Shown here piece after piece: positions 1-64,000 of a DNA stretch of 64,000 nt (positions are counted from its first letter, which is position 1; each line of letters begins with the position of its first letter). The stretch spans positions 53,272 to 117,271 of the forward strand of contig LNFR01000009.1 of NCBI GenBank assembly GCA_001567185.1, read 5' to 3'. The translations under genes were made by a program, and so were the position numbers. Under the pieces are notes generated by a model that was given only the letters and a program-made list of their open reading frames with translations, had not been told where the DNA came from and did no database searches. This DNA is from Bacteroidetes bacterium OLB12 (GTDB lineage: Bacteria; Bacteroidota; Bacteroidia; Cytophagales; Cyclobacteriaceae).

Positions 1-1472
1 GCCGGGTTTACCTGCGCTACTGAGTTTTCCAACCCCTGTGTTAACTCTTCTTTTGATTTTGCCTTGCCTCCGGCCGAAAGTACTACCAAAGCAATGGGCT
101 GCGGAATACCCATCCCCACCACACAAACCTGGTCTATATCAGGATTGGCTAACAGTTTCATTTCGATAGGGGTGGGCGCAATGTATTTGCCTTTGTCTGT
201 TTTAAACTGGTCTTTAACCCGGCCAGTAATCTTCAGATATCCATCGGCTGATATTTCTCCCTGGTCTCCGGTTTTTAAATAACCTTCCTCATCAAACAGT
301 TCTTTGGTAAGTTCAGGCTCTTTGTAATATCCCAAGGTTAGTCCGGGGCACTTAACGCGAATCTCACCGCCTTCTGCAATTTTTACCTGTAATCCTTTAA
401 AGGGAGTTCCTACCGTACCATGCCGGTTGGCTTCATTGCGGTTGAAGTGCGCATACACACAATCTTCGGTCATGCCGTATGCCTGCAAAATGCGCACGCC
501 CACCTTTTCATACCATTGCAGCAGATCAACTGAAATAGGAGCAGCACCACTAAAAATTTGTTTGGCCCGCGAAAGTCCTATTCCCTTTTTTATTTTATTC
601 TTAACCAGCGAACTCACCACTGGAATTTTGAGCAGTGTATCTAATTTCTTCTGCGGAAGTTTCTCCAGAATTTTTTCCTGGAACTTTGCCCAGATGCGCG
701 GCACTGCAAAGAAGTGCGTGGGTTGGGTATCAGCTAAGTTTTTGGGAAACGACTCCAGGGTTTCAGGAAATGAAAATGTACCACCCTGATATACGCCCAT
801 CAATTCAATCCCCATGCGCTCGGCAATGTGGCTCATAGGCAAATACGAAAACAAGGTTGGATGCATTTGGATGCCTAACTCTTGGGTGCCTTGTTGTATG
901 GTGCGATCAAACGCACTTACCGAATGCATTACACCTTTTGGTTTGCCTGTAGTACCCGAGGTGTACATAATCGTTAACAAGTCCTCTTGTTTCCAGGCGT
1001 GGGGTTCGTTTACGGGTTCGTGGTTGGTTGTCCAATCTTCCCAGGTTTGGGGTGCTTTTGTTCCGTAGGCAGAAACGCCCAGAGTAATTACGTTATCCGG
1101 AATGCCACTTTTCTGTTCTTCAAAATTATCAAGCTTACCAGCAATGATAAGTTTTGATTCGCTGTGTTCCAGAATCTGTTTGATTGATGTAGCTGTAAGT
1201 GTGGCATAAAGCGGTACCGAAACATAGCCGGCCATCATAATAGCCAGATCGGCCATTACCCAATGGGCACAGTTTTTTGATATCAACGCAATGTTGCTGC
1301 CTTGCGGGAAGTGAAATGATTTTAATCCGCTGGCAATACGCCTGATTTCGTTTCCAGCCTGCTGATACGTCCAGGTTTTCCATACACCATGAAAGGGTTG
1401 TCGTAAAAAAAGCTGATCGGGGATTTCCTTTTCCCACTTCAGAAACTGTTGCAGAGGGGTGCTGGCGTTCAT
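1..1472 (-). CDS. Long-chain acyl-CoA synthetase (AMP-forming), C-terminus cut by window edge
   Basis: Activates fatty acids to acyl-CoA through an acyl-AMP intermediate, feeding lipid synthesis or beta-oxidation. Reading the minus strand from the ATG at 1472 gives an uninterrupted frame of about 490 codons to the window edge. It shows the adenylate-forming P-loop TSGTTGKPKGV near residue 170, the motif YGMTEDC, and the hinge region with TGDQGEISADGYLKITGR. The N-terminus (MNASTPLQQFLKWEKEIP) looks native and has no signal peptide, so a cytosolic or peripheral membrane enzyme is expected. The family is that of FadD15-like long-chain synthetases; chain-length preference cannot be read from sequence. 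The 240 bases between this start and polA (1473-1712) are divergent intergenic DNA in which I see no gene. Confidence 0.9.
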   Translation of the reverse strand, partial: MNASTPLQQFLKWEKEIPDQLFLRQPFHGVWKTWTYQQAGNEIRRIASGLKSFHFPQGSNIALISKNCAHWVMADLAIMMAGYVSVPLYATLTATSIKQILEHSESKLIIAGKLDNFEEQKSGIPDNVITLGVSAYGTKAPQTWEDWTTNHEPVNEPHAWKQEDLLTIMYTSGTTGKPKGVMHSVSAFDRTIQQGTQELGIQMHPTLFSYLPMSHIAERMGIELMGVYQGGTFSFPETLESFPKNLADTQPTHFFAVPRIWAKFQEKILEKLPQKKLDTLLKIPVVSSLVKNKIKKGIGLSRAKQIFSGAAPISVDLLQWYEKVGVRILQAYGMTEDCVYAHFNRNEANRHGTVGTPFKGLQVKIAEGGEIRVKCPGLTLGYYKEPELTKELFDEEGYLKTGDQGEISADGYLKITGRVKDQFKTDKGKYIAPTPIEMKLLANPDIDQVCVVGMGIPQPIALVVLSAGGKAKSKEELTQGLENSVAQVNP

Positions 1473-1712
1473 AAGGCTTAGGGTTATGTAAAGTCTATTT
1501 AGCAATATTAACTTGAAAAAAAACACATCTGTTTCAGGGGCGCGAGATACTGGTATTGAGAGGTTCCATTTCTTCAGCAGAAGAAGGCTTAATTTTAAGA
1601 TAGCCTCAATATGTTCCGGAAATATTATCGGAAGTTTGCACAGAAGGCTATAGCGAAAAACTTTATCTGTTGTGATTAAAACGATACCTTGCATGTTGTT
1701 AATTCGCAGTCA

Positions 1713-4430
1713 ATGTCCTCCAAAAAACTCTTCTTACTCGATGCCTACGCGCTTATCTACCGCGCACATTTTGCCTTTACCAAGAATCCGCGCATCAACT
1801 CCAAAGGCCATAATACATCTGTTCCGTTCGGGTTTACAAATACCTTATTGGAGGTAATTCAAAAACAAAAACCCACACACCTTGCCGTGGCCTTCGATAC
1901 TTCTGCGCCTACTTTTCGCGATCAAATCTTTACGGAATACAAAGCCACACGCCAGGAAACCCCCGAAGACATTCGTAGTAGCTTACCCATCATAAAAGAA
2001 ATTCTGAAAGGGTTTAATATCCCGATTCTTGCGTTAGATGGGTATGAAGCGGATGATATTATTGGCACTATTGCCAAACGTGCCGAACAAGAAGGCTTTG
2101 ATGTGTTTATGATGACACCCGACAAAGATTTTGGGCAATTGGTAACAGATAAAATTAAACTTTATAAACCCGCCTACATGGGCAATGCGGTTGATATACT
2201 TGGCCCAAAAGAAGTTTGTGAGAAATGGGATATTGAAAATGTAAGCCAGGTAATTGATATACTCGGTTTGCAAGGCGATGCCTCCGATAATATTCCCGGC
2301 ATACCGGGCGTGGGGCCCAAAACTGCTGCCGACCTTTTAAAAAAATACAAAACCGTAGAGAGCGTGGTGGCAAATGCTGCTGAACTGAAAGGCAAACAAA
2401 AAGAACGGGTTGAACAATTTGGCGAACAAGCCATCCTTTCCAAAAAGCTTGCAACGATTATTACCGATGTTCCCCTTGAATGGAATGAACAAGATCTGGC
2501 TTACACCGGGCCCGATATAGAAAAATTAAAACCAATTCTGGAAGAACTGGAATTTAAAACCATGATGCCGCGCATCTTCGGGTTACAGTCAGGGGCAACA
2601 CCTGCAGAACCTTCCGTTGCCACACCAAAAGCCGCACAGCTTTCCATGTTTGGAGGCGAAGAATTGTTAACCGAGTCAACGCTGGAGAAAAAAGTATTTC
2701 AGGCCGAAAATGTTTCATACAAAACAATTGAAACTGCGGAAGATCGTGTAAGCCTGGTGCAGAAGCTAAAAACCCAGCGCGAGTTTGCATTGGAAATAAT
2801 AACGGATGGTTCTGAAAATTTTGATTTTGAAATTACGCACCTGGTGCTCGGGGCCAACCCTGGCGAAGCGTATTTCATTCCGGTAACATCAGAAAAAATT
2901 CTGGACGATTTCAAAACTGTATTGGAAGATGAAGGTATCCGGAAAGTTGGGCATAACATTAAAGCCTCGGTACTGGCTTTGAAAAAATATCAGATTGATG
3001 TACAAGGCCCTCTTTACGATACCCTGCTGGCACATTACTTAATAGAACCTGAAGCTTCACACGATCTTGGAATTTTGTGCGCGCAATATCTCCAATACCA
3101 GGTAAGCGAAACCGGTTCTGAAATGGAACAACATTGCGAGCGCATCGACCAGGTATTGCAACTAAAGGAAAAATTACAACAAGAACTGGAACACCGCGGC
3201 CAGTGGCGCTTGCTGCACGATGTTGAAATGCCTTTGTCCCGCGTGCTGGCCGATATGGAATACGAAGGTGTAACCATAGATGAAGAAGCATTAAAATGGA
3301 TGAGCGATGCGCTGAAAAGCGATAGTCATAAAGTACAGAAAGAAATTTATCAGCTGGCAGGTACAGAATTTAACATCGCATCGCCAAAGCAATTAGGTGA
3401 AATTTTGTTTGATAAAATGAAATTGCTTGACAAAGCAAAGAAGACCAAGACAGGCCAGTATGCAACAGGCGAAGAAGTGTTGATTAAGTTAGCCGATGAA
3501 CACGAAATAGCACGCAAGATTCTCGACTTCCGTGAGTATGAAAAACTTCGTTCAACTTACGTAGATGCGTTGCCCAAAATGGTAAGCAAGTTCGATCAGC
3601 GCATTCACACCGACTACCGGCAAGCTGTTGCTGCCACGGGCCGGTTAAGTTCTAATAATCCCAATCTTCAAAACATTCCGATCCGTACGGAGAAAGGACG
3701 ACAAATACGAAGCGCATTTGTGCCTCGCAGCAATGAGTTTTTATTTATGTCGGCCGATTACTCACAAATTGAATTGCGCATTGCGGCTTCATTTGCCAAA
3801 GATGTTACCATGATTGAAGCCTTTCGCAACAGGCGCGACATTCATGCAACCACAGCGGCCAAAGTATTTAAAGTAGATTTGGCAAAAGTTACACCTGATA
3901 TGAGGCGCAAAGCCAAGGAAGTAAACTTTGGAATTTTATATGGTAGTACTGCCTTCGGGCTTTCGCAGAACCTGGGTATATCACGCACCGAAGCAGGTGA
4001 AATTATTGATTCCTACTTTAAAGAGTTCTCGGCTATTAAACGTTATATGGATGACTCCATCAATTTTGCACGCGAAAAAGAATATGTGGAAACCATCTTA
4101 GGAAGAAGACGCTACCTGCGTGATATTAATTCGCGCAACATTACTACGCGTGGATTTGCGGAGCGCAACGCCATCAATGCTCCGATTCAGGGGAGTGCGG
4201 CTGATATCATTAAGATTGCCATGATCTTAATTCACAAATGGCTGAAACGCGAAAACCTGAAAACTAAAATGACGATGCAGGTGCACGATGAACTGGTTTT
4301 TGATCTGCACAAGGACGAACAGGATATTGTAAAACCAAAAGTAATTGAGTTGATGAAGTCAGCCGTTTTGCTTGATGTGCCCATGGAGGTAGAGGTTGGC
4401 ATTGGTAAGAGTTGGCTGGAGGCGCATTGA
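1713..4430 (+). CDS. polA: DNA polymerase I
   Basis: Repair and Okazaki-fragment polymerase, 905 residues from the ATG at 1713 (MSSKKLFLLDAYALIYRAHF); an in-frame TTG eight codons upstream is a less likely start. Order of domains: 5'-3' flap exonuclease (about 1-300; GYEADDIIG, TPDKDFGQLV and the helix-hairpin-helix segment GDASDNIPGIPGVGPKTAAD), a 3'-5' exonuclease fold (about 330-510), then family A polymerase with motif A (ADYSQIELRIAA), motif B/O-helix (RRKAKEVNFGILYG) and motif C (MQVHDELVFD). The exonuclease fold looks inactive: where E. coli has DTE this protein has EII (in FALEIITDG), and the GQNLKYD motif reads GHNIKAS. Proofreading is therefore probably absent. The polymerase residues are intact. 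Confidence 0.97.
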   Translation: MSSKKLFLLDAYALIYRAHFAFTKNPRINSKGHNTSVPFGFTNTLLEVIQKQKPTHLAVAFDTSAPTFRDQIFTEYKATRQETPEDIRSSLPIIKEILKGFNIPILALDGYEADDIIGTIAKRAEQEGFDVFMMTPDKDFGQLVTDKIKLYKPAYMGNAVDILGPKEVCEKWDIENVSQVIDILGLQGDASDNIPGIPGVGPKTAADLLKKYKTVESVVANAAELKGKQKERVEQFGEQAILSKKLATIITDVPLEWNEQDLAYTGPDIEKLKPILEELEFKTMMPRIFGLQSGATPAEPSVATPKAAQLSMFGGEELLTESTLEKKVFQAENVSYKTIETAEDRVSLVQKLKTQREFALEIITDGSENFDFEITHLVLGANPGEAYFIPVTSEKILDDFKTVLEDEGIRKVGHNIKASVLALKKYQIDVQGPLYDTLLAHYLIEPEASHDLGILCAQYLQYQVSETGSEMEQHCERIDQVLQLKEKLQQELEHRGQWRLLHDVEMPLSRVLADMEYEGVTIDEEALKWMSDALKSDSHKVQKEIYQLAGTEFNIASPKQLGEILFDKMKLLDKAKKTKTGQYATGEEVLIKLADEHEIARKILDFREYEKLRSTYVDALPKMVSKFDQRIHTDYRQAVAATGRLSSNNPNLQNIPIRTEKGRQIRSAFVPRSNEFLFMSADYSQIELRIAASFAKDVTMIEAFRNRRDIHATTAAKVFKVDLAKVTPDMRRKAKEVNFGILYGSTAFGLSQNLGISRTEAGEIIDSYFKEFSAIKRYMDDSINFAREKEYVETILGRRRYLRDINSRNITTRGFAERNAINAPIQGSAADIIKIAMILIHKWLKRENLKTKMTMQVHDELVFDLHKDEQDIVKPKVIELMKSAVLLDVPMEVEVGIGKSWLEAH

Positions 4431-4440
4431 TAATCAATGA

Positions 4441-4472
4441 TTTGTCTTGCAAATGGTGTTGTCTTATATTTG
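4441..4472 (+). promoter_or_regulatory. Bacteroidota-type promoter of the toxin-antitoxin pair
   Basis: TTTG at 4441-4444, a 20-base spacer, then TATATTTG at 4465-4472. This matches the -33/-7 consensus TTTG and TAnnTTTG of Bacteroidota primary sigma factors. Transcription would begin near 4478, giving a leader of about 11 bases before the antitoxin ATG at 4490. Confidence 0.6.
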
Positions 4473-4489
4473 TAAACTATAAATATAAA

Positions 4490-4723
4490 ATGGCAACATT
4501 TACCAGTACCCTTCCTGATAGCCTGCTTGAAAAGCTTTCTGAAAAGGCTAAGGCATTGTCACTTCCTAAAAATAAATTGATTGAAACAGCTGTTCGGCTT
4601 TACCTTGAGCACCTCGAAAAAGCAGAGTATATCAAATCATACAGTCAGGCTTCCGATGATAAGGATATTTTAGCTATCGCAGAAGAAGGCATGGCTGACT
4701 ATCTTCGCCAATTAGAAAAATGA
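4490..4723 (+). CDS. Ribbon-helix-helix antitoxin of a MazEF/PemIK-like pair
   Basis: A 77-residue protein starting MATFTSTLPDSLLEKL. The N-terminal part, one short strand followed by two helices with the turn LSLPKNKLIETAVRLYLEH, is a ribbon-helix-helix DNA-binding fold. The acidic C-terminal tail would bind and neutralise the toxin. Its stop overlaps the start of the downstream toxin gene (ATGA), the usual translational coupling of these pairs. By family precedent it would repress its own promoter, with the toxin as co-repressor. The in-frame upstream codons from 4412 lie before the promoter and were not used as start. Identification rests on fold pattern plus context. Confidence 0.8.
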   Translation: MATFTSTLPDSLLEKLSEKAKALSLPKNKLIETAVRLYLEHLEKAEYIKSYSQASDDKDILAIAEEGMADYLRQLEK

Positions 4724-5052
4724 AGCAAGCTGAAATCTGGTATGCAGATTTAAATCCGGTGAAGGGTAGCGCGCAAGCTGGTGTACGCCCAGTAGTAATT
4801 GTGAGTGGCAATATGTTAAATCAATTGCTTCCTGTATGTATTGTAATTCCACTTACTACTAAAATCAAAAGGTACAAGGGTAATCCCATCCTTACACCAA
4901 CAAAACTCAATGGTTTGCAGACAGAATCTGAAATGCTTGTTTTTCATGTTCGTTCAATTTCAAAAGACAGGTTGGTTCGCAAAGTTGGTAGTATCCAACG
5001 GGATGAACTTGAGCGGGTCCTGGCAACGCTGCACGATATTTTAAGGCTTTAA
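4720..5052 (+). CDS. MazF/PemK-family mRNA interferase toxin
   Basis: 110 residues, the usual length of the family. The start MKQAEIWYADLNPVKGSAQAG and the block GVRPVVIVSGN are the hallmark of the PemK/MazF beta-barrel, followed by IPLTTKIKRYKGNPIL and the conserved late segment RSISKDRLVRKVGSI. Members cleave mRNA at short sequence motifs and are held inactive by the antitoxin encoded just upstream (4-base overlap). The pair sits alone between polA and a porin gene, as expected for a mobile module. Cleavage specificity cannot be inferred. Confidence 0.88.
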   Translation: MKQAEIWYADLNPVKGSAQAGVRPVVIVSGNMLNQLLPVCIVIPLTTKIKRYKGNPILTPTKLNGLQTESEMLVFHVRSISKDRLVRKVGSIQRDELERVLATLHDILRL

Positions 5053-5139
5053 TGCAGACGATTTTTTGCTTAAGTGTAAGACTTAACACAAGTGTTACTT
5101 TAAAATTAAATAATATTGCGCCATACCATATTAATATCA

Positions 5140-6333
5140 ATGAAATTGCAAGCCTTCTTGTTGGTTGGTCTGTTTGCAGTAAGCACGCACCTGGCTACTG
5201 CCCAAACCATTACACCTTCTCCATATTTTACTTTTGGCAAAGGACTCGGCATTATTTCGCCCGATAGTTTGTACCAACTCAACATCCGGTTCCGTATGCA
5301 AAACCGGGCAGCTTTTAGAACAGAAAGTGCTTCCGATTTTTCCATCGACCAGGTAGAGGCGCGCGTAAGGCGGCTACGGTTGCGACTGGACGGCTACGTG
5401 TATAATCCTAAAATTTATTATCTCATTCAGTTTTCCTTTTCGCGCTCAGACATGGATTATGATGATACCGGTTTCCCGAATGTAATTCGGGATGCCATGA
5501 TCATCTATTCCGTGAATAAGCGTTTCTCTATTGGTCTGGGACAAACCAAACTTCCGGGTAACCGCCAGCGTGTAAACTCTTCAGGCGATTTGCAATTTGC
5601 TGATCGTTCCATTGTAAATTCTACCTTTAACATCGATCGCGACTTTGGAGCCCAGGTTTATTATAACAACTACATTAACAAATTCTATTATGTGCTGCGA
5701 GGTGCTATTTCATCAGGTGAAGGCCGTAATATTACCGCTTCCGATAAAGGATTAGGATATACCGCACGCATTGAGATGCTTCCCTTTGGACCCTTTACAA
5801 ACGGAGGCGATTATTTTGAAGGTGATCTGGCCCGCGAGCCCAAACCAAAAATTTCTTTGGGCGTTACCTTTTCACATAACGAAAACACCACACGCACTGG
5901 AGGCCAGTTGGGAAAATTCCTTTATGCCCCACGGGATATGACAACATTTATGACCGACTTTTTATTCAAATACAAAGGCATGGCCCTTGCGTGCGAATGG
6001 TTGCGGAGAGATTCGCCCAATCCGATTACCGTAAATGATGATGGTGATGTGCGCTTTATCTATACAGGACTTGGACAAAATTACCAGGGCAGTTATATCT
6101 TCCGAAACAATTACGAGATTGTAGGCCGCTACTCGCGCGTAAGCCCGTTCGAAACGATTCAAACACTCGATGATCAAACCGAACAGTTTACGATAGGTTT
6201 TAACAAATACATTCGGGGGCATCGTTTAAAACTGCAAGGAGATATTACGTTCGAACAAAATGATTGGCTGGAAGAAACCCATCCCGACAATGATAACTGG
6301 CAAATTCGGTTTCAGATTGAGGCGGGGATATAG
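5140..6333 (+). CDS. Outer-membrane porin of the phosphate-selective porin O/P family
   Basis: 397 residues from ATG 5140. A clear signal peptide (MKLQAFLLVGLFAVSTHLATA, ending before Q) is followed by alternating beta-strand sequence rich in aromatic residues, such as LRLDGYVYNPKIYYLIQFSF, ending in an amphipathic terminal strand. The family pattern is that of OprP/OprO-like porins common in Bacteroidota. Substrate is uncertain: many relatives are general or polyphosphate channels. An earlier in-frame TTG at 5116 was rejected because the signal peptide begins at the ATG. The upstream region 5083-5097 holds a TTAACAC-AA-GTGTTA dyad that might be a regulator site. Confidence 0.82.
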   Translation: MKLQAFLLVGLFAVSTHLATAQTITPSPYFTFGKGLGIISPDSLYQLNIRFRMQNRAAFRTESASDFSIDQVEARVRRLRLRLDGYVYNPKIYYLIQFSFSRSDMDYDDTGFPNVIRDAMIIYSVNKRFSIGLGQTKLPGNRQRVNSSGDLQFADRSIVNSTFNIDRDFGAQVYYNNYINKFYYVLRGAISSGEGRNITASDKGLGYTARIEMLPFGPFTNGGDYFEGDLAREPKPKISLGVTFSHNENTTRTGGQLGKFLYAPRDMTTFMTDFLFKYKGMALACEWLRRDSPNPITVNDDGDVRFIYTGLGQNYQGSYIFRNNYEIVGRYSRVSPFETIQTLDDQTEQFTIGFNKYIRGHRLKLQGDITFEQNDWLEETHPDNDNWQIRFQIEAGI

Positions 6334-6345
6334 AAACCGGTTATC

Positions 6346-8385
6346 TCATTTTCCAATTGCCTGCAAAGCTGCCTCTGCCGCATAGCGCACATCCTTGTTG
6401 CGGGTAATGGTTAATATTCGTTGAATTGATTTTTCTGCTGCAGCTGCATCCTTCCCAATCTTACCCAGAATGGTAATTAATTGATGCTGTAACCCTCCAT
6501 CCTGATCGGTGGTTTTATCTAACCGCGTGGTTAACGCTTTCACTGCCGGCTTACCGATTTTCACCAACGCTTCTTTGGCAGCCTCTGTGTCATTTCCGTA
6601 ATGCGGCAATACAGCCAGCATGTAGTCAATTGCTTTGGGATTGGCAGTTCTTAAGTTTCCCAATACAGTTATTGCCAGGGTTTGAATGTTGTTCATGGTA
6701 GTCTTGTCTTCCAGACTTTTCTTATTAAGCAGGTTCACCAATGTATTCTCTAACTTAACCGGAGGTGTTTCAGAAATGGCGAGCAACTTCATCACACGCA
6801 GTTGTTCGTTCAGGTTGGTACCTTTCAAAATCACATCTGCTTCCTCCAGCGTAGGGATCACCCCTGGTATGGCGATATTGTACTTCACACAGAAATTTAT
6901 CCGGTCTTCCTTCTGGTTGGGATACGGTGTAAGCAATGCATAGTTCGAAAACTTATCGCGACAACGCTGCGCCAAAATTTTTAAATCAGATTCAGGATAA
7001 TTTCTGCGGATTTCTTCATTGGTAGTTTCATTGTACGTCATCTTAAAATGCCACGCAAAGTCGTAAAGCTGCTCATGGGCTTTTGGGTATTCGTTCGCAT
7101 TTACAAAAGCAGCCAACCAACCTATCAATTCGGTTTTTCGCTGCGGATTGGTTTCTTCTTTGTACATCGAACTCAGTTCGCCAAATAGAGTAGCGTTCAG
7201 TTTATCATCGCGCACCAGTTGTGCCGAATAGGTTTCATATACATATTGGCGCAGGGGTTGGTTTTTGGATAGGCCTTCCATCATCTCCACATAAGCAACT
7301 TCAAACGAAAGTGCGCGTGGCAGGCCCAGTTTGTTTTGAGCGGCCAGATCGAAATATTGTTTAATTCTTGTTTTTTGCTCCGCTTCCGGAGAATCACTTT
7401 TACCAATTAACTGGATTACATAATTGGAGAGGTAATAATTGCCCACCTTGCTCAGCGCTGCAAAGCCCGATTTCCATTCGCGTGCATCTACCTGATTATC
7501 GGTGGTTAAGTACCGCACAATTTCATACGCGCGGTCATCGCCCGTTGGATAAGCAATCGTATCAAGTGTTGCCAGCAAAAAGTTTTTGTACTGCTCCGGA
7601 TCAAGTTTAAATCGGGTAAATGCATACATCACATCGTAATGCAGTTTGCCACACACATTATCGAATGGAGTTTTTGTGGCCTCGGCCACCACAGCCGAAA
7701 TTTTTTCAGGGGTTGATAAATCATTCAGGTGTGGCCGGAAGGCATCCGCTTTTTCTTTACAGATTTCAGCTTGCGTTTTAGTGGAGGGGTTGGTGTTTCC
7801 ATTAAGCACAATCTGCACGGTGTTGCCTTTGTTTTTATCTGCATCAACTGGTTCAATCGTTGTATCAGGCTGTGTAAACAGCGTAGCCATGTTCTTGTTC
7901 ATTTTAATGCGCCCAACATAACTCATGGTTATTTCTCCGCTGGTTACATCAATAATGCGCGCACTCACTTCTATGTACGATTTCAGTTTGGTGTAGGTGC
8001 CCGAAAGAATAGCATCGATGGGCGCCAGTTGGCCTATCTTCAAAGCGGCTGCGGGTTTCATTAAATCGGTAAGAATAAATTCATGTTCTTTTAAGATCGC
8101 ATCCATGCGCGTGCGTTCAAACAACTTTAGTTTATCAGGATGGCCGGAGATGGAGCCGATAATGGTTTCGGTTAAATATTCGCCAAACGCTTTGGATTGC
8201 TGTGAAGAGGGTGTAGCCGTAAACGGTACTACGGCCAGGCTGTGTGGGGTTTTGGGTGCCGGAGCCGCAATAATTTTTGCTGCCAGTTCTTGTGTTACCG
8301 TAGGGTAACTTTTGGGTTTTTGGGCGTGGGTATTACCCGCAAGCGTTATGATAACGCCAATCAAAAGAATCTTTGTCCAATTCAT
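6346..8385 (-). CDS. Exported CsgG/FlgO-like and HEAT-repeat protein
   Basis: 679 residues with an N-terminal signal peptide (MNWTKILLIGVIITLAGNTHAQ). Residues of about 45-160 resemble the CsgG/FlgO-type domain found in outer-membrane and periplasmic proteins: LAVVPFTATPSS, a stretch with LKLFERTRMDAILKEH, and later IDAILSGTYTKLKSYIEVSARIID. The C-terminal 150 residues are helical repeats of HEAT type (for example ALVKIGKPAVKALTTRL and ILGKIGKDAAAAEKSIQRIL). The gene converges on the porin with a 12-base gap. A scaffold or secretion-associated periplasmic role is an inference only. Confidence 0.7.
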   Translation of the reverse strand: MNWTKILLIGVIITLAGNTHAQKPKSYPTVTQELAAKIIAAPAPKTPHSLAVVPFTATPSSQQSKAFGEYLTETIIGSISGHPDKLKLFERTRMDAILKEHEFILTDLMKPAAALKIGQLAPIDAILSGTYTKLKSYIEVSARIIDVTSGEITMSYVGRIKMNKNMATLFTQPDTTIEPVDADKNKGNTVQIVLNGNTNPSTKTQAEICKEKADAFRPHLNDLSTPEKISAVVAEATKTPFDNVCGKLHYDVMYAFTRFKLDPEQYKNFLLATLDTIAYPTGDDRAYEIVRYLTTDNQVDAREWKSGFAALSKVGNYYLSNYVIQLIGKSDSPEAEQKTRIKQYFDLAAQNKLGLPRALSFEVAYVEMMEGLSKNQPLRQYVYETYSAQLVRDDKLNATLFGELSSMYKEETNPQRKTELIGWLAAFVNANEYPKAHEQLYDFAWHFKMTYNETTNEEIRRNYPESDLKILAQRCRDKFSNYALLTPYPNQKEDRINFCVKYNIAIPGVIPTLEEADVILKGTNLNEQLRVMKLLAISETPPVKLENTLVNLLNKKSLEDKTTMNNIQTLAITVLGNLRTANPKAIDYMLAVLPHYGNDTEAAKEALVKIGKPAVKALTTRLDKTTDQDGGLQHQLITILGKIGKDAAAAEKSIQRILTITRNKDVRYAAEAALQAIGK

Positions 8386-8402
8386 AATTTAAAAATAACC
8401 TT

Positions 8403-8440
8403 TAAGTTGAAAGTTAAAAAGTTGAAATCTTAAGTTGAAA
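8403..8440. repeat. Intergenic AAGTTGAAAGTT word repeat, copy 1
   Basis: Three direct units of AAGTTGAAA lie in the AT-rich gap upstream of the HEAT-protein gene. The block is nearly identical to the right arm of the inverted repeat at 50537-50621. The rest of the gap (8441-8542) holds only further AT-rich words such as AAATCAAAAATCACAA. Confidence 0.6.
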
Positions 8441-8542
8441 ATTTAGCGGGAGCAAAATCGGATTATGGTTATTTCAAATCAAAAATCACAACTCAAACAT
8501 CCCTAATCGCAAATCATTAATTTAAGCTTCTATCTTTACCTC

Positions 8543-8821
8543 ATGATTTCCAAATCCTGGTTTGTAATTAAAGACGAAAACACCCGCACGTTTGAGGTAG
8601 TAACGCAATCACTGAGTGAAAATGCATTCAGCAATAAAGTGGTGGCCATGCAGCGCGAGGGGTTAAACATTACACCCGTGCTGCTGCCTGTAAGCAACCG
8701 CCACGCCAGCAAAGAACACATTTCATTTACCGGCTACACGCGCGAGGAGGGTTTGTTTAACCGTTTGCTGCAACAGCATGCTAAGCTCATGCAACAAAAG
8801 TTCGGGGAGTGGGAGGAATAG
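8543..8821 (+). CDS. Small protein of unknown function
   Basis: 92 residues beginning MISKSWFVIKDENTRTFEVV. No signal peptide, membrane segment or recognised motif. The sequence alternates charged and hydrophobic residues with a likely helical C-terminus (LFNRLLQQHAKLMQQKFGEW). Codon use matches the neighbours and a TATCTTTA element precedes it, so it is probably a real gene, transcribed alone. I do not recognise the family. Confidence 0.65.
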   Translation: MISKSWFVIKDENTRTFEVVTQSLSENAFSNKVVAMQREGLNITPVLLPVSNRHASKEHISFTGYTREEGLFNRLLQQHAKLMQQKFGEWEE

Positions 8822-8949
8822 AGGATAGACACAAGATGCTTTCTACAAAGTTTTCCTCAGGAATGACATTTCATGGATAGTTACGAGGGTTTTAAAAATC
8901 CATCATCTGTCAAAGAAAACTCCTTATCTTAGGCACTCACTCATTTGTT

Positions 8950-11431
8950 ATGAAACGCTTTCTTCTCCTGCTTGTATTGCTTCCGGCCATTGCCTACTCC
9001 CAACATCAATCCAAAATAGCACGCATCGATTCGGTACTCACCTACCTGCATCAATACCACCTCTTCAACGGCACGGTATTGATTGGTGAAAAAGGAAAAG
9101 TGCTTTATAAAAAAAGCATTTGGTATCGCCCATCCGCAAACCCAACAACCGCTTACAACCGCTTCGGCTTTTAACCTGGCATCGGTAAGCAAACAGTTTT
9201 ATACCATGATGGCTATGATGTTGAAAGAGCAAGGCAAACTGCAATACGATGATGCGGTGCAAAAATATCTGCCTGCCTTTCCCTACAGCAACATCACCAT
9301 TCGCCAGCTCATGAACCAGACTTCCGGCTTGCCCGAATACTTTGATATTGCGCAGGGTGATATGAATCCGCTTGATACGCTCACCAATGCTTCGTTGCTT
9401 GCGTTGCTGGCACATAAAAAGCCACCGCTGGTATTTGAACCGGGCACAAAATGGGAATACTGCAACACCAACTACACCACATTGGCCTCGATCATCGAAA
9501 AAGTTTCCGGTATGTCTTGTGAACAATTTTTTGCCAGGCATATTGCTGCCCCTCTTAAGCTAAACAACACCTACGTTTATCACCTTAAACTAAAATCATA
9601 TCCACCTTCGCGTGTGTTTGGATTCTCTTATGATGGCAGCCACTATGAACTGAATGACCTGCTGCGGTTTGATGGCATTGTGGGCGATGGCAATGTGTAT
9701 TCGTCTGTTGAGGATTTGTACAAATGGGATCAAGCCCTGTACACCGAAAAGTTGGTGAAGAAGAGCACGTTTACCGAAGCCATTACTGCCGGAAAACTTA
9801 ACAATGGAGAAAACACCGAGTATGGTTTTGGTTGGTTTATCCGCGTGCCCGGAAAAGTAGTTGCACACACAGGAAGTTGGGTGGGTTTTCTTACGGAGAT
9901 AACGCGGTACATCGATCGGAATCAAACCATTATTGTATTAGAAAACTCCGCAAACGGTTATGCACGTACATTGATAAAAAATATTTGGGACGGAAAACCG
10001 GTAACCTTACCCAAAACCCATGTAATCACGAACGTAAAAATTATTGACGGTACCGGGTTGCCTGCGGTGGCCGGAAGTGTGCGGGTACTAAACAACCGCG
10101 TCTGGCATGTGGGTAAGCTTACTGCTTTTAATGGTGAAAGTACTACCGATGGAAAAGGCAAGGTATTGGCTCCGGGTTTTATCGATAATCATAGTCACCA
10201 CGATGGCGGTCTTGAAAAAAACCCTTCGGCCCTCGCAGTAACGAGCCAGGGTATAACCACGATTGTAGTGGGTCAGGATGGTAGGTCGGATGCCATGGAC
10301 TCCATTCAACAGGCTATTAAAAAAACACCGGTAAGCGTAAACGTAGCTTCATTTACCGGGCATGCTTCGTTGCGCGAAAAGGTGATGGGCAAAAACCTGT
10401 TTCGCAAAGCTACACCTGCCGAGATTGACTCTATGAAAGTATTATTGAGCCATGAAATGGACAAAGGTTCTTTGGGCTTAAGCACCGGCCTTGAGTATGA
10501 AGAAGCATTTTACAGCTCGCGCGATGAGGTGGTGGCCCTGGCTAAAGTGGCGGGTGAAAAAGGGGGGCGTTATATCAGCCATATTCGCAGTGAGGATTTG
10601 AACCTGGAGGATGCCATTGATGAAATTCTGGCGATTGGGTACGAAGCCAAAATTCCTGTACAGATAACCCACATAAAAATTGCTATGCGCAGCAAGTGGG
10701 GCCACTCCGAAAAAATTTTACGGCAACTGGATCGGGCCCGTCAAAATGGTATAAACGTAACAGCCGATGTTTATCCATATACCATGTGGAGCTCTACCCC
10801 GCGGGTACTTTTTCCTAAAAAGGATTTTGAAAGCATTACCAGTGCCGAGTTTGCCGTGCGCGAGTTGTTTGATCCGGAGGCTTCCGTTATGGTGCGCTAT
10901 TCACCACAACCGGCCTGGCAGGGAAAAACGGTAAGTGAGATTGCCGCCATCAATAAAGAAACTACTGCGCAGGCATTGTTGCGCATCATCCGCGAAAGCG
11001 CACCCCCCGAACAAAGTGGTATTGTTGCCAAAAGCATGAGCGAAACCGATATCAGCAATTTTTTGAAGTGGCCTTATGCCAGTATTTGTTCCGATGGTTC
11101 CATGCGTGGACACCCGCGCGGGCACGGTTCGTTTACGCGCGTGTTGGGCAAGTATGTGCGCGAACAAAAGTTGATGCCATTGGAAACCGCCATTCAGAAA
11201 ATGACCAGTCTGGCAGCAGAAAACGTAGGCATTAAAAACCGCGGGTTGATTGCCCCGGGCTATTTTGCAGATCTTGTGTTGTTTGATCCCGAAACGGTTA
11301 TTGATAATGCTACCATCGAAAACTCAACGGCTTTGTCTTCTGGTGTGGAAGCCGTGTGGGTAAACGGTACGTTGGTGTACGCAAATCAAAAACCAATCGC
11401 GAATTATCCGGGCGTGCAGGTGAAGCGATAG
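8950..11431 (+). CDS. Exported beta-lactamase-fold hydrolase fused to N-acyl-D-amino-acid deacylase (frameshifted in this sequence)
   Basis: After repair the protein is about 826 residues. It has a signal peptide (MKRFLLLLVLLPAIAYSQ), then a class C beta-lactamase/DD-peptidase-like domain with SVSK as the SxxK serine motif, YCN as YxN and HTG in place of KTG, then an amidohydrolase domain of the D-aminoacylase family. The latter shows IDNHSHHDGG, QITHIKIAM, CSDGSMRGHPRGHG and the C-terminal GYFADLVLFDPETV. The reading frame breaks at the A7 run 9109-9115: with six A the frames join as YKKAFGIAHP. The two domains suggest sequential attack on D-amino-acid-containing peptides or N-acyl-D-amino acids in the periplasm, which is an inference. 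Confidence 0.85.
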
Positions 11432-11442
11432 GTGTTAATTGA

Positions 11443-11652
11443 CTACTTGGCTGTAACCTGAAAGGCGCGCTCGCCATTTTTTTCTACTTCACGCAAAGTT
11501 CTGAGTTGTTTCATTTCTTCCAACATAGATAGCAGGGCACTATCGTCAGTTACTTTAAGGTGTTCTTTTAATTCTGAAAGAGATTTGATTTCGTTGGGTG
11601 CCTTGCGGAAATCGGTAATGAAGTTAAGGATGTCTATTTTCCTGATGGACAT
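11443..11652 (-). CDS. Small winged-helix-like protein, function unknown
   Basis: 69 residues from ATG 11652 (MSIRKIDILNFITDF); an alternative in-frame ATG lies 14 codons upstream inside an AT-rich repeat and is less likely. The pattern of three short helices followed by a strand-turn-strand (LREVEKNGERAFQVT) resembles a winged-helix DNA-binding fold, but no family is recognised. It lies between the fusion hydrolase (convergent) and the amidase gene on the same strand. Confidence 0.55.
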   Translation of the reverse strand: MSIRKIDILNFITDFRKAPNEIKSLSELKEHLKVTDDSALLSMLEEMKQLRTLREVEKNGERAFQVTAK

Positions 11653-11689
11653 GTTAAAACAGTTTTTGAGATTGTAAAGAAAATCTTGA

Positions 11690-11762
11690 TTCAAGATTCA
11701 AAATTCAAAAAATAAGATCCTTTGAGTCCCAATCTTAAATCTTAAATTTTGAATTTCAAATT
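11690..11762. repeat. AT-rich ATTCAAAATTC / GAATTTTGAAT word repeat
   Basis: Imperfect inverted words (GATTCAAGATTCAAAATTC on the left, AAATCTTAAATTTTGAATTTC on the right, shown in part) form a weak hairpin between two minus-strand genes. The same words recur at 62071-62098 and 63673-63752 in the ATP synthase operon. Confidence 0.5.
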
Positions 11763-13332
11763 ACTTACTAATAATAAACATTGGTGCTTTGCGGTGTTTG
11801 GTTGCCTGTTCATACCCGTAGGCAATCTCAATCAGAACAGGTTCCTGCCAGGCGGTACTAAAAAATGAAACACCTACCGGCAGCACATCGGCAAATCCCA
11901 TCGGCACCGTAATGGAAGGATACCCCGAGATTGCAGCCAGCGAAGAACTGCCTCCTAAAAAGTGATCGCCATCAATTAAATCGGTTTTCCAGGCTGGCGC
12001 TCCGGTAGGGGCCATTAATGCATGCAGGTTATTTTCTTTTAAAAGTTTATCAATGCCATTTTCACGGGTTGCTTTTTGCATGTTGGCCAAGGCATCTGCG
12101 TATTCTTTGTCTTGCAGCGAGCCTTTCTCATGCGCCAGTTTTAACAACTGTTGATCGAAGTATTTTAATTCAATGGAATCTTTCTCATTGAACTCCATCA
12201 ACTCCGCCAGGTTGTGTACAGGAGCTTTATCGCCCAGGCTGGCAAAGTATTTTGTCAATCCGTCTTTAAACTCATACAACAACACGGTAAACGAAGAACT
12301 ACCGGCACTACGGTCCAGGCTAAAATCGATTTCAATTACTTCAGCCCCCTGCGCGCGAATATCAGCAACCGCTTTTTTCATGAGTGTATCAACAGCGGCA
12401 TGGTAGCCACTTATATTTTTTAACAACCCAATGCGTTTGCCTTTTAATCCATCGGCCTTCAGGTGTGGCATGTAGTCGGTTTTAAAATGACCTTCCGAAG
12501 CAAGGGTTTTTGCATCAGCCGAATCAACCCCCGTTAATGCACCCAAGGCAATGGCTACATCGGTAACCGTGCGCCCCATAGGGCCGGCTGTATCCTGGGT
12601 AAAGGAAATGGGAATAATACCACTGCGACTCAACAATCCCACTGTTGGTTTTAGTCCTACCAACCCATTGGCATTAGAAGGACAAACAATAGATCCATTG
12701 GTTTCGGTGCCAATGGCAAAGGCACACAAGCTTGCCGAGGCGGCTACCCCCGATCCCGAACTGGACCCACAGGGATTACGATCCAGCACATACGGGTTTT
12801 TGGTTTGCCCTCCAACACCACTCCAACCGCTGCTGCTCATATCAGCCCGGAAGTTGGCCCACTCACTCAGGTTTGCTTTCGCGATGATGACGGCCCCGGC
12901 ATCGCGCAGTTTTTTTACGAGGTAACTATCTGTGGGCGGATAGGAATTGCGCAGTACCGTTGCCCCGGCCGTAGTGGGCATATCAACCGTGTTCAGGTTA
13001 TCTTTTACAATAACCGGAATGCCATGCAGCAATCCCCGGCTCTTCCCTGCGTGCAGCTCGGCATCCAGTTCCCGGGCAATTTCAATGGCTTTGGGGTTTA
13101 CATAGATAATGGAATTGAGCGCAGGCCCGTTCTTATCCAACGCTTCAATGCGCTGCAGGTAATCTCTTACTACTTGCTCTATTGTAAACGTGCTTTTCTG
13201 ATAACCCACCTGCAATTGGGGAATAGTTATTTCAACGAGATAGTCATGTGCCGGTACGGCTGTCTCTTGCCTAGATGGTTGGCACGCCAGCAACAGGATG
13301 CCCCACAATGAAAAAGCACGGAATGATTTCAT
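11761..13332 (-). CDS. Lipoprotein amidase (amidase signature family)
   Basis: 523 residues. The N-terminus MKSFRAFSLWGILLLACQPSR carries a lipobox (LLAC), so the enzyme is probably membrane-anchored on the periplasmic side. The amidase-signature catalytic set is present: the lysine in VIVKDN, the serine-rich loop CGSSSGSGVAASASL and the segment GTETNGSIVCPSNANGL with the nucleophile region. Full-length for the family. The substrate is unknown; relatives hydrolyse diverse amides and some peptide amides. It is divergent from the ATP-grasp operon across a 199-base gap. Confidence 0.88.
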   Translation of the reverse strand: MKSFRAFSLWGILLLACQPSRQETAVPAHDYLVEITIPQLQVGYQKSTFTIEQVVRDYLQRIEALDKNGPALNSIIYVNPKAIEIARELDAELHAGKSRGLLHGIPVIVKDNLNTVDMPTTAGATVLRNSYPPTDSYLVKKLRDAGAVIIAKANLSEWANFRADMSSSGWSGVGGQTKNPYVLDRNPCGSSSGSGVAASASLCAFAIGTETNGSIVCPSNANGLVGLKPTVGLLSRSGIIPISFTQDTAGPMGRTVTDVAIALGALTGVDSADAKTLASEGHFKTDYMPHLKADGLKGKRIGLLKNISGYHAAVDTLMKKAVADIRAQGAEVIEIDFSLDRSAGSSSFTVLLYEFKDGLTKYFASLGDKAPVHNLAELMEFNEKDSIELKYFDQQLLKLAHEKGSLQDKEYADALANMQKATRENGIDKLLKENNLHALMAPTGAPAWKTDLIDGDHFLGGSSSLAAISGYPSITVPMGFADVLPVGVSFFSTAWQEPVLIEIAYGYEQATKHRKAPMFIISK

Positions 13333-13531
13333 ATAGTACAGGAATGAAAGTTACAGTTTCAGGTTAATGTACCTGCAATACGCATATGATTCCTTATGCC
13401 TACTGCTCTTGAACCAACCCCACTTTAACAATAAATATTGACAAGTACTTTACTTTAATAATAATATTTATTGAAATTGCATAAGCTATGGCAAATAGTA
13501 CTTTATTGCATCCCCAGGGGCTGCTGAGTTT

Positions 13532-14623
13532 ATGACGTTACTCGACAACACAGCCGCCTTTAAAGTTTGGGTTTTTGCTCCTTATCTGGAGACGGATGAC
13601 CCTACCCTTAAATTTTACTATGACTATACCCAAAGCATTGAGGAATACACCCGTGTATTCGCAGAAATCAACTGCGAATGGGAATGGGTAAATGTAACGG
13701 TGCACAACATAGCCGAGTCCATAAAGCGGGTTAAAGATTATACCGAAAAGCAAAGTATTGTACTAAACCTGTGCGATGGCGATGAGATCAATAACGTACC
13801 CGGGGTATCCGTGATCCACGCCTTAGACGAAAGCGGAATAACCTATACAGGATCCGACTCTCACTTTTATAATGTAACCACTTCCAAAATCACCATGAAA
13901 GAAGCTTTTGACAAAGCCGGGGTTTCCATGCCGGGTTGGCAAAAGCTAAACGGACACATCGATCCTGATCTTTTTAAGAAAGTAGGTAAACCCATTATTG
14001 TGAAACCCGCAGTATCGGCTGGTAGCATGGGGATAAGTGTAAAGAATGTGGTTAATGGTAAGCGCGAACTAAAGAACGTTCTCAATAACCTACACGAAGG
14101 GTTTAAAGGTTGGGATATAAATACAGCGGGGTTGTTGGCCGAGCAGTTTATAATAGGCAGGGAGTTTACAACCTTGTTGGTGGGGTCGCATCACCAACCC
14201 GAACAGATTCAATTCTACCAGCCCATCGAACGCGTGTTTCATAAGGGACTGCCGGAAAAAGAACAGTTTCTTTCTTTCGAGCGGTTGTGGGAAGCCTATG
14301 ATGAAGAAACTCCACCGCCCGACAATGGCTTCTTGTATGAATACGCACCTGTAACCTGCCCCACGCTGGCACAGCAGCTAAAAGACCTGAGCATTGATGC
14401 CTTTAAGGCTGTAAAGGGTGTTGGCTATGCGAGGTTGGATTTCAGAATGGATAAGAAAACCGGTAAACTGTTTGTGCTGGAGATTAATGCTCAGTGTGGC
14501 TTAAGCGAAGACGAAAACTATACTTCTATAGGCGCCATTCTGCGCGTAAGCAACAAAACCTTCACCAACCTGATTGTAGAAGTGCTGGACGATGCGCTGC
14601 TGCGCAGTTCTGTCTCCAGCTAA
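13532..14623 (+). CDS. ATP-grasp ligase, D-Ala-D-Ala-ligase-like
   Basis: 363 residues. The ATP-grasp fold is indicated by IIVKPAVSAGSMGISV (nucleotide-binding lysine and glycine loop), LLAEQFIIGREFTTLLVG, and the metal-binding pair ARLDFRMDKK and FVLEINAQCGLS. The N-terminal segment LNLCDGDEINNVPG resembles that of D-Ala-D-Ala ligases, but the acceptor-site motif NTxPG of true Ddl is replaced by NAQCG, so the substrate is probably different. Such enzymes join a carboxylate to an amine through an acyl phosphate. The next gene, 54 bases downstream on the same strand, is a paralogue carrying an extra SET domain; the two likely form an operon. Confidence 0.85.
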   Translation: MTLLDNTAAFKVWVFAPYLETDDPTLKFYYDYTQSIEEYTRVFAEINCEWEWVNVTVHNIAESIKRVKDYTEKQSIVLNLCDGDEINNVPGVSVIHALDESGITYTGSDSHFYNVTTSKITMKEAFDKAGVSMPGWQKLNGHIDPDLFKKVGKPIIVKPAVSAGSMGISVKNVVNGKRELKNVLNNLHEGFKGWDINTAGLLAEQFIIGREFTTLLVGSHHQPEQIQFYQPIERVFHKGLPEKEQFLSFERLWEAYDEETPPPDNGFLYEYAPVTCPTLAQQLKDLSIDAFKAVKGVGYARLDFRMDKKTGKLFVLEINAQCGLSEDENYTSIGAILRVSNKTFTNLIVEVLDDALLRSSVSS

Positions 14624-14677
14624 CCAATCCTCATAGTAATAATTGGCTAACCCACGGCTTATATCCACCTAAGGAAC

Positions 14678-16123
14678 ATGAAAGTTTGCGTTTTACAACC
14701 TGACTATAGCACTACCGAGGTGGACTATAAAAACTATGATCCATCCCGCAACCTTGCTGCGCTTTTACCCAACGATCAGGTAGATCATGTATTTCTGAAC
14801 AAACTAACCACATACAAGCAACTTAAAGAGTTGCGCAAGCAGAAGTATGATATTTATGTAAACCTATGCGAAGGCTATTTGGATTGGTCGGTGCCTTCTA
14901 TTGATGTGATCAATTCATTGGATGCACTCAATCTGCCCTACACAGGACCCAATGCAGTTTTGTACGATCCGCCTAAATCATTGATGAAATATGTAGCGTA
15001 TTGTGCCGGTGTTTTGTCTCCGCTTTACGCAGAAGTTACAGGCAGTCACAACCTGGAAGCTAAAGTTAGCCACTTAAGATTTCCGTTGTTTGTAAAGCCG
15101 GCCAAAGCGGGCGATAGCCTGGGCGTGGATGAGGAATCGCTGGCGCATGATCTTCCACACTTAACACATAAAGTAGATAGCCTGCTGGCCGAAGGGTATG
15201 ACGAAATACTGATTGAAGAATACATAGCCGGGCAGGAATTTACGGTGTTGGTTGCAGCTAATATTCAACCAAAATATGGAGCCGTTGCTTTTAAACCGGT
15301 TGAATATAAATTTCCGAAAGGATATGCCTTTAAAACCTATGCACTCAAAACATCTGAGTTGCATAACAATGTGAACAAACCGTGCGCTGATGCAGCACTC
15401 GAAGCACGACTCAGGTTAGCGGCCGAAAAAATCTTTACCGGTTTTTCAGGTGTGGGGTATGCACGTCTGGATTTTCGGGTAAATGAAAAACAAGAAATTT
15501 ATTTCCTCGAAATCAATTTTACCTGTTCTGTTTTTTATCAGGATGGATACGAAGGGTCTGCCGATTACATTCTGCAATTCGATCCTATCGGAAAATCCGG
15601 ATTTTTAAAACACATCATTGAAGAAGGCAGGGCAAGGCACGCAGCGCGTCAGAAAAAGTATCGGGTAAAGGGTAATTCAATAAATGGCTATGGCATTGTA
15701 GCCCAAAGGCCCATTCGCAAAGGCGAAGTAGTTTTTAAGTTTGAAGAAGCTGCGCAGCGCCTTGTTACCAAACGGTATGTAGAACAAAACTGGACACCTG
15801 AACAACTCGAAGAGTTTCGCCACTATGCATACCCCATTTCGGACGAAGTGTACATCTTGTGGGATCATAAACCTGAAAACTGGGCTCCTCAAAATCATTG
15901 TTGTGTGCCCAATACGATTTACAGCGGGCTTAACTTAATTGCATTGCGCGATATTGAGGCCGAGGAGGAACTTACGCTGGATTATGCTGATCTGCTGGAT
16001 GATACCATTCAACCTTTTGTGTGTACTTGTGGGCATCCTAATTGCCGCAAAATAATTTCTGGCCGGGCTAATAACTCAATTACCCAGCGCGAGAAGATTA
16101 GTGTAACGCCTCCTCAGGGTTAA
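14678..16123 (+). CDS. ATP-grasp ligase fused to a SET/post-SET methyltransferase domain
   Basis: 481 residues. Residues 1 to about 310 form a second D-Ala-D-Ala-ligase-like ATP-grasp unit, paralogous to the preceding gene: NLCEGYLDWSVP, LFVKPAKAGDSLGV, ILIEEYIAGQEFTVLV, ARLDFRVNEKQ and FLEINFTCSVF. Residues of about 325-465 form a SET domain with the expected order of motifs: GYGIVAQRPIRKGEVVF, then NHCCVPN (usual NHSCxPN), EEELTLDYAD, and a post-SET zinc cluster CTCGHPNCR. SET domains methylate lysine side chains with S-adenosylmethionine. Ligation and methylation on one chain suggests a peptide-like product or a modified protein target; this is inference. No homologue of a dedicated precursor peptide is visible next to it. 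Confidence 0.87.
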   Translation: MKVCVLQPDYSTTEVDYKNYDPSRNLAALLPNDQVDHVFLNKLTTYKQLKELRKQKYDIYVNLCEGYLDWSVPSIDVINSLDALNLPYTGPNAVLYDPPKSLMKYVAYCAGVLSPLYAEVTGSHNLEAKVSHLRFPLFVKPAKAGDSLGVDEESLAHDLPHLTHKVDSLLAEGYDEILIEEYIAGQEFTVLVAANIQPKYGAVAFKPVEYKFPKGYAFKTYALKTSELHNNVNKPCADAALEARLRLAAEKIFTGFSGVGYARLDFRVNEKQEIYFLEINFTCSVFYQDGYEGSADYILQFDPIGKSGFLKHIIEEGRARHAARQKKYRVKGNSINGYGIVAQRPIRKGEVVFKFEEAAQRLVTKRYVEQNWTPEQLEEFRHYAYPISDEVYILWDHKPENWAPQNHCCVPNTIYSGLNLIALRDIEAEEELTLDYADLLDDTIQPFVCTCGHPNCRKIISGRANNSITQREKISVTPPQG

Positions 16124-16149
16124 TCACAACCCAACCCCCGAAATAATTT

Positions 16150-17013
16150 CTAGATATCACAAATTTCAACCCCTTGCTTCAGCGAAGCCAGCTTATCGGG
16201 GCGCTTGGGAATAAACTCCTGGCCAACATAGCCGGTATAACCGGGTTCTACAATAGCACGCATAATGGCAGGATAATATAATTCTTGTGTTTCGTCTATC
16301 TCGTTGCGGCCGGGCACACCACCGGTATGGTAATGGCCAATATACTTATGGTATTTGCGAATGGTGGCAATTACATCGCCTTCCATTATCTGCATGTGGT
16401 AAATGTCATACAACAATTTAAAATTGGGCGAGCCCAACTTCTCTACCAACTTCACTCCCCATTCGGTACGGTCGCACTGATAGTCTTTATGATCCACTTT
16501 GCTGTTGAGCAATTCCATCTGCACGAGTATGTTATGCCGTTCGGCAATTTTCATTACCGGAGCTAACCCTTTGGCGCAATTTTCAATACCCTGTTCGGCA
16601 CTCAAGCCATTCGCATTGCCACTAAAGCAGATTACACTTTTTAATCCGGCTGCTGCTGCTTTGGGAATTGATGTGGAATAATCTTTTAAAAACTTTTCGT
16701 GCAGCGATGGATCGTTAAAACCTTTGTTCAAGCCCAGGTCGGTAGCATACGCCATCGCACAGGTTAGTCCGTGTTTTTGCACAACAGCCCACTGGTCAGC
16801 ATTTAATAATTCAATCGACTTCAGTCCGATTTCTTTAGCAGCTTTGGCCAGGTCTTCCAACGGAATAGAACCGTAACACCACTGGCACACCGAGTGGTTG
16901 ATTTTGTTGTTGAGCGTTTCAGGAAGTTTGCTCATGGCTTTTACCATTTCGGGTAAGGCTACTACACCGGCAGCTGTGGCGGCAATGGATTTAAGGGCTT
17001 GTTTGCGATTCAT
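16150..17013 (-). CDS. Hydroxypyruvate-isomerase-like TIM-barrel protein
   Basis: 287 residues from ATG 17013 (MNRKQALKSIAATAAGVVAL), an N-terminus resembling an export signal, in place of the upstream in-frame alternative start. The body fits the xylose-isomerase-like/Hyi family: MELLNSKVDHKDY, LLYDIYHMQIMEGD, IGHYHTGGVPGRNEID and a late GYTGYVGQEF, with Glu, Asp, His and Glu as probable metal ligands. Activity on hydroxypyruvate is only one possibility; many exported relatives in Bacteroidota act on unknown sugars. It is convergent with the ATP-grasp-SET gene (26-base gap). Confidence 0.82.
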   Translation of the reverse strand: MNRKQALKSIAATAAGVVALPEMVKAMSKLPETLNNKINHSVCQWCYGSIPLEDLAKAAKEIGLKSIELLNADQWAVVQKHGLTCAMAYATDLGLNKGFNDPSLHEKFLKDYSTSIPKAAAAGLKSVICFSGNANGLSAEQGIENCAKGLAPVMKIAERHNILVQMELLNSKVDHKDYQCDRTEWGVKLVEKLGSPNFKLLYDIYHMQIMEGDVIATIRKYHKYIGHYHTGGVPGRNEIDETQELYYPAIMRAIVEPGYTGYVGQEFIPKRPDKLASLKQGVEICDI

Positions 17014-17082
17014 ACGAACGATTTGTAAAAGTTGAACCAAGATACGAGATTAATTTTTAACCGGCACGGGGTTCTAGTCGCT

Positions 17083-17162
17083 CGTTTCTCGTTACTGGTT
17101 GTTTGTCCTATACTATTAAATTACTCCAACCTAACCAGAAGCCAGCAACCAGAAACCAGCAA
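17083..17162. repeat. Intergenic CCAGAA/CCAGCAAC word repeat
   Basis: Words CGTTTCTCGTTACTGGTTG on the left and CCAGCAACCAGAAACCAGC on the right are partly complementary, giving a degenerate inverted repeat between two minus-strand genes. Directly repeated CCAG(A/C)A units are visible in the right arm. Confidence 0.4.
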
Positions 17163-18428
17163 CTATTTTTCATTCCTATAAACCACCCCATCTTTCATTA
17201 CAAACTTTACTTTTCGTAAATCAGAAATGTTTTTGGTTGGGTCGCCCGACACAATAAGCAAATCGGCTTTTAAGCCGGCTTTTATAAATCCAATCTGATG
17301 CTCCAGGTGAAACGCGCGCGCATTTACGCTGGTGGCAGCTTTCAATACATCCAATACGGGCATGCCGTATTCTGCCATCAACTCCATTTCCAAAACATTT
17401 TCGCCATGCGCAAACACACCTACATCGCCACCCATGCCAATGGTTACACCATTTGCCAGTGCTTCTTTAAAACTTTTTTTCTTGTTGATAATATTGGCAG
17501 GCTCGGGGGCAACTCCTTTTTTCCAGCCGCGGTATTGCGTAATCATCTCAACTGCGGCAAGCGTTGGAATGAATGTCACATTATGCTCTTTCATCAGTTT
17601 GCCAATTTCGGCATCAATAAAATCACCATGCTCAATTGTTTCAGCACCGGCTAATACAGCACGCCTGATTGCTTCTTTCGATTTGGCATGGCAAACCATT
17701 ACGCGGCCACTGCTGCGGGTTACTTCATTAATTAATTTTAATTCATCCAGCGTAAAGATGGGTTGATCGTCTCCGTTTAAACCCCACCGGTAATCGGCAT
17801 ATACTTTAATAATGTCGGCTCCCTTGCCAATCTGATCGCGTACTACGCGAATGAGATCATTGCCATCGGCTGCCTCGGCACCCAACATGATTTGTTGATC
17901 GTGGTCGTAATTTTTTGGCCCATACGAACCGGTTGAAACGATGGCTCTTCCTGCTACCAATAACCGCGGTCCCGGAATAATACCTTCGTTAATGGCCCGC
18001 TTCAGGCCGGCATCTGCATACCCGGCACCTTCCGTACCCAGGTCGCGCGCAGTGGTAAACCCGGCCATCAGCGTGTTTTTAGCATGCACCGTGGCGCGTG
18101 CAGTACGATAGGCATCGGTTTCTTTCAGTACTTGTGTATCCCAATCTGTAATGTTGTAGGGGTAAAGAAACAAATGCGAGTGCCCCTCAATAAGACCCGG
18201 GGTGAGTGTGGAGTTTGAAAAATTTATTTTAATGGCTCCGGCAGGTTCTTTCACCGAATGCTTAGGCCCGGCCATGGTAATTTTATCACCAGCAACTACA
18301 ACAGCCCAGTTTTCGTGCAAGGTTTCGCCATCAAACACGCGGTCGGCTGTCAGGTAGTAGGTAGTTTGTTGGCTGTACGCGTTGCTGACAAGCAGATGAA
18401 ATAAAAAATATCGAACCAGGTGTTTCAT
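17163..18428 (-). CDS. Exported amidohydrolase (imidazolonepropionase/prolidase-like)
   Basis: About 421 residues from ATG 18428, where a signal peptide begins (MKHLVRYFLFHLLVSNAYSQ). Metal-dependent hydrolase motifs are present: GLIEGHSHLFL (HxH), a conserved lysine region GADIIKVYADYRWG, HAKSKEAI, the HGD at AETIEHGDFID and the aspartate in IGMGGDVGVFAHG. The C-terminus GLKADLLIVSGDP is typical. Relatives include Xaa-Pro dipeptidases and other periplasmic amidohydrolases; the substrate is unknown. Confidence 0.85.
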   Translation of the reverse strand: MKHLVRYFLFHLLVSNAYSQQTTYYLTADRVFDGETLHENWAVVVAGDKITMAGPKHSVKEPAGAIKINFSNSTLTPGLIEGHSHLFLYPYNITDWDTQVLKETDAYRTARATVHAKNTLMAGFTTARDLGTEGAGYADAGLKRAINEGIIPGPRLLVAGRAIVSTGSYGPKNYDHDQQIMLGAEAADGNDLIRVVRDQIGKGADIIKVYADYRWGLNGDDQPIFTLDELKLINEVTRSSGRVMVCHAKSKEAIRRAVLAGAETIEHGDFIDAEIGKLMKEHNVTFIPTLAAVEMITQYRGWKKGVAPEPANIINKKKSFKEALANGVTIGMGGDVGVFAHGENVLEMELMAEYGMPVLDVLKAATSVNARAFHLEHQIGFIKAGLKADLLIVSGDPTKNISDLRKVKFVMKDGVVYRNEK

Positions 18429-18467
18429 GGGTAGCACGAGGATTAAATTTACCGGATTAGCCATAAT

Positions 18468-18495
18468 AAAAAAAACCTTCCGGAAAGAAGGTTCT
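18468..18495 (-). terminator. Intrinsic terminator of tpx
   Basis: On the minus strand AACCTTC, a six-base loop and GAAGGTT are followed by a run of T, immediately downstream of the thiol peroxidase stop. Confidence 0.75.
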
Positions 18496-18518
18496 TTTTG
18501 AAACGAAGGAATGATTTT

Positions 18519-19018
18519 TCAGAGTGCCCGCAAGGCGGCATCATAGTCCGGCTCCTGCTTGATTTGTGGCACCAACTCGGTATATTTTATTTTTCCGGTC
18601 GTATCAATTATAATCACAGCCCGGGCAAATAATCCGGCTAATGTGCTGTCAATTAATTCAACGCCATAATCTTTACCAAAGCCACGATTGCGAAAATCCG
18701 AAACCAGGAAAACCTTATCAATGCTTTCGGTTCCGCAAAACCGTTTTTGAGCAAACGGCAAAGTCTTTTGACACGCAAAAGATAACGGTATTATCAGCCG
18801 ATGCGGCTATCGTGTTAAACTCATGCACCGATGCAGCACAAACATTGGTATCCACACTGGGAAAAATATTTAACACAATGTTTTTAACCGCGGTATTCAC
18901 TCAGCCTTACATCCTTCATATCAACCGTGGTGAAAACAAATTCGGGTGCCGGTGAGCCTACTGCAGGCAGGTTGCCGATGGTGTTTGCATCGTTAGAGCC
19001 AAGTTTGATCTGTGCCAT
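18519..19018 (-). CDS. tpx: Thiol peroxidase (two frameshifts in this sequence)
   Basis: Atypical 2-Cys peroxiredoxin that reduces hydrogen and lipid peroxides. The pieces in three frames join into one Tpx: [18 protein letters not shown] at the start, DVRLSEYRG, then [19 protein letters not shown] with the peroxidatic cysteine, [18 protein letters not shown] with the resolving cysteine, and the C-terminus ending DYDAALRAL. Frame breaks lie near 18886 (one extra base after GGT) and at 18760-18762 (an extra A). With both repaired the length is about 165 residues, normal for Tpx. Probably an intact gene in the organism. Confidence 0.88.
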
Positions 19019-19081
19019 GTATAAAAAGCTTGAGCAAATAAACGTGTATAAACAGTTAACGCAGCCGGTCTGAATCGCGCA

Positions 19082-19522
19082 CTAATTTTTCATCTCTGCG
19101 TATAAAGCGCACGGCCAGCCAGTTACAGCTACGCCTACAAACATAATCCATAATACCGGGGGCAGGTTGGCTGCGCCAGGGCCATATTCTTTAGAAACCT
19201 GCGTAAAAAAATAAACAGCCGAACCCAATGCTCCTGCAAGAATCAAGGAGTTGAGTGTGCCTAACTTAATCTGGGTAATTCGATTATCGAATCGCCTGAT
19301 TTCCATAACGGCAATGGTAGCTGCGGCTATCATTAAAATGGCAGTAAGAGAATAAGGGAAGTATAAGGTTGTGCGCTGGCCGTCTTCAATAGTTGAAAAG
19401 TGAAGTGGAAATAACTGAATTTCTTTAGTTCCATCCATACCTTTCAGAATAGGCAGAAAAAGGCTAACTACCATACTAACTACTACTAATACGAGAAACA
19501 CCGTTTGTATTCTTTGCCACAT
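19082..19522 (-). CDS. DUF4293-family four-helix membrane protein
   Basis: 146 residues with four hydrophobic segments: FLVLVVVSMVVSLFLPIL near the start, a second at about 60-75 (ILMIAAATIAVM), a third (LILAGALGSAVYFF) and a last one (LWIMFVGVAVTGWPC). The start MWQRIQTVFLVL is characteristic of the DUF4293 family seen in Bacteroidota. Function unknown. It is divergent from the thiolase gene. Confidence 0.78.
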   Translation of the reverse strand: MWQRIQTVFLVLVVVSMVVSLFLPILKGMDGTKEIQLFPLHFSTIEDGQRTTLYFPYSLTAILMIAAATIAVMEIRRFDNRITQIKLGTLNSLILAGALGSAVYFFTQVSKEYGPGAANLPPVLWIMFVGVAVTGWPCALYAEMKN

Positions 19523-19584
19523 AAAAGGGTTGCGTTAACTTGCTGCAAAACTACGTAAATAGCGCAAAGGCCGAATCAAATTCT

Positions 19585-20799
19585 ATGACAAAATCAGTTT
19601 ATCTGTTGGATATTTTGCGCACACCCATCGGAAAATTTGGTGGTGCATTGGCTTCGGTACGACCCGATGATCTTGCGGCTGGTGTAATCAAAAAACTGAT
19701 AGCACGAAATCCGCATGTAGATGTTAACCGGATTGAAGATGTAGTATTTGGGGCAGCGAACCAGGCGGGTGAAGATAACCGCAATGTAGCGCGCATGGCA
19801 TTGCTGCTGGCGGGTTTACCGAAAGAGGTTGGCGGGGTAACGGTTAATCGTTTATGCGCTTCGGGCTTGCAGGCCATTATGGATGCCGCCCGGGGAATTG
19901 CGAATGGCGATGGCGATTGTTACATAGCCGGTGGAGTAGAAAGCATGAGTCGCGCACCATTTGTTATGGCGAAAGCGGAAGTGCCATTTTCCCGTAAAGC
20001 AGAAATTTTTGATACCACCATCGGCTGGCGGTTTATCAATTCGAAACTTTCGAAGCTGTACCATCCCTACTCGATGGGCGAAACAGCCGAGAACGTAGCC
20101 GCACAGTGGAAGATTACACGCGAAGCACAGGATAAATTTGGCCTGGCATCGCAACGCAACTATTTTACAGCACACCAGGCCAACCGGTTTAAAGAAGAAC
20201 TTGTTTCAGTAACAATTACCAAAGGGAATGAAACAATGGAATTTATACAAGACGAGTACCCGCGCGAAACCTCGCTCGAAAAACTTGCCCAGCTCAAACC
20301 TGCTTTCCGCGAAGGCGGAACGGTAACAGCCGGAAACTCGTCTGGAATTAACGATGGTGCGGCCGCTGCTTTATTGGTTGGCGAATCGTATCTGAAAGGA
20401 TTGACACAAAAACCGATGGCACGGGTGGTGGCCATGGCTGTAGCCGGAGTAGATCCTGCATACATGGGCGTGGGCCCGGTACCTGCAGTTAAGAAAGCAC
20501 TGCAACGCGCGGGGTTAAAGATAAACGACATTGGCTTGTTCGAATTGAACGAAGCCTTTGCCGCACAATCGCTTGCGTGTATTCAGGATTTGGAAATTAA
20601 TCCGGCATTGGTAAACGTAAATGGCGGAGCCATTGCGCTGGGGCATCCGCTGGGATGCAGCGGTGTTCGCATCAGTGCAACCCTTTTACACGAAATGCTG
20701 AAAAGAAATCTTAAGTACGGTGTTGCTACCATGTGCATTGGTGTAGGGCAGGGGGCAGCGGTGGTTTATGAAAATTGTCAGTGGTCAGCAGTTAATTGA
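19585..20799 (+). CDS. Acetyl-CoA acyltransferase / 3-oxoadipyl-CoA thiolase-like
   Basis: 404 residues from ATG 19585 (MTKSVYLLDILRTPIGKFGG). Thiolase active-site motifs are complete: the nucleophile cysteine in NRLCASGLQAI, GGAIALGHPLGCSG with the catalytic histidine, and CIGVGQGAA with the second cysteine. The block GAANQAGEDNRNVARMA is closest to the PcaF/PaaJ type that cleaves 3-oxoadipyl-CoA, though a general beta-oxidation role is equally possible here since no aromatic-degradation genes lie nearby. The last codons nearly overlap truA. Confidence 0.9.
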   Translation: MTKSVYLLDILRTPIGKFGGALASVRPDDLAAGVIKKLIARNPHVDVNRIEDVVFGAANQAGEDNRNVARMALLLAGLPKEVGGVTVNRLCASGLQAIMDAARGIANGDGDCYIAGGVESMSRAPFVMAKAEVPFSRKAEIFDTTIGWRFINSKLSKLYHPYSMGETAENVAAQWKITREAQDKFGLASQRNYFTAHQANRFKEELVSVTITKGNETMEFIQDEYPRETSLEKLAQLKPAFREGGTVTAGNSSGINDGAAAALLVGESYLKGLTQKPMARVVAMAVAGVDPAYMGVGPVPAVKKALQRAGLKINDIGLFELNEAFAAQSLACIQDLEINPALVNVNGGAIALGHPLGCSGVRISATLLHEMLKRNLKYGVATMCIGVGQGAAVVYENCQWSAVN

Positions 20800-20807
20800 C
20801 AGTTTCT

Positions 20808-21551
20808 ATGCGGTACTTCTTCGAAATCTCTTACAATGGCACACCGTATCATGGTTGGCAAAATCAACCCAATGCCATTAGCGTGCAGCAGGTAGTAGAA
20901 GATTGTTTTACCAAAGTGTTTCGAAAAAAAATTGAAATTACGGGAAGTGGCCGCACCGATACAGGCGTGCATTGCGTACGCCAGTTCTTCCATGCAGATA
21001 TTGATCTAAAACTCACAGAGAAGGAATGGCTTCCCAAACTTAATTCAATCTTACCTCGTTTTATTGCTATTAAATCAATTCGGTTAGTAAAGCCCGGGGC
21101 CAGCGCCCGGTATGATGCCCGCGAACGCACCTACACCTATCACATTACACGGGTTAAAAACCCAATTCTGGTAGGGCGGGCTTATTACTTTTTCCGGCCG
21201 TTGGATATGGCTGCCATGACAAAAGCCACAGTGCTGCTGCTTGGCGAACACGACTTTCAATGTTTTTGTAAAACAAACACCGATGTAAATCATTTTATTT
21301 GCAACATCAAATCGGCCCGGTGGAATAAAAAAGGCGAGATGCTTGTTTTTACAATTACAGCAAACCGTTTTTTGCGCGGAATGGTACGGTCAATCGTTGG
21401 AACATTGCTAAATGTTGGTTCAGGCAAAACAACCTTAAAGCAGTTTCGGGAGATATTAAAAAGTAAAGACCGGAAGCAGGCAGGTATGAACGTGCCAGCC
21501 GATGCTTTGTATTTGGTGAATGTGAAGTATCCGAAGAAAATATTTTTATAA
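20808..21551 (+). CDS. truA: tRNA pseudouridine synthase A
   Basis: Modifies uridines 38-40 in the tRNA anticodon arm. The sequence from ATG 20808 (MRYFFEISYNGTPYHGWQ) gives 247 residues. The catalytic aspartate lies in SGRTDTGVHC. A later conserved block FTITANRFLRGMVRSIVG is typical of TruA. An upstream TTG at 20796 overlapping the thiolase stop could extend it by four residues. Likely cotranscribed with the thiolase gene and possibly with the ABC gene 44 bases downstream. Confidence 0.95.
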   Translation: MRYFFEISYNGTPYHGWQNQPNAISVQQVVEDCFTKVFRKKIEITGSGRTDTGVHCVRQFFHADIDLKLTEKEWLPKLNSILPRFIAIKSIRLVKPGASARYDARERTYTYHITRVKNPILVGRAYYFFRPLDMAAMTKATVLLLGEHDFQCFCKTNTDVNHFICNIKSARWNKKGEMLVFTITANRFLRGMVRSIVGTLLNVGSGKTTLKQFREILKSKDRKQAGMNVPADALYLVNVKYPKKIFL

Positions 21552-21595
21552 AGTTCTAAAAACCCTATTCAAAAGAAGGGGTTGGGGGAGAGGCT

Positions 21596-23368
21596 ATGGA
21601 AAAAGAAAAAGTAAGCAGTGGTAATATCATCGATTGGAAAGTTGTAAAGCGCATTCTGCAATTTATTCAACCCTATAAAGGCCGGTTTTATTTTTTGATT
21701 TTCCTCACCATTTTACTGGGCGTGCTTACGCCCCTCCGGCCACTGTTGATTCAATACACATTGGATGCGCATGTAGCTGTGGGCGATTACTGGAGCCTGG
21801 TTTACATTATAATTCTTATCCTGGTGCTGCTCGTGTTGCAATCGGGGGTGCAGTATGTACACACTTTTTTATCGGGCCAGATCGGGCAATATGTTATTCG
21901 CGATATACGGGTGCAGCTCTATAAGCACATAGTGAATCTGCGGCTTAAATTTTTTGATAAAACACCCATTGGCCGGTTGGTAACACGCACAATATCGGAT
22001 GTAGAAACCCTGGCCGATGTTTTTAGTGAGGGGTTGGCAGCTATGGCGGGCGATCTGTTGCAGATCATCTTTATTCTCGGCTTTATGTTTTATATCGACT
22101 GGCGCATGGCGTTGGTTAGCTTATCCACCATTCCGCTTATGTTGCTGGCAACGTATGTATTCAAAGAGAAAATTAAAGTAGCGTTTAACGATGTGCGCAA
22201 TGCGGTTTCCAATCTCAACTCGTTTGTGCAGGAACACCTTACAGGAATGAACATCGTGCAAATGTTTGGTAGTGAAAAAAAGGAATTCGAAAAGTTTAAG
22301 GAGATAAATAAAGAACATCGCGATGCGCACCTGCGCTCCGTACTCTATTACTCCGTTTATTTTCCGGTTGCCGAAGTAATAGCGGCCATGGGTATAGGTT
22401 TGTTGGTTTGGTACGGGGCAAAAGGGGCAATAAATTTTGAACAAACGGGTATTACCATTGGTACGCTTACCGCGTTTATCATGTTCATCCAAATGTTCTT
22501 TCGCCCTATTCGTATGATAGCGGATCGGTACAATGTTTTACAAATGGGGGTGGTGAGTTCATCGCGTATTATCGCCTTACTGGATGATAAAGCAGATGTA
22601 GTGGCAAATGGAATTCATAAACCCGATCATCTTGCCGGGCAGGTAAATTTTAATCATGTGTGGTTTGCCTACAACGAACGGGATTATGTGTTAAAGGACA
22701 TTAACCTTGAAATAAAACCAGGCGAAACGGTAGCCCTGGTGGGCGCAACCGGTGCGGGTAAGTCATCCATCATTAACCTGCTCAATCGGTTTTATGAAAT
22801 CAACCGGGGCGAAATCAAGATTGACGGGGTGGATATTCGGGAATATGACCTGGCCTCTCTTCGAAAAAATATTGGAGTTGTACTACAGGATGTATTCCTT
22901 TTTTCAGATACCATTCGCAACAACATTACACTGGGCAATGCCGAGGTGTCGGATGAAATGATATTGCATGCGGCCGATCTGGTGGGTGCCCGCAGGTTTA
23001 TCGATCGCCTGCCAGGTGGATTGGATTATAATGTGATGGAACGCGGCTCTACGTTATCGGTTGGCCAGCGCCAACTGCTTTCTTTTATCCGTGCCATGGT
23101 GTACGATCCGAAAATTCTGGTATTGGATGAAGCCACTTCTTCTGTGGATAGCGAAACGGAAGAAATGATTCAGGAAGCGATCTCTAAAATGATGACTGGC
23201 CGCACCTCCATCGTAATAGCCCACCGGCTTTCTACCATCCAACGGGCTGATAAAATTCTGGTAATGGAGAAAGGCGAGATAAAGGAAAGCGGCACACATG
23301 AACACTTGCTGCATGCGGATGGCCTCTATGCCCAACTGCACAAAATGCAGTATAAAGAGGTTGTTTAG
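21596..23368 (+). CDS. ABC exporter half-transporter, MdlB-like
   Basis: 590 residues: an N-terminal six-helix transmembrane domain (about 30-320), then an ATPase domain with Walker A VGATGAGKSSIINL, signature LSVGQRQLL and canonical Walker B ILVLDEATSSVD. The atypical signature with V in LSVGQ and the adjacent RQLL match the MdlB half of MdlA/MdlB heterodimers. Its probable partner is the gene at 24167-25954, which has a degenerate Walker B. Substrate unknown; relatives handle drugs or lipids. Confidence 0.87.
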   Translation: MEKEKVSSGNIIDWKVVKRILQFIQPYKGRFYFLIFLTILLGVLTPLRPLLIQYTLDAHVAVGDYWSLVYIIILILVLLVLQSGVQYVHTFLSGQIGQYVIRDIRVQLYKHIVNLRLKFFDKTPIGRLVTRTISDVETLADVFSEGLAAMAGDLLQIIFILGFMFYIDWRMALVSLSTIPLMLLATYVFKEKIKVAFNDVRNAVSNLNSFVQEHLTGMNIVQMFGSEKKEFEKFKEINKEHRDAHLRSVLYYSVYFPVAEVIAAMGIGLLVWYGAKGAINFEQTGITIGTLTAFIMFIQMFFRPIRMIADRYNVLQMGVVSSSRIIALLDDKADVVANGIHKPDHLAGQVNFNHVWFAYNERDYVLKDINLEIKPGETVALVGATGAGKSSIINLLNRFYEINRGEIKIDGVDIREYDLASLRKNIGVVLQDVFLFSDTIRNNITLGNAEVSDEMILHAADLVGARRFIDRLPGGLDYNVMERGSTLSVGQRQLLSFIRAMVYDPKILVLDEATSSVDSETEEMIQEAISKMMTGRTSIVIAHRLSTIQRADKILVMEKGEIKESGTHEHLLHADGLYAQLHKMQYKEVV

Positions 23369-23418
23369 CGTTCAACCCCCCAAATCGACCGCTTACCCTT
23401 TCGTATCGGCAAAAAAGT

Positions 23419-23426
23419 TATATTTG
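23419..23426 (+). promoter_or_regulatory. TAnnTTTG -7 element just upstream of the outer-membrane protein gene
   Basis: TATATTTG ends six bases before the ATG at 23432, with TTTCG about 20 bases upstream as a weak -33 element. Transcription from it would begin at or near the ATG, implying a leaderless or very short-leader mRNA. Confidence 0.4.
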
Positions 23427-23431
23427 CTTTA

Positions 23432-24145
23432 ATGCTTTTTAGAAAAAGGACTTTTGTTTTGTTTTTAAGCTTACTCTTTGGTATCGCTGTGGCACAGGCT
23501 CAGGTACGTAAGAGCGTTAAAAGCGGCACATTTCGCCAGCCGGTGGTTAGCCGCAATAAGGCAAAAATCATGTGCCCTATTTTTGAAACCAGCCAGTATC
23601 CCTATCAAGGTGTCGGTTTTAAAATGGGCGATCCATTTGCACTAACATATAAATTTTATCCAAACAAGAACTGGGCTTTTGCAGTTGATGGAGGCAAGGC
23701 TGCCAGTGGATTATACAACCGGTACTATCGAAATGCCTTCGAAACGTACCTGCCCGATTCGTTAACCGATACCGAATCCATTCAGTATCTTTCTCATAAG
23801 GCCAACAGCGATTGGTTTCTGGAAGCAAAATTTCTGTATCAGTGGAATGCTGAAAAAATTTCGAAAGGCCTTCAACTCTATGCCGGCCTGGGCTGGCAAT
23901 GGCGCAATACACGGCTTACGTACGATTACCTGTATGAAGATACCGGGCCATCGCAGGAAAGCAACTTGCGGAAGTTTACACGAAATCGGTTTACCTACGG
24001 CCCGTAGGTGTGTTGGGGTTTGAATATTTCGTATTTCTCATTGCCCATTTCGGCATTCATCGAAGTGGAGTGGTTTACCGATGTGCTGCTGGATCCCGGC
24101 TATCAACGCTTTCAGGGTGGTGTAGGATTACGTTACGTATTTTAA
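23432..24145 (+). CDS. Outer-membrane beta-barrel-like protein, unknown (frame disrupted)
   Basis: Begins with a signal peptide (MLFRKRTFVLFLSLLFGIAVAQAQ). The first frame runs to a stop at 24007. Downstream sequence in shifted frames encodes PVGVLG, NISYFSLPISAFIEVEWF and a final GYQRFQGGVGLRYVF ending in phenylalanine, the usual last residue of an outer-membrane barrel. One missing base near 24003 and one extra T near 24021 would restore a protein of about 237 residues. No specific family recognised. It is convergent with the MdlA-like gene. Confidence 0.6.
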
Positions 24146-24166
24146 CCAACCTCCTTTTTAAGGACT

Positions 24167-25954
24167 TCAATCAGCCACTTCATCTACCAGCATTTGCTTT
24201 TCGTATAATTCGCGATAAGCCCCGGTTGCCGCAATCAAATCTTCATGGGTTCCGGTTTCTACAATGCGCCCCTCGTCTAACACAATTATTTTATTGGCCA
24301 GTTTGGCCGATGACACCCGGTGCGATATTATTATGCTGGTACGGCCCTGCATAATCTTTTTCATACTGTTCAGAATGGTGTTTTCAGTTTTGGTATCCAC
24401 AGCCGAAAGCGCATCGTCTAAAACCAAAATTTTAGGTTCGCGTACAATCGCCCGGGCAATTGAAACCCGTTGCTTTTGTCCGCCCGATAAAGTGATGCCA
24501 CGCTCGCCAACCCGGGTGCTAAACCCTTGCGGAAACGCCATGATGTTGGAATACACATCTGCATCTTTCGCTGCCTGAATAATTTTTTCTTCACTTGTTT
24601 GGGTTAGTCCAAAACCGATGTTGTTTAAAATTGAATCACTAAAGAGAAACACATCTTGGGGAACAATGCCGGTTTGGCTGCGCAGGGAGTTCAGGTTGTA
24701 ATCTTTAATCGGGATGTCATCTATTCGTACTTCGCCTGCTGTTGCATCAAACAAACGACTAATCAGGTTTGCGATGGTGCTTTTGCCCGATCCGGTAGTT
24801 CCAATTATTGCCAGCGATTCTCCCGGCTTTATATTGAATGAAATATTTTTTAAGGCCTGAATACCCGTGTCGGGGTAAACAAAGGAAACATTGTCGAATT
24901 CCACTTTGCCCTGAAGAGTGCAAACAATCTCTTTAGCTGAAACAATATCAGTTTGGGTTTTCAGAAACTCGTTAATTCGCTTTTGTGAAGCCTCCGCTCG
25001 TTTAACCAGGCTGCTGGTCCAGCCCAGAGAAGTTACAGGCCAGGTTAGCAGGTTTACGTAAATAATAAACTCGGCAATGTTGCCAAAGGTAAGGTTGCCA
25101 TTAATTACCTCTACGCTGCCGGCATAAACAGTTAGCACCGTGCTTAATCCGGTTAGTCCCATAATTAACGGGAAGAACAGCGCCTGTACCCGGGTTAGTT
25201 TTAGCGATTGATTTTTATACTCTTCGCTTTCGTTGGTAAAATTCTGTGCCGACTCCTTTTCGCGTGTAAAAGATTTCAGCACCCGTATTCCTGAAAAAGC
25301 TTCCTGTACAAATGTGCTTAACCGCGATTGGCTTTTTTGAATTTGCTCCGACCGGTATTCGATAATGTTGTTTACATAAAAAATACTGATGGATAAGAGT
25401 GGCAGCGGGATAAGCGCATACCAGGTAAGTTTGGCGTTGATAATAAACATCCACGGAATCAACATGGCAAACAGGGTGATCAATTGAAGCCCGTACATAA
25501 TGGAAGGCCCCAGGTACATGCGCACCCGGCCCACATCTTCACTAATCCGGTTCATCAGATCGCCTGTGCTGTTTTTGCGATAGAAACTGAGGGGTAGCGA
25601 TTGGTAATGTTGAAAGATTTCGTTTTTAAGATCGTACTCCACCAGGCGGCTCATTACAATCAAAGTCTGCCGCACAAAATACAAAAACACCCCCCGCAAG
25701 AGGGCCATTATTAAAATCAAAATGGCATAGAACAGAATGCCCCGCGAAAAAATTTTAAAAAAATCTGCCTGCAAATCAGACTTTTCAAAAGAACCATAAA
25801 CCCGGATATTATCCACCACCAGGTCGATGGAATGGCGCACCATTTGGGCCGGCAAAATCTGAAACACGTTACTGATAATTACAAACAGCAGCCCCAGGAT
25901 CATGTGCCATTTGTACTTAAGCAGGTATTTGTTCAGGTATTTAAGTTCTTTCAT
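24167..25954 (-). CDS. ABC exporter half-transporter, MdlA-like with degenerate Walker B
   Basis: 595 residues, N-terminal transmembrane domain (about 15-320) then ATPase with Walker A IGTTGSGKSTIANL, signature LSGGQKQRVSIARA and Walker B ILVLDDALSAVD. The residue after the Walker B aspartate is Asp, not the catalytic Glu, as in MdlA and other asymmetric heterodimeric exporters. It pairs logically with the MdlB-like gene at 21596-23368, which is on the opposite strand with one gene between. A TATTTTTG element on the minus strand at 26016-26023 could be its promoter. Confidence 0.87.
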   Translation of the reverse strand: MKELKYLNKYLLKYKWHMILGLLFVIISNVFQILPAQMVRHSIDLVVDNIRVYGSFEKSDLQADFFKIFSRGILFYAILILIMALLRGVFLYFVRQTLIVMSRLVEYDLKNEIFQHYQSLPLSFYRKNSTGDLMNRISEDVGRVRMYLGPSIMYGLQLITLFAMLIPWMFIINAKLTWYALIPLPLLSISIFYVNNIIEYRSEQIQKSQSRLSTFVQEAFSGIRVLKSFTREKESAQNFTNESEEYKNQSLKLTRVQALFFPLIMGLTGLSTVLTVYAGSVEVINGNLTFGNIAEFIIYVNLLTWPVTSLGWTSSLVKRAEASQKRINEFLKTQTDIVSAKEIVCTLQGKVEFDNVSFVYPDTGIQALKNISFNIKPGESLAIIGTTGSGKSTIANLISRLFDATAGEVRIDDIPIKDYNLNSLRSQTGIVPQDVFLFSDSILNNIGFGLTQTSEEKIIQAAKDADVYSNIMAFPQGFSTRVGERGITLSGGQKQRVSIARAIVREPKILVLDDALSAVDTKTENTILNSMKKIMQGRTSIIISHRVSSAKLANKIIVLDEGRIVETGTHEDLIAATGAYRELYEKQMLVDEVAD

Positions 25955-26114
25955 CAGAATGCGGGGCAGCCAATCAAACGATTTAGCCGGTTGTTGGGTT
26001 CATTTTTTTGACTGGCAAAAATAAATTAATCTGAACGATAAACGCATTTTTTATTTATACCCGGAAAACCAGAAAACTCTTAGCTATTTCTATGAATCAG
26101 TGCCAGCGGTTATG

Positions 26115-26122
26115 TACTTTTG
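26115..26122 (+). promoter_or_regulatory. TAnnTTTG -7 element upstream of nusB
   Basis: TACTTTTG, 24 bases before the nusB ATG; the -33 element is poor (TTTC at 26087-26090). A plausible start of the nusB-to-coaE transcription unit. Confidence 0.35.
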
Positions 26123-26146
26123 CGCCCATCAAAACGTTCTTTCGTC

Positions 26147-27274
26147 ATGCTTAACAGACGTACGCTCCGTATTAAAATCATGCAAAGCCTTTTTGCTTTC
26201 GAGCAATGCAAAGAAGCGAACCATTTGCTTGCCCACGATTTAATTGACGAAAGATTTCAGCCCGATCTTAATTCCATGCAGCCGCAGGACAAGGAGCTTC
26301 TGCGCAAGCAAAAGAAAGTAGCCTTGCAGCTTTTTGAACGAAAGTATAAGGGTAAAGAAATAGAAGAAAGCCCCGATCCGAAAATCAATGAGGCAGTAGC
26401 AGAGGCCTTTGCGTTATTTAACAAGCAGGTAAAGAAAGATCAAACCTTTCTTTTGAAAAACATTATACTGGAGATTGAAAAGTTAACCAGCCTTTACCAC
26501 AATGTATTGAGTTTGTTAACCGAGTTTGCCGATCTGGCAGCTGCTGAAAAAAAAGTAGATCACTCGCAATTCGCTAAACACCCCTTCATACTGGCCATCC
26601 ATAGCCACACCGGGTTAAAGGCCAGCCTGGCAAAGACCGGAAGTATGTGGCAAAAACATAAAGACAGCGTGCGCAGTTGGTTTAAAGAAGTAATTAAAGA
26701 AGACGATGCCTACCAGGAATTTATAGCCGCTAAAAAGCCAACGGAAGATGATCAGAAAGCGATTATGAAACACCTGGTTCGTAAACGCATTTTAGGTACT
26801 GGCCCCATTAATGATTTTTTTGAAGCGGAAGACATTCGGTGGGCCGAAGACCGCGAGATAATCAAAAGCCTGGTAGATAAAACAATAAAGTCGTTTGATG
26901 GCTCTCAGATTGTAGTGCAAAAACTGTCGTTGGATTGGGAAGACGATAAACTGTTTATTACTAAACTTTTTACCAACACAATTGAGTTGGATGAGCAATA
27001 CAAGCAATTGATAGCCCAAAACACCCGCAATTGGGAAGTAGAAAGATTGCCACTGACCGATCGCGTAATCCTGGAAATGGCGCTGGCAGAAATGATAAGT
27101 TTTCCTAACATTCCGGTAAAAGTTACGATTAACGAATACATTGAACTTACCAAAGAATACAGCACGCCTAAAAGCCGCCAGTTTATTAACGGAATTCTGG
27201 ATGTGATGTCTAAATCCATGAAAGATTCAGGAGCCATTAAAAAAAGCGGCCGTGGACTAATTGACAACAAGTAA
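26147..27274 (+). CDS. nusB: Transcription antitermination factor NusB, long Bacteroidota form
   Basis: 375 residues from ATG 26147 (MLNRRTLRIKIMQSLFAFEQ). NusB binds boxA RNA with NusE during rRNA antitermination. The recognisable NusB domain is at the C-terminus (about 235-370), with RLPLTDRVILEMALAEM, IPVKVTINEYIELTKEYS and RQFINGILDVMSK. The N-terminal half is a long helical extension absent from the roughly 140-residue E. coli protein. First gene of a same-strand block running through coaE. Confidence 0.92.
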   Translation: MLNRRTLRIKIMQSLFAFEQCKEANHLLAHDLIDERFQPDLNSMQPQDKELLRKQKKVALQLFERKYKGKEIEESPDPKINEAVAEAFALFNKQVKKDQTFLLKNIILEIEKLTSLYHNVLSLLTEFADLAAAEKKVDHSQFAKHPFILAIHSHTGLKASLAKTGSMWQKHKDSVRSWFKEVIKEDDAYQEFIAAKKPTEDDQKAIMKHLVRKRILGTGPINDFFEAEDIRWAEDREIIKSLVDKTIKSFDGSQIVVQKLSLDWEDDKLFITKLFTNTIELDEQYKQLIAQNTRNWEVERLPLTDRVILEMALAEMISFPNIPVKVTINEYIELTKEYSTPKSRQFINGILDVMSKSMKDSGAIKKSGRGLIDNK

Positions 27275-27327
27275 GCGTTGAAAAAAGGCAGGTAAGTTTT
27301 ATCTTTACAGTCCCTAAAATCTGAGTT

Positions 27328-27639
27328 ATGGGTAAAAAAAGTAGTAATGCATTAATGGCTTTTTTGGCCGGGGCGGCCGTAGGCGCAGTTCTGGGGGTAC
27401 TGTATGCACCCGATAAAGGCTCCAACACCCGCGAAAAACTTTCTTTTCAGCTGGATAAGTATAAAAAAGTACTGGAAGAATTTCTGGCAGATATGGTTTC
27501 GGGCAAAGAAACACCCCTTACCACCGAGGCAAAATCGCAGGGCCAGAAGGTGGTTTCTGAGGCCCAGAACAAAGCCCAGCGCCTGCTTGACGATGTAGAT
27601 GAATTGCTGGAGCAGATTCGTGGAAACAAGAACAGTTAA
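27328..27639 (+). CDS. YtxH-domain small membrane protein
   Basis: 103 residues. The N-terminus has one glycine-rich hydrophobic segment (ALMAFLAGAAVGAVLGVLYAP) followed by the YtxH signature DKGSNTREKL and a charged helical tail with probable coiled-coil character (KAQRLLDDVDELLEQIRG). Family members are small membrane or general-stress proteins of unknown role. It is the second gene in the nusB block. Confidence 0.8.
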   Translation: MGKKSSNALMAFLAGAAVGAVLGVLYAPDKGSNTREKLSFQLDKYKKVLEEFLADMVSGKETPLTTEAKSQGQKVVSEAQNKAQRLLDDVDELLEQIRGNKNS

Positions 27640-27728
27640 TGATATGTTAATCTGCCGGTAAGGCAACTTTTACCCGCACGAACAACCTAATTTTGAAACC
27701 TGAAACGAAACTAAAAATAAAGAACAAT

Positions 27729-28265
27729 ATGAAAATCACATTCAGAGTAATAACAGCACTGGCATTGGTGGTTACGATGTTAAGTTGTAACGACCGCGCT
27801 GCCGAGAAAAGAATTGCTGAACTGGAAAGCCGCCTGGCGCAAATAGAAGGAAATAAAGGTACAACTACACCAACCGTTACCCCGGATGCCACAACTGCAC
27901 CCGAAGAAAAACCGGAAGGCCCGCTTCCTGTAGCACAGTTTGAAAAAATTGAACACGACTTTGGCACCATTAGCGAAGGACAAAAAGTAACATATGTGTA
28001 CAAGGTAAAAAACACAGGCGAGGCTCCTTTGATTATTCAAAGCGCACAACCTTCATGCGGTTGTACCGTGCCCAAGTGGTCGCAGGAACCAATTCCGGTA
28101 GGCGGAACGGGTGAAATTACCGCAGAGTTTGATAGCGGTGGCAAGCCGGGCATTAACAACAAAACCATTACCGTTACTGCTAATACCTGGCCCAAAGTAA
28201 CCACGTTGCGTTTTAAGGCTATGGTAACTCCTAAACCCGATGGCGCGAATGGCCCGGTAAAATAA
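27729..28265 (+). CDS. DUF1573 lipoprotein
   Basis: 178 residues from ATG 27729. A signal peptide with lipobox VTMLSC is followed by a short heptad helix (AEKRIAELESRLAQIEG), a Thr/Pro-rich linker, and a DUF1573 immunoglobulin-like domain: FEKIEHDFGTISEGQKV, AQPSCGCTVPKWS with the paired cysteines, and NNKTITVTANT. Role unknown; the family is very common in Bacteroidota and often occurs in this position between YtxH and yajC. A terminator follows it. Confidence 0.88.
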   Translation: MKITFRVITALALVVTMLSCNDRAAEKRIAELESRLAQIEGNKGTTTPTVTPDATTAPEEKPEGPLPVAQFEKIEHDFGTISEGQKVTYVYKVKNTGEAPLIIQSAQPSCGCTVPKWSQEPIPVGGTGEITAEFDSGGKPGINNKTITVTANTWPKVTTLRFKAMVTPKPDGANGPVK

Positions 28266-28290
28266 GAGAGCCATCCTAAACATCAGGAAG

Positions 28291-28325
28291 CATCCCAGGC
28301 CTTTTGGTTTGGGATGTTTCTTTTA
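28291..28325 (+). terminator. Hairpin after the DUF1573 gene
   Basis: CATCCCA and TGGGATG flank a loop and are followed by TTTCTTTT. It would separate, fully or partly, nusB-YtxH-DUF1573 from yajC-YbbR-coaE. Confidence 0.7.
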
Positions 28326-28356
28326 ATAGGTAACTTAGCGGCCCAAAATTTATATT

Positions 28357-28683
28357 ATGATTCACTCGATTTTAGTACAGGCGCAAGCTCCGGCAGGAGG
28401 CGGATTAACTACCCAGTTGCTTTTTATGGGAGCACTGATTGCTGTGTTTTATTTTTTTATGATTCGGCCCCAGCAGAAAAAAGCAAAAGATCAAAAGAAG
28501 TTTACAGAAGAAATTAAGCGGGGCGATTACGTAGTTACGATTGGCGGGCTGCATGGCCGCGTTGCCGAAATAGAAGACGATACATTTATAATTGAAGTAG
28601 AGCGCGGTGGAAGATTAAAATATTCCAAATCGGCCATATCAATGGAATCGACCAAAGCGGCCGCTGGTAAGAAAACAGCGTAA
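28357..28683 (+). CDS. yajC: Preprotein translocase accessory subunit YajC
   Basis: 108 residues: one transmembrane helix (LLFMGALIAVFYFFMI) followed by the family signature RPQQKKAKDQKKF and a cytoplasmic domain with GDYVVTIGGLHGRVAEIEDD. YajC associates with SecDF in the inner membrane. Followed by the YbbR gene after 29 bases. Confidence 0.95.
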   Translation: MIHSILVQAQAPAGGGLTTQLLFMGALIAVFYFFMIRPQQKKAKDQKKFTEEIKRGDYVVTIGGLHGRVAEIEDDTFIIEVERGGRLKYSKSAISMESTKAAAGKKTA

Positions 28684-28712
28684 GCAATTAACTTACTAAA
28701 TCCGGTAAGCGT

Positions 28713-29658
28713 ATGAATGTGGTAAAACTATTGGTCAACCTCTTTCAATTTAACCGGACAAACTGGAAGGCGGTATCGTTGTGTTTTCTGGCAGCGGCCG
28801 TCTTCTGGCTTTTTAATGCTTTCAATAAAAACTATTCAACTGAAATCCGGTTTCCGCTTGTTATTGAATACAACCAGAGCCGGTTTATACCCATTGGTAA
28901 CCTGCCAACCGAACTTCGGTTAAATGTAAATGGAAACGGGTGGGACTTGTTTCGCAAGAGCATTGGGATAAGTTTGCCCCAATTAACAGTTAACATTGAA
29001 CGGCCCCTCGAAATAAAAAATTCCCGGCAGTACATTGCCTCCTTTGCTTCTGTCGCAGTTGGGCGGGCTAAGTATTAATCATGTAGTAAATGATACGTTG
29101 CATCTGCAATTTGATGAACGCGACATGCACGTATTTAAGACGGTGCCCGACCTTACCGATGTGTGGTTTCGCGAAGGCTTTGGGCGGATTAGTTCAGTAG
29201 TTGTTACACCTGATTCAGTTCGGCTGGAGGGGCCCCGTTCCATTCTGCATCGCATGCCCGAAGAGGTTGTTGTAAAAATGCCCAAGCTAAACCTGAGTGA
29301 AAGCTACCGGGGCCAGGTTAAGATTGTGTTGCCGGATTCATTACAGCTTATCATCACACCCCCTGCTGTTACGGTAATGTTTGAAGTGGGGCCGTTGGAA
29401 ACGATTGAACTTCAGTTACCCATTGAAATCATAAACCGGCCGGAGTCTGTGAAAACATTTTCGGTGGATAGTGCCCGTATCGTATTTCGGGTAGCCAGGG
29501 CGAATCGCAATAGCCTGGAGGCCGAGTTGAAACAACGGGTTGTTCGGGTTGATTTGAAAAATAAATTACCTGGCACATACCGGGTTTTGCCCGAACTAAC
29601 CCAACTGCCCGAAGGAGTAACGGTAGCAGCAATCGATTCGCTGGAAGTAAGTTTTTAA
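28713..29658 (+). CDS. YbbR-like domain protein (frameshifted)
   Basis: A single membrane-anchoring helix (AVSLCFLAAAVFWLFNAF, about 25-42) is followed by tandem YbbR-type beta domains, including LRLNVNGNGWDLFRKS and, in the second frame, VRLEGPRSILHRMPEEV and LPEGVTVAAIDSLEV. The frame breaks near 29049: removing one base joins SRQY to LPPLLLSQLGG. Total about 314 residues. YbbR domains accompany cyclic-dinucleotide cyclase CdaA in many bacteria; no cyclase gene is adjacent here. Last-but-one gene of the block before coaE. Confidence 0.8.
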
Positions 29659-29668
29659 ATCGCCAGGC

Positions 29669-30265
29669 ATGAGCAAACCATTGCAAATTGGAATTACGGG
29701 CGGCATTGGTTCCGGCAAAAGTCTGGTGTGTAAAATTTTTAATGCGCTGGGGGTGCCCACATACGATGCAGACAGCCGAGCGAAAATGGTAATGACCACT
29801 GACGGAATACTGGTAGAGGCAATCAAAAAAGAATTCGGAATTTTGTCGTACGATGCGAAGGGTACGCTTAACCGACAGTATTTAGCAAGCACCGTTTTTA
29901 ATCAGCCCGAAAAATTGAAGCGCCTTAATGAATTGGTGCATCCGCGGGTGGCCTTAGATTATGAACAATGGGTGCATACCCAGGCAGATGTTAAATATGT
30001 GTTAAAAGAAGCGGCTCTTTTGTTTGAGTCAGGATCGTATCAGGCGCTGCATAAAGTAATTGTGGTAACTGCACCGGAAACTCTTCGGATACAACGCGTG
30101 TTACAACGTGACCCGCATCGCGGTGCGGAACAAACCCGGGAGATTATTCGCAACCAAATGGCCGAGGACGAAAAAATAAGAAGAGCGGATTACGTGATAA
30201 CAAATGATGAAACAACTTTACTTATACCACAGGTGCTTAATCTTCACAAACAATTTATCGTTTAG
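29669..30265 (+). CDS. coaE: Dephospho-CoA kinase
   Basis: 198 residues. Catalyses the last step of coenzyme A synthesis, phosphorylating the ribose of dephospho-CoA. P-loop GITGGIGSGKS at residues 8-18, then VPTYDADSRAK, HPRVALDYEQW, the lid-region ALLFESGSY and QRVLQRDPHR. Length and motifs are normal. It ends the nusB-coaE block. Confidence 0.95.
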   Translation: MSKPLQIGITGGIGSGKSLVCKIFNALGVPTYDADSRAKMVMTTDGILVEAIKKEFGILSYDAKGTLNRQYLASTVFNQPEKLKRLNELVHPRVALDYEQWVHTQADVKYVLKEAALLFESGSYQALHKVIVVTAPETLRIQRVLQRDPHRGAEQTREIIRNQMAEDEKIRRADYVITNDETTLLIPQVLNLHKQFIV

Positions 30266-30298
30266 TTCTATTTTAAGTTAATATTGATTCAATACACT

Positions 30299-31360
30299 AT
30301 GATTTATACTCCCCATCGGTTTGCTATTCTTTTGATTGTACTGGCGGCCGCATCTTGTAAAAGTAAAAAAGCACCTGTGCAGGCTAATAGCCCGCGTAAT
30401 GCAGGCCCTATGGTGGTTGATGGTTTTCTGGTTACCCCACAACACATTAGCGATAAGATGGAGGTGCCCGGCTCCTTATTACCAGCCGAAGAAACCCAGA
30501 TACGAACCGAAGTAAGCGGCCGGGTGGTGCGATTGAATGTACAGGAGGGAACTACTGTAAAACAAGGCGAATTGCTTGTAAAACTATTTGATCAGGATTT
30601 GCAAGCCACCCTAAAAAAACTTCAGGTGCAGTTGGAAATTGCTAATAAGAATGAAGAGCGCCTTCGCGATTTGTTAGCCATTAATGGGATTAGCCAGCAA
30701 GAGTATGATTTAAGCAAACTCAATGTAGAAAACCTGAAAGCAGATATTGAATCTACCCGCATAGCAATTTCAAAAACCGAAATTCGTGCTCCGTATGAGG
30801 GCAAGTTAGGGCTGCGGAATGTAAGCCTCGGCTCGTACCTGTCGCCCTCCGACATTGTAACAACCATCCGCCAGGTAGATCGGTTAAAGCTTGAGTTTGC
30901 CGTGCCTGAAAAATATGCTAAAGAAGTACGGGCTGGAAGCAAAGTTACTTTTCGGGTAGATGGAGGAAATCAAGACCATATTGCCTCGGTAATGGCTACT
31001 GAAAGCGGAGTGGATCAAACTACCCGCACGCTGCGCATTCGGGCAATTGTAACCTCTAACCATGCTGAGTTAGTGCCGGGTGTTTTTGCAAAGGTTTCGC
31101 TGCAATTGGGCAGTAGCTCAGATGCAATGTTAATTCCTTCGCAGGCAGTATTGCCGCAAATCCGCAACAAGCAGGTAATTCTTTTAAGAAAGGATAGCGC
31201 ATTGTTTTCAATAGTTGAAACAGGCATTCGCGATTCGGTTTATGTGCAAGTTCTAAGCGGAATAAAACCAGGCGATACGGTTATAACCACCGGTCTGATG
31301 GCCATTCGCCCGAACGCAAAAATTAAAATCGGAAAATTAAGTCGTTACCAATCTAAATAA
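30299..31360 (+). CDS. RND efflux periplasmic adaptor (membrane fusion protein), lipoprotein
   Basis: 353 residues from ATG 30299. The signal ends in the lipobox AAASC. Typical adaptor layout: beta-barrel/lipoyl half LPAEETQIRTEVSGRVV with KQGELLVKL, a helical hairpin (about 95-155; KLQVQLEIANKNEERLR), the second lipoyl half IRAPYEGKLGLRNVSLGSYL, then barrel and membrane-proximal domains with PGVFAKVSLQL. Links the inner-membrane pump (next gene, 8-base gap) to the TolC channel two genes on. Confidence 0.92.
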   Translation: MIYTPHRFAILLIVLAAASCKSKKAPVQANSPRNAGPMVVDGFLVTPQHISDKMEVPGSLLPAEETQIRTEVSGRVVRLNVQEGTTVKQGELLVKLFDQDLQATLKKLQVQLEIANKNEERLRDLLAINGISQQEYDLSKLNVENLKADIESTRIAISKTEIRAPYEGKLGLRNVSLGSYLSPSDIVTTIRQVDRLKLEFAVPEKYAKEVRAGSKVTFRVDGGNQDHIASVMATESGVDQTTRTLRIRAIVTSNHAELVPGVFAKVSLQLGSSSDAMLIPSQAVLPQIRNKQVILLRKDSALFSIVETGIRDSVYVQVLSGIKPGDTVITTGLMAIRPNAKIKIGKLSRYQSK

Positions 31361-31368
31361 ACCAGCTC

Positions 31369-34300
31369 ATGAATATTTCAGAGTTAAGTTTGAAAAGACC
31401 AGTGTTGGCGTTTGTAATGAACATCATCCTGGTGGTGTTTGGTGTTATCGGGTTTCAATCTCTGGGTGTGCGGGATTATCCGGCTATCGACCCTCCAATC
31501 ATAAGCGTAAGCACTTCTTATTCTGGTGCCAATGCAGATATTATCGAATCGCAGATAACCGAACCTTTAGAAAAAGCTGTTAATGGAATAGCCGGAATTA
31601 AAAATATAACATCTTCTTCCAGTGTTGGTCGCAGCAATATCAATATCGAATTTAACCTGGAGGTTGATCTGGAAGCCGCAGCCAATGATGTGCGCGATAA
31701 GGTTTCGCAGGCTACACGCCAGTTACCAGACGACCTGCCAAGTCCGCCCACGGTATCGAAAGCCGATGCAAACTCGGGCCCTATTATTAGTATGACGGTG
31801 CAAAGCAATACACGCAACCACCTGCAATTAACCGAATATGCCAACAACGTGTTGGTAGAACGTTTACAAACAATTCCAGGAGTAAGTGGTATTCAGATTT
31901 GGGGCGAGAAGCGTTTTGCCATGCGCATCTGGATTGACCCCGCTAAGCTTAGTGCCTATAATTTAACAGCCCTCGATGTGCAACAAGCGCTGAATCGCGA
32001 AAACGTAGAATTACCAGCCGGTAAAATTTCTGGTAACAATACGGAATTAACCGTAAGAACTTTTGGCCGGCTTTTTACAGAAGAAGAATTCAATAATGTC
32101 ATCATCAAGTCCTCGCCAGATAGTGATATTCGCCTGCGCGATATAGGCGAAGCGGTATTAGGCCCCGAGAATGAAGAATCGATTCTTCGCGAAAGCAATA
32201 TTGGGATGGTGGGGATGGCCATCGTGCCCCTGCCGGGAGCCAACTATGTTTCCATTTCCGATGAGTTTTACAAGCGGATGGATCAAATCAAGAAAGAAGT
32301 ACCGGATGATATCCGCCTGGATATTGCCATGGATCAAACCGTGTTTATCAAGCGCTCTATTCTTGAAGTGGAGGAAACACTTTTGATTTCATTTAGCCTC
32401 GTGGTGTTAATCATCTTCCTCTTCTTCCGCGACATGCTGATTGCGTTGCGGCCGCTTATTGATATTCCTGTCTCGTTGCTGGCCACATTCTTTATTATGT
32501 ACCTGTGTGGATTTTCCATAAACGTACTCACCATGCTGGGTATCGTATTGGCCACCGGGTTGGTGGTGGACGATGGGATTGTGGTAACAGAAAATATTTA
32601 CAAAAAACTGGAGAGCGGCATGAATAAATACCAGGCTGCATTAGAAGGCTCAAAAGAAATTTTCTTTGCAGTTATTTCTACCTCCATTACACTGGCTATC
32701 GTTTTCCTGCCAATTCTTTTCCTGCAAGGTTTTACCGGCAGGTTATTTACGGAGTTTGGCGTGGTGGTAGCCGGTGCGGTATTGGTTTCTTGTTTTGTAT
32801 CGCTTACGCTTACACCCGTGCTAAGCGTTAAACTTACGCGCAGTCACCACAAACACTCGTGGTTTTATAACGTAACCGAACCTTTCTTTCAAAAAATGGA
32901 AAGTGGCTATGCTACTTTTCTAAGAAAGTTTATGAACGTGCGGTGGGCGGCCGTAGTAATTATTCTTGCCTGTTTGGGTATAACTTACCTGATCGGTACA
33001 AACATTCAATCAGAATTAGCTCCGTTAGAAGACAGAAATCAGTTTCGCTTACAGCTAACAGCACCGGAAGGAACCGCTTACGAATACATGGATAACTATG
33101 TGCGCGAAATGGTTGACTTTGTAATTGACTCGATACCCGAAATGAAAACCGCACTATCGGTAACTGCACCCGGGTTTACCGGTAGCGGTTCGGTGAACAC
33201 CGGATTTGTAAGGGTTACGTTGGTAGATCCGGATCAACGGGAGCGGTCGCAACAAGAGATTGTAGATGCGGTAAGTCGTAACCTGAGAAATTTTCCGCAA
33301 GGCCGTGCCTTTGCTATTCAGGAACAAACTATATCGGTTGACAGGCGTGGCGGATTGCCGGTTCAGTTTGTAATTCAGAACAACAATTTTGAAAAACTGA
33401 AAGAAGCACTGCCTAAAATGTTACTGGCAGCCAACCAGCACCCCGATCTGCAAACAGTAGATGTAGATTTGAAATTTAACAAACCCGAGTTGCGCGTTCA
33501 GATCAATCGCTTAAAAGCAACACAATTGGGTGTAAGCGTGCAGGATATTTCACAAACCTTGCAATTAGCGTATAGTAACTTGCGCTTTGGGTATTTTACC
33601 CGCGAAGGAAAACAATATCAGGTAATGGGCCAGGTATCAAAACCAAATCGTGATGATCCGGCAGATTTAAAAAACCTTTACGTTCGTTCAAGATCAGGCG
33701 AATTAGTTTCGATCGATAACCTGGTTACCATTGAAGAATCTACCACCCCTCCAACCTTATATCGCTTTAATCGCTTTAAATCAGCCACTATTTCTGCCGG
33801 CCTTGCTCCGGGTAAAACAGTAGGCGATGGAATAAAGGCCATGGAACAAATAGCCAGCGAACAATTGGATGATACCTTTACCACCTCGCTTTCCGGGGTG
33901 TCGCGCGACTTTAAGGAAAGTTCAGGTAACACTGCCTTTGCTTTTGTGTTGGCGCTGGCCCTGATTTACCTTGTACTGGCCGCCCAGTTTGAGAGTTTTA
34001 TCGATCCGTTTACCATAATGCTTACTGTACCTTTGGCGATTTGCGGAGCCTTAATTTCGTTGTGGGTATTCGGGCAAACCCTTAACATCTTCTCGCAGAT
34101 TGGGATGATTATGCTTATTGGTCTGGTTACCAAAAATGGAATCTTGATTGTTGAGTTTGCCAACAAAAAACGGGAAGATGGGTTGAGTAAAATGGAAGCT
34201 GTGCTGGAGGCATCGCGCCTGCGCTTGCGCCCTATTCTGATGACCAGCCTGGCCATGGCGCTTGGTTGTTTGCCCATCGCCTTGTCGTTGGGGGCAGCCT

Positions 34301-34479
34301 CTACCAGTCGTAAACCTTTGGGTATTGTAATTGTGGGTGGTGTAATTTTCTCGCTTGTGTTAACCCTGTTTGTAATACCAGCTATGTACACCTATTTGTC
34401 GCGCCAGCGCAGACATAACCCGCTCGATGAACCCCTTACCGTGCCCTTGCAAAAAACAGAACTTGCGTATGAAGCTTAG
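31369..34479 (+). CDS. RND multidrug efflux pump, AcrB/HAE1 type
   Basis: 1036 residues with the duplicated RND layout: twelve membrane helices and two large periplasmic loops. Start MNISELSLKRPVLAFVMN. Proton-relay residues are present: the double aspartate in GLVVDDGIVVTEN (helix 4) and the lysine in LVTKNGILIVEFAN (helix 10). Length and residues match proton-driven hydrophobe/amphiphile efflux. Substrate cannot be read. The stop overlaps the start of the TolC gene by 11 bases. Confidence 0.95.
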   Translation: MNISELSLKRPVLAFVMNIILVVFGVIGFQSLGVRDYPAIDPPIISVSTSYSGANADIIESQITEPLEKAVNGIAGIKNITSSSSVGRSNINIEFNLEVDLEAAANDVRDKVSQATRQLPDDLPSPPTVSKADANSGPIISMTVQSNTRNHLQLTEYANNVLVERLQTIPGVSGIQIWGEKRFAMRIWIDPAKLSAYNLTALDVQQALNRENVELPAGKISGNNTELTVRTFGRLFTEEEFNNVIIKSSPDSDIRLRDIGEAVLGPENEESILRESNIGMVGMAIVPLPGANYVSISDEFYKRMDQIKKEVPDDIRLDIAMDQTVFIKRSILEVEETLLISFSLVVLIIFLFFRDMLIALRPLIDIPVSLLATFFIMYLCGFSINVLTMLGIVLATGLVVDDGIVVTENIYKKLESGMNKYQAALEGSKEIFFAVISTSITLAIVFLPILFLQGFTGRLFTEFGVVVAGAVLVSCFVSLTLTPVLSVKLTRSHHKHSWFYNVTEPFFQKMESGYATFLRKFMNVRWAAVVIILACLGITYLIGTNIQSELAPLEDRNQFRLQLTAPEGTAYEYMDNYVREMVDFVIDSIPEMKTALSVTAPGFTGSGSVNTGFVRVTLVDPDQRERSQQEIVDAVSRNLRNFPQGRAFAIQEQTISVDRRGGLPVQFVIQNNNFEKLKEALPKMLLAANQHPDLQTVDVDLKFNKPELRVQINRLKATQLGVSVQDISQTLQLAYSNLRFGYFTREGKQYQVMGQVSKPNRDDPADLKNLYVRSRSGELVSIDNLVTIEESTTPPTLYRFNRFKSATISAGLAPGKTVGDGIKAMEQIASEQLDDTFTTSLSGVSRDFKESSGNTAFAFVLALALIYLVLAAQFESFIDPFTIMLTVPLAICGALISLWVFGQTLNIFSQIGMIMLIGLVTKNGILIVEFANKKREDGLSKMEAVLEASRLRLRPILMTSLAMALGCLPIALSLGAASTSRKPLGIVIVGGVIFSLVLTLFVIPAMYTYLSRQRRHNPLDEPLTVPLQKTELAYEA

Positions 34480-35788
34480 TATTGTTGCCGCTCTGGTAGC
34501 GGTTAGTTCAGTAACCTTTTCAGCATATTCTCAGAACCGGGTTTTATTGGAAGAGGTAATTGCGTTGGCATTGGAAAACGGTTATGATGTACGCCTTTCA
34601 AAGAATGCATTGGAGGCGGCCTCGACCGACAATGGTTTTGCAGTAGGCGGATTTTTGCCGCAGGTGAATGGAAGCGCTTCCACCACCTGGAATAACAACA
34701 ACCAGAAACTTGAATTTCAGGATGCATCGCGTAATAACAGCGGTAAGGCTGAATCGAATAATACCTCGGCCGGGGTGCAACTAAGCTGGCTTCTGTTTGA
34801 TGGAGCCCGTATGTTTGCCACCCGTACCCGATTGGCCGAAATAGAACGCCAGGGCGAAATAAACGTAAAGAACCAGATGGTAAATACCATTGCACAGGTA
34901 ATTACCAACTACAACAACATTATACAACAAAAGCAGCAGCTAAGAGCATTAGAGGAGTTAATGTCTTTAAATGAAGAGCGGGTAAGATTAGCCGACAGGA
35001 AACTCTCCGTAGGTGCAGGTATTAAGCAGGAATTGTTACAAGCCAGGCTGGATTTGAATGCGCAGCGCACGCAGTTCATCAATCAGCAGGCAACTATGGA
35101 ACAATTGAAAAATCAACTCAACGTATTGGTAGGTATGAAGCTGCCCGCCACATTCGAGGTTTCTGATTCCATAGAGATTAATCTCAATATCACGAAGGAA
35201 GAGATAACCGATAACATTGAGAGTAAGAACTTTTTGTTGCAATCCATCCGGCAGGATATGTCTATTGCAAAGCTGCAGCAACGCGAACGCTTCGGAGAAT
35301 ATTTTCCAACCGTTTCGTTTGGTGCCGCTTACAACTATTCCCTTACCGACAATAAAACCCTGATAAATCCTTTTCAATCGCTTACAAGCCGTAGCCATGG
35401 TTACAATTACGGGTTTACGGTGGGAGTGCCCATTCTCAATAATTTTGTAACCCGCAGAAATGTGCAGCAGGCACAGATTAATTTTAACCGGCAAGGATTG
35501 GTTTACGATCAGCAGCGGGCAGTAGTAAATACATCAATACAAAATGCCTATGTGAATTACGACAATGCCCGCAAGGTTTTATTAATTGAGGAGGAGAACA
35601 TTCTGCTGGCGAAAGAGAATGCCAACATTGCCATGGAAAGTTTTAAGCGCGGGGTAAGTACTTTTATAGAGCAACGTACTGCGCAACAAAGCCTGGAAGA
35701 TGCCTACAACCGCTTGATTAATGCCCGCTACCTGGCTAAGGTAGCAGAAACGGAGTTGTTACGGTTAAGTGGCGATTTGCTGAAGTAG
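34469..35788 (+). CDS. TolC-like outer-membrane efflux channel
   Basis: 439 residues from ATG 34469, where a signal peptide (MKLSIVAALVAVSSVTFSAYSQ) begins; an earlier in-frame ATG at 34427 lies inside the pump gene. Two outer-membrane-efflux repeats with long heptad helices: LLEEVIALALENGYDV, RLADRKLSVGAGIKQELLQA and MESFKRGVSTFIEQRTAQQSL. Completes the tripartite system with the adaptor and RND pump. Converges on scpA with a 5-base gap. Confidence 0.92.
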   Translation: MKLSIVAALVAVSSVTFSAYSQNRVLLEEVIALALENGYDVRLSKNALEAASTDNGFAVGGFLPQVNGSASTTWNNNNQKLEFQDASRNNSGKAESNNTSAGVQLSWLLFDGARMFATRTRLAEIERQGEINVKNQMVNTIAQVITNYNNIIQQKQQLRALEELMSLNEERVRLADRKLSVGAGIKQELLQARLDLNAQRTQFINQQATMEQLKNQLNVLVGMKLPATFEVSDSIEINLNITKEEITDNIESKNFLLQSIRQDMSIAKLQQRERFGEYFPTVSFGAAYNYSLTDNKTLINPFQSLTSRSHGYNYGFTVGVPILNNFVTRRNVQQAQINFNRQGLVYDQQRAVVNTSIQNAYVNYDNARKVLLIEEENILLAKENANIAMESFKRGVSTFIEQRTAQQSLEDAYNRLINARYLAKVAETELLRLSGDLLK

Positions 35789-35793
35789 TTTCT

Positions 35794-36570
35794 TTACTCA
35801 GCCGTTTCCGGTTTAACCGATACTTCTTCCTCGCGCTTCATTACCCAGAAGTTGTTGTAACCTTCACCTACCTGAATGGAAAGGTAGCCGGTAGCCAATA
35901 ATTCGAGCACCGAAAGAAAATTGAAAATCAACCCGATACGGGTGGGGGCGGTTTCAAGCAATTCTACAAAAGATACACGCTCTTTTACAGTAACCGCATT
36001 CAAGATCATTTCTTTCTGCCCTTCTATAGTAAACGGATATTGAATAACCTGGTGTACGGGCCTGTTCTTTTCTTCTTCAGCACGTTTCAAAACCTTTTCA
36101 AAAACGGTAAGCAGTTTAAAGAGGTCCACATCCTGAAGCTCAGCTTCTACATTGGTGCTTTCGGCCAGTGTTCGCAATTCTTTTATCAGGTTACCGCGTT
36201 TCTCCTTCATCAACTCGGTCTCCTCCATTTTGTGGAATTGCTCCACCACCGATTTGTACTTTTTGTATTCCATCAGGTGTTTCACCAATTCTTCGCGCGG
36301 GTCAATTTCATTGCCCTGCTCATCCAATTGCGGCCTGGGAAGCAACATCTTGGACTTTATGCGCATGAGGGTTGCTGCTACCAGAATAAACTCGCTTGCA
36401 ACTTCTACGTTTAGGGTTTCAAGCCTGCGGATGTACTCCAGAAAATCGTTGGTGATTTTGGAAATGGGAATATCGTTAATGTCCAACTCATCGCGCTCAA
36501 TAAAAAACAACAACAGGTCGAACGGGCCTTCAAAAAGGGGTAAACGAATTTCAAATTGTTCCTGCTCCAT
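35794..36570 (-). CDS. scpA: Segregation and condensation protein A
   Basis: 258 residues. Kleisin subunit of the SMC-ScpAB chromosome condensin. N-terminal signature FEGPFDLLLFFIERDELDINDIPI, a central ASEFILVAATLMRIKSKMLLP, and the winged-helix C-terminal region with VSFVELLETAPTRIGLIFNFLSVLELL (split here as read). Lone minus-strand gene between the RND operon and dxs; scpB is not in the window. Confidence 0.92.
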   Translation of the reverse strand: MEQEQFEIRLPLFEGPFDLLLFFIERDELDINDIPISKITNDFLEYIRRLETLNVEVASEFILVAATLMRIKSKMLLPRPQLDEQGNEIDPREELVKHLMEYKKYKSVVEQFHKMEETELMKEKRGNLIKELRTLAESTNVEAELQDVDLFKLLTVFEKVLKRAEEEKNRPVHQVIQYPFTIEGQKEMILNAVTVKERVSFVELLETAPTRIGLIFNFLSVLELLATGYLSIQVGEGYNNFWVMKREEEVSVKPETAE

Positions 36571-36672
36571 AAATCAGTCTGAATAGAAGATCGCAAAAAT
36601 AGTCAGGATTGGCTTCCGGCAGGAATATTTATCCGCAAACTAACCACAAAGTGTTAACCGGCCTTAATTCGT

Positions 36673-36680
36673 TACATTTG
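36673..36680 (+). promoter_or_regulatory. TAnnTTTG -7 element upstream of dxs
   Basis: TACATTTG, 83 bases before the dxs ATG at 36764. The matching -33 element is weak. Confidence 0.35.
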
Positions 36681-36763
36681 TATTTAATATAGTACATTTA
36701 GCCCTGTTTTAAGCAGTTACCTGGTATGGATGTTTGCGCATTATCGTACCCAATCAAGTTCAA

Positions 36764-38689
36764 ATGCTGATTACCCCCGGAAAACTACTCGCACAAATAA
36801 ATAGCCCCAAGGATCTCAAAAAACTCGATCAGGTTCAACTGGTACAGGTTTGCGAGGAACTACGCCAATTTATTGTTGATAATGTATCGGTTTACGGTGG
36901 GCATTTTGGTGCCAGCCTGGGGGTTGTGGAGCTTACGGTGGCATTGCATTATGTGTTCAATACCCCGCACGATCAACTGGTTTGGGATGTTGGCCATCAG
37001 GCTTATGGCCATAAGATATTAACCGGCAGAAAAGAGGTCTTTCATACCAACCGGGTTTATAAAGGCATTTCGGGCTTTCCAAAAAGAAAAGAAAGCGAGT
37101 ACGATACCTTTGGAGTGGGGCATTCATCCACTTCTGTTTCGGCTGCTTTAGGGATGGCTGTGGCCTCCAAATACCAGGGCCTGAATGAGAAGCAACATAT
37201 AGCCGTTATTGGCGATGGTGCCCTTACCGGAGGTATGGCTTTTGAAGGCCTTAACCATGCGGGGGTATCGGATACCAATTTGTTGATTATACTCAACGAC
37301 AATTGCATGTCGATAGACCCGAACGTAGGGGCACTGAAAGATTACCTTACCGACATTACCACTTCCCGTACCTATAACCGGTTAAAAGACGATGTCTGGA
37401 AGATGCTTGGCAAACTTTCAACATTTGGAAAAAACGCACAGGAAATTGTTTCGAAAGTTGAGAATGGAATTAAGAGCACATTACTTAGTCAGAGTAATTT
37501 GTTTGAGTCGCTCAACCTCCGCTACTTCGGGCCGGTAGATGGCCACGATGTGGACCACCTGGTGGCAATTCTCAACGATCTGAAGGCAATAAAAGGCCCT
37601 AAAATTCTTCATTGCGTTACCGTTAAAGGCAAGGGCTATGGCCCGGCTGAAAAAGGGAATGCAACCACCTGGCATGCACCCGGCACGTTTGATAAGATTA
37701 CAGGTGAGATATATAAAAAAGTACATGTAGAGCCCCAGGCTCCAAAGTATCAGGATGTATTCGGACACACGTTGGTAGAATTGGCCCGTCAGAATGAAAA
37801 GATTGTGGGCATTACCCCAGCTATGCCTTCGGGTTCTTCTATGAATATCATGATGAAGGAGATGCCGGAACGTGCCTTTGATGTGGGTATTGCCGAACAA
37901 CATGCCGTAACTTTTTCGGCTGGCTTGGCTACACAAGGATTAATTCCCTACTGTAACATCTACAGTTCGTTTATGCAGCGTGCATACGATCAGGTTATAC
38001 ACGATGTGTGTATTCAAAACCTGCCGGTAAACTTCTGCTTAGACAGAGCTGGTTTTGCCGGGGCCGATGGCCCCACACACCACGGTGCTTACGATATTGC
38101 TTATTTCCGGTGCATCCCCAATATGATTGTGGCTGCACCCATGAATGAACAGGAATTACGAAACCTGATGTTCACGGCACAATTGCCGCGTACCGAACAA
38201 GCTTTTTCTATTCGCTACCCACGCGGACAAGGCGTAATGCCCAACTGGCGCACACCTTTCGAGAAAATAGAAATTGGAAAGGGCCGAATGATCCGGGATG
38301 GCGAAGACGTAGCGATCCTTTCATTTGGACACATAGGCAACTATGCCGTGGAGGCTTGCCAGGTGTTAAATAAAAAGGGGATAAGCGTTGCCCATTTCGA
38401 TTTGCGCTTTGCCAAACCCTTAGACGAAGCCCTATTACACGAAGTGTTCACCCGGTTCTCAAAAGTTATAACCCTTGAAGACGGATGTATAGTGGGGGGC
38501 ATTGGAAGTGCGGTTTTAGAATTTATGGTTGACAATCAATATACAGCCCGGGTAAAGCGGTTGGGTATTCCGGACAGGATAGTAGAACATGGCGAGCAAC
38601 TGGAGCTGCACCAGGAGTGTGGCATGGATCCAGCCGGAATTGTAGTTGCCGTTCAAAAACTATTAGAGGTGCCTGTAAACCAGCGTTAG
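36764..38689 (+). CDS. dxs: 1-deoxy-D-xylulose-5-phosphate synthase
   Basis: 641 residues from ATG 36764 (MLITPGKLLAQINSPKDL); an in-frame TTG ten codons earlier is less likely. Condenses pyruvate and glyceraldehyde 3-phosphate, the entry step of the MEP isoprenoid pathway, using thiamine diphosphate. Motifs: VWDVGHQAYGHKI, GVGHSSTSVSAALGMA, the cofactor motif GDGALTGGMAFEGLNHAG (with N in NDNCMSI), and the transketolase pyrimidine domain DRAGFAGADGPTHHGAYD. C-terminal transketolase domain intact. Confidence 0.96.
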   Translation: MLITPGKLLAQINSPKDLKKLDQVQLVQVCEELRQFIVDNVSVYGGHFGASLGVVELTVALHYVFNTPHDQLVWDVGHQAYGHKILTGRKEVFHTNRVYKGISGFPKRKESEYDTFGVGHSSTSVSAALGMAVASKYQGLNEKQHIAVIGDGALTGGMAFEGLNHAGVSDTNLLIILNDNCMSIDPNVGALKDYLTDITTSRTYNRLKDDVWKMLGKLSTFGKNAQEIVSKVENGIKSTLLSQSNLFESLNLRYFGPVDGHDVDHLVAILNDLKAIKGPKILHCVTVKGKGYGPAEKGNATTWHAPGTFDKITGEIYKKVHVEPQAPKYQDVFGHTLVELARQNEKIVGITPAMPSGSSMNIMMKEMPERAFDVGIAEQHAVTFSAGLATQGLIPYCNIYSSFMQRAYDQVIHDVCIQNLPVNFCLDRAGFAGADGPTHHGAYDIAYFRCIPNMIVAAPMNEQELRNLMFTAQLPRTEQAFSIRYPRGQGVMPNWRTPFEKIEIGKGRMIRDGEDVAILSFGHIGNYAVEACQVLNKKGISVAHFDLRFAKPLDEALLHEVFTRFSKVITLEDGCIVGGIGSAVLEFMVDNQYTARVKRLGIPDRIVEHGEQLELHQECGMDPAGIVVAVQKLLEVPVNQR

Positions 38690-38856
38690 GTAGCCCACAG
38701 CAAGTGGCTATAAAAACGCCCTGAAAGCCAGTTTTTTGGAGTTGAAACAAAGCGGAAGGCAATTTTTGTAACCCCGAAAGCATAATTATAGGGTTTAGGG
38801 GTACTCATGGCTTTTGAAAATTCGTTCAATCCGTCTAAATTGTGGCCTATTGCGAT

Positions 38857-38864
38857 TATATTTG
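38857..38864 (+). promoter_or_regulatory. TAnnTTTG -7 element upstream of the membrane zinc-ribbon gene
   Basis: TATATTTG, 80 bases before the ATG at 38945; no clear TTTG at the expected -33 distance. The rest of the 255-base gap after dxs shows no gene. Confidence 0.35.
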
Positions 38865-38944
38865 AATCTTTGGATTAGAGTTATTAACTAAAAAAGTTTA
38901 CCAAACACAAATCATCAGCATAAACCCGTAAACACTTTATAACA

Positions 38945-39703
38945 ATGGAAGAAGAAATCATTGATCCTCACAAGTATGATGCATGGAACAATCTAGCTCA
39001 AAATGTGGCGTTGGGCTTTTGGGCGGTAGGTATCCTGATTATACTTGGTTATATTATCAGACTAAACACAATCGGAGGAAATAAGGATAAATACGATTTT
39101 ATTAACAGGCACGAAATTAAAACACTTTGGATTGCCACCATCGTACTGGTAATTGGAGGCTGCTTTTTCGTAAACTCAAACATAGAAGAATTAACAACAC
39201 TTCTGATTTTTGTACGCTCGTTTACCACCATCGCATTTGGTATCCTGGTGGCATTAGTGGTTCAAACCTTGCTTAAGTTTTATTACCCATTCTTCATTGA
39301 AAGACGCCTCAAGGTTTTGCGCTATAAGCCACGGATTTCCCCTAAAACCGGTAAGCCCATGAAGCTATTGAGCGAAGAAGAGGAAGATGCCCACATGGAC
39401 GAAGGTATGATTGCAGAAGAAAATGTATTTTCTGTTGACTACGATGTGTGGTTAGATGAAGAGACAGGCTATAAGCAGATTGAAAAATATGCCGGTCACC
39501 TGCATGCCATCCAGTGTCCGGAGTGTAACTATCAAACCTTTAAAGTAGCACGGGAGGAAATTATTAAACAGCCTACAGCCACTGAAGAAGGTGAAATTAT
39601 GAAGCATTATGTATGCAGTTACTGTGGTTACAAAGCCCGCAAAACAATTGCGCTTAAGGCACAGGTTAAAACACACGAGGAGTCAACTGCAGCCACGGCT
39701 TAA
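38945..39703 (+). CDS. Membrane protein with C-terminal zinc ribbon, unknown function
   Basis: 252 residues. Three hydrophobic segments: about 22-40 (VALGFWAVGILIILGYII), 62-78 (LWIATIVLVIGGCFFV) and 88-112 (FVRSFTTIAFGILVALVV). Then an acidic linker (LSEEEEDAHMDEG) and a cytosolic C-terminal region with two CxxC knuckles 37 residues apart, CPEC and CSYC, a probable zinc ribbon. I do not recognise the family. It stands alone with its own promoter-like element and terminator. Confidence 0.75.
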   Translation: MEEEIIDPHKYDAWNNLAQNVALGFWAVGILIILGYIIRLNTIGGNKDKYDFINRHEIKTLWIATIVLVIGGCFFVNSNIEELTTLLIFVRSFTTIAFGILVALVVQTLLKFYYPFFIERRLKVLRYKPRISPKTGKPMKLLSEEEEDAHMDEGMIAEENVFSVDYDVWLDEETGYKQIEKYAGHLHAIQCPECNYQTFKVAREEIIKQPTATEEGEIMKHYVCSYCGYKARKTIALKAQVKTHEESTAATA

Positions 39704-39719
39704 AAACTCATTAAAGAGG

Positions 39720-39998
39720 TTATACAAAGCCCCGGCACTTAGCGGGGTTTTTTATTTCAGGTAGTTTTATCTGGTCGGAATAAAACTTCATGCGGCTATG
39801 ATTTGGATCAAGCAGGCTGATCTTATCAATCGAAGCATGTTTATGATTGACAAAAACTTCGATGTAATCGGATCCCAACAGGTATAAGTTGATTTTGTAT
39901 TTGTAATACCGAATAGCCATTACAAAAGCGGCATGCTCATAGAGCAAAGTTATTTTCTTTTCCAGCGGAAGATTTTTCAAGCTACTCCAACCAATCAT
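39720..39998 (-). CDS. Small protein of unknown function
   Basis: 92 residues (MIGWSSLKNLPLEKKITLLY). The sequence alternates hydrophobic and charged residues with probable beta strands (KINLYLLGSDYIEVFV) and no signal peptide. The last codons (PAKCRGFV) are encoded by the terminator hairpin of the convergent gene, so the true end may be functionally unimportant. Family not recognised. Confidence 0.55.
   Translation of the reverse strand: MIGWSSLKNLPLEKKITLLYEHAAFVMAIRYYKYKINLYLLGSDYIEVFVNHKHASIDKISLLDPNHSRMKFYSDQIKLPEIKNPAKCRGFV
39728..39753 (+). terminator. Intrinsic terminator of the membrane zinc-ribbon gene
   Basis: CCCCG, an eight-base loop, CGGGG and a T6 run, 25 bases after the stop at 39703. 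It overlaps the 3' coding end of the convergent small ORF. Confidence 0.75.
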
Positions 39999-40070
39999 AC
40001 GTTAAACTTATTCAAAAAAAACAACCCTTTAGTTTAGCCTGGCCATTAAAAAACCAGCCGCAAAATCATT

Positions 40071-40101
40071 TTTGTATTTTAAAGGCTGACGGCTAAATTT
40101 G
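40071..40101 (+). promoter_or_regulatory. Bacteroidota-type promoter of tRNA-His
   Basis: TTTG at 40071-40074, a 19-base spacer and TAAATTTG at 40094-40101, a full match to the TTTG/TAnnTTTG consensus. Transcription would begin near 40108, 25 bases before the mature tRNA. Confidence 0.7.
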
Positions 40102-40133
40102 CACTCCCTATTCCTGCCGGGAGTAGGAAAACG

Positions 40134-40210
40134 GTGAATGTAGCTCAGTTGGTTAGAGCACCAGATTGTGATTCTGGGGGTCGCGGGTTCGAGTCCCGTC
40201 TTTCACCCCA
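40134..40210 (+). tRNA. tRNA-His (GTG anticodon)
   Basis: Cloverleaf with anticodon stem CCAGA/TCTGG around the loop TTGTGAT, anticodon GTG; T-arm GCGGG-TTCGAGT-CCCGT; encoded CCA at 40208-40210. The base before position 1 (G at 40133) can pair with C73, the G-1:C73 identity pair of histidine tRNAs. One acceptor-stem T-T mismatch (position 6-67) is present. Confidence 0.95.
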
Positions 40211-40212
40211 TC

Positions 40213-40237
40213 AACCACGCAAATTGCGTGGTTTTTT
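40213..40237 (+). terminator. Intrinsic terminator of tRNA-His
   Basis: AACCACGC, loop AAATT, GCGTGGTT, then T-rich sequence; perfect eight-pair stem directly after the CCA end. The last bases touch the stop codon of pyrC on the other strand. Confidence 0.85.
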
Positions 40238-41574
40238 ATTTTCTGTTAAACTGGAGTCGCTCCCCCAGCTTTTGCTCATTAAATTTACCTTCAGCATAGG
40301 CCAAATGGCCCGAAATCCAGGTATGTGTTACGGTTGAGTGAAACGTGTGTCCTTCAAAGGGAGACCAACCGCACTTGGCCAGAATGTTTGCTTTGCTTAC
40401 CGTATTGGGCTTGAATAAATCAACAAGAACCAAATCAGCAAAGTAACCTTCGCGAATAAACCCACGATCCTGAATCTGAAAAAGGATGGCTGGATTGTGC
40501 GCCATCTTTTGAACGATTTTTTCGAGCGTAATTTTTTTCTGATGGTAAAAATCCAGCATCGCCACCAGGCTATGTTGAATCAACGGTCCGCCAGAAGGTG
40601 CCTGAAAATATCCCTTGCTTTTTTCTTCTGTTGTATGCGGTGCATGGTCGGTTGCAATTATATCTATCCGGTTATCCAGTACCGCTTTCAAAATTTCCTG
40701 TTGATCCGCTTTTGTTTTAATAGCCGGGTTCCATTTAATCAACATCCCTAACCGGTCGTAATCGGCATCGTTAAACCACAGATGATGCACACAGGCTTCT
40801 GCAGTAATCTTTTTCTTTTCCAGTGGAATACTATTGTCAAACTGGTGTGTTTCTTTTGCAGTAGAGATGTGCAGAATGTGCAACCGGGTACCGTGCTTCT
40901 TTGCTAACGCAATTGCAAAGGAAGAGGACTTGTAACAGGCTTCTTCACTGCGGATTTGCGGATGGTAGTTCACCGGCATTCCTTCGCCATATTTTTCTTT
41001 GTACGCGGCCGTGTTTTTCAGAATAGTGGCTTCATCTTCACAATGAGTTGCAATCAGCGATGGGAATTTTGAAAAAAGACTTTCCAGTACAGCCGGGCTA
41101 TCTACCAACAGGTTGCCGGTGGAGGAGCCCATAAATATTTTGAGACCGCAAACTTTTGTAATGTCTGTTCCTAAAACTTCTTCCAGGTTATCGTTGCCTG
41201 CGCCCATAAAGAAAGAGTAATTCGCAAGGGAAGTGCGTGCGGCTATCTGGTATTTATCTTCCAGTAATTGTTGTGTAAACACAGGCGGCACCGTGTTGGG
41301 CATCTCCATAAAACTGGTAACACCGCCCGCCACAGCAGCTTTTGCTTCGGTATAAATGGTGGCTTTATGCGTAAGCCCCGGCTCGCGAAAATGCACCTGG
41401 TCATCGATAGCGCCCGGCAATAACAATTTGCCGGCCGCATCAATTACTGTTGCATGATTGGCTGAAATGGAACCGCCAATTTTTTTCAATGCGCGATCCA
41501 TTAATCAGGACATCGCCCTGCATAATCTTGCCCTCGTTTACAATGCGGGCATTCGTGATTAGCGTAGAGTTCAT
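40236..41574 (-). CDS. pyrC: Dihydroorotase (frameshifted near the N-terminus)
   Basis: Third step of pyrimidine synthesis: interconverts carbamoyl-aspartate and dihydroorotate. Translation from ATG 41574 (MNSTLITNARIVNEGKI) breaks at the T7 run 41480-41486; with six bases it continues as RIEKIGGSISANHATVID. Conserved blocks: FREPGLTHKATIYTEAKAA, FMEMPNTVPP, KIFMGSSTGN with the lysine that is carbamylated in the family, HCEDEATI, LHILHISTAKE and ATDHAPHTTEEK. The first metal motif reads DDQVHFREPG, Gln replacing the first His of HxH, a variant I recall from other Bacteroidota. About 446 residues after repair. Confidence 0.92.
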
Positions 41575-41606
41575 TATCTTGTAAAGTTGTGTAAAGATAA
41601 ATTTTA

Positions 41607-42868
41607 ATGAATAGCCGGGCCGATTGGAATGCGTTTAAATTGAATAAACAATTGCTGGATGCGGTTGCCGATGCCGGCTTTGCTACGCCCACCGAAATTC
41701 AGGAAAAATGCATGCCGCTTATTTCGGGCGGACAGCAAGTAATTGGAATTGCACAAACCGGAACCGGAAAAACAGCCGCATACATATTGCCACTATTATT
41801 AAAGCTTCGGTATGCACAAGGTACAGAAGCGCGTGCTTTAATCCTGGTACCCACCAAAGAGTTGGTAGTGCAGGTGGCTGAACATACGCGGGCTTTGGCT
41901 AAATACACCGACTTGCGGGTAGTGGAAATTTATGGTGGTGTTGGCCCTAAAACGCAGATCGAAAAAATTGAGGCAGGGCTTGATTTGTTGATTGCCACAC
42001 CGGGCCGGTTTTTGGAAATATACCAGCGCAATGCCTTGCCGGTAAAGCAAATTAAAATGCTGGTGCTGGATGAAGCCGATAAAATGATGGACATGGGGTT
42101 TATGCCGCAGTTGCGAAAAATTTTTGAAGTGATTCCGCCCAAGCGTCAAAACATTTTATTCTCAGCAACCTTTCCGCAAAAGGTAGAGCGGCTTGCGGCC
42201 GAGTTTCTGGATTTTCCCGTACGGTTGAAGTAACACCGCAGGCAACAGTTGCTGTTAAAGTAGAGCAGGAGTTGTATCACGTACCAAATGCGTTAACTAA
42301 AATAAACTTCCTGGAGTATTTACTGGCCGACCGGGAAACTTTTACGCGCGTGATGATTTTTACACGCACCAAAGAAGTGGCCGACAATGTGTTTCGTTTT
42401 TTAGAACGCAAAAAACTAGGCCCTGCGCGCGTGGTTCATTCCAACAAAGGGCAGAACAGCCGCATTAATGCGATGAACGAATTTAAAGAAGGTAAACTTC
42501 GGGTGCTCGTTTCCACCGATGTTGCCGCGCGCGGTATCGATGTGACCAATGTATCGCATGTAATTAATTTTGATGTGCCGATTATGTACGAAGACTACGT
42601 GCATCGCACCGGGCGAACCGGCCGCGCCTTTCAGGAAGGCAAGGCCATTACGTTGGTAACCGATGCAGAAACGTATCACATTGATAAAATCGAGAAAATT
42701 ATCCGTGAAAAGATTCCGGTAAAGAAGTTACCCAAACAAGTTGAAATTGCGGAAACACCTTTTGAAGAAGCACAAGCCATGGCCCGCGAGATAGACCGGC
42801 AAAAGCGGTACGAAGATCCGGAGTTTAAAGGAGCATTTCATGAAAAGAAATGGAGTTTGAAAAAGTAA
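41607..42868 (+). CDS. DEAD-box RNA helicase (frameshifted)
   Basis: ATP-dependent RNA helicase of about 420 residues after repair. First frame: Walker A AQTGTGKTAAY, PTKELVVQVAEH, TPGR, motif II VLDEADKMMDMGF, and motif III FSATFP. Second frame: IFTRTKEVADNVF, ARGIDVTNVSHVINFDVP and HRTGRTGR. The frame breaks near 42226, where one missing base would join FPVR to VEVTPQATVAVKVEQELYH. Divergent from pyrC with a 32-base gap. Such helicases act in ribosome assembly or mRNA decay. Confidence 0.9.
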
Positions 42869-42892
42869 TTGGGTGATTAGAAGATTTAAAAG

Positions 42893-43018
42893 ATGAGCTA
42901 TCGTAGTTTTGGCAGTTCAGTTACTACTGTGAAAGGCTTAAGAGCTGCGATACTTTCCAATAACAATAATAGCCAGGCAACACAGGTTAACACATTAGTA
43001 ACTAGCTATGGGTGGTAA
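42893..43018 (+). CDS. Possible 41-residue peptide ORF overlapping the first tandem paralogue
   Basis: ATG 42893 to TAA 43018, translating to MSYRSFGSSVTTVKGLRAAI followed by a SNNNNSQ stretch and the end LVTSYGW. Its stop lies 10 bases inside the next gene's start (ATGGGTGGTAA), a layout suited to translational coupling. A related end LVTSYGW followed by a stop also occurs in the same relative position before the second paralogue (43716-43751), though without a start codon there. It could be a real small gene, a leader peptide, or chance. Confidence 0.3.
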   Translation: MSYRSFGSSVTTVKGLRAAILSNNNNSQATQVNTLVTSYGW

Positions 43019-43715
43019 TAATAAATTTAAAGTTCAGGGCTTGATAAGCCTTGCACTACTTTTATCAATAAGCCTTACCGCTTCGCGCTGCGAGCGCGAG
43101 GAAGATCCTATGTACCGGGATTTTATTTTTGTTTTGAATTTTGAAATCAACCCGGCAGACAGCTTAATTTCTTTAGGGGATACGCTCTGGCTTACAGCTG
43201 AATTTGATAATAAAATTGAAGACTTTATTTCAAAAGAGAAATTTGAGTTGATTGATTTTAATTTCAAAACACTGCTTGGTTTTTTTCGATTGCAAGGAAA
43301 AACCATCGGCTTACCGTTACAGCCTGGCGCAACGAGTTCATTCGATCTGGTAAATAAGAAGGGGAGCGTTTCCAATGCTTTTGAAACCTTCGCAGATTTC
43401 GATTTTGATTACAACTCTGGAATGTATTCATGCGAAATTGGTATAGTTCCTAAATCGAAGGGCGTGTTTTGTTTGAACTTTCTATCACCCGCATCGAGAG
43501 ACATCAGATTATCCAATACGATTACATTACCAGATACCGCTGATGGAAAGAAAGTAATACCATTGTATAGAAATATTTATTATGTTATCAATGATGGACA
43601 AACAAACTTTGAGCTATACAAGAAGCATTGTGTTGCCTCATCTGAAATTTTGATAACGACTGATAATATTTATTATGAGCAAAAGGGAACTTTTACGTTT
43701 AGGGTTATAGATTAG
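43008..43715 (+). CDS. Tandem exported protein, copy 1, unknown function
   Basis: 235 residues. Signal-peptide-like N-terminus (LISLALLLSISLTASRC) with a cysteine right after, followed by EREEDP. The residue before the cysteine is Arg, not Gly/Ala/Ser, so it is an unusual lipobox. Body is beta-rich: FIFVLNFEINPADSLISLGD, LWLTAEFDNKIEDFIS. C-terminus RNIYYVINDGQTNFELYKKH and TTDNIYYEQKGTFTFRVID is shared by all three copies. Copy 3 (44472-45179) is nearly identical at DNA level. Family not recognised. Confidence 0.8.
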   Translation: MGGNNKFKVQGLISLALLLSISLTASRCEREEDPMYRDFIFVLNFEINPADSLISLGDTLWLTAEFDNKIEDFISKEKFELIDFNFKTLLGFFRLQGKTIGLPLQPGATSSFDLVNKKGSVSNAFETFADFDFDYNSGMYSCEIGIVPKSKGVFCLNFLSPASRDIRLSNTITLPDTADGKKVIPLYRNIYYVINDGQTNFELYKKHCVASSEILITTDNIYYEQKGTFTFRVID

Positions 43716-43742
43716 AGACTTGGCTAATATTGGTAACAAGTT

Positions 43743-44447
43743 ATGGTTGGTAGAAAGTTATTTAAAGCGCAAAGCTTTATAAGCTTTGCGCTTTTGCTAT
43801 TTGGGTTAATAGCCTCTAAATGCGAGAAAGAAGAACCCCCCTTTTTTCAAGAATTAATTTTTGTTTTAAATCTCGAGATAAATCCGAAAGATAGTATTGT
43901 GGTAAAGGATGATACACTATGGATTACAGCTGAATTTAATGATAGTATTCTCGAATACAACTCAAATAAACATTTAAAAATCCCAGACTTTGACTTTTTA
44001 AATACCATTGGATTTTTTAAATTAATTGGTAATCAGATTACTTTTTCAAATCAGCCCGGAGCTATAGAATCATTTCAATTCATTAACACAATTGGCTCCA
44101 TCTCAAATTTAAGGGATACGTTTGCGGATTTTAATTTAACCTATGATAATAATAACGGTAATTACAGTTGTAAAATTGGAGTAATTCCTAAAACAGAAGG
44201 CGTATTTAGCATAAATTTTTTACGACCGCGTGAGTTAGATTTATCTGAAGTAATAAAACTGCCGGATACCCCAGAAGGTCGAAAGGTTCTGCCTTTTTAT
44301 CGCAATATCTACTATGTAATAAATGGTGGACAAACAAATTTTGATCTTTATAAAAAGCATTGCATTGCCTCATCTGAAAGACTGGTTACAACCGATAACA
44401 TTTACTACGAACAGAAAGGCACGTTTACGTTTAGGGTTATAGATTAA
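43743..44447 (+). CDS. Tandem exported protein, copy 2, diverged
   Basis: 234 residues, MVGRKLFKAQSFISFALLLF, signal region ending LIASKC then EKEE. Clearly homologous to its neighbours but more diverged in the middle (LIGNQITFSNQPGAIESFQF versus LQGKTIGLPLQPGATSSFDL). The C-terminal block TTDNIYYEQKGTFTFRVID is identical, as is the pattern Lys/Arg-Cys-acidic at the lipobox-like site. 27 bases after copy 1. AT-richer than surrounding housekeeping genes. Confidence 0.8.
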   Translation: MVGRKLFKAQSFISFALLLFGLIASKCEKEEPPFFQELIFVLNLEINPKDSIVVKDDTLWITAEFNDSILEYNSNKHLKIPDFDFLNTIGFFKLIGNQITFSNQPGAIESFQFINTIGSISNLRDTFADFNLTYDNNNGNYSCKIGVIPKTEGVFSINFLRPRELDLSEVIKLPDTPEGRKVLPFYRNIYYVINGGQTNFDLYKKHCIASSERLVTTDNIYYEQKGTFTFRVID

Positions 44448-44471
44448 GCCAAGGTGACATTGCAACAAACT

Positions 44472-45179
44472 GTGGGCGGTGGTGATAAGTTTAAAGTGCA
44501 AGGCTTATTAAGCTTTGCACTGCTCTCACTTATAACACTTACCGCGTCACGCTGCGATCGGGAGGAAGCACCAACTTACAGAGATTTTATTTTTGTTTTG
44601 AATTTTGAAATCAACCCGGTAGACAGCTTAATTTCTTTAGGGGATACACTTTGGCTTACGGCTGAATTTGATAACAAAATTGAAGACTTTATTTCTAATG
44701 AGAAATTTGAATTGATTGACTTCAATTTCAGAACACTCCTTGGTTTTTTTCGATTGCAAGGAAAATCCATCGGCTTACCGTCTCAACCAGGGGCAACAAG
44801 TTCATTCGATCTGGTAATTAAGAAGGGTAGTGTTTCCAATGCTTTTGAAACCTTCGCAGATTTCGATTTTGATTACACTTCTGAGGTTTATTCCTGTGAA
44901 ATTGGGATAGTTCCTAAATCTCAAGGGGTTTTTTGTTTAAATTTTTTAGCTCCGGCCCCAGGAGACATAAATCTTTCCAAAACAATTACCTTACCAGACA
45001 CACCGGATGGCAGGAAGGTTATTCCACTTTATAGAAATATTTATTACGTTATAAATGAGGGACAAACAAACTTCGATCTTTACAAGAAGCATAGTGTAGC
45101 CTCATCTGAAATTTTAGTAACAACGGATAATATCTATTACGAACAGAAAGGTACGTTTACGTTTAGAGTTATAGATTAG
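44472..45179 (+). CDS. Tandem exported protein, copy 3 (GTG start)
   Basis: 235 residues if begun at the GTG at 44472, which aligns with the ATG of copy 1 (VGGGDKFKVQG against MGGNNKFKVQG); a longer frame from 44454 lacks homology. Signal region LITLTASRC then DREE. Most of the DNA is near-identical to copy 1, pointing to recent duplication or gene conversion that skipped the middle copy. A hairpin follows at 45204. Function unknown. Confidence 0.78.
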   Translation: MGGGDKFKVQGLLSFALLSLITLTASRCDREEAPTYRDFIFVLNFEINPVDSLISLGDTLWLTAEFDNKIEDFISNEKFELIDFNFRTLLGFFRLQGKSIGLPSQPGATSSFDLVIKKGSVSNAFETFADFDFDYTSEVYSCEIGIVPKSQGVFCLNFLAPAPGDINLSKTITLPDTPDGRKVIPLYRNIYYVINEGQTNFDLYKKHSVASSEILVTTDNIYYEQKGTFTFRVID

Positions 45180-45203
45180 AAGAGCAAATTACCTCCCCAA
45201 ACA

Positions 45204-45231
45204 AAAATGGCCCAGTTTCCCGAGCCATTTT
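45204..45231. terminator. Bidirectional terminator between the tandem genes and rho
   Basis: AAAATGGC and GCCATTTT flank a 12-base loop; A- and T-rich ends serve both the plus-strand tandem operon and minus-strand rho. Confidence 0.6.
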
Positions 45232-45273
45232 CAAATTAATTATTTATAAACCTGCCTGCGGTCTTCAAATTTC

Positions 45274-45287
45274 CCGATAGCTATCGG
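45274..45287. repeat. Perfect 14-base palindrome CCGATAGCTATCGG
   Basis: Lies just past the rho stop codon. The CCGAT/ATCGG core recurs in the two hairpins around atpE (60637-60654 and 60941-60971). Confidence 0.55.
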
Positions 45288-45289
45288 AA

Positions 45290-46855
45290 TTACCCATTCA
45301 TCGAAGTCAAAAACTCTTCGTTATTCCGGGTACCTTTCATTTTGCTTTGCAGGAATTCCATCGCCTCTACCGAATTCATATCGGCCATAAATTTGCGCAG
45401 TATCCACACGCGTTGCAGTTCTTCTTCTTTCATCAACAAGTCTTCGCGTCTTGTTCCGGAAGCAGGCACATCAATTGCCGGGTAAACCCTGCGGTTGGAA
45501 AGTTTGCGGTCCAACTGCAATTCCATGTTACCGGTTCCTTTAAATTCTTCAAAGATAACTTCGTCCATCTTCGAGCCGGTATCGATCAGGGCTGTGGCAA
45601 TGATGGTAAGCGAACCGCCATTTTCAATTTTACGGGCCGCACCAAAGAAACGTTTTGGCTTGTGCAATGCATTCGCATCCACACCACCCGATAAGATTTT
45701 ACCCGATGAGGGCACCACGGTATTGTATGCACGGGCCAGGCGGGTAATCGAATCCAACAGGATTACTACATCGTGGCCACACTCCGTCATGCGTTTTGCT
45801 TTTTCTAAAACAATGCTTGCAACCTTTACATGGCGTTCCGCTTGTTCATCGAAGGTAGAAGCTATTACTTCGGCTTTTACGCTGCGGGCCATGTCGGTAA
45901 CTTCTTCCGGCCGTTCGTCAATCAACAACACAATCAGGTAAACCTCCGGATGGTTTTCGGCAATTGCATTGGCAATGTTTTTCAGCAAAACAGTTTTACC
46001 GGTTTTAGGTTGCGCCACAATCATACCGCGTTGTCCCTTACCGATGGGTGAGAACAAATCGAGAATGCGGGTAGAAAGATTATCGGGTGTAGTGCTGAGT
46101 TTTAGTTTCTGTTCGGGAAATAGTGGCGTAAGGTATTCGAATGCCACACGGTCGCGGATTTCTTCGGTAGTCTTGCCGTTAATGCTATCCACTTTAATCA
46201 AGGCAAAATACTTCTCCCCTTCTTTTGGCGGACGAATCTGACCTTTTACCGTGTCTCCAACCTTTAAACCAAATAATTTGATTTGCGAAGGCGACACATA
46301 AATATCATCCGGGCTTGCTAAATAATTGTAATCACTGGAGCGCAGGAACCCATAGCCATCCTGCATTATTTCCAATACACCCTCATTGCTCACCACGCCA
46401 TCAAAATCGCGGATCAGGTTTTCCTTGCGCTGATGTTGATGTTGGTTCTGATTGGGGTTTTGATTTTGATTCGGATGCTGCGGGGTGGTTTTTTCTTCCC
46501 GCTGTTCTTTAGAAGTTTCCGTTACCGGCTGTTCTTGCTCGGTGGTGTTTTCGAATTTGGTAATGTTTTGGTCTACCTCCAGGCTAATGCTCTGCAGCAT
46601 TTCTTCGCTGGTTAATTCCTTTTCCTGCGTTTTGGAATTTTCCGGAGCAACGTTTTCGCGCCTGCGGGGGCGCATTTTGCGTTCGCCCTGTTCGGTCGTT
46701 TTAGGGGTTGGCTCTCCGGTAACCGCTTGCTGATCCAGAATTTTATAAACCAATTCCTGTTTGGCCAGTTTCTTTGCGTTTTTCACGCCCATACCCTCAG
46801 CTATTTCCTTCAATTCAGAAAGCAGCCTGTTATTCAGGTCGTCAATAGTGTACAT
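45290..46855 (-). CDS. rho: Transcription termination factor Rho
   Basis: 521 residues. N-terminal Rho_N helical domain ([20 protein letters not shown]), then a charged and N/Q-rich linker (about 110-145, with [16 protein letters not shown]) not present in E. coli Rho, then the cold-shock-like RNA-binding domain ([20 protein letters not shown]) and the hexameric ATPase: P-loop [22 protein letters not shown], and [14 protein letters not shown]. Motifs are intact. A consensus promoter at 47009-47039 implies a leader of about 150 bases, room for autoregulation as known for rho elsewhere. Confidence 0.96.
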
Positions 46856-47008
46856 GTGAGTTTAAAAAAAGATTAAGTAATAAAACAGAATTTATAACGA
46901 TAGGGTCTAATCAGACCATAGGATAAAACGGATTTAGAGTCGATTCAAAAAAAGAAGCAGAAGTTCTGGGTTTTATATTCGGATGGCCGATAGGCCTGAA
47001 TGACGATG

Positions 47009-47039
47009 CAAGTATAAGCCAAAAATGTATATTATCAAA
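47009..47039 (-). promoter_or_regulatory. Bacteroidota-type promoter of rho
   Basis: On the minus strand TTTG (47039-47036), a 19-base spacer and TATACTTG (47016-47009), one mismatch from TAnnTTTG. Leader of about 147 bases to the rho ATG; it contains the small dyad GGTCT-GATT-AGACC near 46905-46918. Confidence 0.5.
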
Positions 47040-47060
47040 TCGGGTAAAATAATTATTGGC

Positions 47061-47068
47061 TAATTTTG
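47061..47068 (+). promoter_or_regulatory. TAnnTTTG -7 element of serS
   Basis: TAATTTTG, 19 bases before the serS ATG, giving a leader of about 12 bases. No good TTTG at -33. Confidence 0.4.
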
Positions 47069-47086
47069 GCCCCTCAAGAACAAACT

Positions 47087-48361
47087 ATGTTAACACTACA
47101 GACACTTCGGGAACAAACGCAGCAGGTATTGGATGGTTTGGCCAAGCGTAATTTTAAAGATGCAGATAGCCTGGTAACCCAGGTGTTGGAAATAGACAAA
47201 CTTCGCAGGGAAACGCAGAACACATTAGACTCGATAAAAGCCAGTCTGAATACCGATTCAAAAAAGATTGGCGAATTGATGAAGGCCGGCAAGGCCGATG
47301 AGGCAGCTGCGCTTCGCGCTTCGGTTGCGGCCAGTAAAGACAAAGTGAAAGCGCTTGAAGATAGCCTGGCCGATTTTGAAACAAAGCAACAAGACCTGCT
47401 TTACAAAATTCCTAATGTACCAGCCGCAAAAGTGCCAGCCGGAAAAGGCGCGGAGGATAACATCAGCGTGCATGAACACGGTAAAATTCCCACGTTGCAT
47501 GCCGATGCGCTGCCACATTGGGAGTTGATAAAGAAATACGACATCATTGATTTTGATTTGGGGGTAAAAATTTCAGGTGCTGGGTTTCCGGTGTACAAAG
47601 GGAAAGGTGCGCGCCTGCAACGGGCCTTAATAAATTTCTTTCTGAATGAAGCCGATGCCGCAGGCTACAAAGAGATACAACCACCCATTGTAGTAAATGA
47701 AGCCAGTGGCTATGGCACAGGCCAGCTTCCGGATAAGGAAGGGCAAATGTATTTTGTAAATGAAGATGGCTTGTACCTGATACCTACAGCCGAAGTGCCC
47801 ATCACCAATTTGTACCGCGATGTAATTCTTGGCGAAGAAGAACTGCCGGTAAAGAATGCGGGTTATACGCCATGCTTCCGCAGAGAGGCGGGCAGCTGGG
47901 GCGCGCATGTGCGCGGGCTAAACCGCCTGCATCAGTTCGATAAAGTGGAGATTGTTCAAATTACAAAACCCGAAGAATCGTATGCCACCTTAGATGCAAT
48001 GTGTGGCCACGTGCAAGGCTTGCTCGAGAAACTGGAGTTACCTTATCGCAAACTTTTGTTGTGTGGAGGCGACATGGGTTTTAACTCAGCCCTTACTTAC
48101 GATATGGAAGTTTTCTCTGCTGCGCAGCAACGCTGGCTGGAGGTAAGTTCGGTTAGTAACTTTGAAACCTTTCAGGCAAATCGCTTAAAGCTTCGGTATA
48201 AAAACAAAGACGGGAAAACCCAATTGCTACACACACTGAATGGCAGTGCGCTGGCGCTTCCGCGGATTTTAGCAGCTATACTTGAAAACAACCAGACACC
48301 CGAAGGAATTAAAATCCCGAAAGTATTGGTGCCGTATGCAGGGTTTGATTTAATCGCTTAG
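47087..48361 (+). CDS. serS: Seryl-tRNA synthetase
   Basis: 424 residues from ATG 47087 (MLTLQTLREQTQQVLDGL). Class II aminoacyl-tRNA synthetase: N-terminal tRNA-binding coiled coil (about 25-110), TAEVPITNLYRD, motif 2 FRREAGSWGAHVRGLNRLHQ and motif 3 LNGSALALPRILAAILEN. Full length. Followed by a prolyl oligopeptidase gene after 26 bases, possibly cotranscribed. Confidence 0.96.
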   Translation: MLTLQTLREQTQQVLDGLAKRNFKDADSLVTQVLEIDKLRRETQNTLDSIKASLNTDSKKIGELMKAGKADEAAALRASVAASKDKVKALEDSLADFETKQQDLLYKIPNVPAAKVPAGKGAEDNISVHEHGKIPTLHADALPHWELIKKYDIIDFDLGVKISGAGFPVYKGKGARLQRALINFFLNEADAAGYKEIQPPIVVNEASGYGTGQLPDKEGQMYFVNEDGLYLIPTAEVPITNLYRDVILGEEELPVKNAGYTPCFRREAGSWGAHVRGLNRLHQFDKVEIVQITKPEESYATLDAMCGHVQGLLEKLELPYRKLLLCGGDMGFNSALTYDMEVFSAAQQRWLEVSSVSNFETFQANRLKLRYKNKDGKTQLLHTLNGSALALPRILAAILENNQTPEGIKIPKVLVPYAGFDLIA

Positions 48362-48387
48362 ATTGTTGACGATATAAAATAATTAAA

Positions 48388-50523
48388 ATGAAAAATGGAT
48401 TCCTTGTTTTGTTGATGGGAGGCCTGATATCGGCCTGTACACAAACTCCAAAGCCCGAAGTGGTTTCTCAATATCCGGTATCTGCCAAAGTAGATACCGT
48501 GGATACTTACTTTGGCACGGAAGTACCCGATCCCTATCGTTGGATGGAAAATGATACTACAAAGCAAGTGGCTGATTGGGTTACGGCTCAAAACGAAGTA
48601 ACCTTTGGGTTTCTGAATAAAATTCCATACCGGGCAGCAATTAAAACGCGCCTGGAAGCACTAAATAATTATGAGAAGTTGGGGTCTCCGTTTAAGCGGG
48701 GGGCGTATATCTATTTCTACAAAAACAATGGCTTGCAAAACCACTATGTTCTTTATCGCAAAAAAGGAGAACAAGGCGAGGCTGAAGTTTTTTTAGATCC
48801 GAATACCTTTTCAGCTGATGGAACCACACGCCTGGGCGGTGTTTCTTTTTCAAAAGATGGTTCAAGAGTAGCGTACCAGATTTCGCGGGGTGGCCAGGAC
48901 TGGACCGATGCGATTGTTATCGATGCAGTTACCAAACAACCTTTGGAAGATACCATTCGCGATATCAAGTTTAGCGGTATTTCATGGCGCGGCAATGAGG
49001 GCTTTTATTTCAGCACGTACGAAAAACCAAAGGGCAGCCAGCTTTCGGCTAAAACTCAAAATCATAAACTCTATTATCATAAAGTAGGCACCCCGCGTGC
49101 ACAAGATCTGCTGGTGTTTGGCGATGATAAAAACCCCAGACGGTATGTGGGCGGAGGGTTAACCGAAGACTAACGATTTTTGATAGTAAGTGCCTCCACC
49201 AGCACCACCGGCAATGAACTTTATATTCAGGATTTGAGTGATCCGAAGGGTAAGCTTAAAACTATTGTAAACAATTTCGACAACAGTCATAATGTGATTG
49301 ATAACGAAGGCACCCGGTTTCTGGTGCAAACCAATCTGAATGCACCTAACAATCGCGTGGTAGAATTTGATTTTGCAAACCCGGCCATCGAAAACTGGAA
49401 AGATGTGATACCTGAAACGGAAAATGTGTTAAGTGCTTCAACCGGTGGCGGTAATTTATTTGCAGACTACACCGTGGATGTAAAAACACAGGTGAAGCAA
49501 TATGATCTGAAAGGAAAATTGATACGCGAGGTTGAGTTGCCGGGTATTGGTTCGGCTGGAGGGTTTGGCGCTGAGCGCGAAGAAAAAGAATTGTATTACT
49601 CGTTTACGTCATTCACCTATCCCTCCACAATTTTCAAATACGATATAGCTACGGGTAAATCAACATTATACAATCAACCCAAAATTGATTTTAATCCGGA
49701 TGACTATGAGACCAAACAGGTTTTCTACACCAGTAAAGATGGCACAAAGGTGCCTATGTTTATCGTACACAAAAAAGGGTTGGAATTGAATGGCAAAAAC
49801 CCAACCTGGTTGTATGCCTATGGAGGCTTCAACATCAGCTTAACACCGGGCTTTAGTCCATCGCGCATTTTATGGTTAGAGAATGGAGGCGTTTATGCAC
49901 AACCCAACTTGCGTGGAGGTGGCGAGTATGGCGAGAAGTGGCATTTGGCAGGCACCAAAATGAACAAGCAAAATGTGTTTGATGATTTTATTGCCGCGGG
50001 CGAATACCTGATCAAAGAAAAATATACCTCAAGCAATTACCTGGCGATAAGTGGTGGCTCCAACGGAGGGCTGTTGGTTGGTGCAACGATGACGCAGCGC
50101 CCCGATCTGGCAAAGGTTGCATTACCGGCCGTAGGAGTTATGGATATGCTGCGGTATCACAAATTTACGGCAGGTGCGGGCTGGGCATATGATTACGGAA
50201 CAGCCGATGATTCGAAGGAAATGTTTGAATACATCCGGGCTTATTCACCTGTGCATGCAATTAAACCCAACACGGCTTATCCGGCAACCTTGGTTACCAC
50301 AGCCGACCACGATGATCGGGTGGTACCTGCGCACTCGTTTAAGTTTGCGGCCACTTTACAGGAGAATCATACCGGAACAAACCCGGTGCTGATTCGCATT
50401 GATGTAAAATCGGGACACGGATCTTCTAACCTGAGCAAAGCAATTGAAACCGCAGCCGATCAATACGCCTTTGCCTGGTACAATATGGGCGTGGTGCCGC
50501 CTTTGGTAAAGAAAGATTTTTAG
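48388..50523 (+). CDS. Prolyl oligopeptidase, lipoprotein, with an in-frame TAA
   Basis: Reading frame is constant from 48388 to 50523 but interrupted by one TAA at 49171-49173, between GGGLTED and RFLIVSAS; with that codon sense the protein is about 711 residues. Signal peptide with lipobox ISAC. N-terminal beta-propeller (YFGTEVPDPYRWMEND start), then alpha/beta hydrolase with nucleophile GGSNGG, aspartate in ADHDDRVVP and histidine in KSGHGSSN. Cleaves after proline in short peptides. Unlike most breaks in this window this one is a substitution, not an indel. Confidence 0.88.
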
Positions 50524-50536
50524 AAAATTCCTTAAA

Positions 50537-50621
50537 TAAAGTTGAAAGTCCTTAGTTGAAAGTTAGAAGTTGAAGAATATTCTTAGCCTCTAAGGCTTTC
50601 AACTTTTAACTTTCAACTTTA
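50537..50621. repeat. Inverted repeat of AAAGTTGAAAGT words between convergent genes
   Basis: TAAAGTTGAAAGT (50537-50549) is the exact reverse complement of ACTTTCAACTTTA (50609-50621), with further TTGAA/TTCAA words inside. It may act as a bidirectional terminator for the peptidase and uvrC genes; its right arm encodes the last codons of UvrC. Related to the block at 8403-8440. Confidence 0.65.
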
Positions 50622-52380
50622 AAGCGGTTTTCTCACCTACCAACTCTGTAAGTTCTTCCAAACTCGCCTCTTTAATTTTCTTTACGGATTTGAAATGTGC
50701 CAACAGTTTATCGGCTGTTTTTTTACCGATGCCCGGTATCTGTTCAATCTCGGTAATAAACGTGTTCTGGCTTCGCTTCTGCCGGTGAAAGGTTATAGCA
50801 AACCGGTGCGCTTCATCGCGAATACGTTGTATCAATAGTAAGGCGGGCGATTTTTTGCTGATCAGCAAAGGCAGGTTATCTTCCGGGTAATAGATTTCTT
50901 CCAACCTTTTAGCAATACCGATAATCGGAATCTTTCCATAAAGCCCGAGCTCTTGTAATGCTTCGCACGCGCTGCTTAACTGACCTTTGCCGCCATCTAC
51001 AATTATGAGTTGTGGATATTCACCCTGTTCTTCCATAATACGTTTGTACCGCCTGGTTACAATCTCCTTCATGGATGCAAAATCATTGGGGCCAATAACG
51101 GTTTTAATGTTGAAGTGGCGATACCCTTTTTTATCCGGTTTGCCATCAACAAACCGAACCATCGAAGCCACTGGGGAGGTACCCTGAAAGTTAGAGTTAT
51201 CAAAGCACTCGATAATTTTTGGATATTGCAGCAGGCGCAGGTGCTCCTGCATAATATGCAGTACTTTATTTTTTTTGTCTTTCAGTTCTTCCTTGCTGAT
51301 TTCTTTTTCGCGCTTTTGGTACAACGCATTTTTTAGTGACAGATCAACCAGTTTTTTCTTATCGCCAATTTGTGGCAATACGTTTTCAAACGCATCCGAT
51401 TTTAAGCTAAGAGGCACGTTGGTATAAACTTCCGGATTATTACTGCGGTAGGTAGAGCGTAAATCCTGCACTACCATGTTTAGGATCTCTTCATCGGTTT
51501 CTTCCAGCTTCTTTTTAACCTCCAGATTTTTAGAGAAGATTATGGAGCCTTCTTTAATCTGCATATAGTTGATAAAGGCATCGGTTTCAGAACTTGTAAT
51601 GGTAATTACATCGATATCCGTCAGCTTGCGATTTACCACCAATGATTTTGTCTGGAATTTTTCAAGAAGCTCCAGTTTGTGTTTGAAGGTTGCAGCTTTT
51701 TCAAACTCCATAGCTTCGGCAGCGGACTTCATTCGGAAGATGAGTTCTTTTTCAACCACACTTAAGTCGCCCTTTAAAATGTTACGGGCTTGTGCAATAT
51801 CCTCCAGGTATTCGGCTTCGGGTTGCAGGCCTTCACACGGGCCCTTGCAATTACCAATGTGAAACTCCAGGCATACTTTGAATTTTTTCTGTTCAATGTT
51901 TTCCTGCGAAAGCACCAGGCTACAGGTGCGGATGGAATAAATTTGCCGCACCAGTTCCAACACACTTTTCATCGACACTACACTGGAATACGGCCCAAAG
52001 TATTCGCCCTGCCTGGGTATGTACTTGCGGGTATAGATAATGCGTGGGAAAGGTTCCTTTAAAATACAGAGATAGGGAAAGGTCTTATCATCTTTTAATA
52101 AGATGTTGTATTTAGGTTGGTATTGTTTAATAAAATTGTTTTCAAGCAGCAGCGCATCAAACTCCGAATTGGCTAATGTGAATTCGATCTTCTGAATTTC
52201 GCTTACCAGTTTTTCGGTTTTACGATTGTATTGCGACTGCTTGTTGAAGTAACTGGAAACGCGCTTCTTCAGGCTCTTGGCTTTGCCCACATAAATCAAC
52301 TCGCCCGCTTTGTTGTAATAGCGATAAATGCCCGGAGAATCGGGGAGGGACACAAGGGTTTCTTTCACATCATCAAACAC
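50599..52380 (-). CDS. uvrC: Excinuclease ABC subunit C
   Basis: 593 residues. Makes both incisions in nucleotide excision repair. N-terminal GIY-YIG nuclease (SPGIYRYYNKAGELIYVGKA), a UVR domain for UvrB contact near 200-235 (MKSAAEAMEFEKAATFKHKL), an RNase-H-like endonuclease (IIVDGGKGQLSSACEAL, with ECFDNSNFQGT) and a C-terminal helix-hairpin-helix (IPGIGKKTADKLLAHF). The start used is GTG 52380; an upstream ATG (52408) is out of frame. The last eight codons lie in an inverted repeat. The 215 bases between this start and the PBP1A stop show no gene. Confidence 0.95.
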   Translation of the reverse strand: MFDDVKETLVSLPDSPGIYRYYNKAGELIYVGKAKSLKKRVSSYFNKQSQYNRKTEKLVSEIQKIEFTLANSEFDALLLENNFIKQYQPKYNILLKDDKTFPYLCILKEPFPRIIYTRKYIPRQGEYFGPYSSVVSMKSVLELVRQIYSIRTCSLVLSQENIEQKKFKVCLEFHIGNCKGPCEGLQPEAEYLEDIAQARNILKGDLSVVEKELIFRMKSAAEAMEFEKAATFKHKLELLEKFQTKSLVVNRKLTDIDVITITSSETDAFINYMQIKEGSIIFSKNLEVKKKLEETDEEILNMVVQDLRSTYRSNNPEVYTNVPLSLKSDAFENVLPQIGDKKKLVDLSLKNALYQKREKEISKEELKDKKNKVLHIMQEHLRLLQYPKIIECFDNSNFQGTSPVASMVRFVDGKPDKKGYRHFNIKTVIGPNDFASMKEIVTRRYKRIMEEQGEYPQLIIVDGGKGQLSSACEALQELGLYGKIPIIGIAKRLEEIYYPEDNLPLLISKKSPALLLIQRIRDEAHRFAITFHRQKRSQNTFITEIEQIPGIGKKTADKLLAHFKSVKKIKEASLEELTELVGEKTALKLKVKS

Positions 52381-52595
52381 ATTGCGAAGGTAGAATTTCT
52401 TTCTTCATGGTTGTAATGGATTCCCATAAGCAGTTAGTGAACGCGCGCCTTTCCTGCAAGGCGTCATTGCGGTTGGGTAACCTGGCCCTAATGATTGAAG
52501 TCAAAAATCTAGATACCCATACCGCAATCCCGGGTGAAGAAAATCAGGCATCAAGACGGTTTAAACTTTTAGCAGATAGCCGACAGACGCCTTGA

Positions 52596-54943
52596 TCAAT
52601 GTTTAATGTCCCACGGTTCTTCTATTTCAACATCTGTAGAATCATTTACCGTGTGTTTGCTGCAGTCTAAGGTCATGTCCAACCCGCTGGATGGGCGTTT
52701 TGAACTGGCCTTTCACAATTCCGGATTGCGGATCGGCATAAAGTTTTTGCATAAACAGATCCCAGATAGGGCGGGCTGTTCTTCCACCTTGTCCAAAAGT
52801 CCACGTAGGAAAATGGATGGCGCGTTCATCGCCCCCGGTCCAGGCTCCGGCAACCAGGTCGTGGGTAACGCCTACATACCAGCCATCCGAGGCATCGTTG
52901 GTTGTTCCGGTTTTGCCGCCTACTTCGTTGTCATGGCGCACTTCCTTACTTAGTCCCAAAGAAGAGCCTCCTTCTTCTTCAGCTCCACCACGCAACATGT
53001 AAATCATTTTATAGGCGGTTTGTTCGCTAATAGCTTCGCGCGTTTTTGGATTGAAGATTTCGACTACGTTTCCATTTTTATCTTCAATGCGGGTAATGTA
53101 AATCGGTTCAATATAAATTCCACTGTTTATAAACGTGGCGTAGGCACCCACCAGCTCATACAACGAAACATCGCTTGTGCCCAAACATAAAGAAGGTACC
53201 GGATCTAACTTGCTTTGAATACCTACCCGGTTGGCAAATTCCACCACATTCTCAGCTTTTAGTTCTTGCATGACCTGGGCGGTAATTGAGTTTACCGATT
53301 GGGCCATCGCTTTGCGGATGGTCATGGATTCGCCTGTTCCTCTGGACCCATCCGCATTTAGTGGATACCAGGGGGGTTGGTTGGGAAGATTAAATTGAGG
53401 GGCAATATCTTTCTTAATAACACAGGGCGACCAACCATTTTCCATGGCCAGGCCATAAACAAACGATTTGAAAGTTGAGCCCGGCTGGCGTGTACCTTGT
53501 TTTACGTGATCATACTTAAAGTATTTGTGGTTTATGCCACCAACCCAGGCTTTGATGTAGCCAGTGTAGGGATCAACGGCCATAAAGCCGGTTTGTAAAA
53601 AGTGTTTGTAGTAGTTGAGTGAATCGTAACTGCTGAACAAAGTATCGCGCTCCCCATCCCACGAAAAAACAGTCATTTGCTTTTTCAGATTAAGCATAAT
53701 CTTAAGCGAATCAGATTTCTCTCCATACTTTTCAACGTATGCTTTGTAGGCATCGGTTTGCCGAATGCGTCTTTGTAAAAAATCTCTTATCTCTCTACCA
53801 TCCTCATCTACCCAAGGGTTGCGCCCACGTTTTTTTCCATTCTTCATCAAATTGTTTTTTGCAGGGGCTTCATATGTGTGGCAACCGCTTCTTCCGCATA
53901 TTTTTTGCATGCGGGTGTCAATGGTGGTATAGATTTTTTAAGCCGGAGTTATACAAATCAATGCCCTTGTTTCTGCAATAAGACAGCATGAAGTTACCCA
54001 GTACAGTTCGGAAGTAGGTGGCCAATCCTTCGTTCTGGTTTTGAAAACTATACTTCAATTCAATGGGTAAGGCTCTCACGGAATCGTATTGTTCCTGGGT
54101 TTTTAGTTTGTAGCCATGCCTGTAAAGCTTGTTCAAAATTTCATTTCTTTTCCTCAGCGAAGTTTCCGGGTTTCGGTTGGGATCGAATAAGGTTACGGCC
54201 TGCAACATGCCGACCAATACAGCAGACTCCTGAATATTTAAACTGTCCGGGCCTTTATCGAAATAGGTCTCAGCGGCCACTTTAATACCGAATGTATTGC
54301 TACTGAAGGTGGCAGTATTCAAATACATGGCAATAATTTCTTCTTTGGTAAAGTTCTCTTCCAATTGAATGGAGATAATCCACTCTTTTGTTTTTTGAAT
54401 AATGCGCCTCGGGTATTTACCAAGTTTAGCCAAATGGCCATCCAGGCTTTTATCCGGATTCATGGTATAAAGATTTTTTGCGAGTTGTTGTGTAATGGTA
54501 CTACCACCCCCTTGCGGATTTAATGTGAGGATGCCGTAAATCACCCGCAGGTAGGCGGGGAAGTCGAGCCCCGAGTGTTCAAAGAAGCGATGGTCTTCGG
54601 AATAAATGAGTGTATTTACCAGGTCTTCCGACAAGTCTTCAAAATGCACCTGGCTTCGGTTGGCACCCCGGTAATACCGGCCCAGCGAAACCCCATCGGC
54701 AGAAATTACCTCAGAGGAAAGATCGTTTTCGGGGTTTTCCACTTCCAGCGTGCTGGGCATGGCTCCATACAAACCGAACAAATCTATTTTAACGGTGTAG
54801 ATATAAAGTGGAAAGCCAATAACGAAACACAAAAAGGCTATCCAAATGTATTTAATGATCCTTCCTATCCACGGCTTTTCAATTCGTAGCAGGTTATTGA
54901 TTTTGCTTTTGATAGTTGCGATCAAAGAAGGCGAGGTACTCAT
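52596..54943 (-). CDS. Class A penicillin-binding protein (PBP1A-like), five frameshifts in this sequence
   Basis: Bifunctional peptidoglycan synthase. N-terminal membrane helix, then a GT51 transglycosylase (EDHRFFEHSGLDFPAYLR, GGGSTITQQLAKNLY), then a transpeptidase with STFK as SxxK, SVN as SxN and KTGTT. The frames join only if one base is removed at each of 53934-53939, 53901-53906, 53855-53860, 53830-53836 and 52698-52701, giving for example GLKIYTTIDTRMQKYAEEAV and a C-terminus ending EEPWDIKH at 52596. Start overlaps the upstream gene's stop by four bases (ATGA). About 780 residues after repair. Confidence 0.9.
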
Positions 54944-57455
54944 CCAAGCGCTTTGGTTCGGTAAAAAATCTGAAAATTATCTTTCGTAATTACAAAGCTA
55001 TAGAATTTATAATTCGAAAAGGGTTTGCCAGGTGCAATCTGAGCGAGGAATTTGTCGAAATAACTTAAAGCGGCTGCCTGGCTGGGCAATTCACTTACGA
55101 TGGTAATCGTTTTTTCTTCATTGAAGATGATATTGGTGGTATTTAATTTCAAATCTTTGAACTGCGCGGCATTGAATTTTTCGATAGCCGAAGAAACCGG
55201 GTTGGTGATTTTATCGGAAGTAGAATAAACTACAACAAAGTTATGAGGTCCTTCCATCGACTTGATAAACTGAATTCCTTTGGCACGCTCCAGTTTGTCC
55301 AGCAATGTTTTAGATGCAGCCAAAAGTTGTTCGGCATAAGGTTTTAACGCTGCATCCGGATATTTCTTAATGTACTCGCCCAACTCAAACTGGTAACGTG
55401 TAACATCTTCCGTTTTACCGGTGATGAGAATCTGCAACAAATCCAGTTGTGGTGTAAATGTTGTTTCTCCTTCCTGCTGCGCCAGTTTTAATTTATCCTG
55501 CGCGGCCCGTAGGTTGTTGGCTTGAAAATAAGAGTAAGCTTCTCCATAGATCAGTTTTTGTTTTTCAGCTGCCACGCTGGTCTCGCGCAGGTAGTCAGGG
55601 TTAATTAAAATTCGGGTGAAGGTAGAGCGCGGATGATTGTTTTTTAATTCATTGGCATATACTTCTGCTTTGGCCGGATCAATGTCTTTTGAAATCAGAT
55701 AAAGTTTATAAAGCACTTCCGGTACATACTCCGATTGCGGAAAGCGTGTTAATAGTTTTGTGTACGATTCAGAGGCGTTATCTTTTTCAGATAATTGAAA
55801 GTAGAATAAATCGCCCAGTTTAAAATAACCTTCTTCTATTTGTGCCAGTGCCTTGGCTTTGTCTTCGGCTGTGCGCGGAATCTGACTGATCAATTTGCCG
55901 GCTTCATCTACTTTTTGTGTTTGAGCAACCGGCTCAACCCCGGGTTTATCCGGTTGTGGTACATTCGTTACGATCGTGTTGGTTTCCTGCAATACAGTTG
56001 TTTTGTTTGACCTGCGCCAGTTATCCTCTAATGGAATGCTGCCCCATACACGTTTAAATTCGGTTTGTCCTAATGCCACAGCAGAAGGGTTTCCGAAGTA
56101 CCAGGCAACACCTGCACTGGTTTCCTGATTAAAAAAAGCGCTGGTGCCCGAACTGGTGCTTCCACTCGAATAGTTTCTGCGTTTTTTCTTTTTGGTAACA
56201 GTAACGGCCTTGGCGCGGCTTGCTAAAACGGAATCGATCTGCTTGCGGAGCAACGCGGTGTCCATCTCGGCCATAGCCAATAAACTGTCGTTCCAGGTAA
56301 TGGCTTCCGTGTATTTGGCAAACTCACCTAAAACCTCCTGGCGTTTTTTAATGGCCTCATAGTTTTCAAAGTCTTTGGGTAATGCACCAATGGCACTATC
56401 GTAATATAATTTAGCCAGGCTATATTTTTTTAACGAGTCGAATTGCAGTTGCCCGATGCGCAGGTAAGCGCTGCCCTGAATCCGTTTGTTGGTGCCGGCA
56501 TGAGCGGCCAGCGAATAACTTTCTATTGCTTCTTTCAGGTTGCCCTGTTTGCGGTCGAACTCACCTAACTCATAGTAGATTTTGTCTTTAAACTCGGCAT
56601 TCTTTGTGTCGGTCAACATTTTTTCGAATTGGGCCCTAAGTTGTTTGATGTCGCGCTTGTCATCCAGTCGGGCTACCTGGCTAATTTAGCCGGGCATAAA
56701 AATCAATTTCATAATCGGGGTTGGTAGCAATGCATTTGCGATAGTAGTTGAATGCCTCCGCATCGAACCCGAGTTTTTGGTACACCTGCCCGATGAGAAA
56801 ATATATTCTTCCTTTGCGGTCGCTTCGTTCCAGCAGCGAATCGGCCAATGCCAGGTTGCGCACCATGTAGTCGTAATCATTGCGTGTCTGGTAGTAGTAG
56901 GCTTTTTCTAAATAGAGATTTTTAGCGTTTTGTTTGCTGAGTTTTTCTTTCTGTAAAAACCGAAAAGTTTCTTCAGCCCGGTCATAATCCTGTTGTTCGG
57001 TAAAGGTGCGGAGCAGTTGTATCAAGGCGTAATGGCGTGTGTTGGCATCCTTGCTTTTGGTGTTTACGTATTTAAATGTTTGAATCGCATTTTGAAAATC
57101 ATATCCGTAAAGGCGTGCTTTACCCACCAACACATAGCTATCATCAACCCATTGGCTATTGGGGTGCCGCTGAATTGAAAGTGAGGCCATCTTAATTATT
57201 TCTTCCGTATCCTTTTTATAAGAGTTGGCCAGGGTTGAGTCAATTTTGGGAAAGAGTCTCAGAATCTGGTTAGGATCGTCATCTAAGCTTCGGGATATAA
57301 TAGCCTCTACTTCGCGTGTTTTTTTCGCGGGCATAATAATAACTGTTGTAATGGGCAGTTAAGTTATGATACACGTTACTGGTAAAACTGTTTTGCTCAA
57401 CCGAGCAGGAAACCAGCACGAGTAGAAGAATGAAGCAAAAGACAGATGGGCGCAA
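54940..57455 (-). CDS. SprE/PorW-like TPR lipoprotein of gliding/type IX secretion (two frameshifts)
   Basis: After repair about 838 residues. The likely TTG start at 57455 opens a signal peptide with lipobox LVSC, then NSFTSNVYHNLTAHYNSYY, a segment characteristic of SprE/PorW proteins. Tetratricopeptide-like helical repeats follow (HPNSQWVDDSYVLVGKARLY, YLRIGQLQFDSLKKYSLAKL, LFYFQLSEKDNASESYTKLL). Frame breaks: the T7 run 57319-57325, and 56685-56687, where one base fewer joins FYARL to ISQVARLDD. Family members link to the type IX secretion motor in Bacteroidota. Probable operon with the downstream PBP1A gene. Confidence 0.75.
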
Positions 57456-57520
57456 CCGGGTTACTTTTTGTTTACAAACGTAAAAAACAGATATACAATA
57501 TTATAATCGTCAGGAATATC

Positions 57521-57528
57521 TAATTTTG
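57521..57528 (+). promoter_or_regulatory. TAnnTTTG -7 element of the M23 peptidase gene
   Basis: TAATTTTG ends 14 bases before the TTG start at 57543. No clear -33 element. Confidence 0.35.
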
Positions 57529-57542
57529 CCAAAATTTAAACG

Positions 57543-58410
57543 TTGAAACCCAAAAAGACCATATCAGAACGGCTTACCAACAAATATCTGATGGTAATCC
57601 GCAATGAAGAAAACCTGGCAGAGACATCCAGCATCGGGTTTACCTATGCCAAGGTGCTGGTTATTTCAGTTTCGCTTTTTGTCTTGTTGTTTGCTTTTAG
57701 TCTGTTTCTTTCCAAAACATTACTGGCAAAATGGTTCGATCCAAAACATGCCCAGATGGAGGCCAACAAGAAGTTATATGAGTTAGCGTTAAAGGTAGAT
57801 TCCCTCGCCATCGAAGTTCATCAAAAAGACATGTTCATTCAGAATTTTCAACGGGTGTTAAGTGGCGATACTGCCAGTGGCTTTACCGATCCGGCCGAGG
57901 CATTCAGCTCTGAAAACAGACCACCATCGGCTGTTGGCAATATGAAACTTGCGCCTTCCGATTCTTTGTTTCGGAAAGAATTTGAAAAGAGCGAGTTCTC
58001 GCTGGTAACCCTGGCAAGCGGGAAGTACCGCGAGTTGCAGGAAATGTTTTTTTTTACACCGATTACCGGCTTTGTGTCGGATCATTACGATATAAAAAAG
58101 GGCCACTTTGGAGTTGATGTGGTAGCCAAGACCAACGAGCCGGTAAAATGTGTTGCTGATGGGGTAGTGGTATTGGCTTCCTGGACACAGGACTCCGGCC
58201 ATGTGATAGCCGTGCAGCACGCTGGCAACCTCGTGTCGGTTTATAAGCACAATGCCGGATTATTGAAAAAAAGTTGGTAATTTTGTAAATGCCGGTGACA
58301 TTATCTCTATAGTTGGCAATAGTGGAGAGATGACCGATGGACCCCATTTACATTTTGAAATGTGGTACAATGGCAACTCGATTAACCCGGAAGATTTTGT
58401 AACGTTTTAA
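57543..58410 (+). CDS. M23 peptidase with N-terminal membrane helix (frameshifted)
   Basis: Murein endopeptidase-like protein of about 288 residues after repair, begun at TTG 57543 (MKPKKTISERLTNKYLMVIR). One membrane helix at about 37-58 (VLVISVSLFVLLFAFSLFLS), a helical stalk, then the LytM domain: GHFGVDVVAKTNEPVKCVADG with HxxxD zinc ligands, and HLHFEMW in the shifted frame. The frame breaks at the A7 run 58266-58272; with six A it reads LLKKVGNFVNAGDII. All metal ligands are present, so probably active. It precedes a bactofilin gene by 10 bases, a pairing seen in many bacteria. Confidence 0.9.
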
Positions 58411-58420
58411 ACCACAAGCC

Positions 58421-58846
58421 ATGTTAACATCAAAAGAACAGAAACGCGCAGCAGACGAAATCAGTAACTCCAGCAACGTAATTGGTAAAGGCACCGTGCT
58501 GGAAGGCAACATTGAAACCTATGGCAACATTCGTGTGGAGGGCAAGGTGCTGGGCAGCATTAAGTCTAAGTCAAAAGTTGCATTGGGCCACTCCTGCCAT
58601 ATTGAAGGTAATGTGATTGCTCAAAATGCCGATATAGAAGGTGAAGTAAAAGGGAAGTTGGAGATATCCGAGCTGCTGGTACTAAAAGCTACGGCCAAAA
58701 TACATGGTGATATTCTTACCGGAAAACTGGTTGTTGAGCCTGGTGCTGTTTTCAACGGAAGTTGTAAAATGGGTGCTGTTATAAAGGAAATTAAGATTGG
58801 CGAAAATGGCATGCACGCCCTGCGCCCTGAGGCACAGGCCAATTAA
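58421..58846 (+). CDS. Bactofilin (polymer-forming cytoskeletal protein)
   Basis: 141 residues, the usual size. A central right-handed beta-helix of short repeats: GTVLEGNIETYGNIRVEG, GSIKSKSKVALGHSCHIEG, GNVIAQNADIEGEVKG, and KIHGDILTGKLVVEPGAVF. Bactofilins self-assemble without nucleotide and place cell-wall enzymes; here the M23 peptidase gene is directly upstream in the same orientation, which suggests a shared role in cell shape. A strong terminator follows. Confidence 0.93.
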   Translation: MLTSKEQKRAADEISNSSNVIGKGTVLEGNIETYGNIRVEGKVLGSIKSKSKVALGHSCHIEGNVIAQNADIEGEVKGKLEISELLVLKATAKIHGDILTGKLVVEPGAVFNGSCKMGAVIKEIKIGENGMHALRPEAQAN

Positions 58847-58867
58847 TTAAGTAATCATTTTTTATCC

Positions 58868-58906
58868 AAAGCCACACTTCTGCGCAACCAGAATAGTGGC
58901 TTTTTT
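58868..58906 (+). terminator. Intrinsic terminator after the bactofilin gene
   Basis: AAAGCCAC, inner stem TTCTG/CAGAA around CGCAAC, GTGGCTTT, then T-run. Only 12 bases remain to the AtpZ start, so the ATP synthase genes need their own promoter or read-through. Confidence 0.85.
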
Positions 58907-58917
58907 GTTACTGTGAT

Positions 58918-59127
58918 ATGCCCAAGGATGAGAAACCAATCAACTCGTTTGCAAGGTACAGTGGCCTGGGCCTGCAAATGTTGGTAACCATAGGTGTGGG
59001 TGCATGGTTGGGCTATAAACTCGATCAGTACCTGGAGTTAAAGTTTCCGGTGTTTTTACTCACGTTTGTGTTTCTGCTCTTTGGCGGAGTAATGTATCAG
59101 TTATATAGAATGTTGAATAAGGAATGA
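58918..59127 (+). CDS. AtpZ-like small F0F1-associated membrane protein
   Basis: 69 residues with two hydrophobic helices: YSGLGLQMLVTIGVGAWLGY and FPVFLLTFVFLLFGGVMY. The motif GLGLQM...GxxLGYxLD is that of AtpZ/AtpI-type accessory proteins, which are thought to help c-ring assembly or ion supply. The stop overlaps the next start by four bases (ATGA). Confidence 0.82.
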   Translation: MPKDEKPINSFARYSGLGLQMLVTIGVGAWLGYKLDQYLELKFPVFLLTFVFLLFGGVMYQLYRMLNKE

Positions 59128-59501
59128 TTCGGTATTTGCTCGTCATGCTGGCTGTTTTGGCAGTGCAAACAGGCTTGGTTTGGTTTGGAAATGTTCAAAG
59201 CTGGTGGCCGTTGCCCCACCAATGGGTGCAGGTGCTGGTGTTCTTATTTTTGGCCACGTTAATTATCGGGCTTAACCTGGTGCGCATTCGCGAAAAGCAG
59301 CCCCAGGTTTTTGCCCAGTTCTATTTATTATCCATAGCTGTAAAGCTGGTAGCCGGTCTGGCCTTTATTTTTTTTCTGATTTGGGATAACCCCCTTCAGG
59401 CAACACCCACAGTGGCCTTGTTTCTGGTGGCCTACATCTTTTTTACCAGTGCCGAAGTGGTTTACCTGGTGCGGACAAGCACGGGCCGGCAAGACGGGTA
59501 A
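59124..59501 (+). CDS. Four-helix membrane protein, AtpI-like by position
   Basis: 125 residues with four hydrophobic segments (LLVMLAVLAVQTGLVWF; WVQVLVFLFLATLIIGLNLV; FYLLSIAVKLVAGLAFIFFL; ALFLVAYIFFTSAEVVYLV). Gene position between AtpZ and atpB matches AtpI in other operons, but sequence alone does not prove it. Overlaps AtpZ by four bases. Confidence 0.7.
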   Translation: MIRYLLVMLAVLAVQTGLVWFGNVQSWWPLPHQWVQVLVFLFLATLIIGLNLVRIREKQPQVFAQFYLLSIAVKLVAGLAFIFFLIWDNPLQATPTVALFLVAYIFFTSAEVVYLVRTSTGRQDG

Positions 59502-59526
59502 ACGAAGCCAAAATTCGGGCAAAACA

Positions 59527-59557
59527 TTTTTTTCAGATGGTTTAATTGATACTTTTG
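59527..59557 (+). promoter_or_regulatory. Candidate promoter of atpB
   Basis: TTTT at 59527-59530, a 19-base spacer, then TACTTTTG at 59550-59557. It would give atpB a leader of about 26 bases, independent of AtpZ. Confidence 0.45.
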
Positions 59558-59589
59558 CAGTCCAAATAAAAGCCTCCGTTCCGACTGCG

Positions 59590-60619
59590 ATGAAAAAGCC
59601 GTTTTTTGCCATTAAATCAACGTTTTTCGCCCTTATTCTATTCGTTTTTTCAGGCATTTTTTCACCGGTTTTAGCATCAGACGAAGCTGGCCACGAAGCC
59701 GAGCCGTTTAACGCCAGCGAAGTAATTCTGCACCACGTAATGGACGACCACCAGTGGCATTTTGCCGATTGGTTGGTAATGCCCCTGCCGGTAATTGTAT
59801 ATTCTTCCGAAAAAGGTTTGGATGTTTTTTCGTCCAGCCGGTTTTATGACGAACACCACAATTCAATAGAATACAACGGCTATAAATTAGAGCATAACCA
59901 CATTACCCTGGCCGATTCGGGTAAGGCTGTTTTAGACTTGTCTATTACCAAAAACGTAGCCATGCTGTTTATCAATGCTGCGTTATTGCTGTTCGTTTTT
60001 ATATCAGTAGCCAAAGGATTCAAAAAGAATCAGGGCAAGGCTCCCACCGGTTTGCAATCTTTCTTTGAGCCGGTTATTCTGTTTGTGCGCGATGAGATTG
60101 TAAAACCTAATATCGGGCACCAGTACGAACGCTTCATGCCCTACATGCTTACGCTGTTCTTCTTTATCCTGTTCGGAAACCTGTTGGGTTTGTTGCCAGG
60201 TGCGGGTAACCTTACCGGTAATATTGCAGTTACCATGACGTTGGCTGTGTTCACGTTTTTAATAACCAACTTCAATGGCAATAAAGGCTATTGGGGCCAC
60301 ATCTTCTGGACACCCGGAGTGCCGCTTCTATTGCGAATCGTCATTCTACCGGTAGAGATTATCGGAATTTTTACCAAGCCATTTTCATTAATGATACGCT
60401 TGTTTGTGGCTATTACCGCAGGTCATATTGTGTTGTTGAGTTTGATTTGCCTCACGTTCATTTTTTGGAAGCATTGTGGTGGGCCTTGGTTCATCCTTAA
60501 TTGTATTGTTTATTAATCTGATCGAGTTGTTGGTAGCCGGTATTCAGGCTTATGTATTTACGATGTTCTCATCGATGTACATTGGTATGGCCACGGCAGA
60601 CCATGAACACGATCATTAA
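59590..60619 (+). CDS. atpB: F0F1 ATP synthase subunit a (frameshifted near the C-terminus)
   Basis: Proton channel subunit, about 343 residues after repair. From ATG 59590 a signal-like N-terminus (FALILFVFSGIFSPVLAS) precedes a His/Glu-rich periplasmic region (EVILHHVMDDHQWHF), then the membrane helices with LLPGAGNLTGNIAVT, the essential-arginine helix SLMIRLFVAITAGHIVL, and in the shifted frame IVVGLGSSLIVLF, ELLVAGIQAYVFTMFSSMYI and DHEHDH at the end. The break is at the T6 run 60461-60466 (five T restores the frame). The long N-terminal domain is usual in Bacteroidota. Confidence 0.93.
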
Positions 60620-60636
60620 AAGTGTATTAAAGAAAT

Positions 60637-60654
60637 CCCCGATAGTAATCGGGG
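60637..60654 (+). terminator. Hairpin between atpB and atpE
   Basis: CCCCGAT, loop AGTA, ATCGGGG, followed by TGTGTTT. The T-tract is poor, so RNA stabilisation or partial termination is as likely as full termination. Confidence 0.6.
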
Positions 60655-60668
60655 TGTGTTTAACTTAA

Positions 60669-60926
<258 letters not shown>

Positions 60927-60940
60927 GAATTAAAAAGACA

Positions 60941-60971
60941 CTGCCCCGATACTGGATCGGGGCAGTCTTTT
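60941..60971 (+). terminator. Strong hairpin with T-tract between atpE and atpF
   Basis: CTGCCCCGAT, loop ACTGG, ATCGGGGCAG, then TCTTTTT, a ten-pair stem with a classic intrinsic-terminator tail, inside the operon. Confidence 0.75.
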
Positions 60972-61015
60972 TGAAAGTTCAATTCAACAACTACGTTTAG
61001 GTAAAACAAAGAACT

Positions 61016-61510
61016 ATGGATTTACTAACCCCCGGCCCCGGCCTCATTATCTGGCAAGCATTTATTTTCTTGCTTTTGTTTTTATTGTTAGCCAAGCTTG
61101 CCTGGAAACCAATTCTGGGGTCGCTTAAAGAGCGCGAACAATCCATTCAACAGGCATTAGACGCAGCCGACCAAGCCAAAAAAGAAATGGCTAACCTGAA
61201 GGCCGATAATGAAAAGCTTCTGCGTGAAGCCCGTGAGGAACGCGACAGGATTTTGAAGACCGCGCGCGAAGCTGCTAACCAGTTGCATGATCAGGCACAA
61301 ACCGATGCGAAGAAAAACGCAGATAAAATTATTGAAGATGCCAAGGCCATTATTCAAACTGAAAAGAATGCCGCGTTGCGCGATGTAAAAGCACAGGTGG
61401 CCGCCTTCTCGCTTGAAGTAGCTGAAAAACTGATTAAGAAAAATCTGGCTGACGACAAAGCCCAGAAAGACCTGGCAGATGCCTACATCAAAGAACTTAA
61501 GCTGAACTAA
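61016..61510 (+). CDS. atpF: F0F1 ATP synthase subunit b
   Basis: 164 residues: one N-terminal membrane helix (LIIWQAFIFLLLFLLLAKLAW) and a long charged helix forming the peripheral stalk dimer (LREAREERDRILKTAREAA). Followed four bases later by atpH. Confidence 0.95.
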   Translation: MDLLTPGPGLIIWQAFIFLLLFLLLAKLAWKPILGSLKEREQSIQQALDAADQAKKEMANLKADNEKLLREAREERDRILKTAREAANQLHDQAQTDAKKNADKIIEDAKAIIQTEKNAALRDVKAQVAAFSLEVAEKLIKKNLADDKAQKDLADAYIKELKLN

Positions 61511-61514
61511 TCCA

Positions 61515-62075
61515 ATGGCTCATTCACGCGTTGCTTCCCGATACGTAAAGTCACTGCTTGGCCTGGCTGTGCAACAAGGTGCACTTGAACCAGTGCATCA
61601 GGACATGCAATTGTTTGACCGGGTATGTAGAAACAGCCGCGATTTTGTGTTAATGCTGAAAAGCCCGATTGTTCGGCACGAAAAAAAACATACTGTGCTT
61701 GAAACGCTGTTTAAAGGAAAGGTACACCCGCTCACCATGGGTATTATTGAAATCCTGACCCGGAAAAACCGCGAGCCACTTTTACCAGCCATCGCAAGTG
61801 AGTTTCATGTAGCGTATAATGACTATAAAGGCATTGGCAAGGCTTCGGTTACATCTACACAGCCATTGGATGCCAACCTGCGTGGCGAAATTGAGTTGTT
61901 GGTAAAGAAGTTGAGCAACAAGAAAGAAGTGGAGTTGGAAGAAAAAGTTGATAAGGATCTGATTGGTGGATTTGTGTTGAATGTGGGCGACCTTCAGATT
62001 GATGCTTCTGTGAAGAGCAAACTCAAAGCGTTGAAACTGAAGTTCAGTGAAAACCCTTTTGTAAAAGAATTTTGA
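61515..62075 (+). CDS. atpH: F0F1 ATP synthase subunit delta
   Basis: 186 residues. Start MAHSRVASRYVKSLLGLAVQ is the conserved helical domain that caps F1; the C-terminal part has EVELEEKVDKDLIGGFVLNV and the family ending DASVKSKLKALKLKF. Connects the b-subunit stalk to F1. AT-rich words separate it from atpA. Confidence 0.94.
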   Translation: MAHSRVASRYVKSLLGLAVQQGALEPVHQDMQLFDRVCRNSRDFVLMLKSPIVRHEKKHTVLETLFKGKVHPLTMGIIEILTRKNREPLLPAIASEFHVAYNDYKGIGKASVTSTQPLDANLRGEIELLVKKLSNKKEVELEEKVDKDLIGGFVLNVGDLQIDASVKSKLKALKLKFSENPFVKEF

Positions 62076-62099
62076 ATTAAAATTTTGAATTAAAAGTAT

Positions 62100-63674
62100 A
62101 TGGCAGAAATCAGACCCGAAGAAATCTCAGCAATACTGCGCGAACAACTTTCACAATCACGCACGGCTACCGAACTACAGGAAGTAGGAACTGTACTTAC
62201 CATTGGTGATGGGGTGGCACGTGTTTACGGACTTACCAAAGCGCAGGCTGGCGAGTTGGTTGAATTTGAGAATGGCCTGAAGGCCCTTGTTCTTAACCTG
62301 GAAGAAGACAACGTAGGTGCTGTATTGTTGGGCGATGGAAAAGGAATTAAAGAAGGTGCTACCGTAAAGCGTACCGGTCAGATTGCTTCGATTAAAGCGG
62401 GCGATGGCTTGCTGGGTCGTGTAGTGGATACATTGGCGCAACCAATCGATGGCAAAGGCCCTGTAGAAGGCCAGGTGTATGAAATGCCATTAGAGCGTAA
62501 AGCTCCCGGGGTAATTTTCCGCCAGCCGGTAAACGAACCTTTGCAAACCGGTATCAAAGCAATTGATGCAATGATTCCGATTGGTCGCGGCCAGCGCGAG
62601 TTGATCATTGGCGATCGCCAGACTGGTAAAACAGCTGTTGCTATTGATACCATCATTAACCAAAAAGAGTTTTACGAAAAAGGCGAACCTGTTTATTGTA
62701 TCTATGTAGCCGTAGGTCAAAAGGCTTCCACGGTTGCAGGTGTGGCCGCAACGTTAGAAAAAGCAGGCGCATTAAAATATACAGTAATTGTTTCAGCTTC
62801 GGCTGCAGACCCAGCTCCCATGCAGTTCTTTGCTCCGTTTACAGGTGCAGCTATTGGTGAGTTTTTCCGCGATACCGGTCGCCCGGCATTGGTAATTTAC
62901 GATGACCTGTCAAAGCAAGCAGTTGCATACCGCGAAGTATCGTTGCTGTTGCGCAGACCTCCCGGACGCGAAGCGTATCCGGGTGATGTGTTCTACCTGC
63001 ACTCACGCTTATTGGAGCGCGCGGCCAAGATTATTAACAACGATAGCATTGCGGCCAACATGAACGATTTACCTCAATCGTTAAAGAGCATTGTAAAAGG
63101 AGGAGGTTCATTAACCGCACTTCCAATTATCGAAACCCAGGCGAATGACGTGTCGGCTTATATTCCTACAAACGTTATTTCAATTACCGATGGTCAGATA
63201 TTCCTGGAGACTAACTTATTCAACTCGGGTATTCGCCCTGCCATTAACGTGGGTATTTCGGTATCGCGCGTGGGAGGTAATGCACAGATTAAATCCATGA
63301 AGAAAGTGGCGGGTACATTAAAGCTAGATCAGGCACAATTCCGCGAGTTGGAAGCGTTTGCCAAGTTTGGTTCTGATCTGGATGCTGCTACTAAACTAAC
63401 GATTGAACGCGGCCGCAGAAATACGGAAGTATTGAAGCAGCCGCAATATGCTCCCGTACCGGTTGAAGAGCAGGTTTCAATGATTCTGGCTTCTACCCGC
63501 GGGTATATCGACCGGGTGCCTGTTAACAAGGTGAAGGAGTTTGAAAAAGAATTTATTGAATTGTTGCGTGCTCAAAACAAGCAAACATTAGCCAACTTCC
63601 GCGAAGGTAAATTTGAAGATGCGGATGTGGACGTAATAAAGAAAGTAGCAACGGAGTTAGCATCGAAGTATTGA
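62100..63674 (+). CDS. atpA: F0F1 ATP synthase subunit alpha
   Basis: 524 residues. Non-catalytic nucleotide-binding subunit of F1. Walker [16 protein letters not shown], the block [18 protein letters not shown] at the N-terminal barrel, [20 protein letters not shown], and the alpha-specific arginine-finger context [20 protein letters not shown]. Full length and intact. Confidence 0.97.
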
Positions 63675-63752
63675 TTCAAAATTTAAAATTCAGGAATTAA
63701 AATTTAATGAGTGACTGCTCAATTTTGAATTTTGAATTTTAAATCTTGAATC
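63673..63752 (+). repeat. AT-rich inverted repeat between atpA and atpG
   Basis: GATTCAAAATTTAAAATTC (63673-63691) and GAATTTTAAATCTTGAATC (63734-63752) are reverse complements with one mismatch over 19 bases. It begins in the atpA stop codon. Similar words occur at 11690-11762 and 62071-62098. Confidence 0.65.
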
Positions 63753-63766
63753 TGGAATAAAAGGAT

Positions 63767-64000
63767 ATGCCAAGTTTAAAGGAAGTTAAAAACCGAATAA
63801 CCTCAGTAATCTCAACACAGCAGATTACCAAAGCCATGAAAATGGTGGCGGCTGCTAAATTGAGAAAGTCTCAGGAACGCATTACGCAAATGCGCCCGTA
63901 TGCTCAAAAATTAACTGCCCTCTTTCAAAACCTTTCGGCCGCAGGGCAGGATGAGCAAGCCTGGTATAGCAAACAGCGTTCGGAAGAAAAGGTTTTTCTG
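63767..64000 (+). CDS. atpG: F0F1 ATP synthase subunit gamma, N-terminal part
   Basis: Cut by the window edge after 78 codons. The start [20 protein letters not shown] and the following [17 protein letters not shown] form the first helix of the central rotor shaft, very conserved in the family. The remaining residues are in frame to the end of the window. atpD and atpC are not seen and commonly lie elsewhere in Bacteroidota. Confidence 0.95.

Follow-up and report, generated by a model that had tools for sequence, protein, structure and literature searches.

Ddl ligases carry the acceptor motif NTxPG, BacD of bacilysin represents an ATP-grasp dipeptide ligase route to small peptides, which gives BacD-type pathways a likeness to the pair of ligases described below, A and B, and SET domains mostly act on protein lysine. 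We know of no ATP-grasp dipeptide ligase pathway that carries SET methyltransferases. As far as the accessible text of the reports goes, bacterial SET domains have been discussed mainly as chromatin-type enzymes (PMC3980110), and the small-molecule cases are BurB and a Streptomyces counterpart (PMC12542666, PMC7496086). BurB is a methionine S-methyltransferase that acts on free methionine, which it contacts via the main chain (PMC12542666); unlike the locus considered here, it is not described together with an ATP-grasp pair in the accessible parts of either paper (PMC12542666, PMC7496086). The eukaryotic protein TTLL12 combines a SET-like with a TTL ATP-grasp domain (PMC3520985), so that SET-type and ATP-grasp-type domains share one chain, as in B, whereas the domain order is reversed relative to B and the ligase is of the TTL rather than the Ddl type. 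In the text accessible to us, TTLL12 is also reported to be inactive in vitro and to have lost critical residues (PMC3520985), while the motifs of B are intact. No TTL-type domain occurred among the Pfam matches listed up to E=1, where filters drop most matches above 0.1. In the open literature we found no paper on bacterial SET domains combined with ATP-grasp ligases, in keeping with the original prediction, which could assign the pair to no known pathway; an earlier mention elsewhere is possible.

The window, by which we mean the whole 64,000-nucleotide stretch of DNA that was analysed, from Bacteroidetes bacterium OLB12, encodes two adjacent ligase genes with the following features.

13532..14623, + strand: gene A, a stand-alone Ddl-like ATP-grasp ligase of 363 aa (PF07478, 51.5 bits)
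14495..14497, + strand: Cys322 codon of A, in the acceptor loop NAQCG (Cys in 24/24 aligned A proteins)
14678..16123, + strand: gene B, a Ddl-like ATP-grasp ligase with C-terminal SET and post-SET, 481 aa
15524..15526, + strand: Cys283 codon of B, in the acceptor loop NFTCS (Cys in 27/27 B proteins and 14/14 diverse ones)
15632..16072, + strand: SET and post-SET region of B, residues ~319-465 (PF00856, 44.2 bits, residues 337-436)

Both open reading frames (ORFs) were found at these coordinates, separated by 54 bp; gene calls were made by longest ORF, which leaves start codons and small genes uncertain. The predicted tandem of paralogous Ddl-like ATP-grasp enzymes holds up well: A and B match the Pfam model Dala_Dala_lig_C with 51.5 bits (cut-off 24) and 64.6 bits (residues 126-280), respectively, are ~29% identical over part of their length only, and form one clade (support 0.957) that is separate from most other Ddl-like ligases included in the tree, in which a wrongly picked frame of L064 (42 aa) also falls within the B branch and the L057, L062 and L063 sequences have no clean acceptor loop. 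The two proteins show the ATP-grasp fold with the Arg/Asp/Glu/Asn catalytic set of Ddl; in A, the residues K158, E204, R301, D303, E317 and N319 are invariant among 24 aligned homologues and presumably act as in Ddl. As had also been predicted, the Ddl acceptor motif is absent and replaced by loops whose Cys (C322 in A, C283 in B) never varies in the sets listed above. Among solved structures, A and B come closest to Ddl and Van ligases, and the match of A to BacD is weak (E 0.008). Searches with the B model by Foldseek and VIA gave lists filled by Ddl chains and thus barely probed its SET part.

That part was checked by profile instead, and at 44.2 bits against PF00856 (cut-off 22.4) the C-terminal region of B is a SET domain, with post-SET, as originally claimed. 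Seven of its residues, N406, H407, C409, Y436, C449, C451 and C456, are invariant both in 27 homologues and in 14 more diverse ones, which preserves the predicted NHxC, DY and CxCx4C motifs; the GYG motif, named along with them, is invariant in the 27 but varies among the 14, in which near-invariance is limited to Y338 and G339. Searched with the window sequence alone, the domain is nearer to BurB (5.4e-10) than to histone enzymes (3.7e-6), and with a family profile BurB (9.5e-12) and KMT2A (1.8e-11) come out about equal; on these scores it would stand roughly as near to the one as to the other. Lysine methylation by the predicted SET domains is possible but unsupported.

A small free-standing SET protein accompanies this pair in most genomes that bear B. 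Two such proteins score 33.8 and 40.6 bits against PF00856 (cut-off 22.4), and by sequence and fold their nearest solved structure is BurB (PDB 9l4t, 9l4v), with an identity of only 26-28%. Common to BurB and the small SET is Y-x-S-T-E at the conserved Tyr, whereas BurB has LHSC where the small SETs keep NHSC. Because the contacts between BurB and methionine are main-chain ones, residues do not decide whether the small SET S-methylates methionine. In the SET tree, the B SETs and the small SETs lie in different parts. The genome of the window has a small SET gene with an open frame on another contig (G000:C2), and it is therefore not visible in the window; a third SET protein of that genome (G000:C63) is of another type. 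With the small SET closest to BurB, and the SET of B about equally close to BurB and to histone enzymes, lysine as the methyl acceptor is the element of the original prediction that found no support; the idea that two ligases, one of them fused to a SET domain, probably make a modified peptide-like compound did find it.

The suggested search for this architecture and its neighbours across Bacteroidota, made by scanning genome contigs for B, yielded 35 distinct loci, of which 34 have Bacteroidota-type titles and one (L016) is titled Williamsia; their B proteins are 61-97% identical to that of the window. In 32/35 loci, B is preceded by A on its own strand (in L028 a contig end cuts A), a pairing far beyond chance; no called ORF intervenes in 30 loci, and one does in L027 and L030. 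As to the other three, L012 starts inside B at a contig edge, L034 has no A, and L033 has A and the small SET together on a different contig from B. The small SET gene is found upstream of A in 16/35 loci, adjoining it in 13 and separated from it by a short distance of one or two genes in L024, L032 and L038, and gene ends frequently touch or overlap (e.g., L013, L014, L016). A PF13748 protein, this family being an ABC transmembrane region with presumably six transmembrane helices, adjoins B in 7/35 loci, six times downstream on the same strand and once on the opposite strand (L034). The PF13748 proteins scanned gave no match to a nucleotide-binding domain, and no gene of this cluster was found in the window stretch or in 28/35 loci, some of which are cut by contig ends. 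The orders small SET - A - B - PF13748 protein (G115) and A - B - PF13748 protein - small SET (G033) both occur. Hence, the two-gene unit first proposed is right as regards the A-B pair but incomplete, having missed the small SET and, in some loci, an ABC-type membrane protein: the unit comprises at least three genes (small SET, A and B), sometimes with that membrane protein.

Co-occurrence across genomes extends this linkage. The small SET is present in 32/35 genomes bearing B versus 0/14 controls from the window's own family, in which B was searched and not found. The 32 include the genome of L015, where B is 97% identical and the small SET match is limited to model positions 85-164; the misses are L012 (B on a contig of 5.8 kb), L028 (A truncated by a contig edge) and L034, with a genome that has B but neither A nor a small SET. 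Among 395 genomes across the phylum, B (E<=1e-100) was found in 17, the small SET (E<=1e-28) in 16, and both in 15. One genus supplies nine of these 15, and independent events are therefore fewer than the counts. A (E<=1e-40) occurs in 6/395 genomes, all within the 15, and these are the same six that have a close B; all six have the small SET. Exceptions run in both directions, with B-like genes without A in G211, G340 and G440, where a search for a separate small SET in G211 and G340 found none, and a small SET without B in G259. The distribution of B is patchy and accessory (3/196 genomes of the window's family, 3/145 of the class of G211). Run with B as query against phage and plasmid collections, tblastn returned three and two records, respectively, whose best places cover 22-51% of B; those with an annotation are Ddl or Van ligases, and all were set aside. 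A search of viral contigs with the B alignment gave 106 pattern-matching stretches, none of them confirmed, so that none of these three sources yielded a full-length copy, and PADLOC defence models had no match (E<=0.01) to A, B, one small SET and one PF13748 protein.

A second setting is provided by genus g59, labelled as green sulfur bacteria on account of the FMO protein family, found in 3/3 genomes tested. A search for A in this genus found none, and all six loci inspected (6/6) have small SET - B - full ABC exporter - second SET in one orientation, the second SET being a protein of 118-120 aa encoded directly after the exporter gene (L077 12756-13112 and five other loci). The six exporters are 85-95% identical to that of L077, the reference, itself counted. 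The L077 exporter carries ABC_membrane and ABC_tran, and the best 25 of its 188 matches include MsbA-related, TAP and peptide-export models, all under their cut-offs. Since these loci have small SET, B and exporter without A, the small SET and B form the core, A is an addition of the Bacteroidia and a membrane exporter is a recurrent partner. Chlorobium SET genes have already been noted as such, and ATP-grasp is absent from the accessible text on them (PMC3980110).

Other arrangements of SET and ligase genes were encountered in the survey. Locus L117 (8989-12318, G203:C65) encodes a 617-aa fusion of SET, S-adenosylmethionine decarboxylase and spermidine synthase, and beside it a 483-aa protein with an N-terminal SET and a C-terminal half that is ATP-grasp-like by eye only, this half having no Pfam or NCBIfam match. 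L074 (5041-10792, G211:C3) has a B homologue followed on the same strand by genes for an N-formylglutamate amidohydrolase (FGase), a MATCAP-family peptidase and a glutathione-synthetase-like ATP-grasp protein. Both L122 (9323-10539) and L124 (9220-10463) contain two tandem SET genes (~215 and ~205 aa); these belong to a SET clade of their own, and their neighbours look alike in the two genomes. In the window itself, the region 9083-13332 upstream of A encodes a single protein that combines beta-lactamase and amidohydrolase domains, and a divergent amidase; the beta-lactamase/amidohydrolase and amidase clusters recur in 9/36 and 11/36 stretches, mainly of close relatives.

Between that region and A lies a leader with the following elements.

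13425..13510, + strand: promoter/leader of A, strongly conserved, possible operator
13429-13439 and 13463-13473: arms of an 11-bp perfect inverted repeat, the right arm altered in L005
13444-13452 and 13497-13505: direct repeats AGTACTTTA

An alignment of the window with seven relatives (eight stretches, from loci in which the small SET does not precede A) has 72/85 invariant positions at 13425-13509 versus 5/95 just before. The leader contains TTGACA-16-AATAAT at 13438-13465, a pattern for which the scan total equals the shuffled mean, with TTGACA changed to TTGAAT in L005 and L011. It is likely, on these sequence features, a controlled promoter. An operator shared with the unlinked small SET genes was considered and rejected, the AGTACTTTA-type strings that were tried being absent from the 15 inspected stretches upstream of them (one shortened by a contig end). 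Also rejected was a peptide gene upstream of A: a 15-codon ORF abuts A, and because the same alignment shows a 1-nt gap in it in L005 and L011, it is not conserved as coding.

The reading that we favour, with a probability of roughly 0.55, is that A and B belong to a system that makes and exports a small metabolite, methylated and ligated, and not to cell-wall synthesis. Its basis is domain content, intact catalytic motifs, the invariant acceptor-loop Cys, gene linkage and co-occurrence, and further the link to a transporter in some of the loci and the near relation between the small SET and BurB. The small SET would methylate a free building block with SAM; A and B would each convert a carboxylate into an acyl phosphate and then couple it to an amine, yielding a di- or tripeptide-like product; the SET of B would methylate this product, or an intermediate, still bound to the enzyme; and the ABC-type membrane protein would export it. 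We infer the small-molecule rather than protein substrate, the order of steps and the export. Several observations weigh against this pathway: the modest BurB identity and the missing NHSC Asn in BurB, the equal nearness of the B SET to KMT2A when searched with the family profile, the separation of B SETs and small SETs in their tree, the lack of PF13748 in 28/35 loci, the partial small SET of L015, and the exceptions L034, G211, G340, G440 and G259.

An unlikely alternative is protein modification, in which B, with A, would tag a protein by ligating an amino acid or a peptide to it, and the SET domain would methylate lysine; the usual activity of SET domains on protein lysine favours it, but the ligase of B is Ddl-like and known Ddl-like ligases take free amino acids. 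The KMT2A-like score of the B SET with the family profile is in line with such a role, while the small SET has BurB as its nearest relative and no obvious recurring target protein is encoded beside A-B among called ORFs of at least 90 aa. TTLL12, as described in the accessible text, is a formal parallel showing that SET and ATP-grasp fusions exist (PMC3520985).

It is doubtful, too, that the system conjugates amines or polyamines, with the SETs N-methylating an aliphatic amine, a mimic of the lysine side chain, and A and B coupling amino acids. The SET fusion to S-adenosylmethionine decarboxylase and spermidine synthase in G203, encoded beside another SET protein, would suit this, its SET branching beside the B SETs in a tree with no supports printed, and so would the position of the G211 B homologue upstream of the FGase, MATCAP peptidase and glutathione-synthetase-like ATP-grasp genes on its strand. 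Yet the full SET fusion occurs in 1/92 family genomes, the 49 other matches covering the spermidine-synthase part only, and no recurring polyamine gene was seen beside A-B, where neighbour clusters are mostly unannotated.

S-methylation and cyclisation of methionine is a known route to gamma-lactams. In a sulfonium-peptide variant that we consider rather improbable, the SETs would S-methylate methionine, both free and within a ligated peptide held by B, so that the residue bears a leaving group, followed by lactam or lactone closure with loss of dimethyl sulfide. If true, this would be an enzymatic version of that route, would imply a general small-molecule methyltransferase role for bacterial SET domains and would connect the peptide chemistry of ATP-grasp enzymes with the organic sulfur cycle.

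A cell-wall variant, in which A and B would make an altered D-Ala-D-X terminus in the manner of Van ligases, is very improbable. Ddl and Van ligases are their closest solved structures, and the protein with beta-lactamase and amidohydrolase domains is encoded nearby in 9/36 stretches. Against this, A and B score 71.0 bits each with TIGR01205, far short of the cut-off of 245.65; they differ from Ddl and Van ligases in these scores, in the invariant Cys that stands in the lost acceptor motif and, for B, in the SET fusion, and a fused methyltransferase has no evident role there; no VanH/VanX-type partner was noticed. Moreover, G617, of the same genus as the window, has an intact separate Ddl in addition to A and B; given that gene and the scores, A and B are not the cell's Ddl and not the cell-wall ligase. 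In the window genome, the best Ddl match consists of two pieces in different frames (L185 1438-2530, G000:C108), each under the family cut-off, by assembly error or decay. Least probable is RiPP tailoring, A and B acting on a ribosomal precursor peptide in graspetide-ligase style and the SET methylating it: ATP-grasp enzymes and exporters are typical of graspetides, and peptide-export models are among the best 25 of 188 matches of the g59 ABC protein, but the short ORF abutting A lacks conservation as a coding sequence, the small SET comes immediately before A in 13 loci, and Ddl models are the best matches of A and B (best 25 of 47 and 25 of 38 NCBIfam rows).

The favoured pathway to a methylated, ligated small metabolite would involve a compact system of three or four genes; expressing them and applying mass spectrometry is a way to look for the product. 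A conserved operon of SET, peptide ligase and exporter in Bacteroidia and green sulfur bacteria would suggest that bacterial SET proteins have a wider job in small-molecule methylation.
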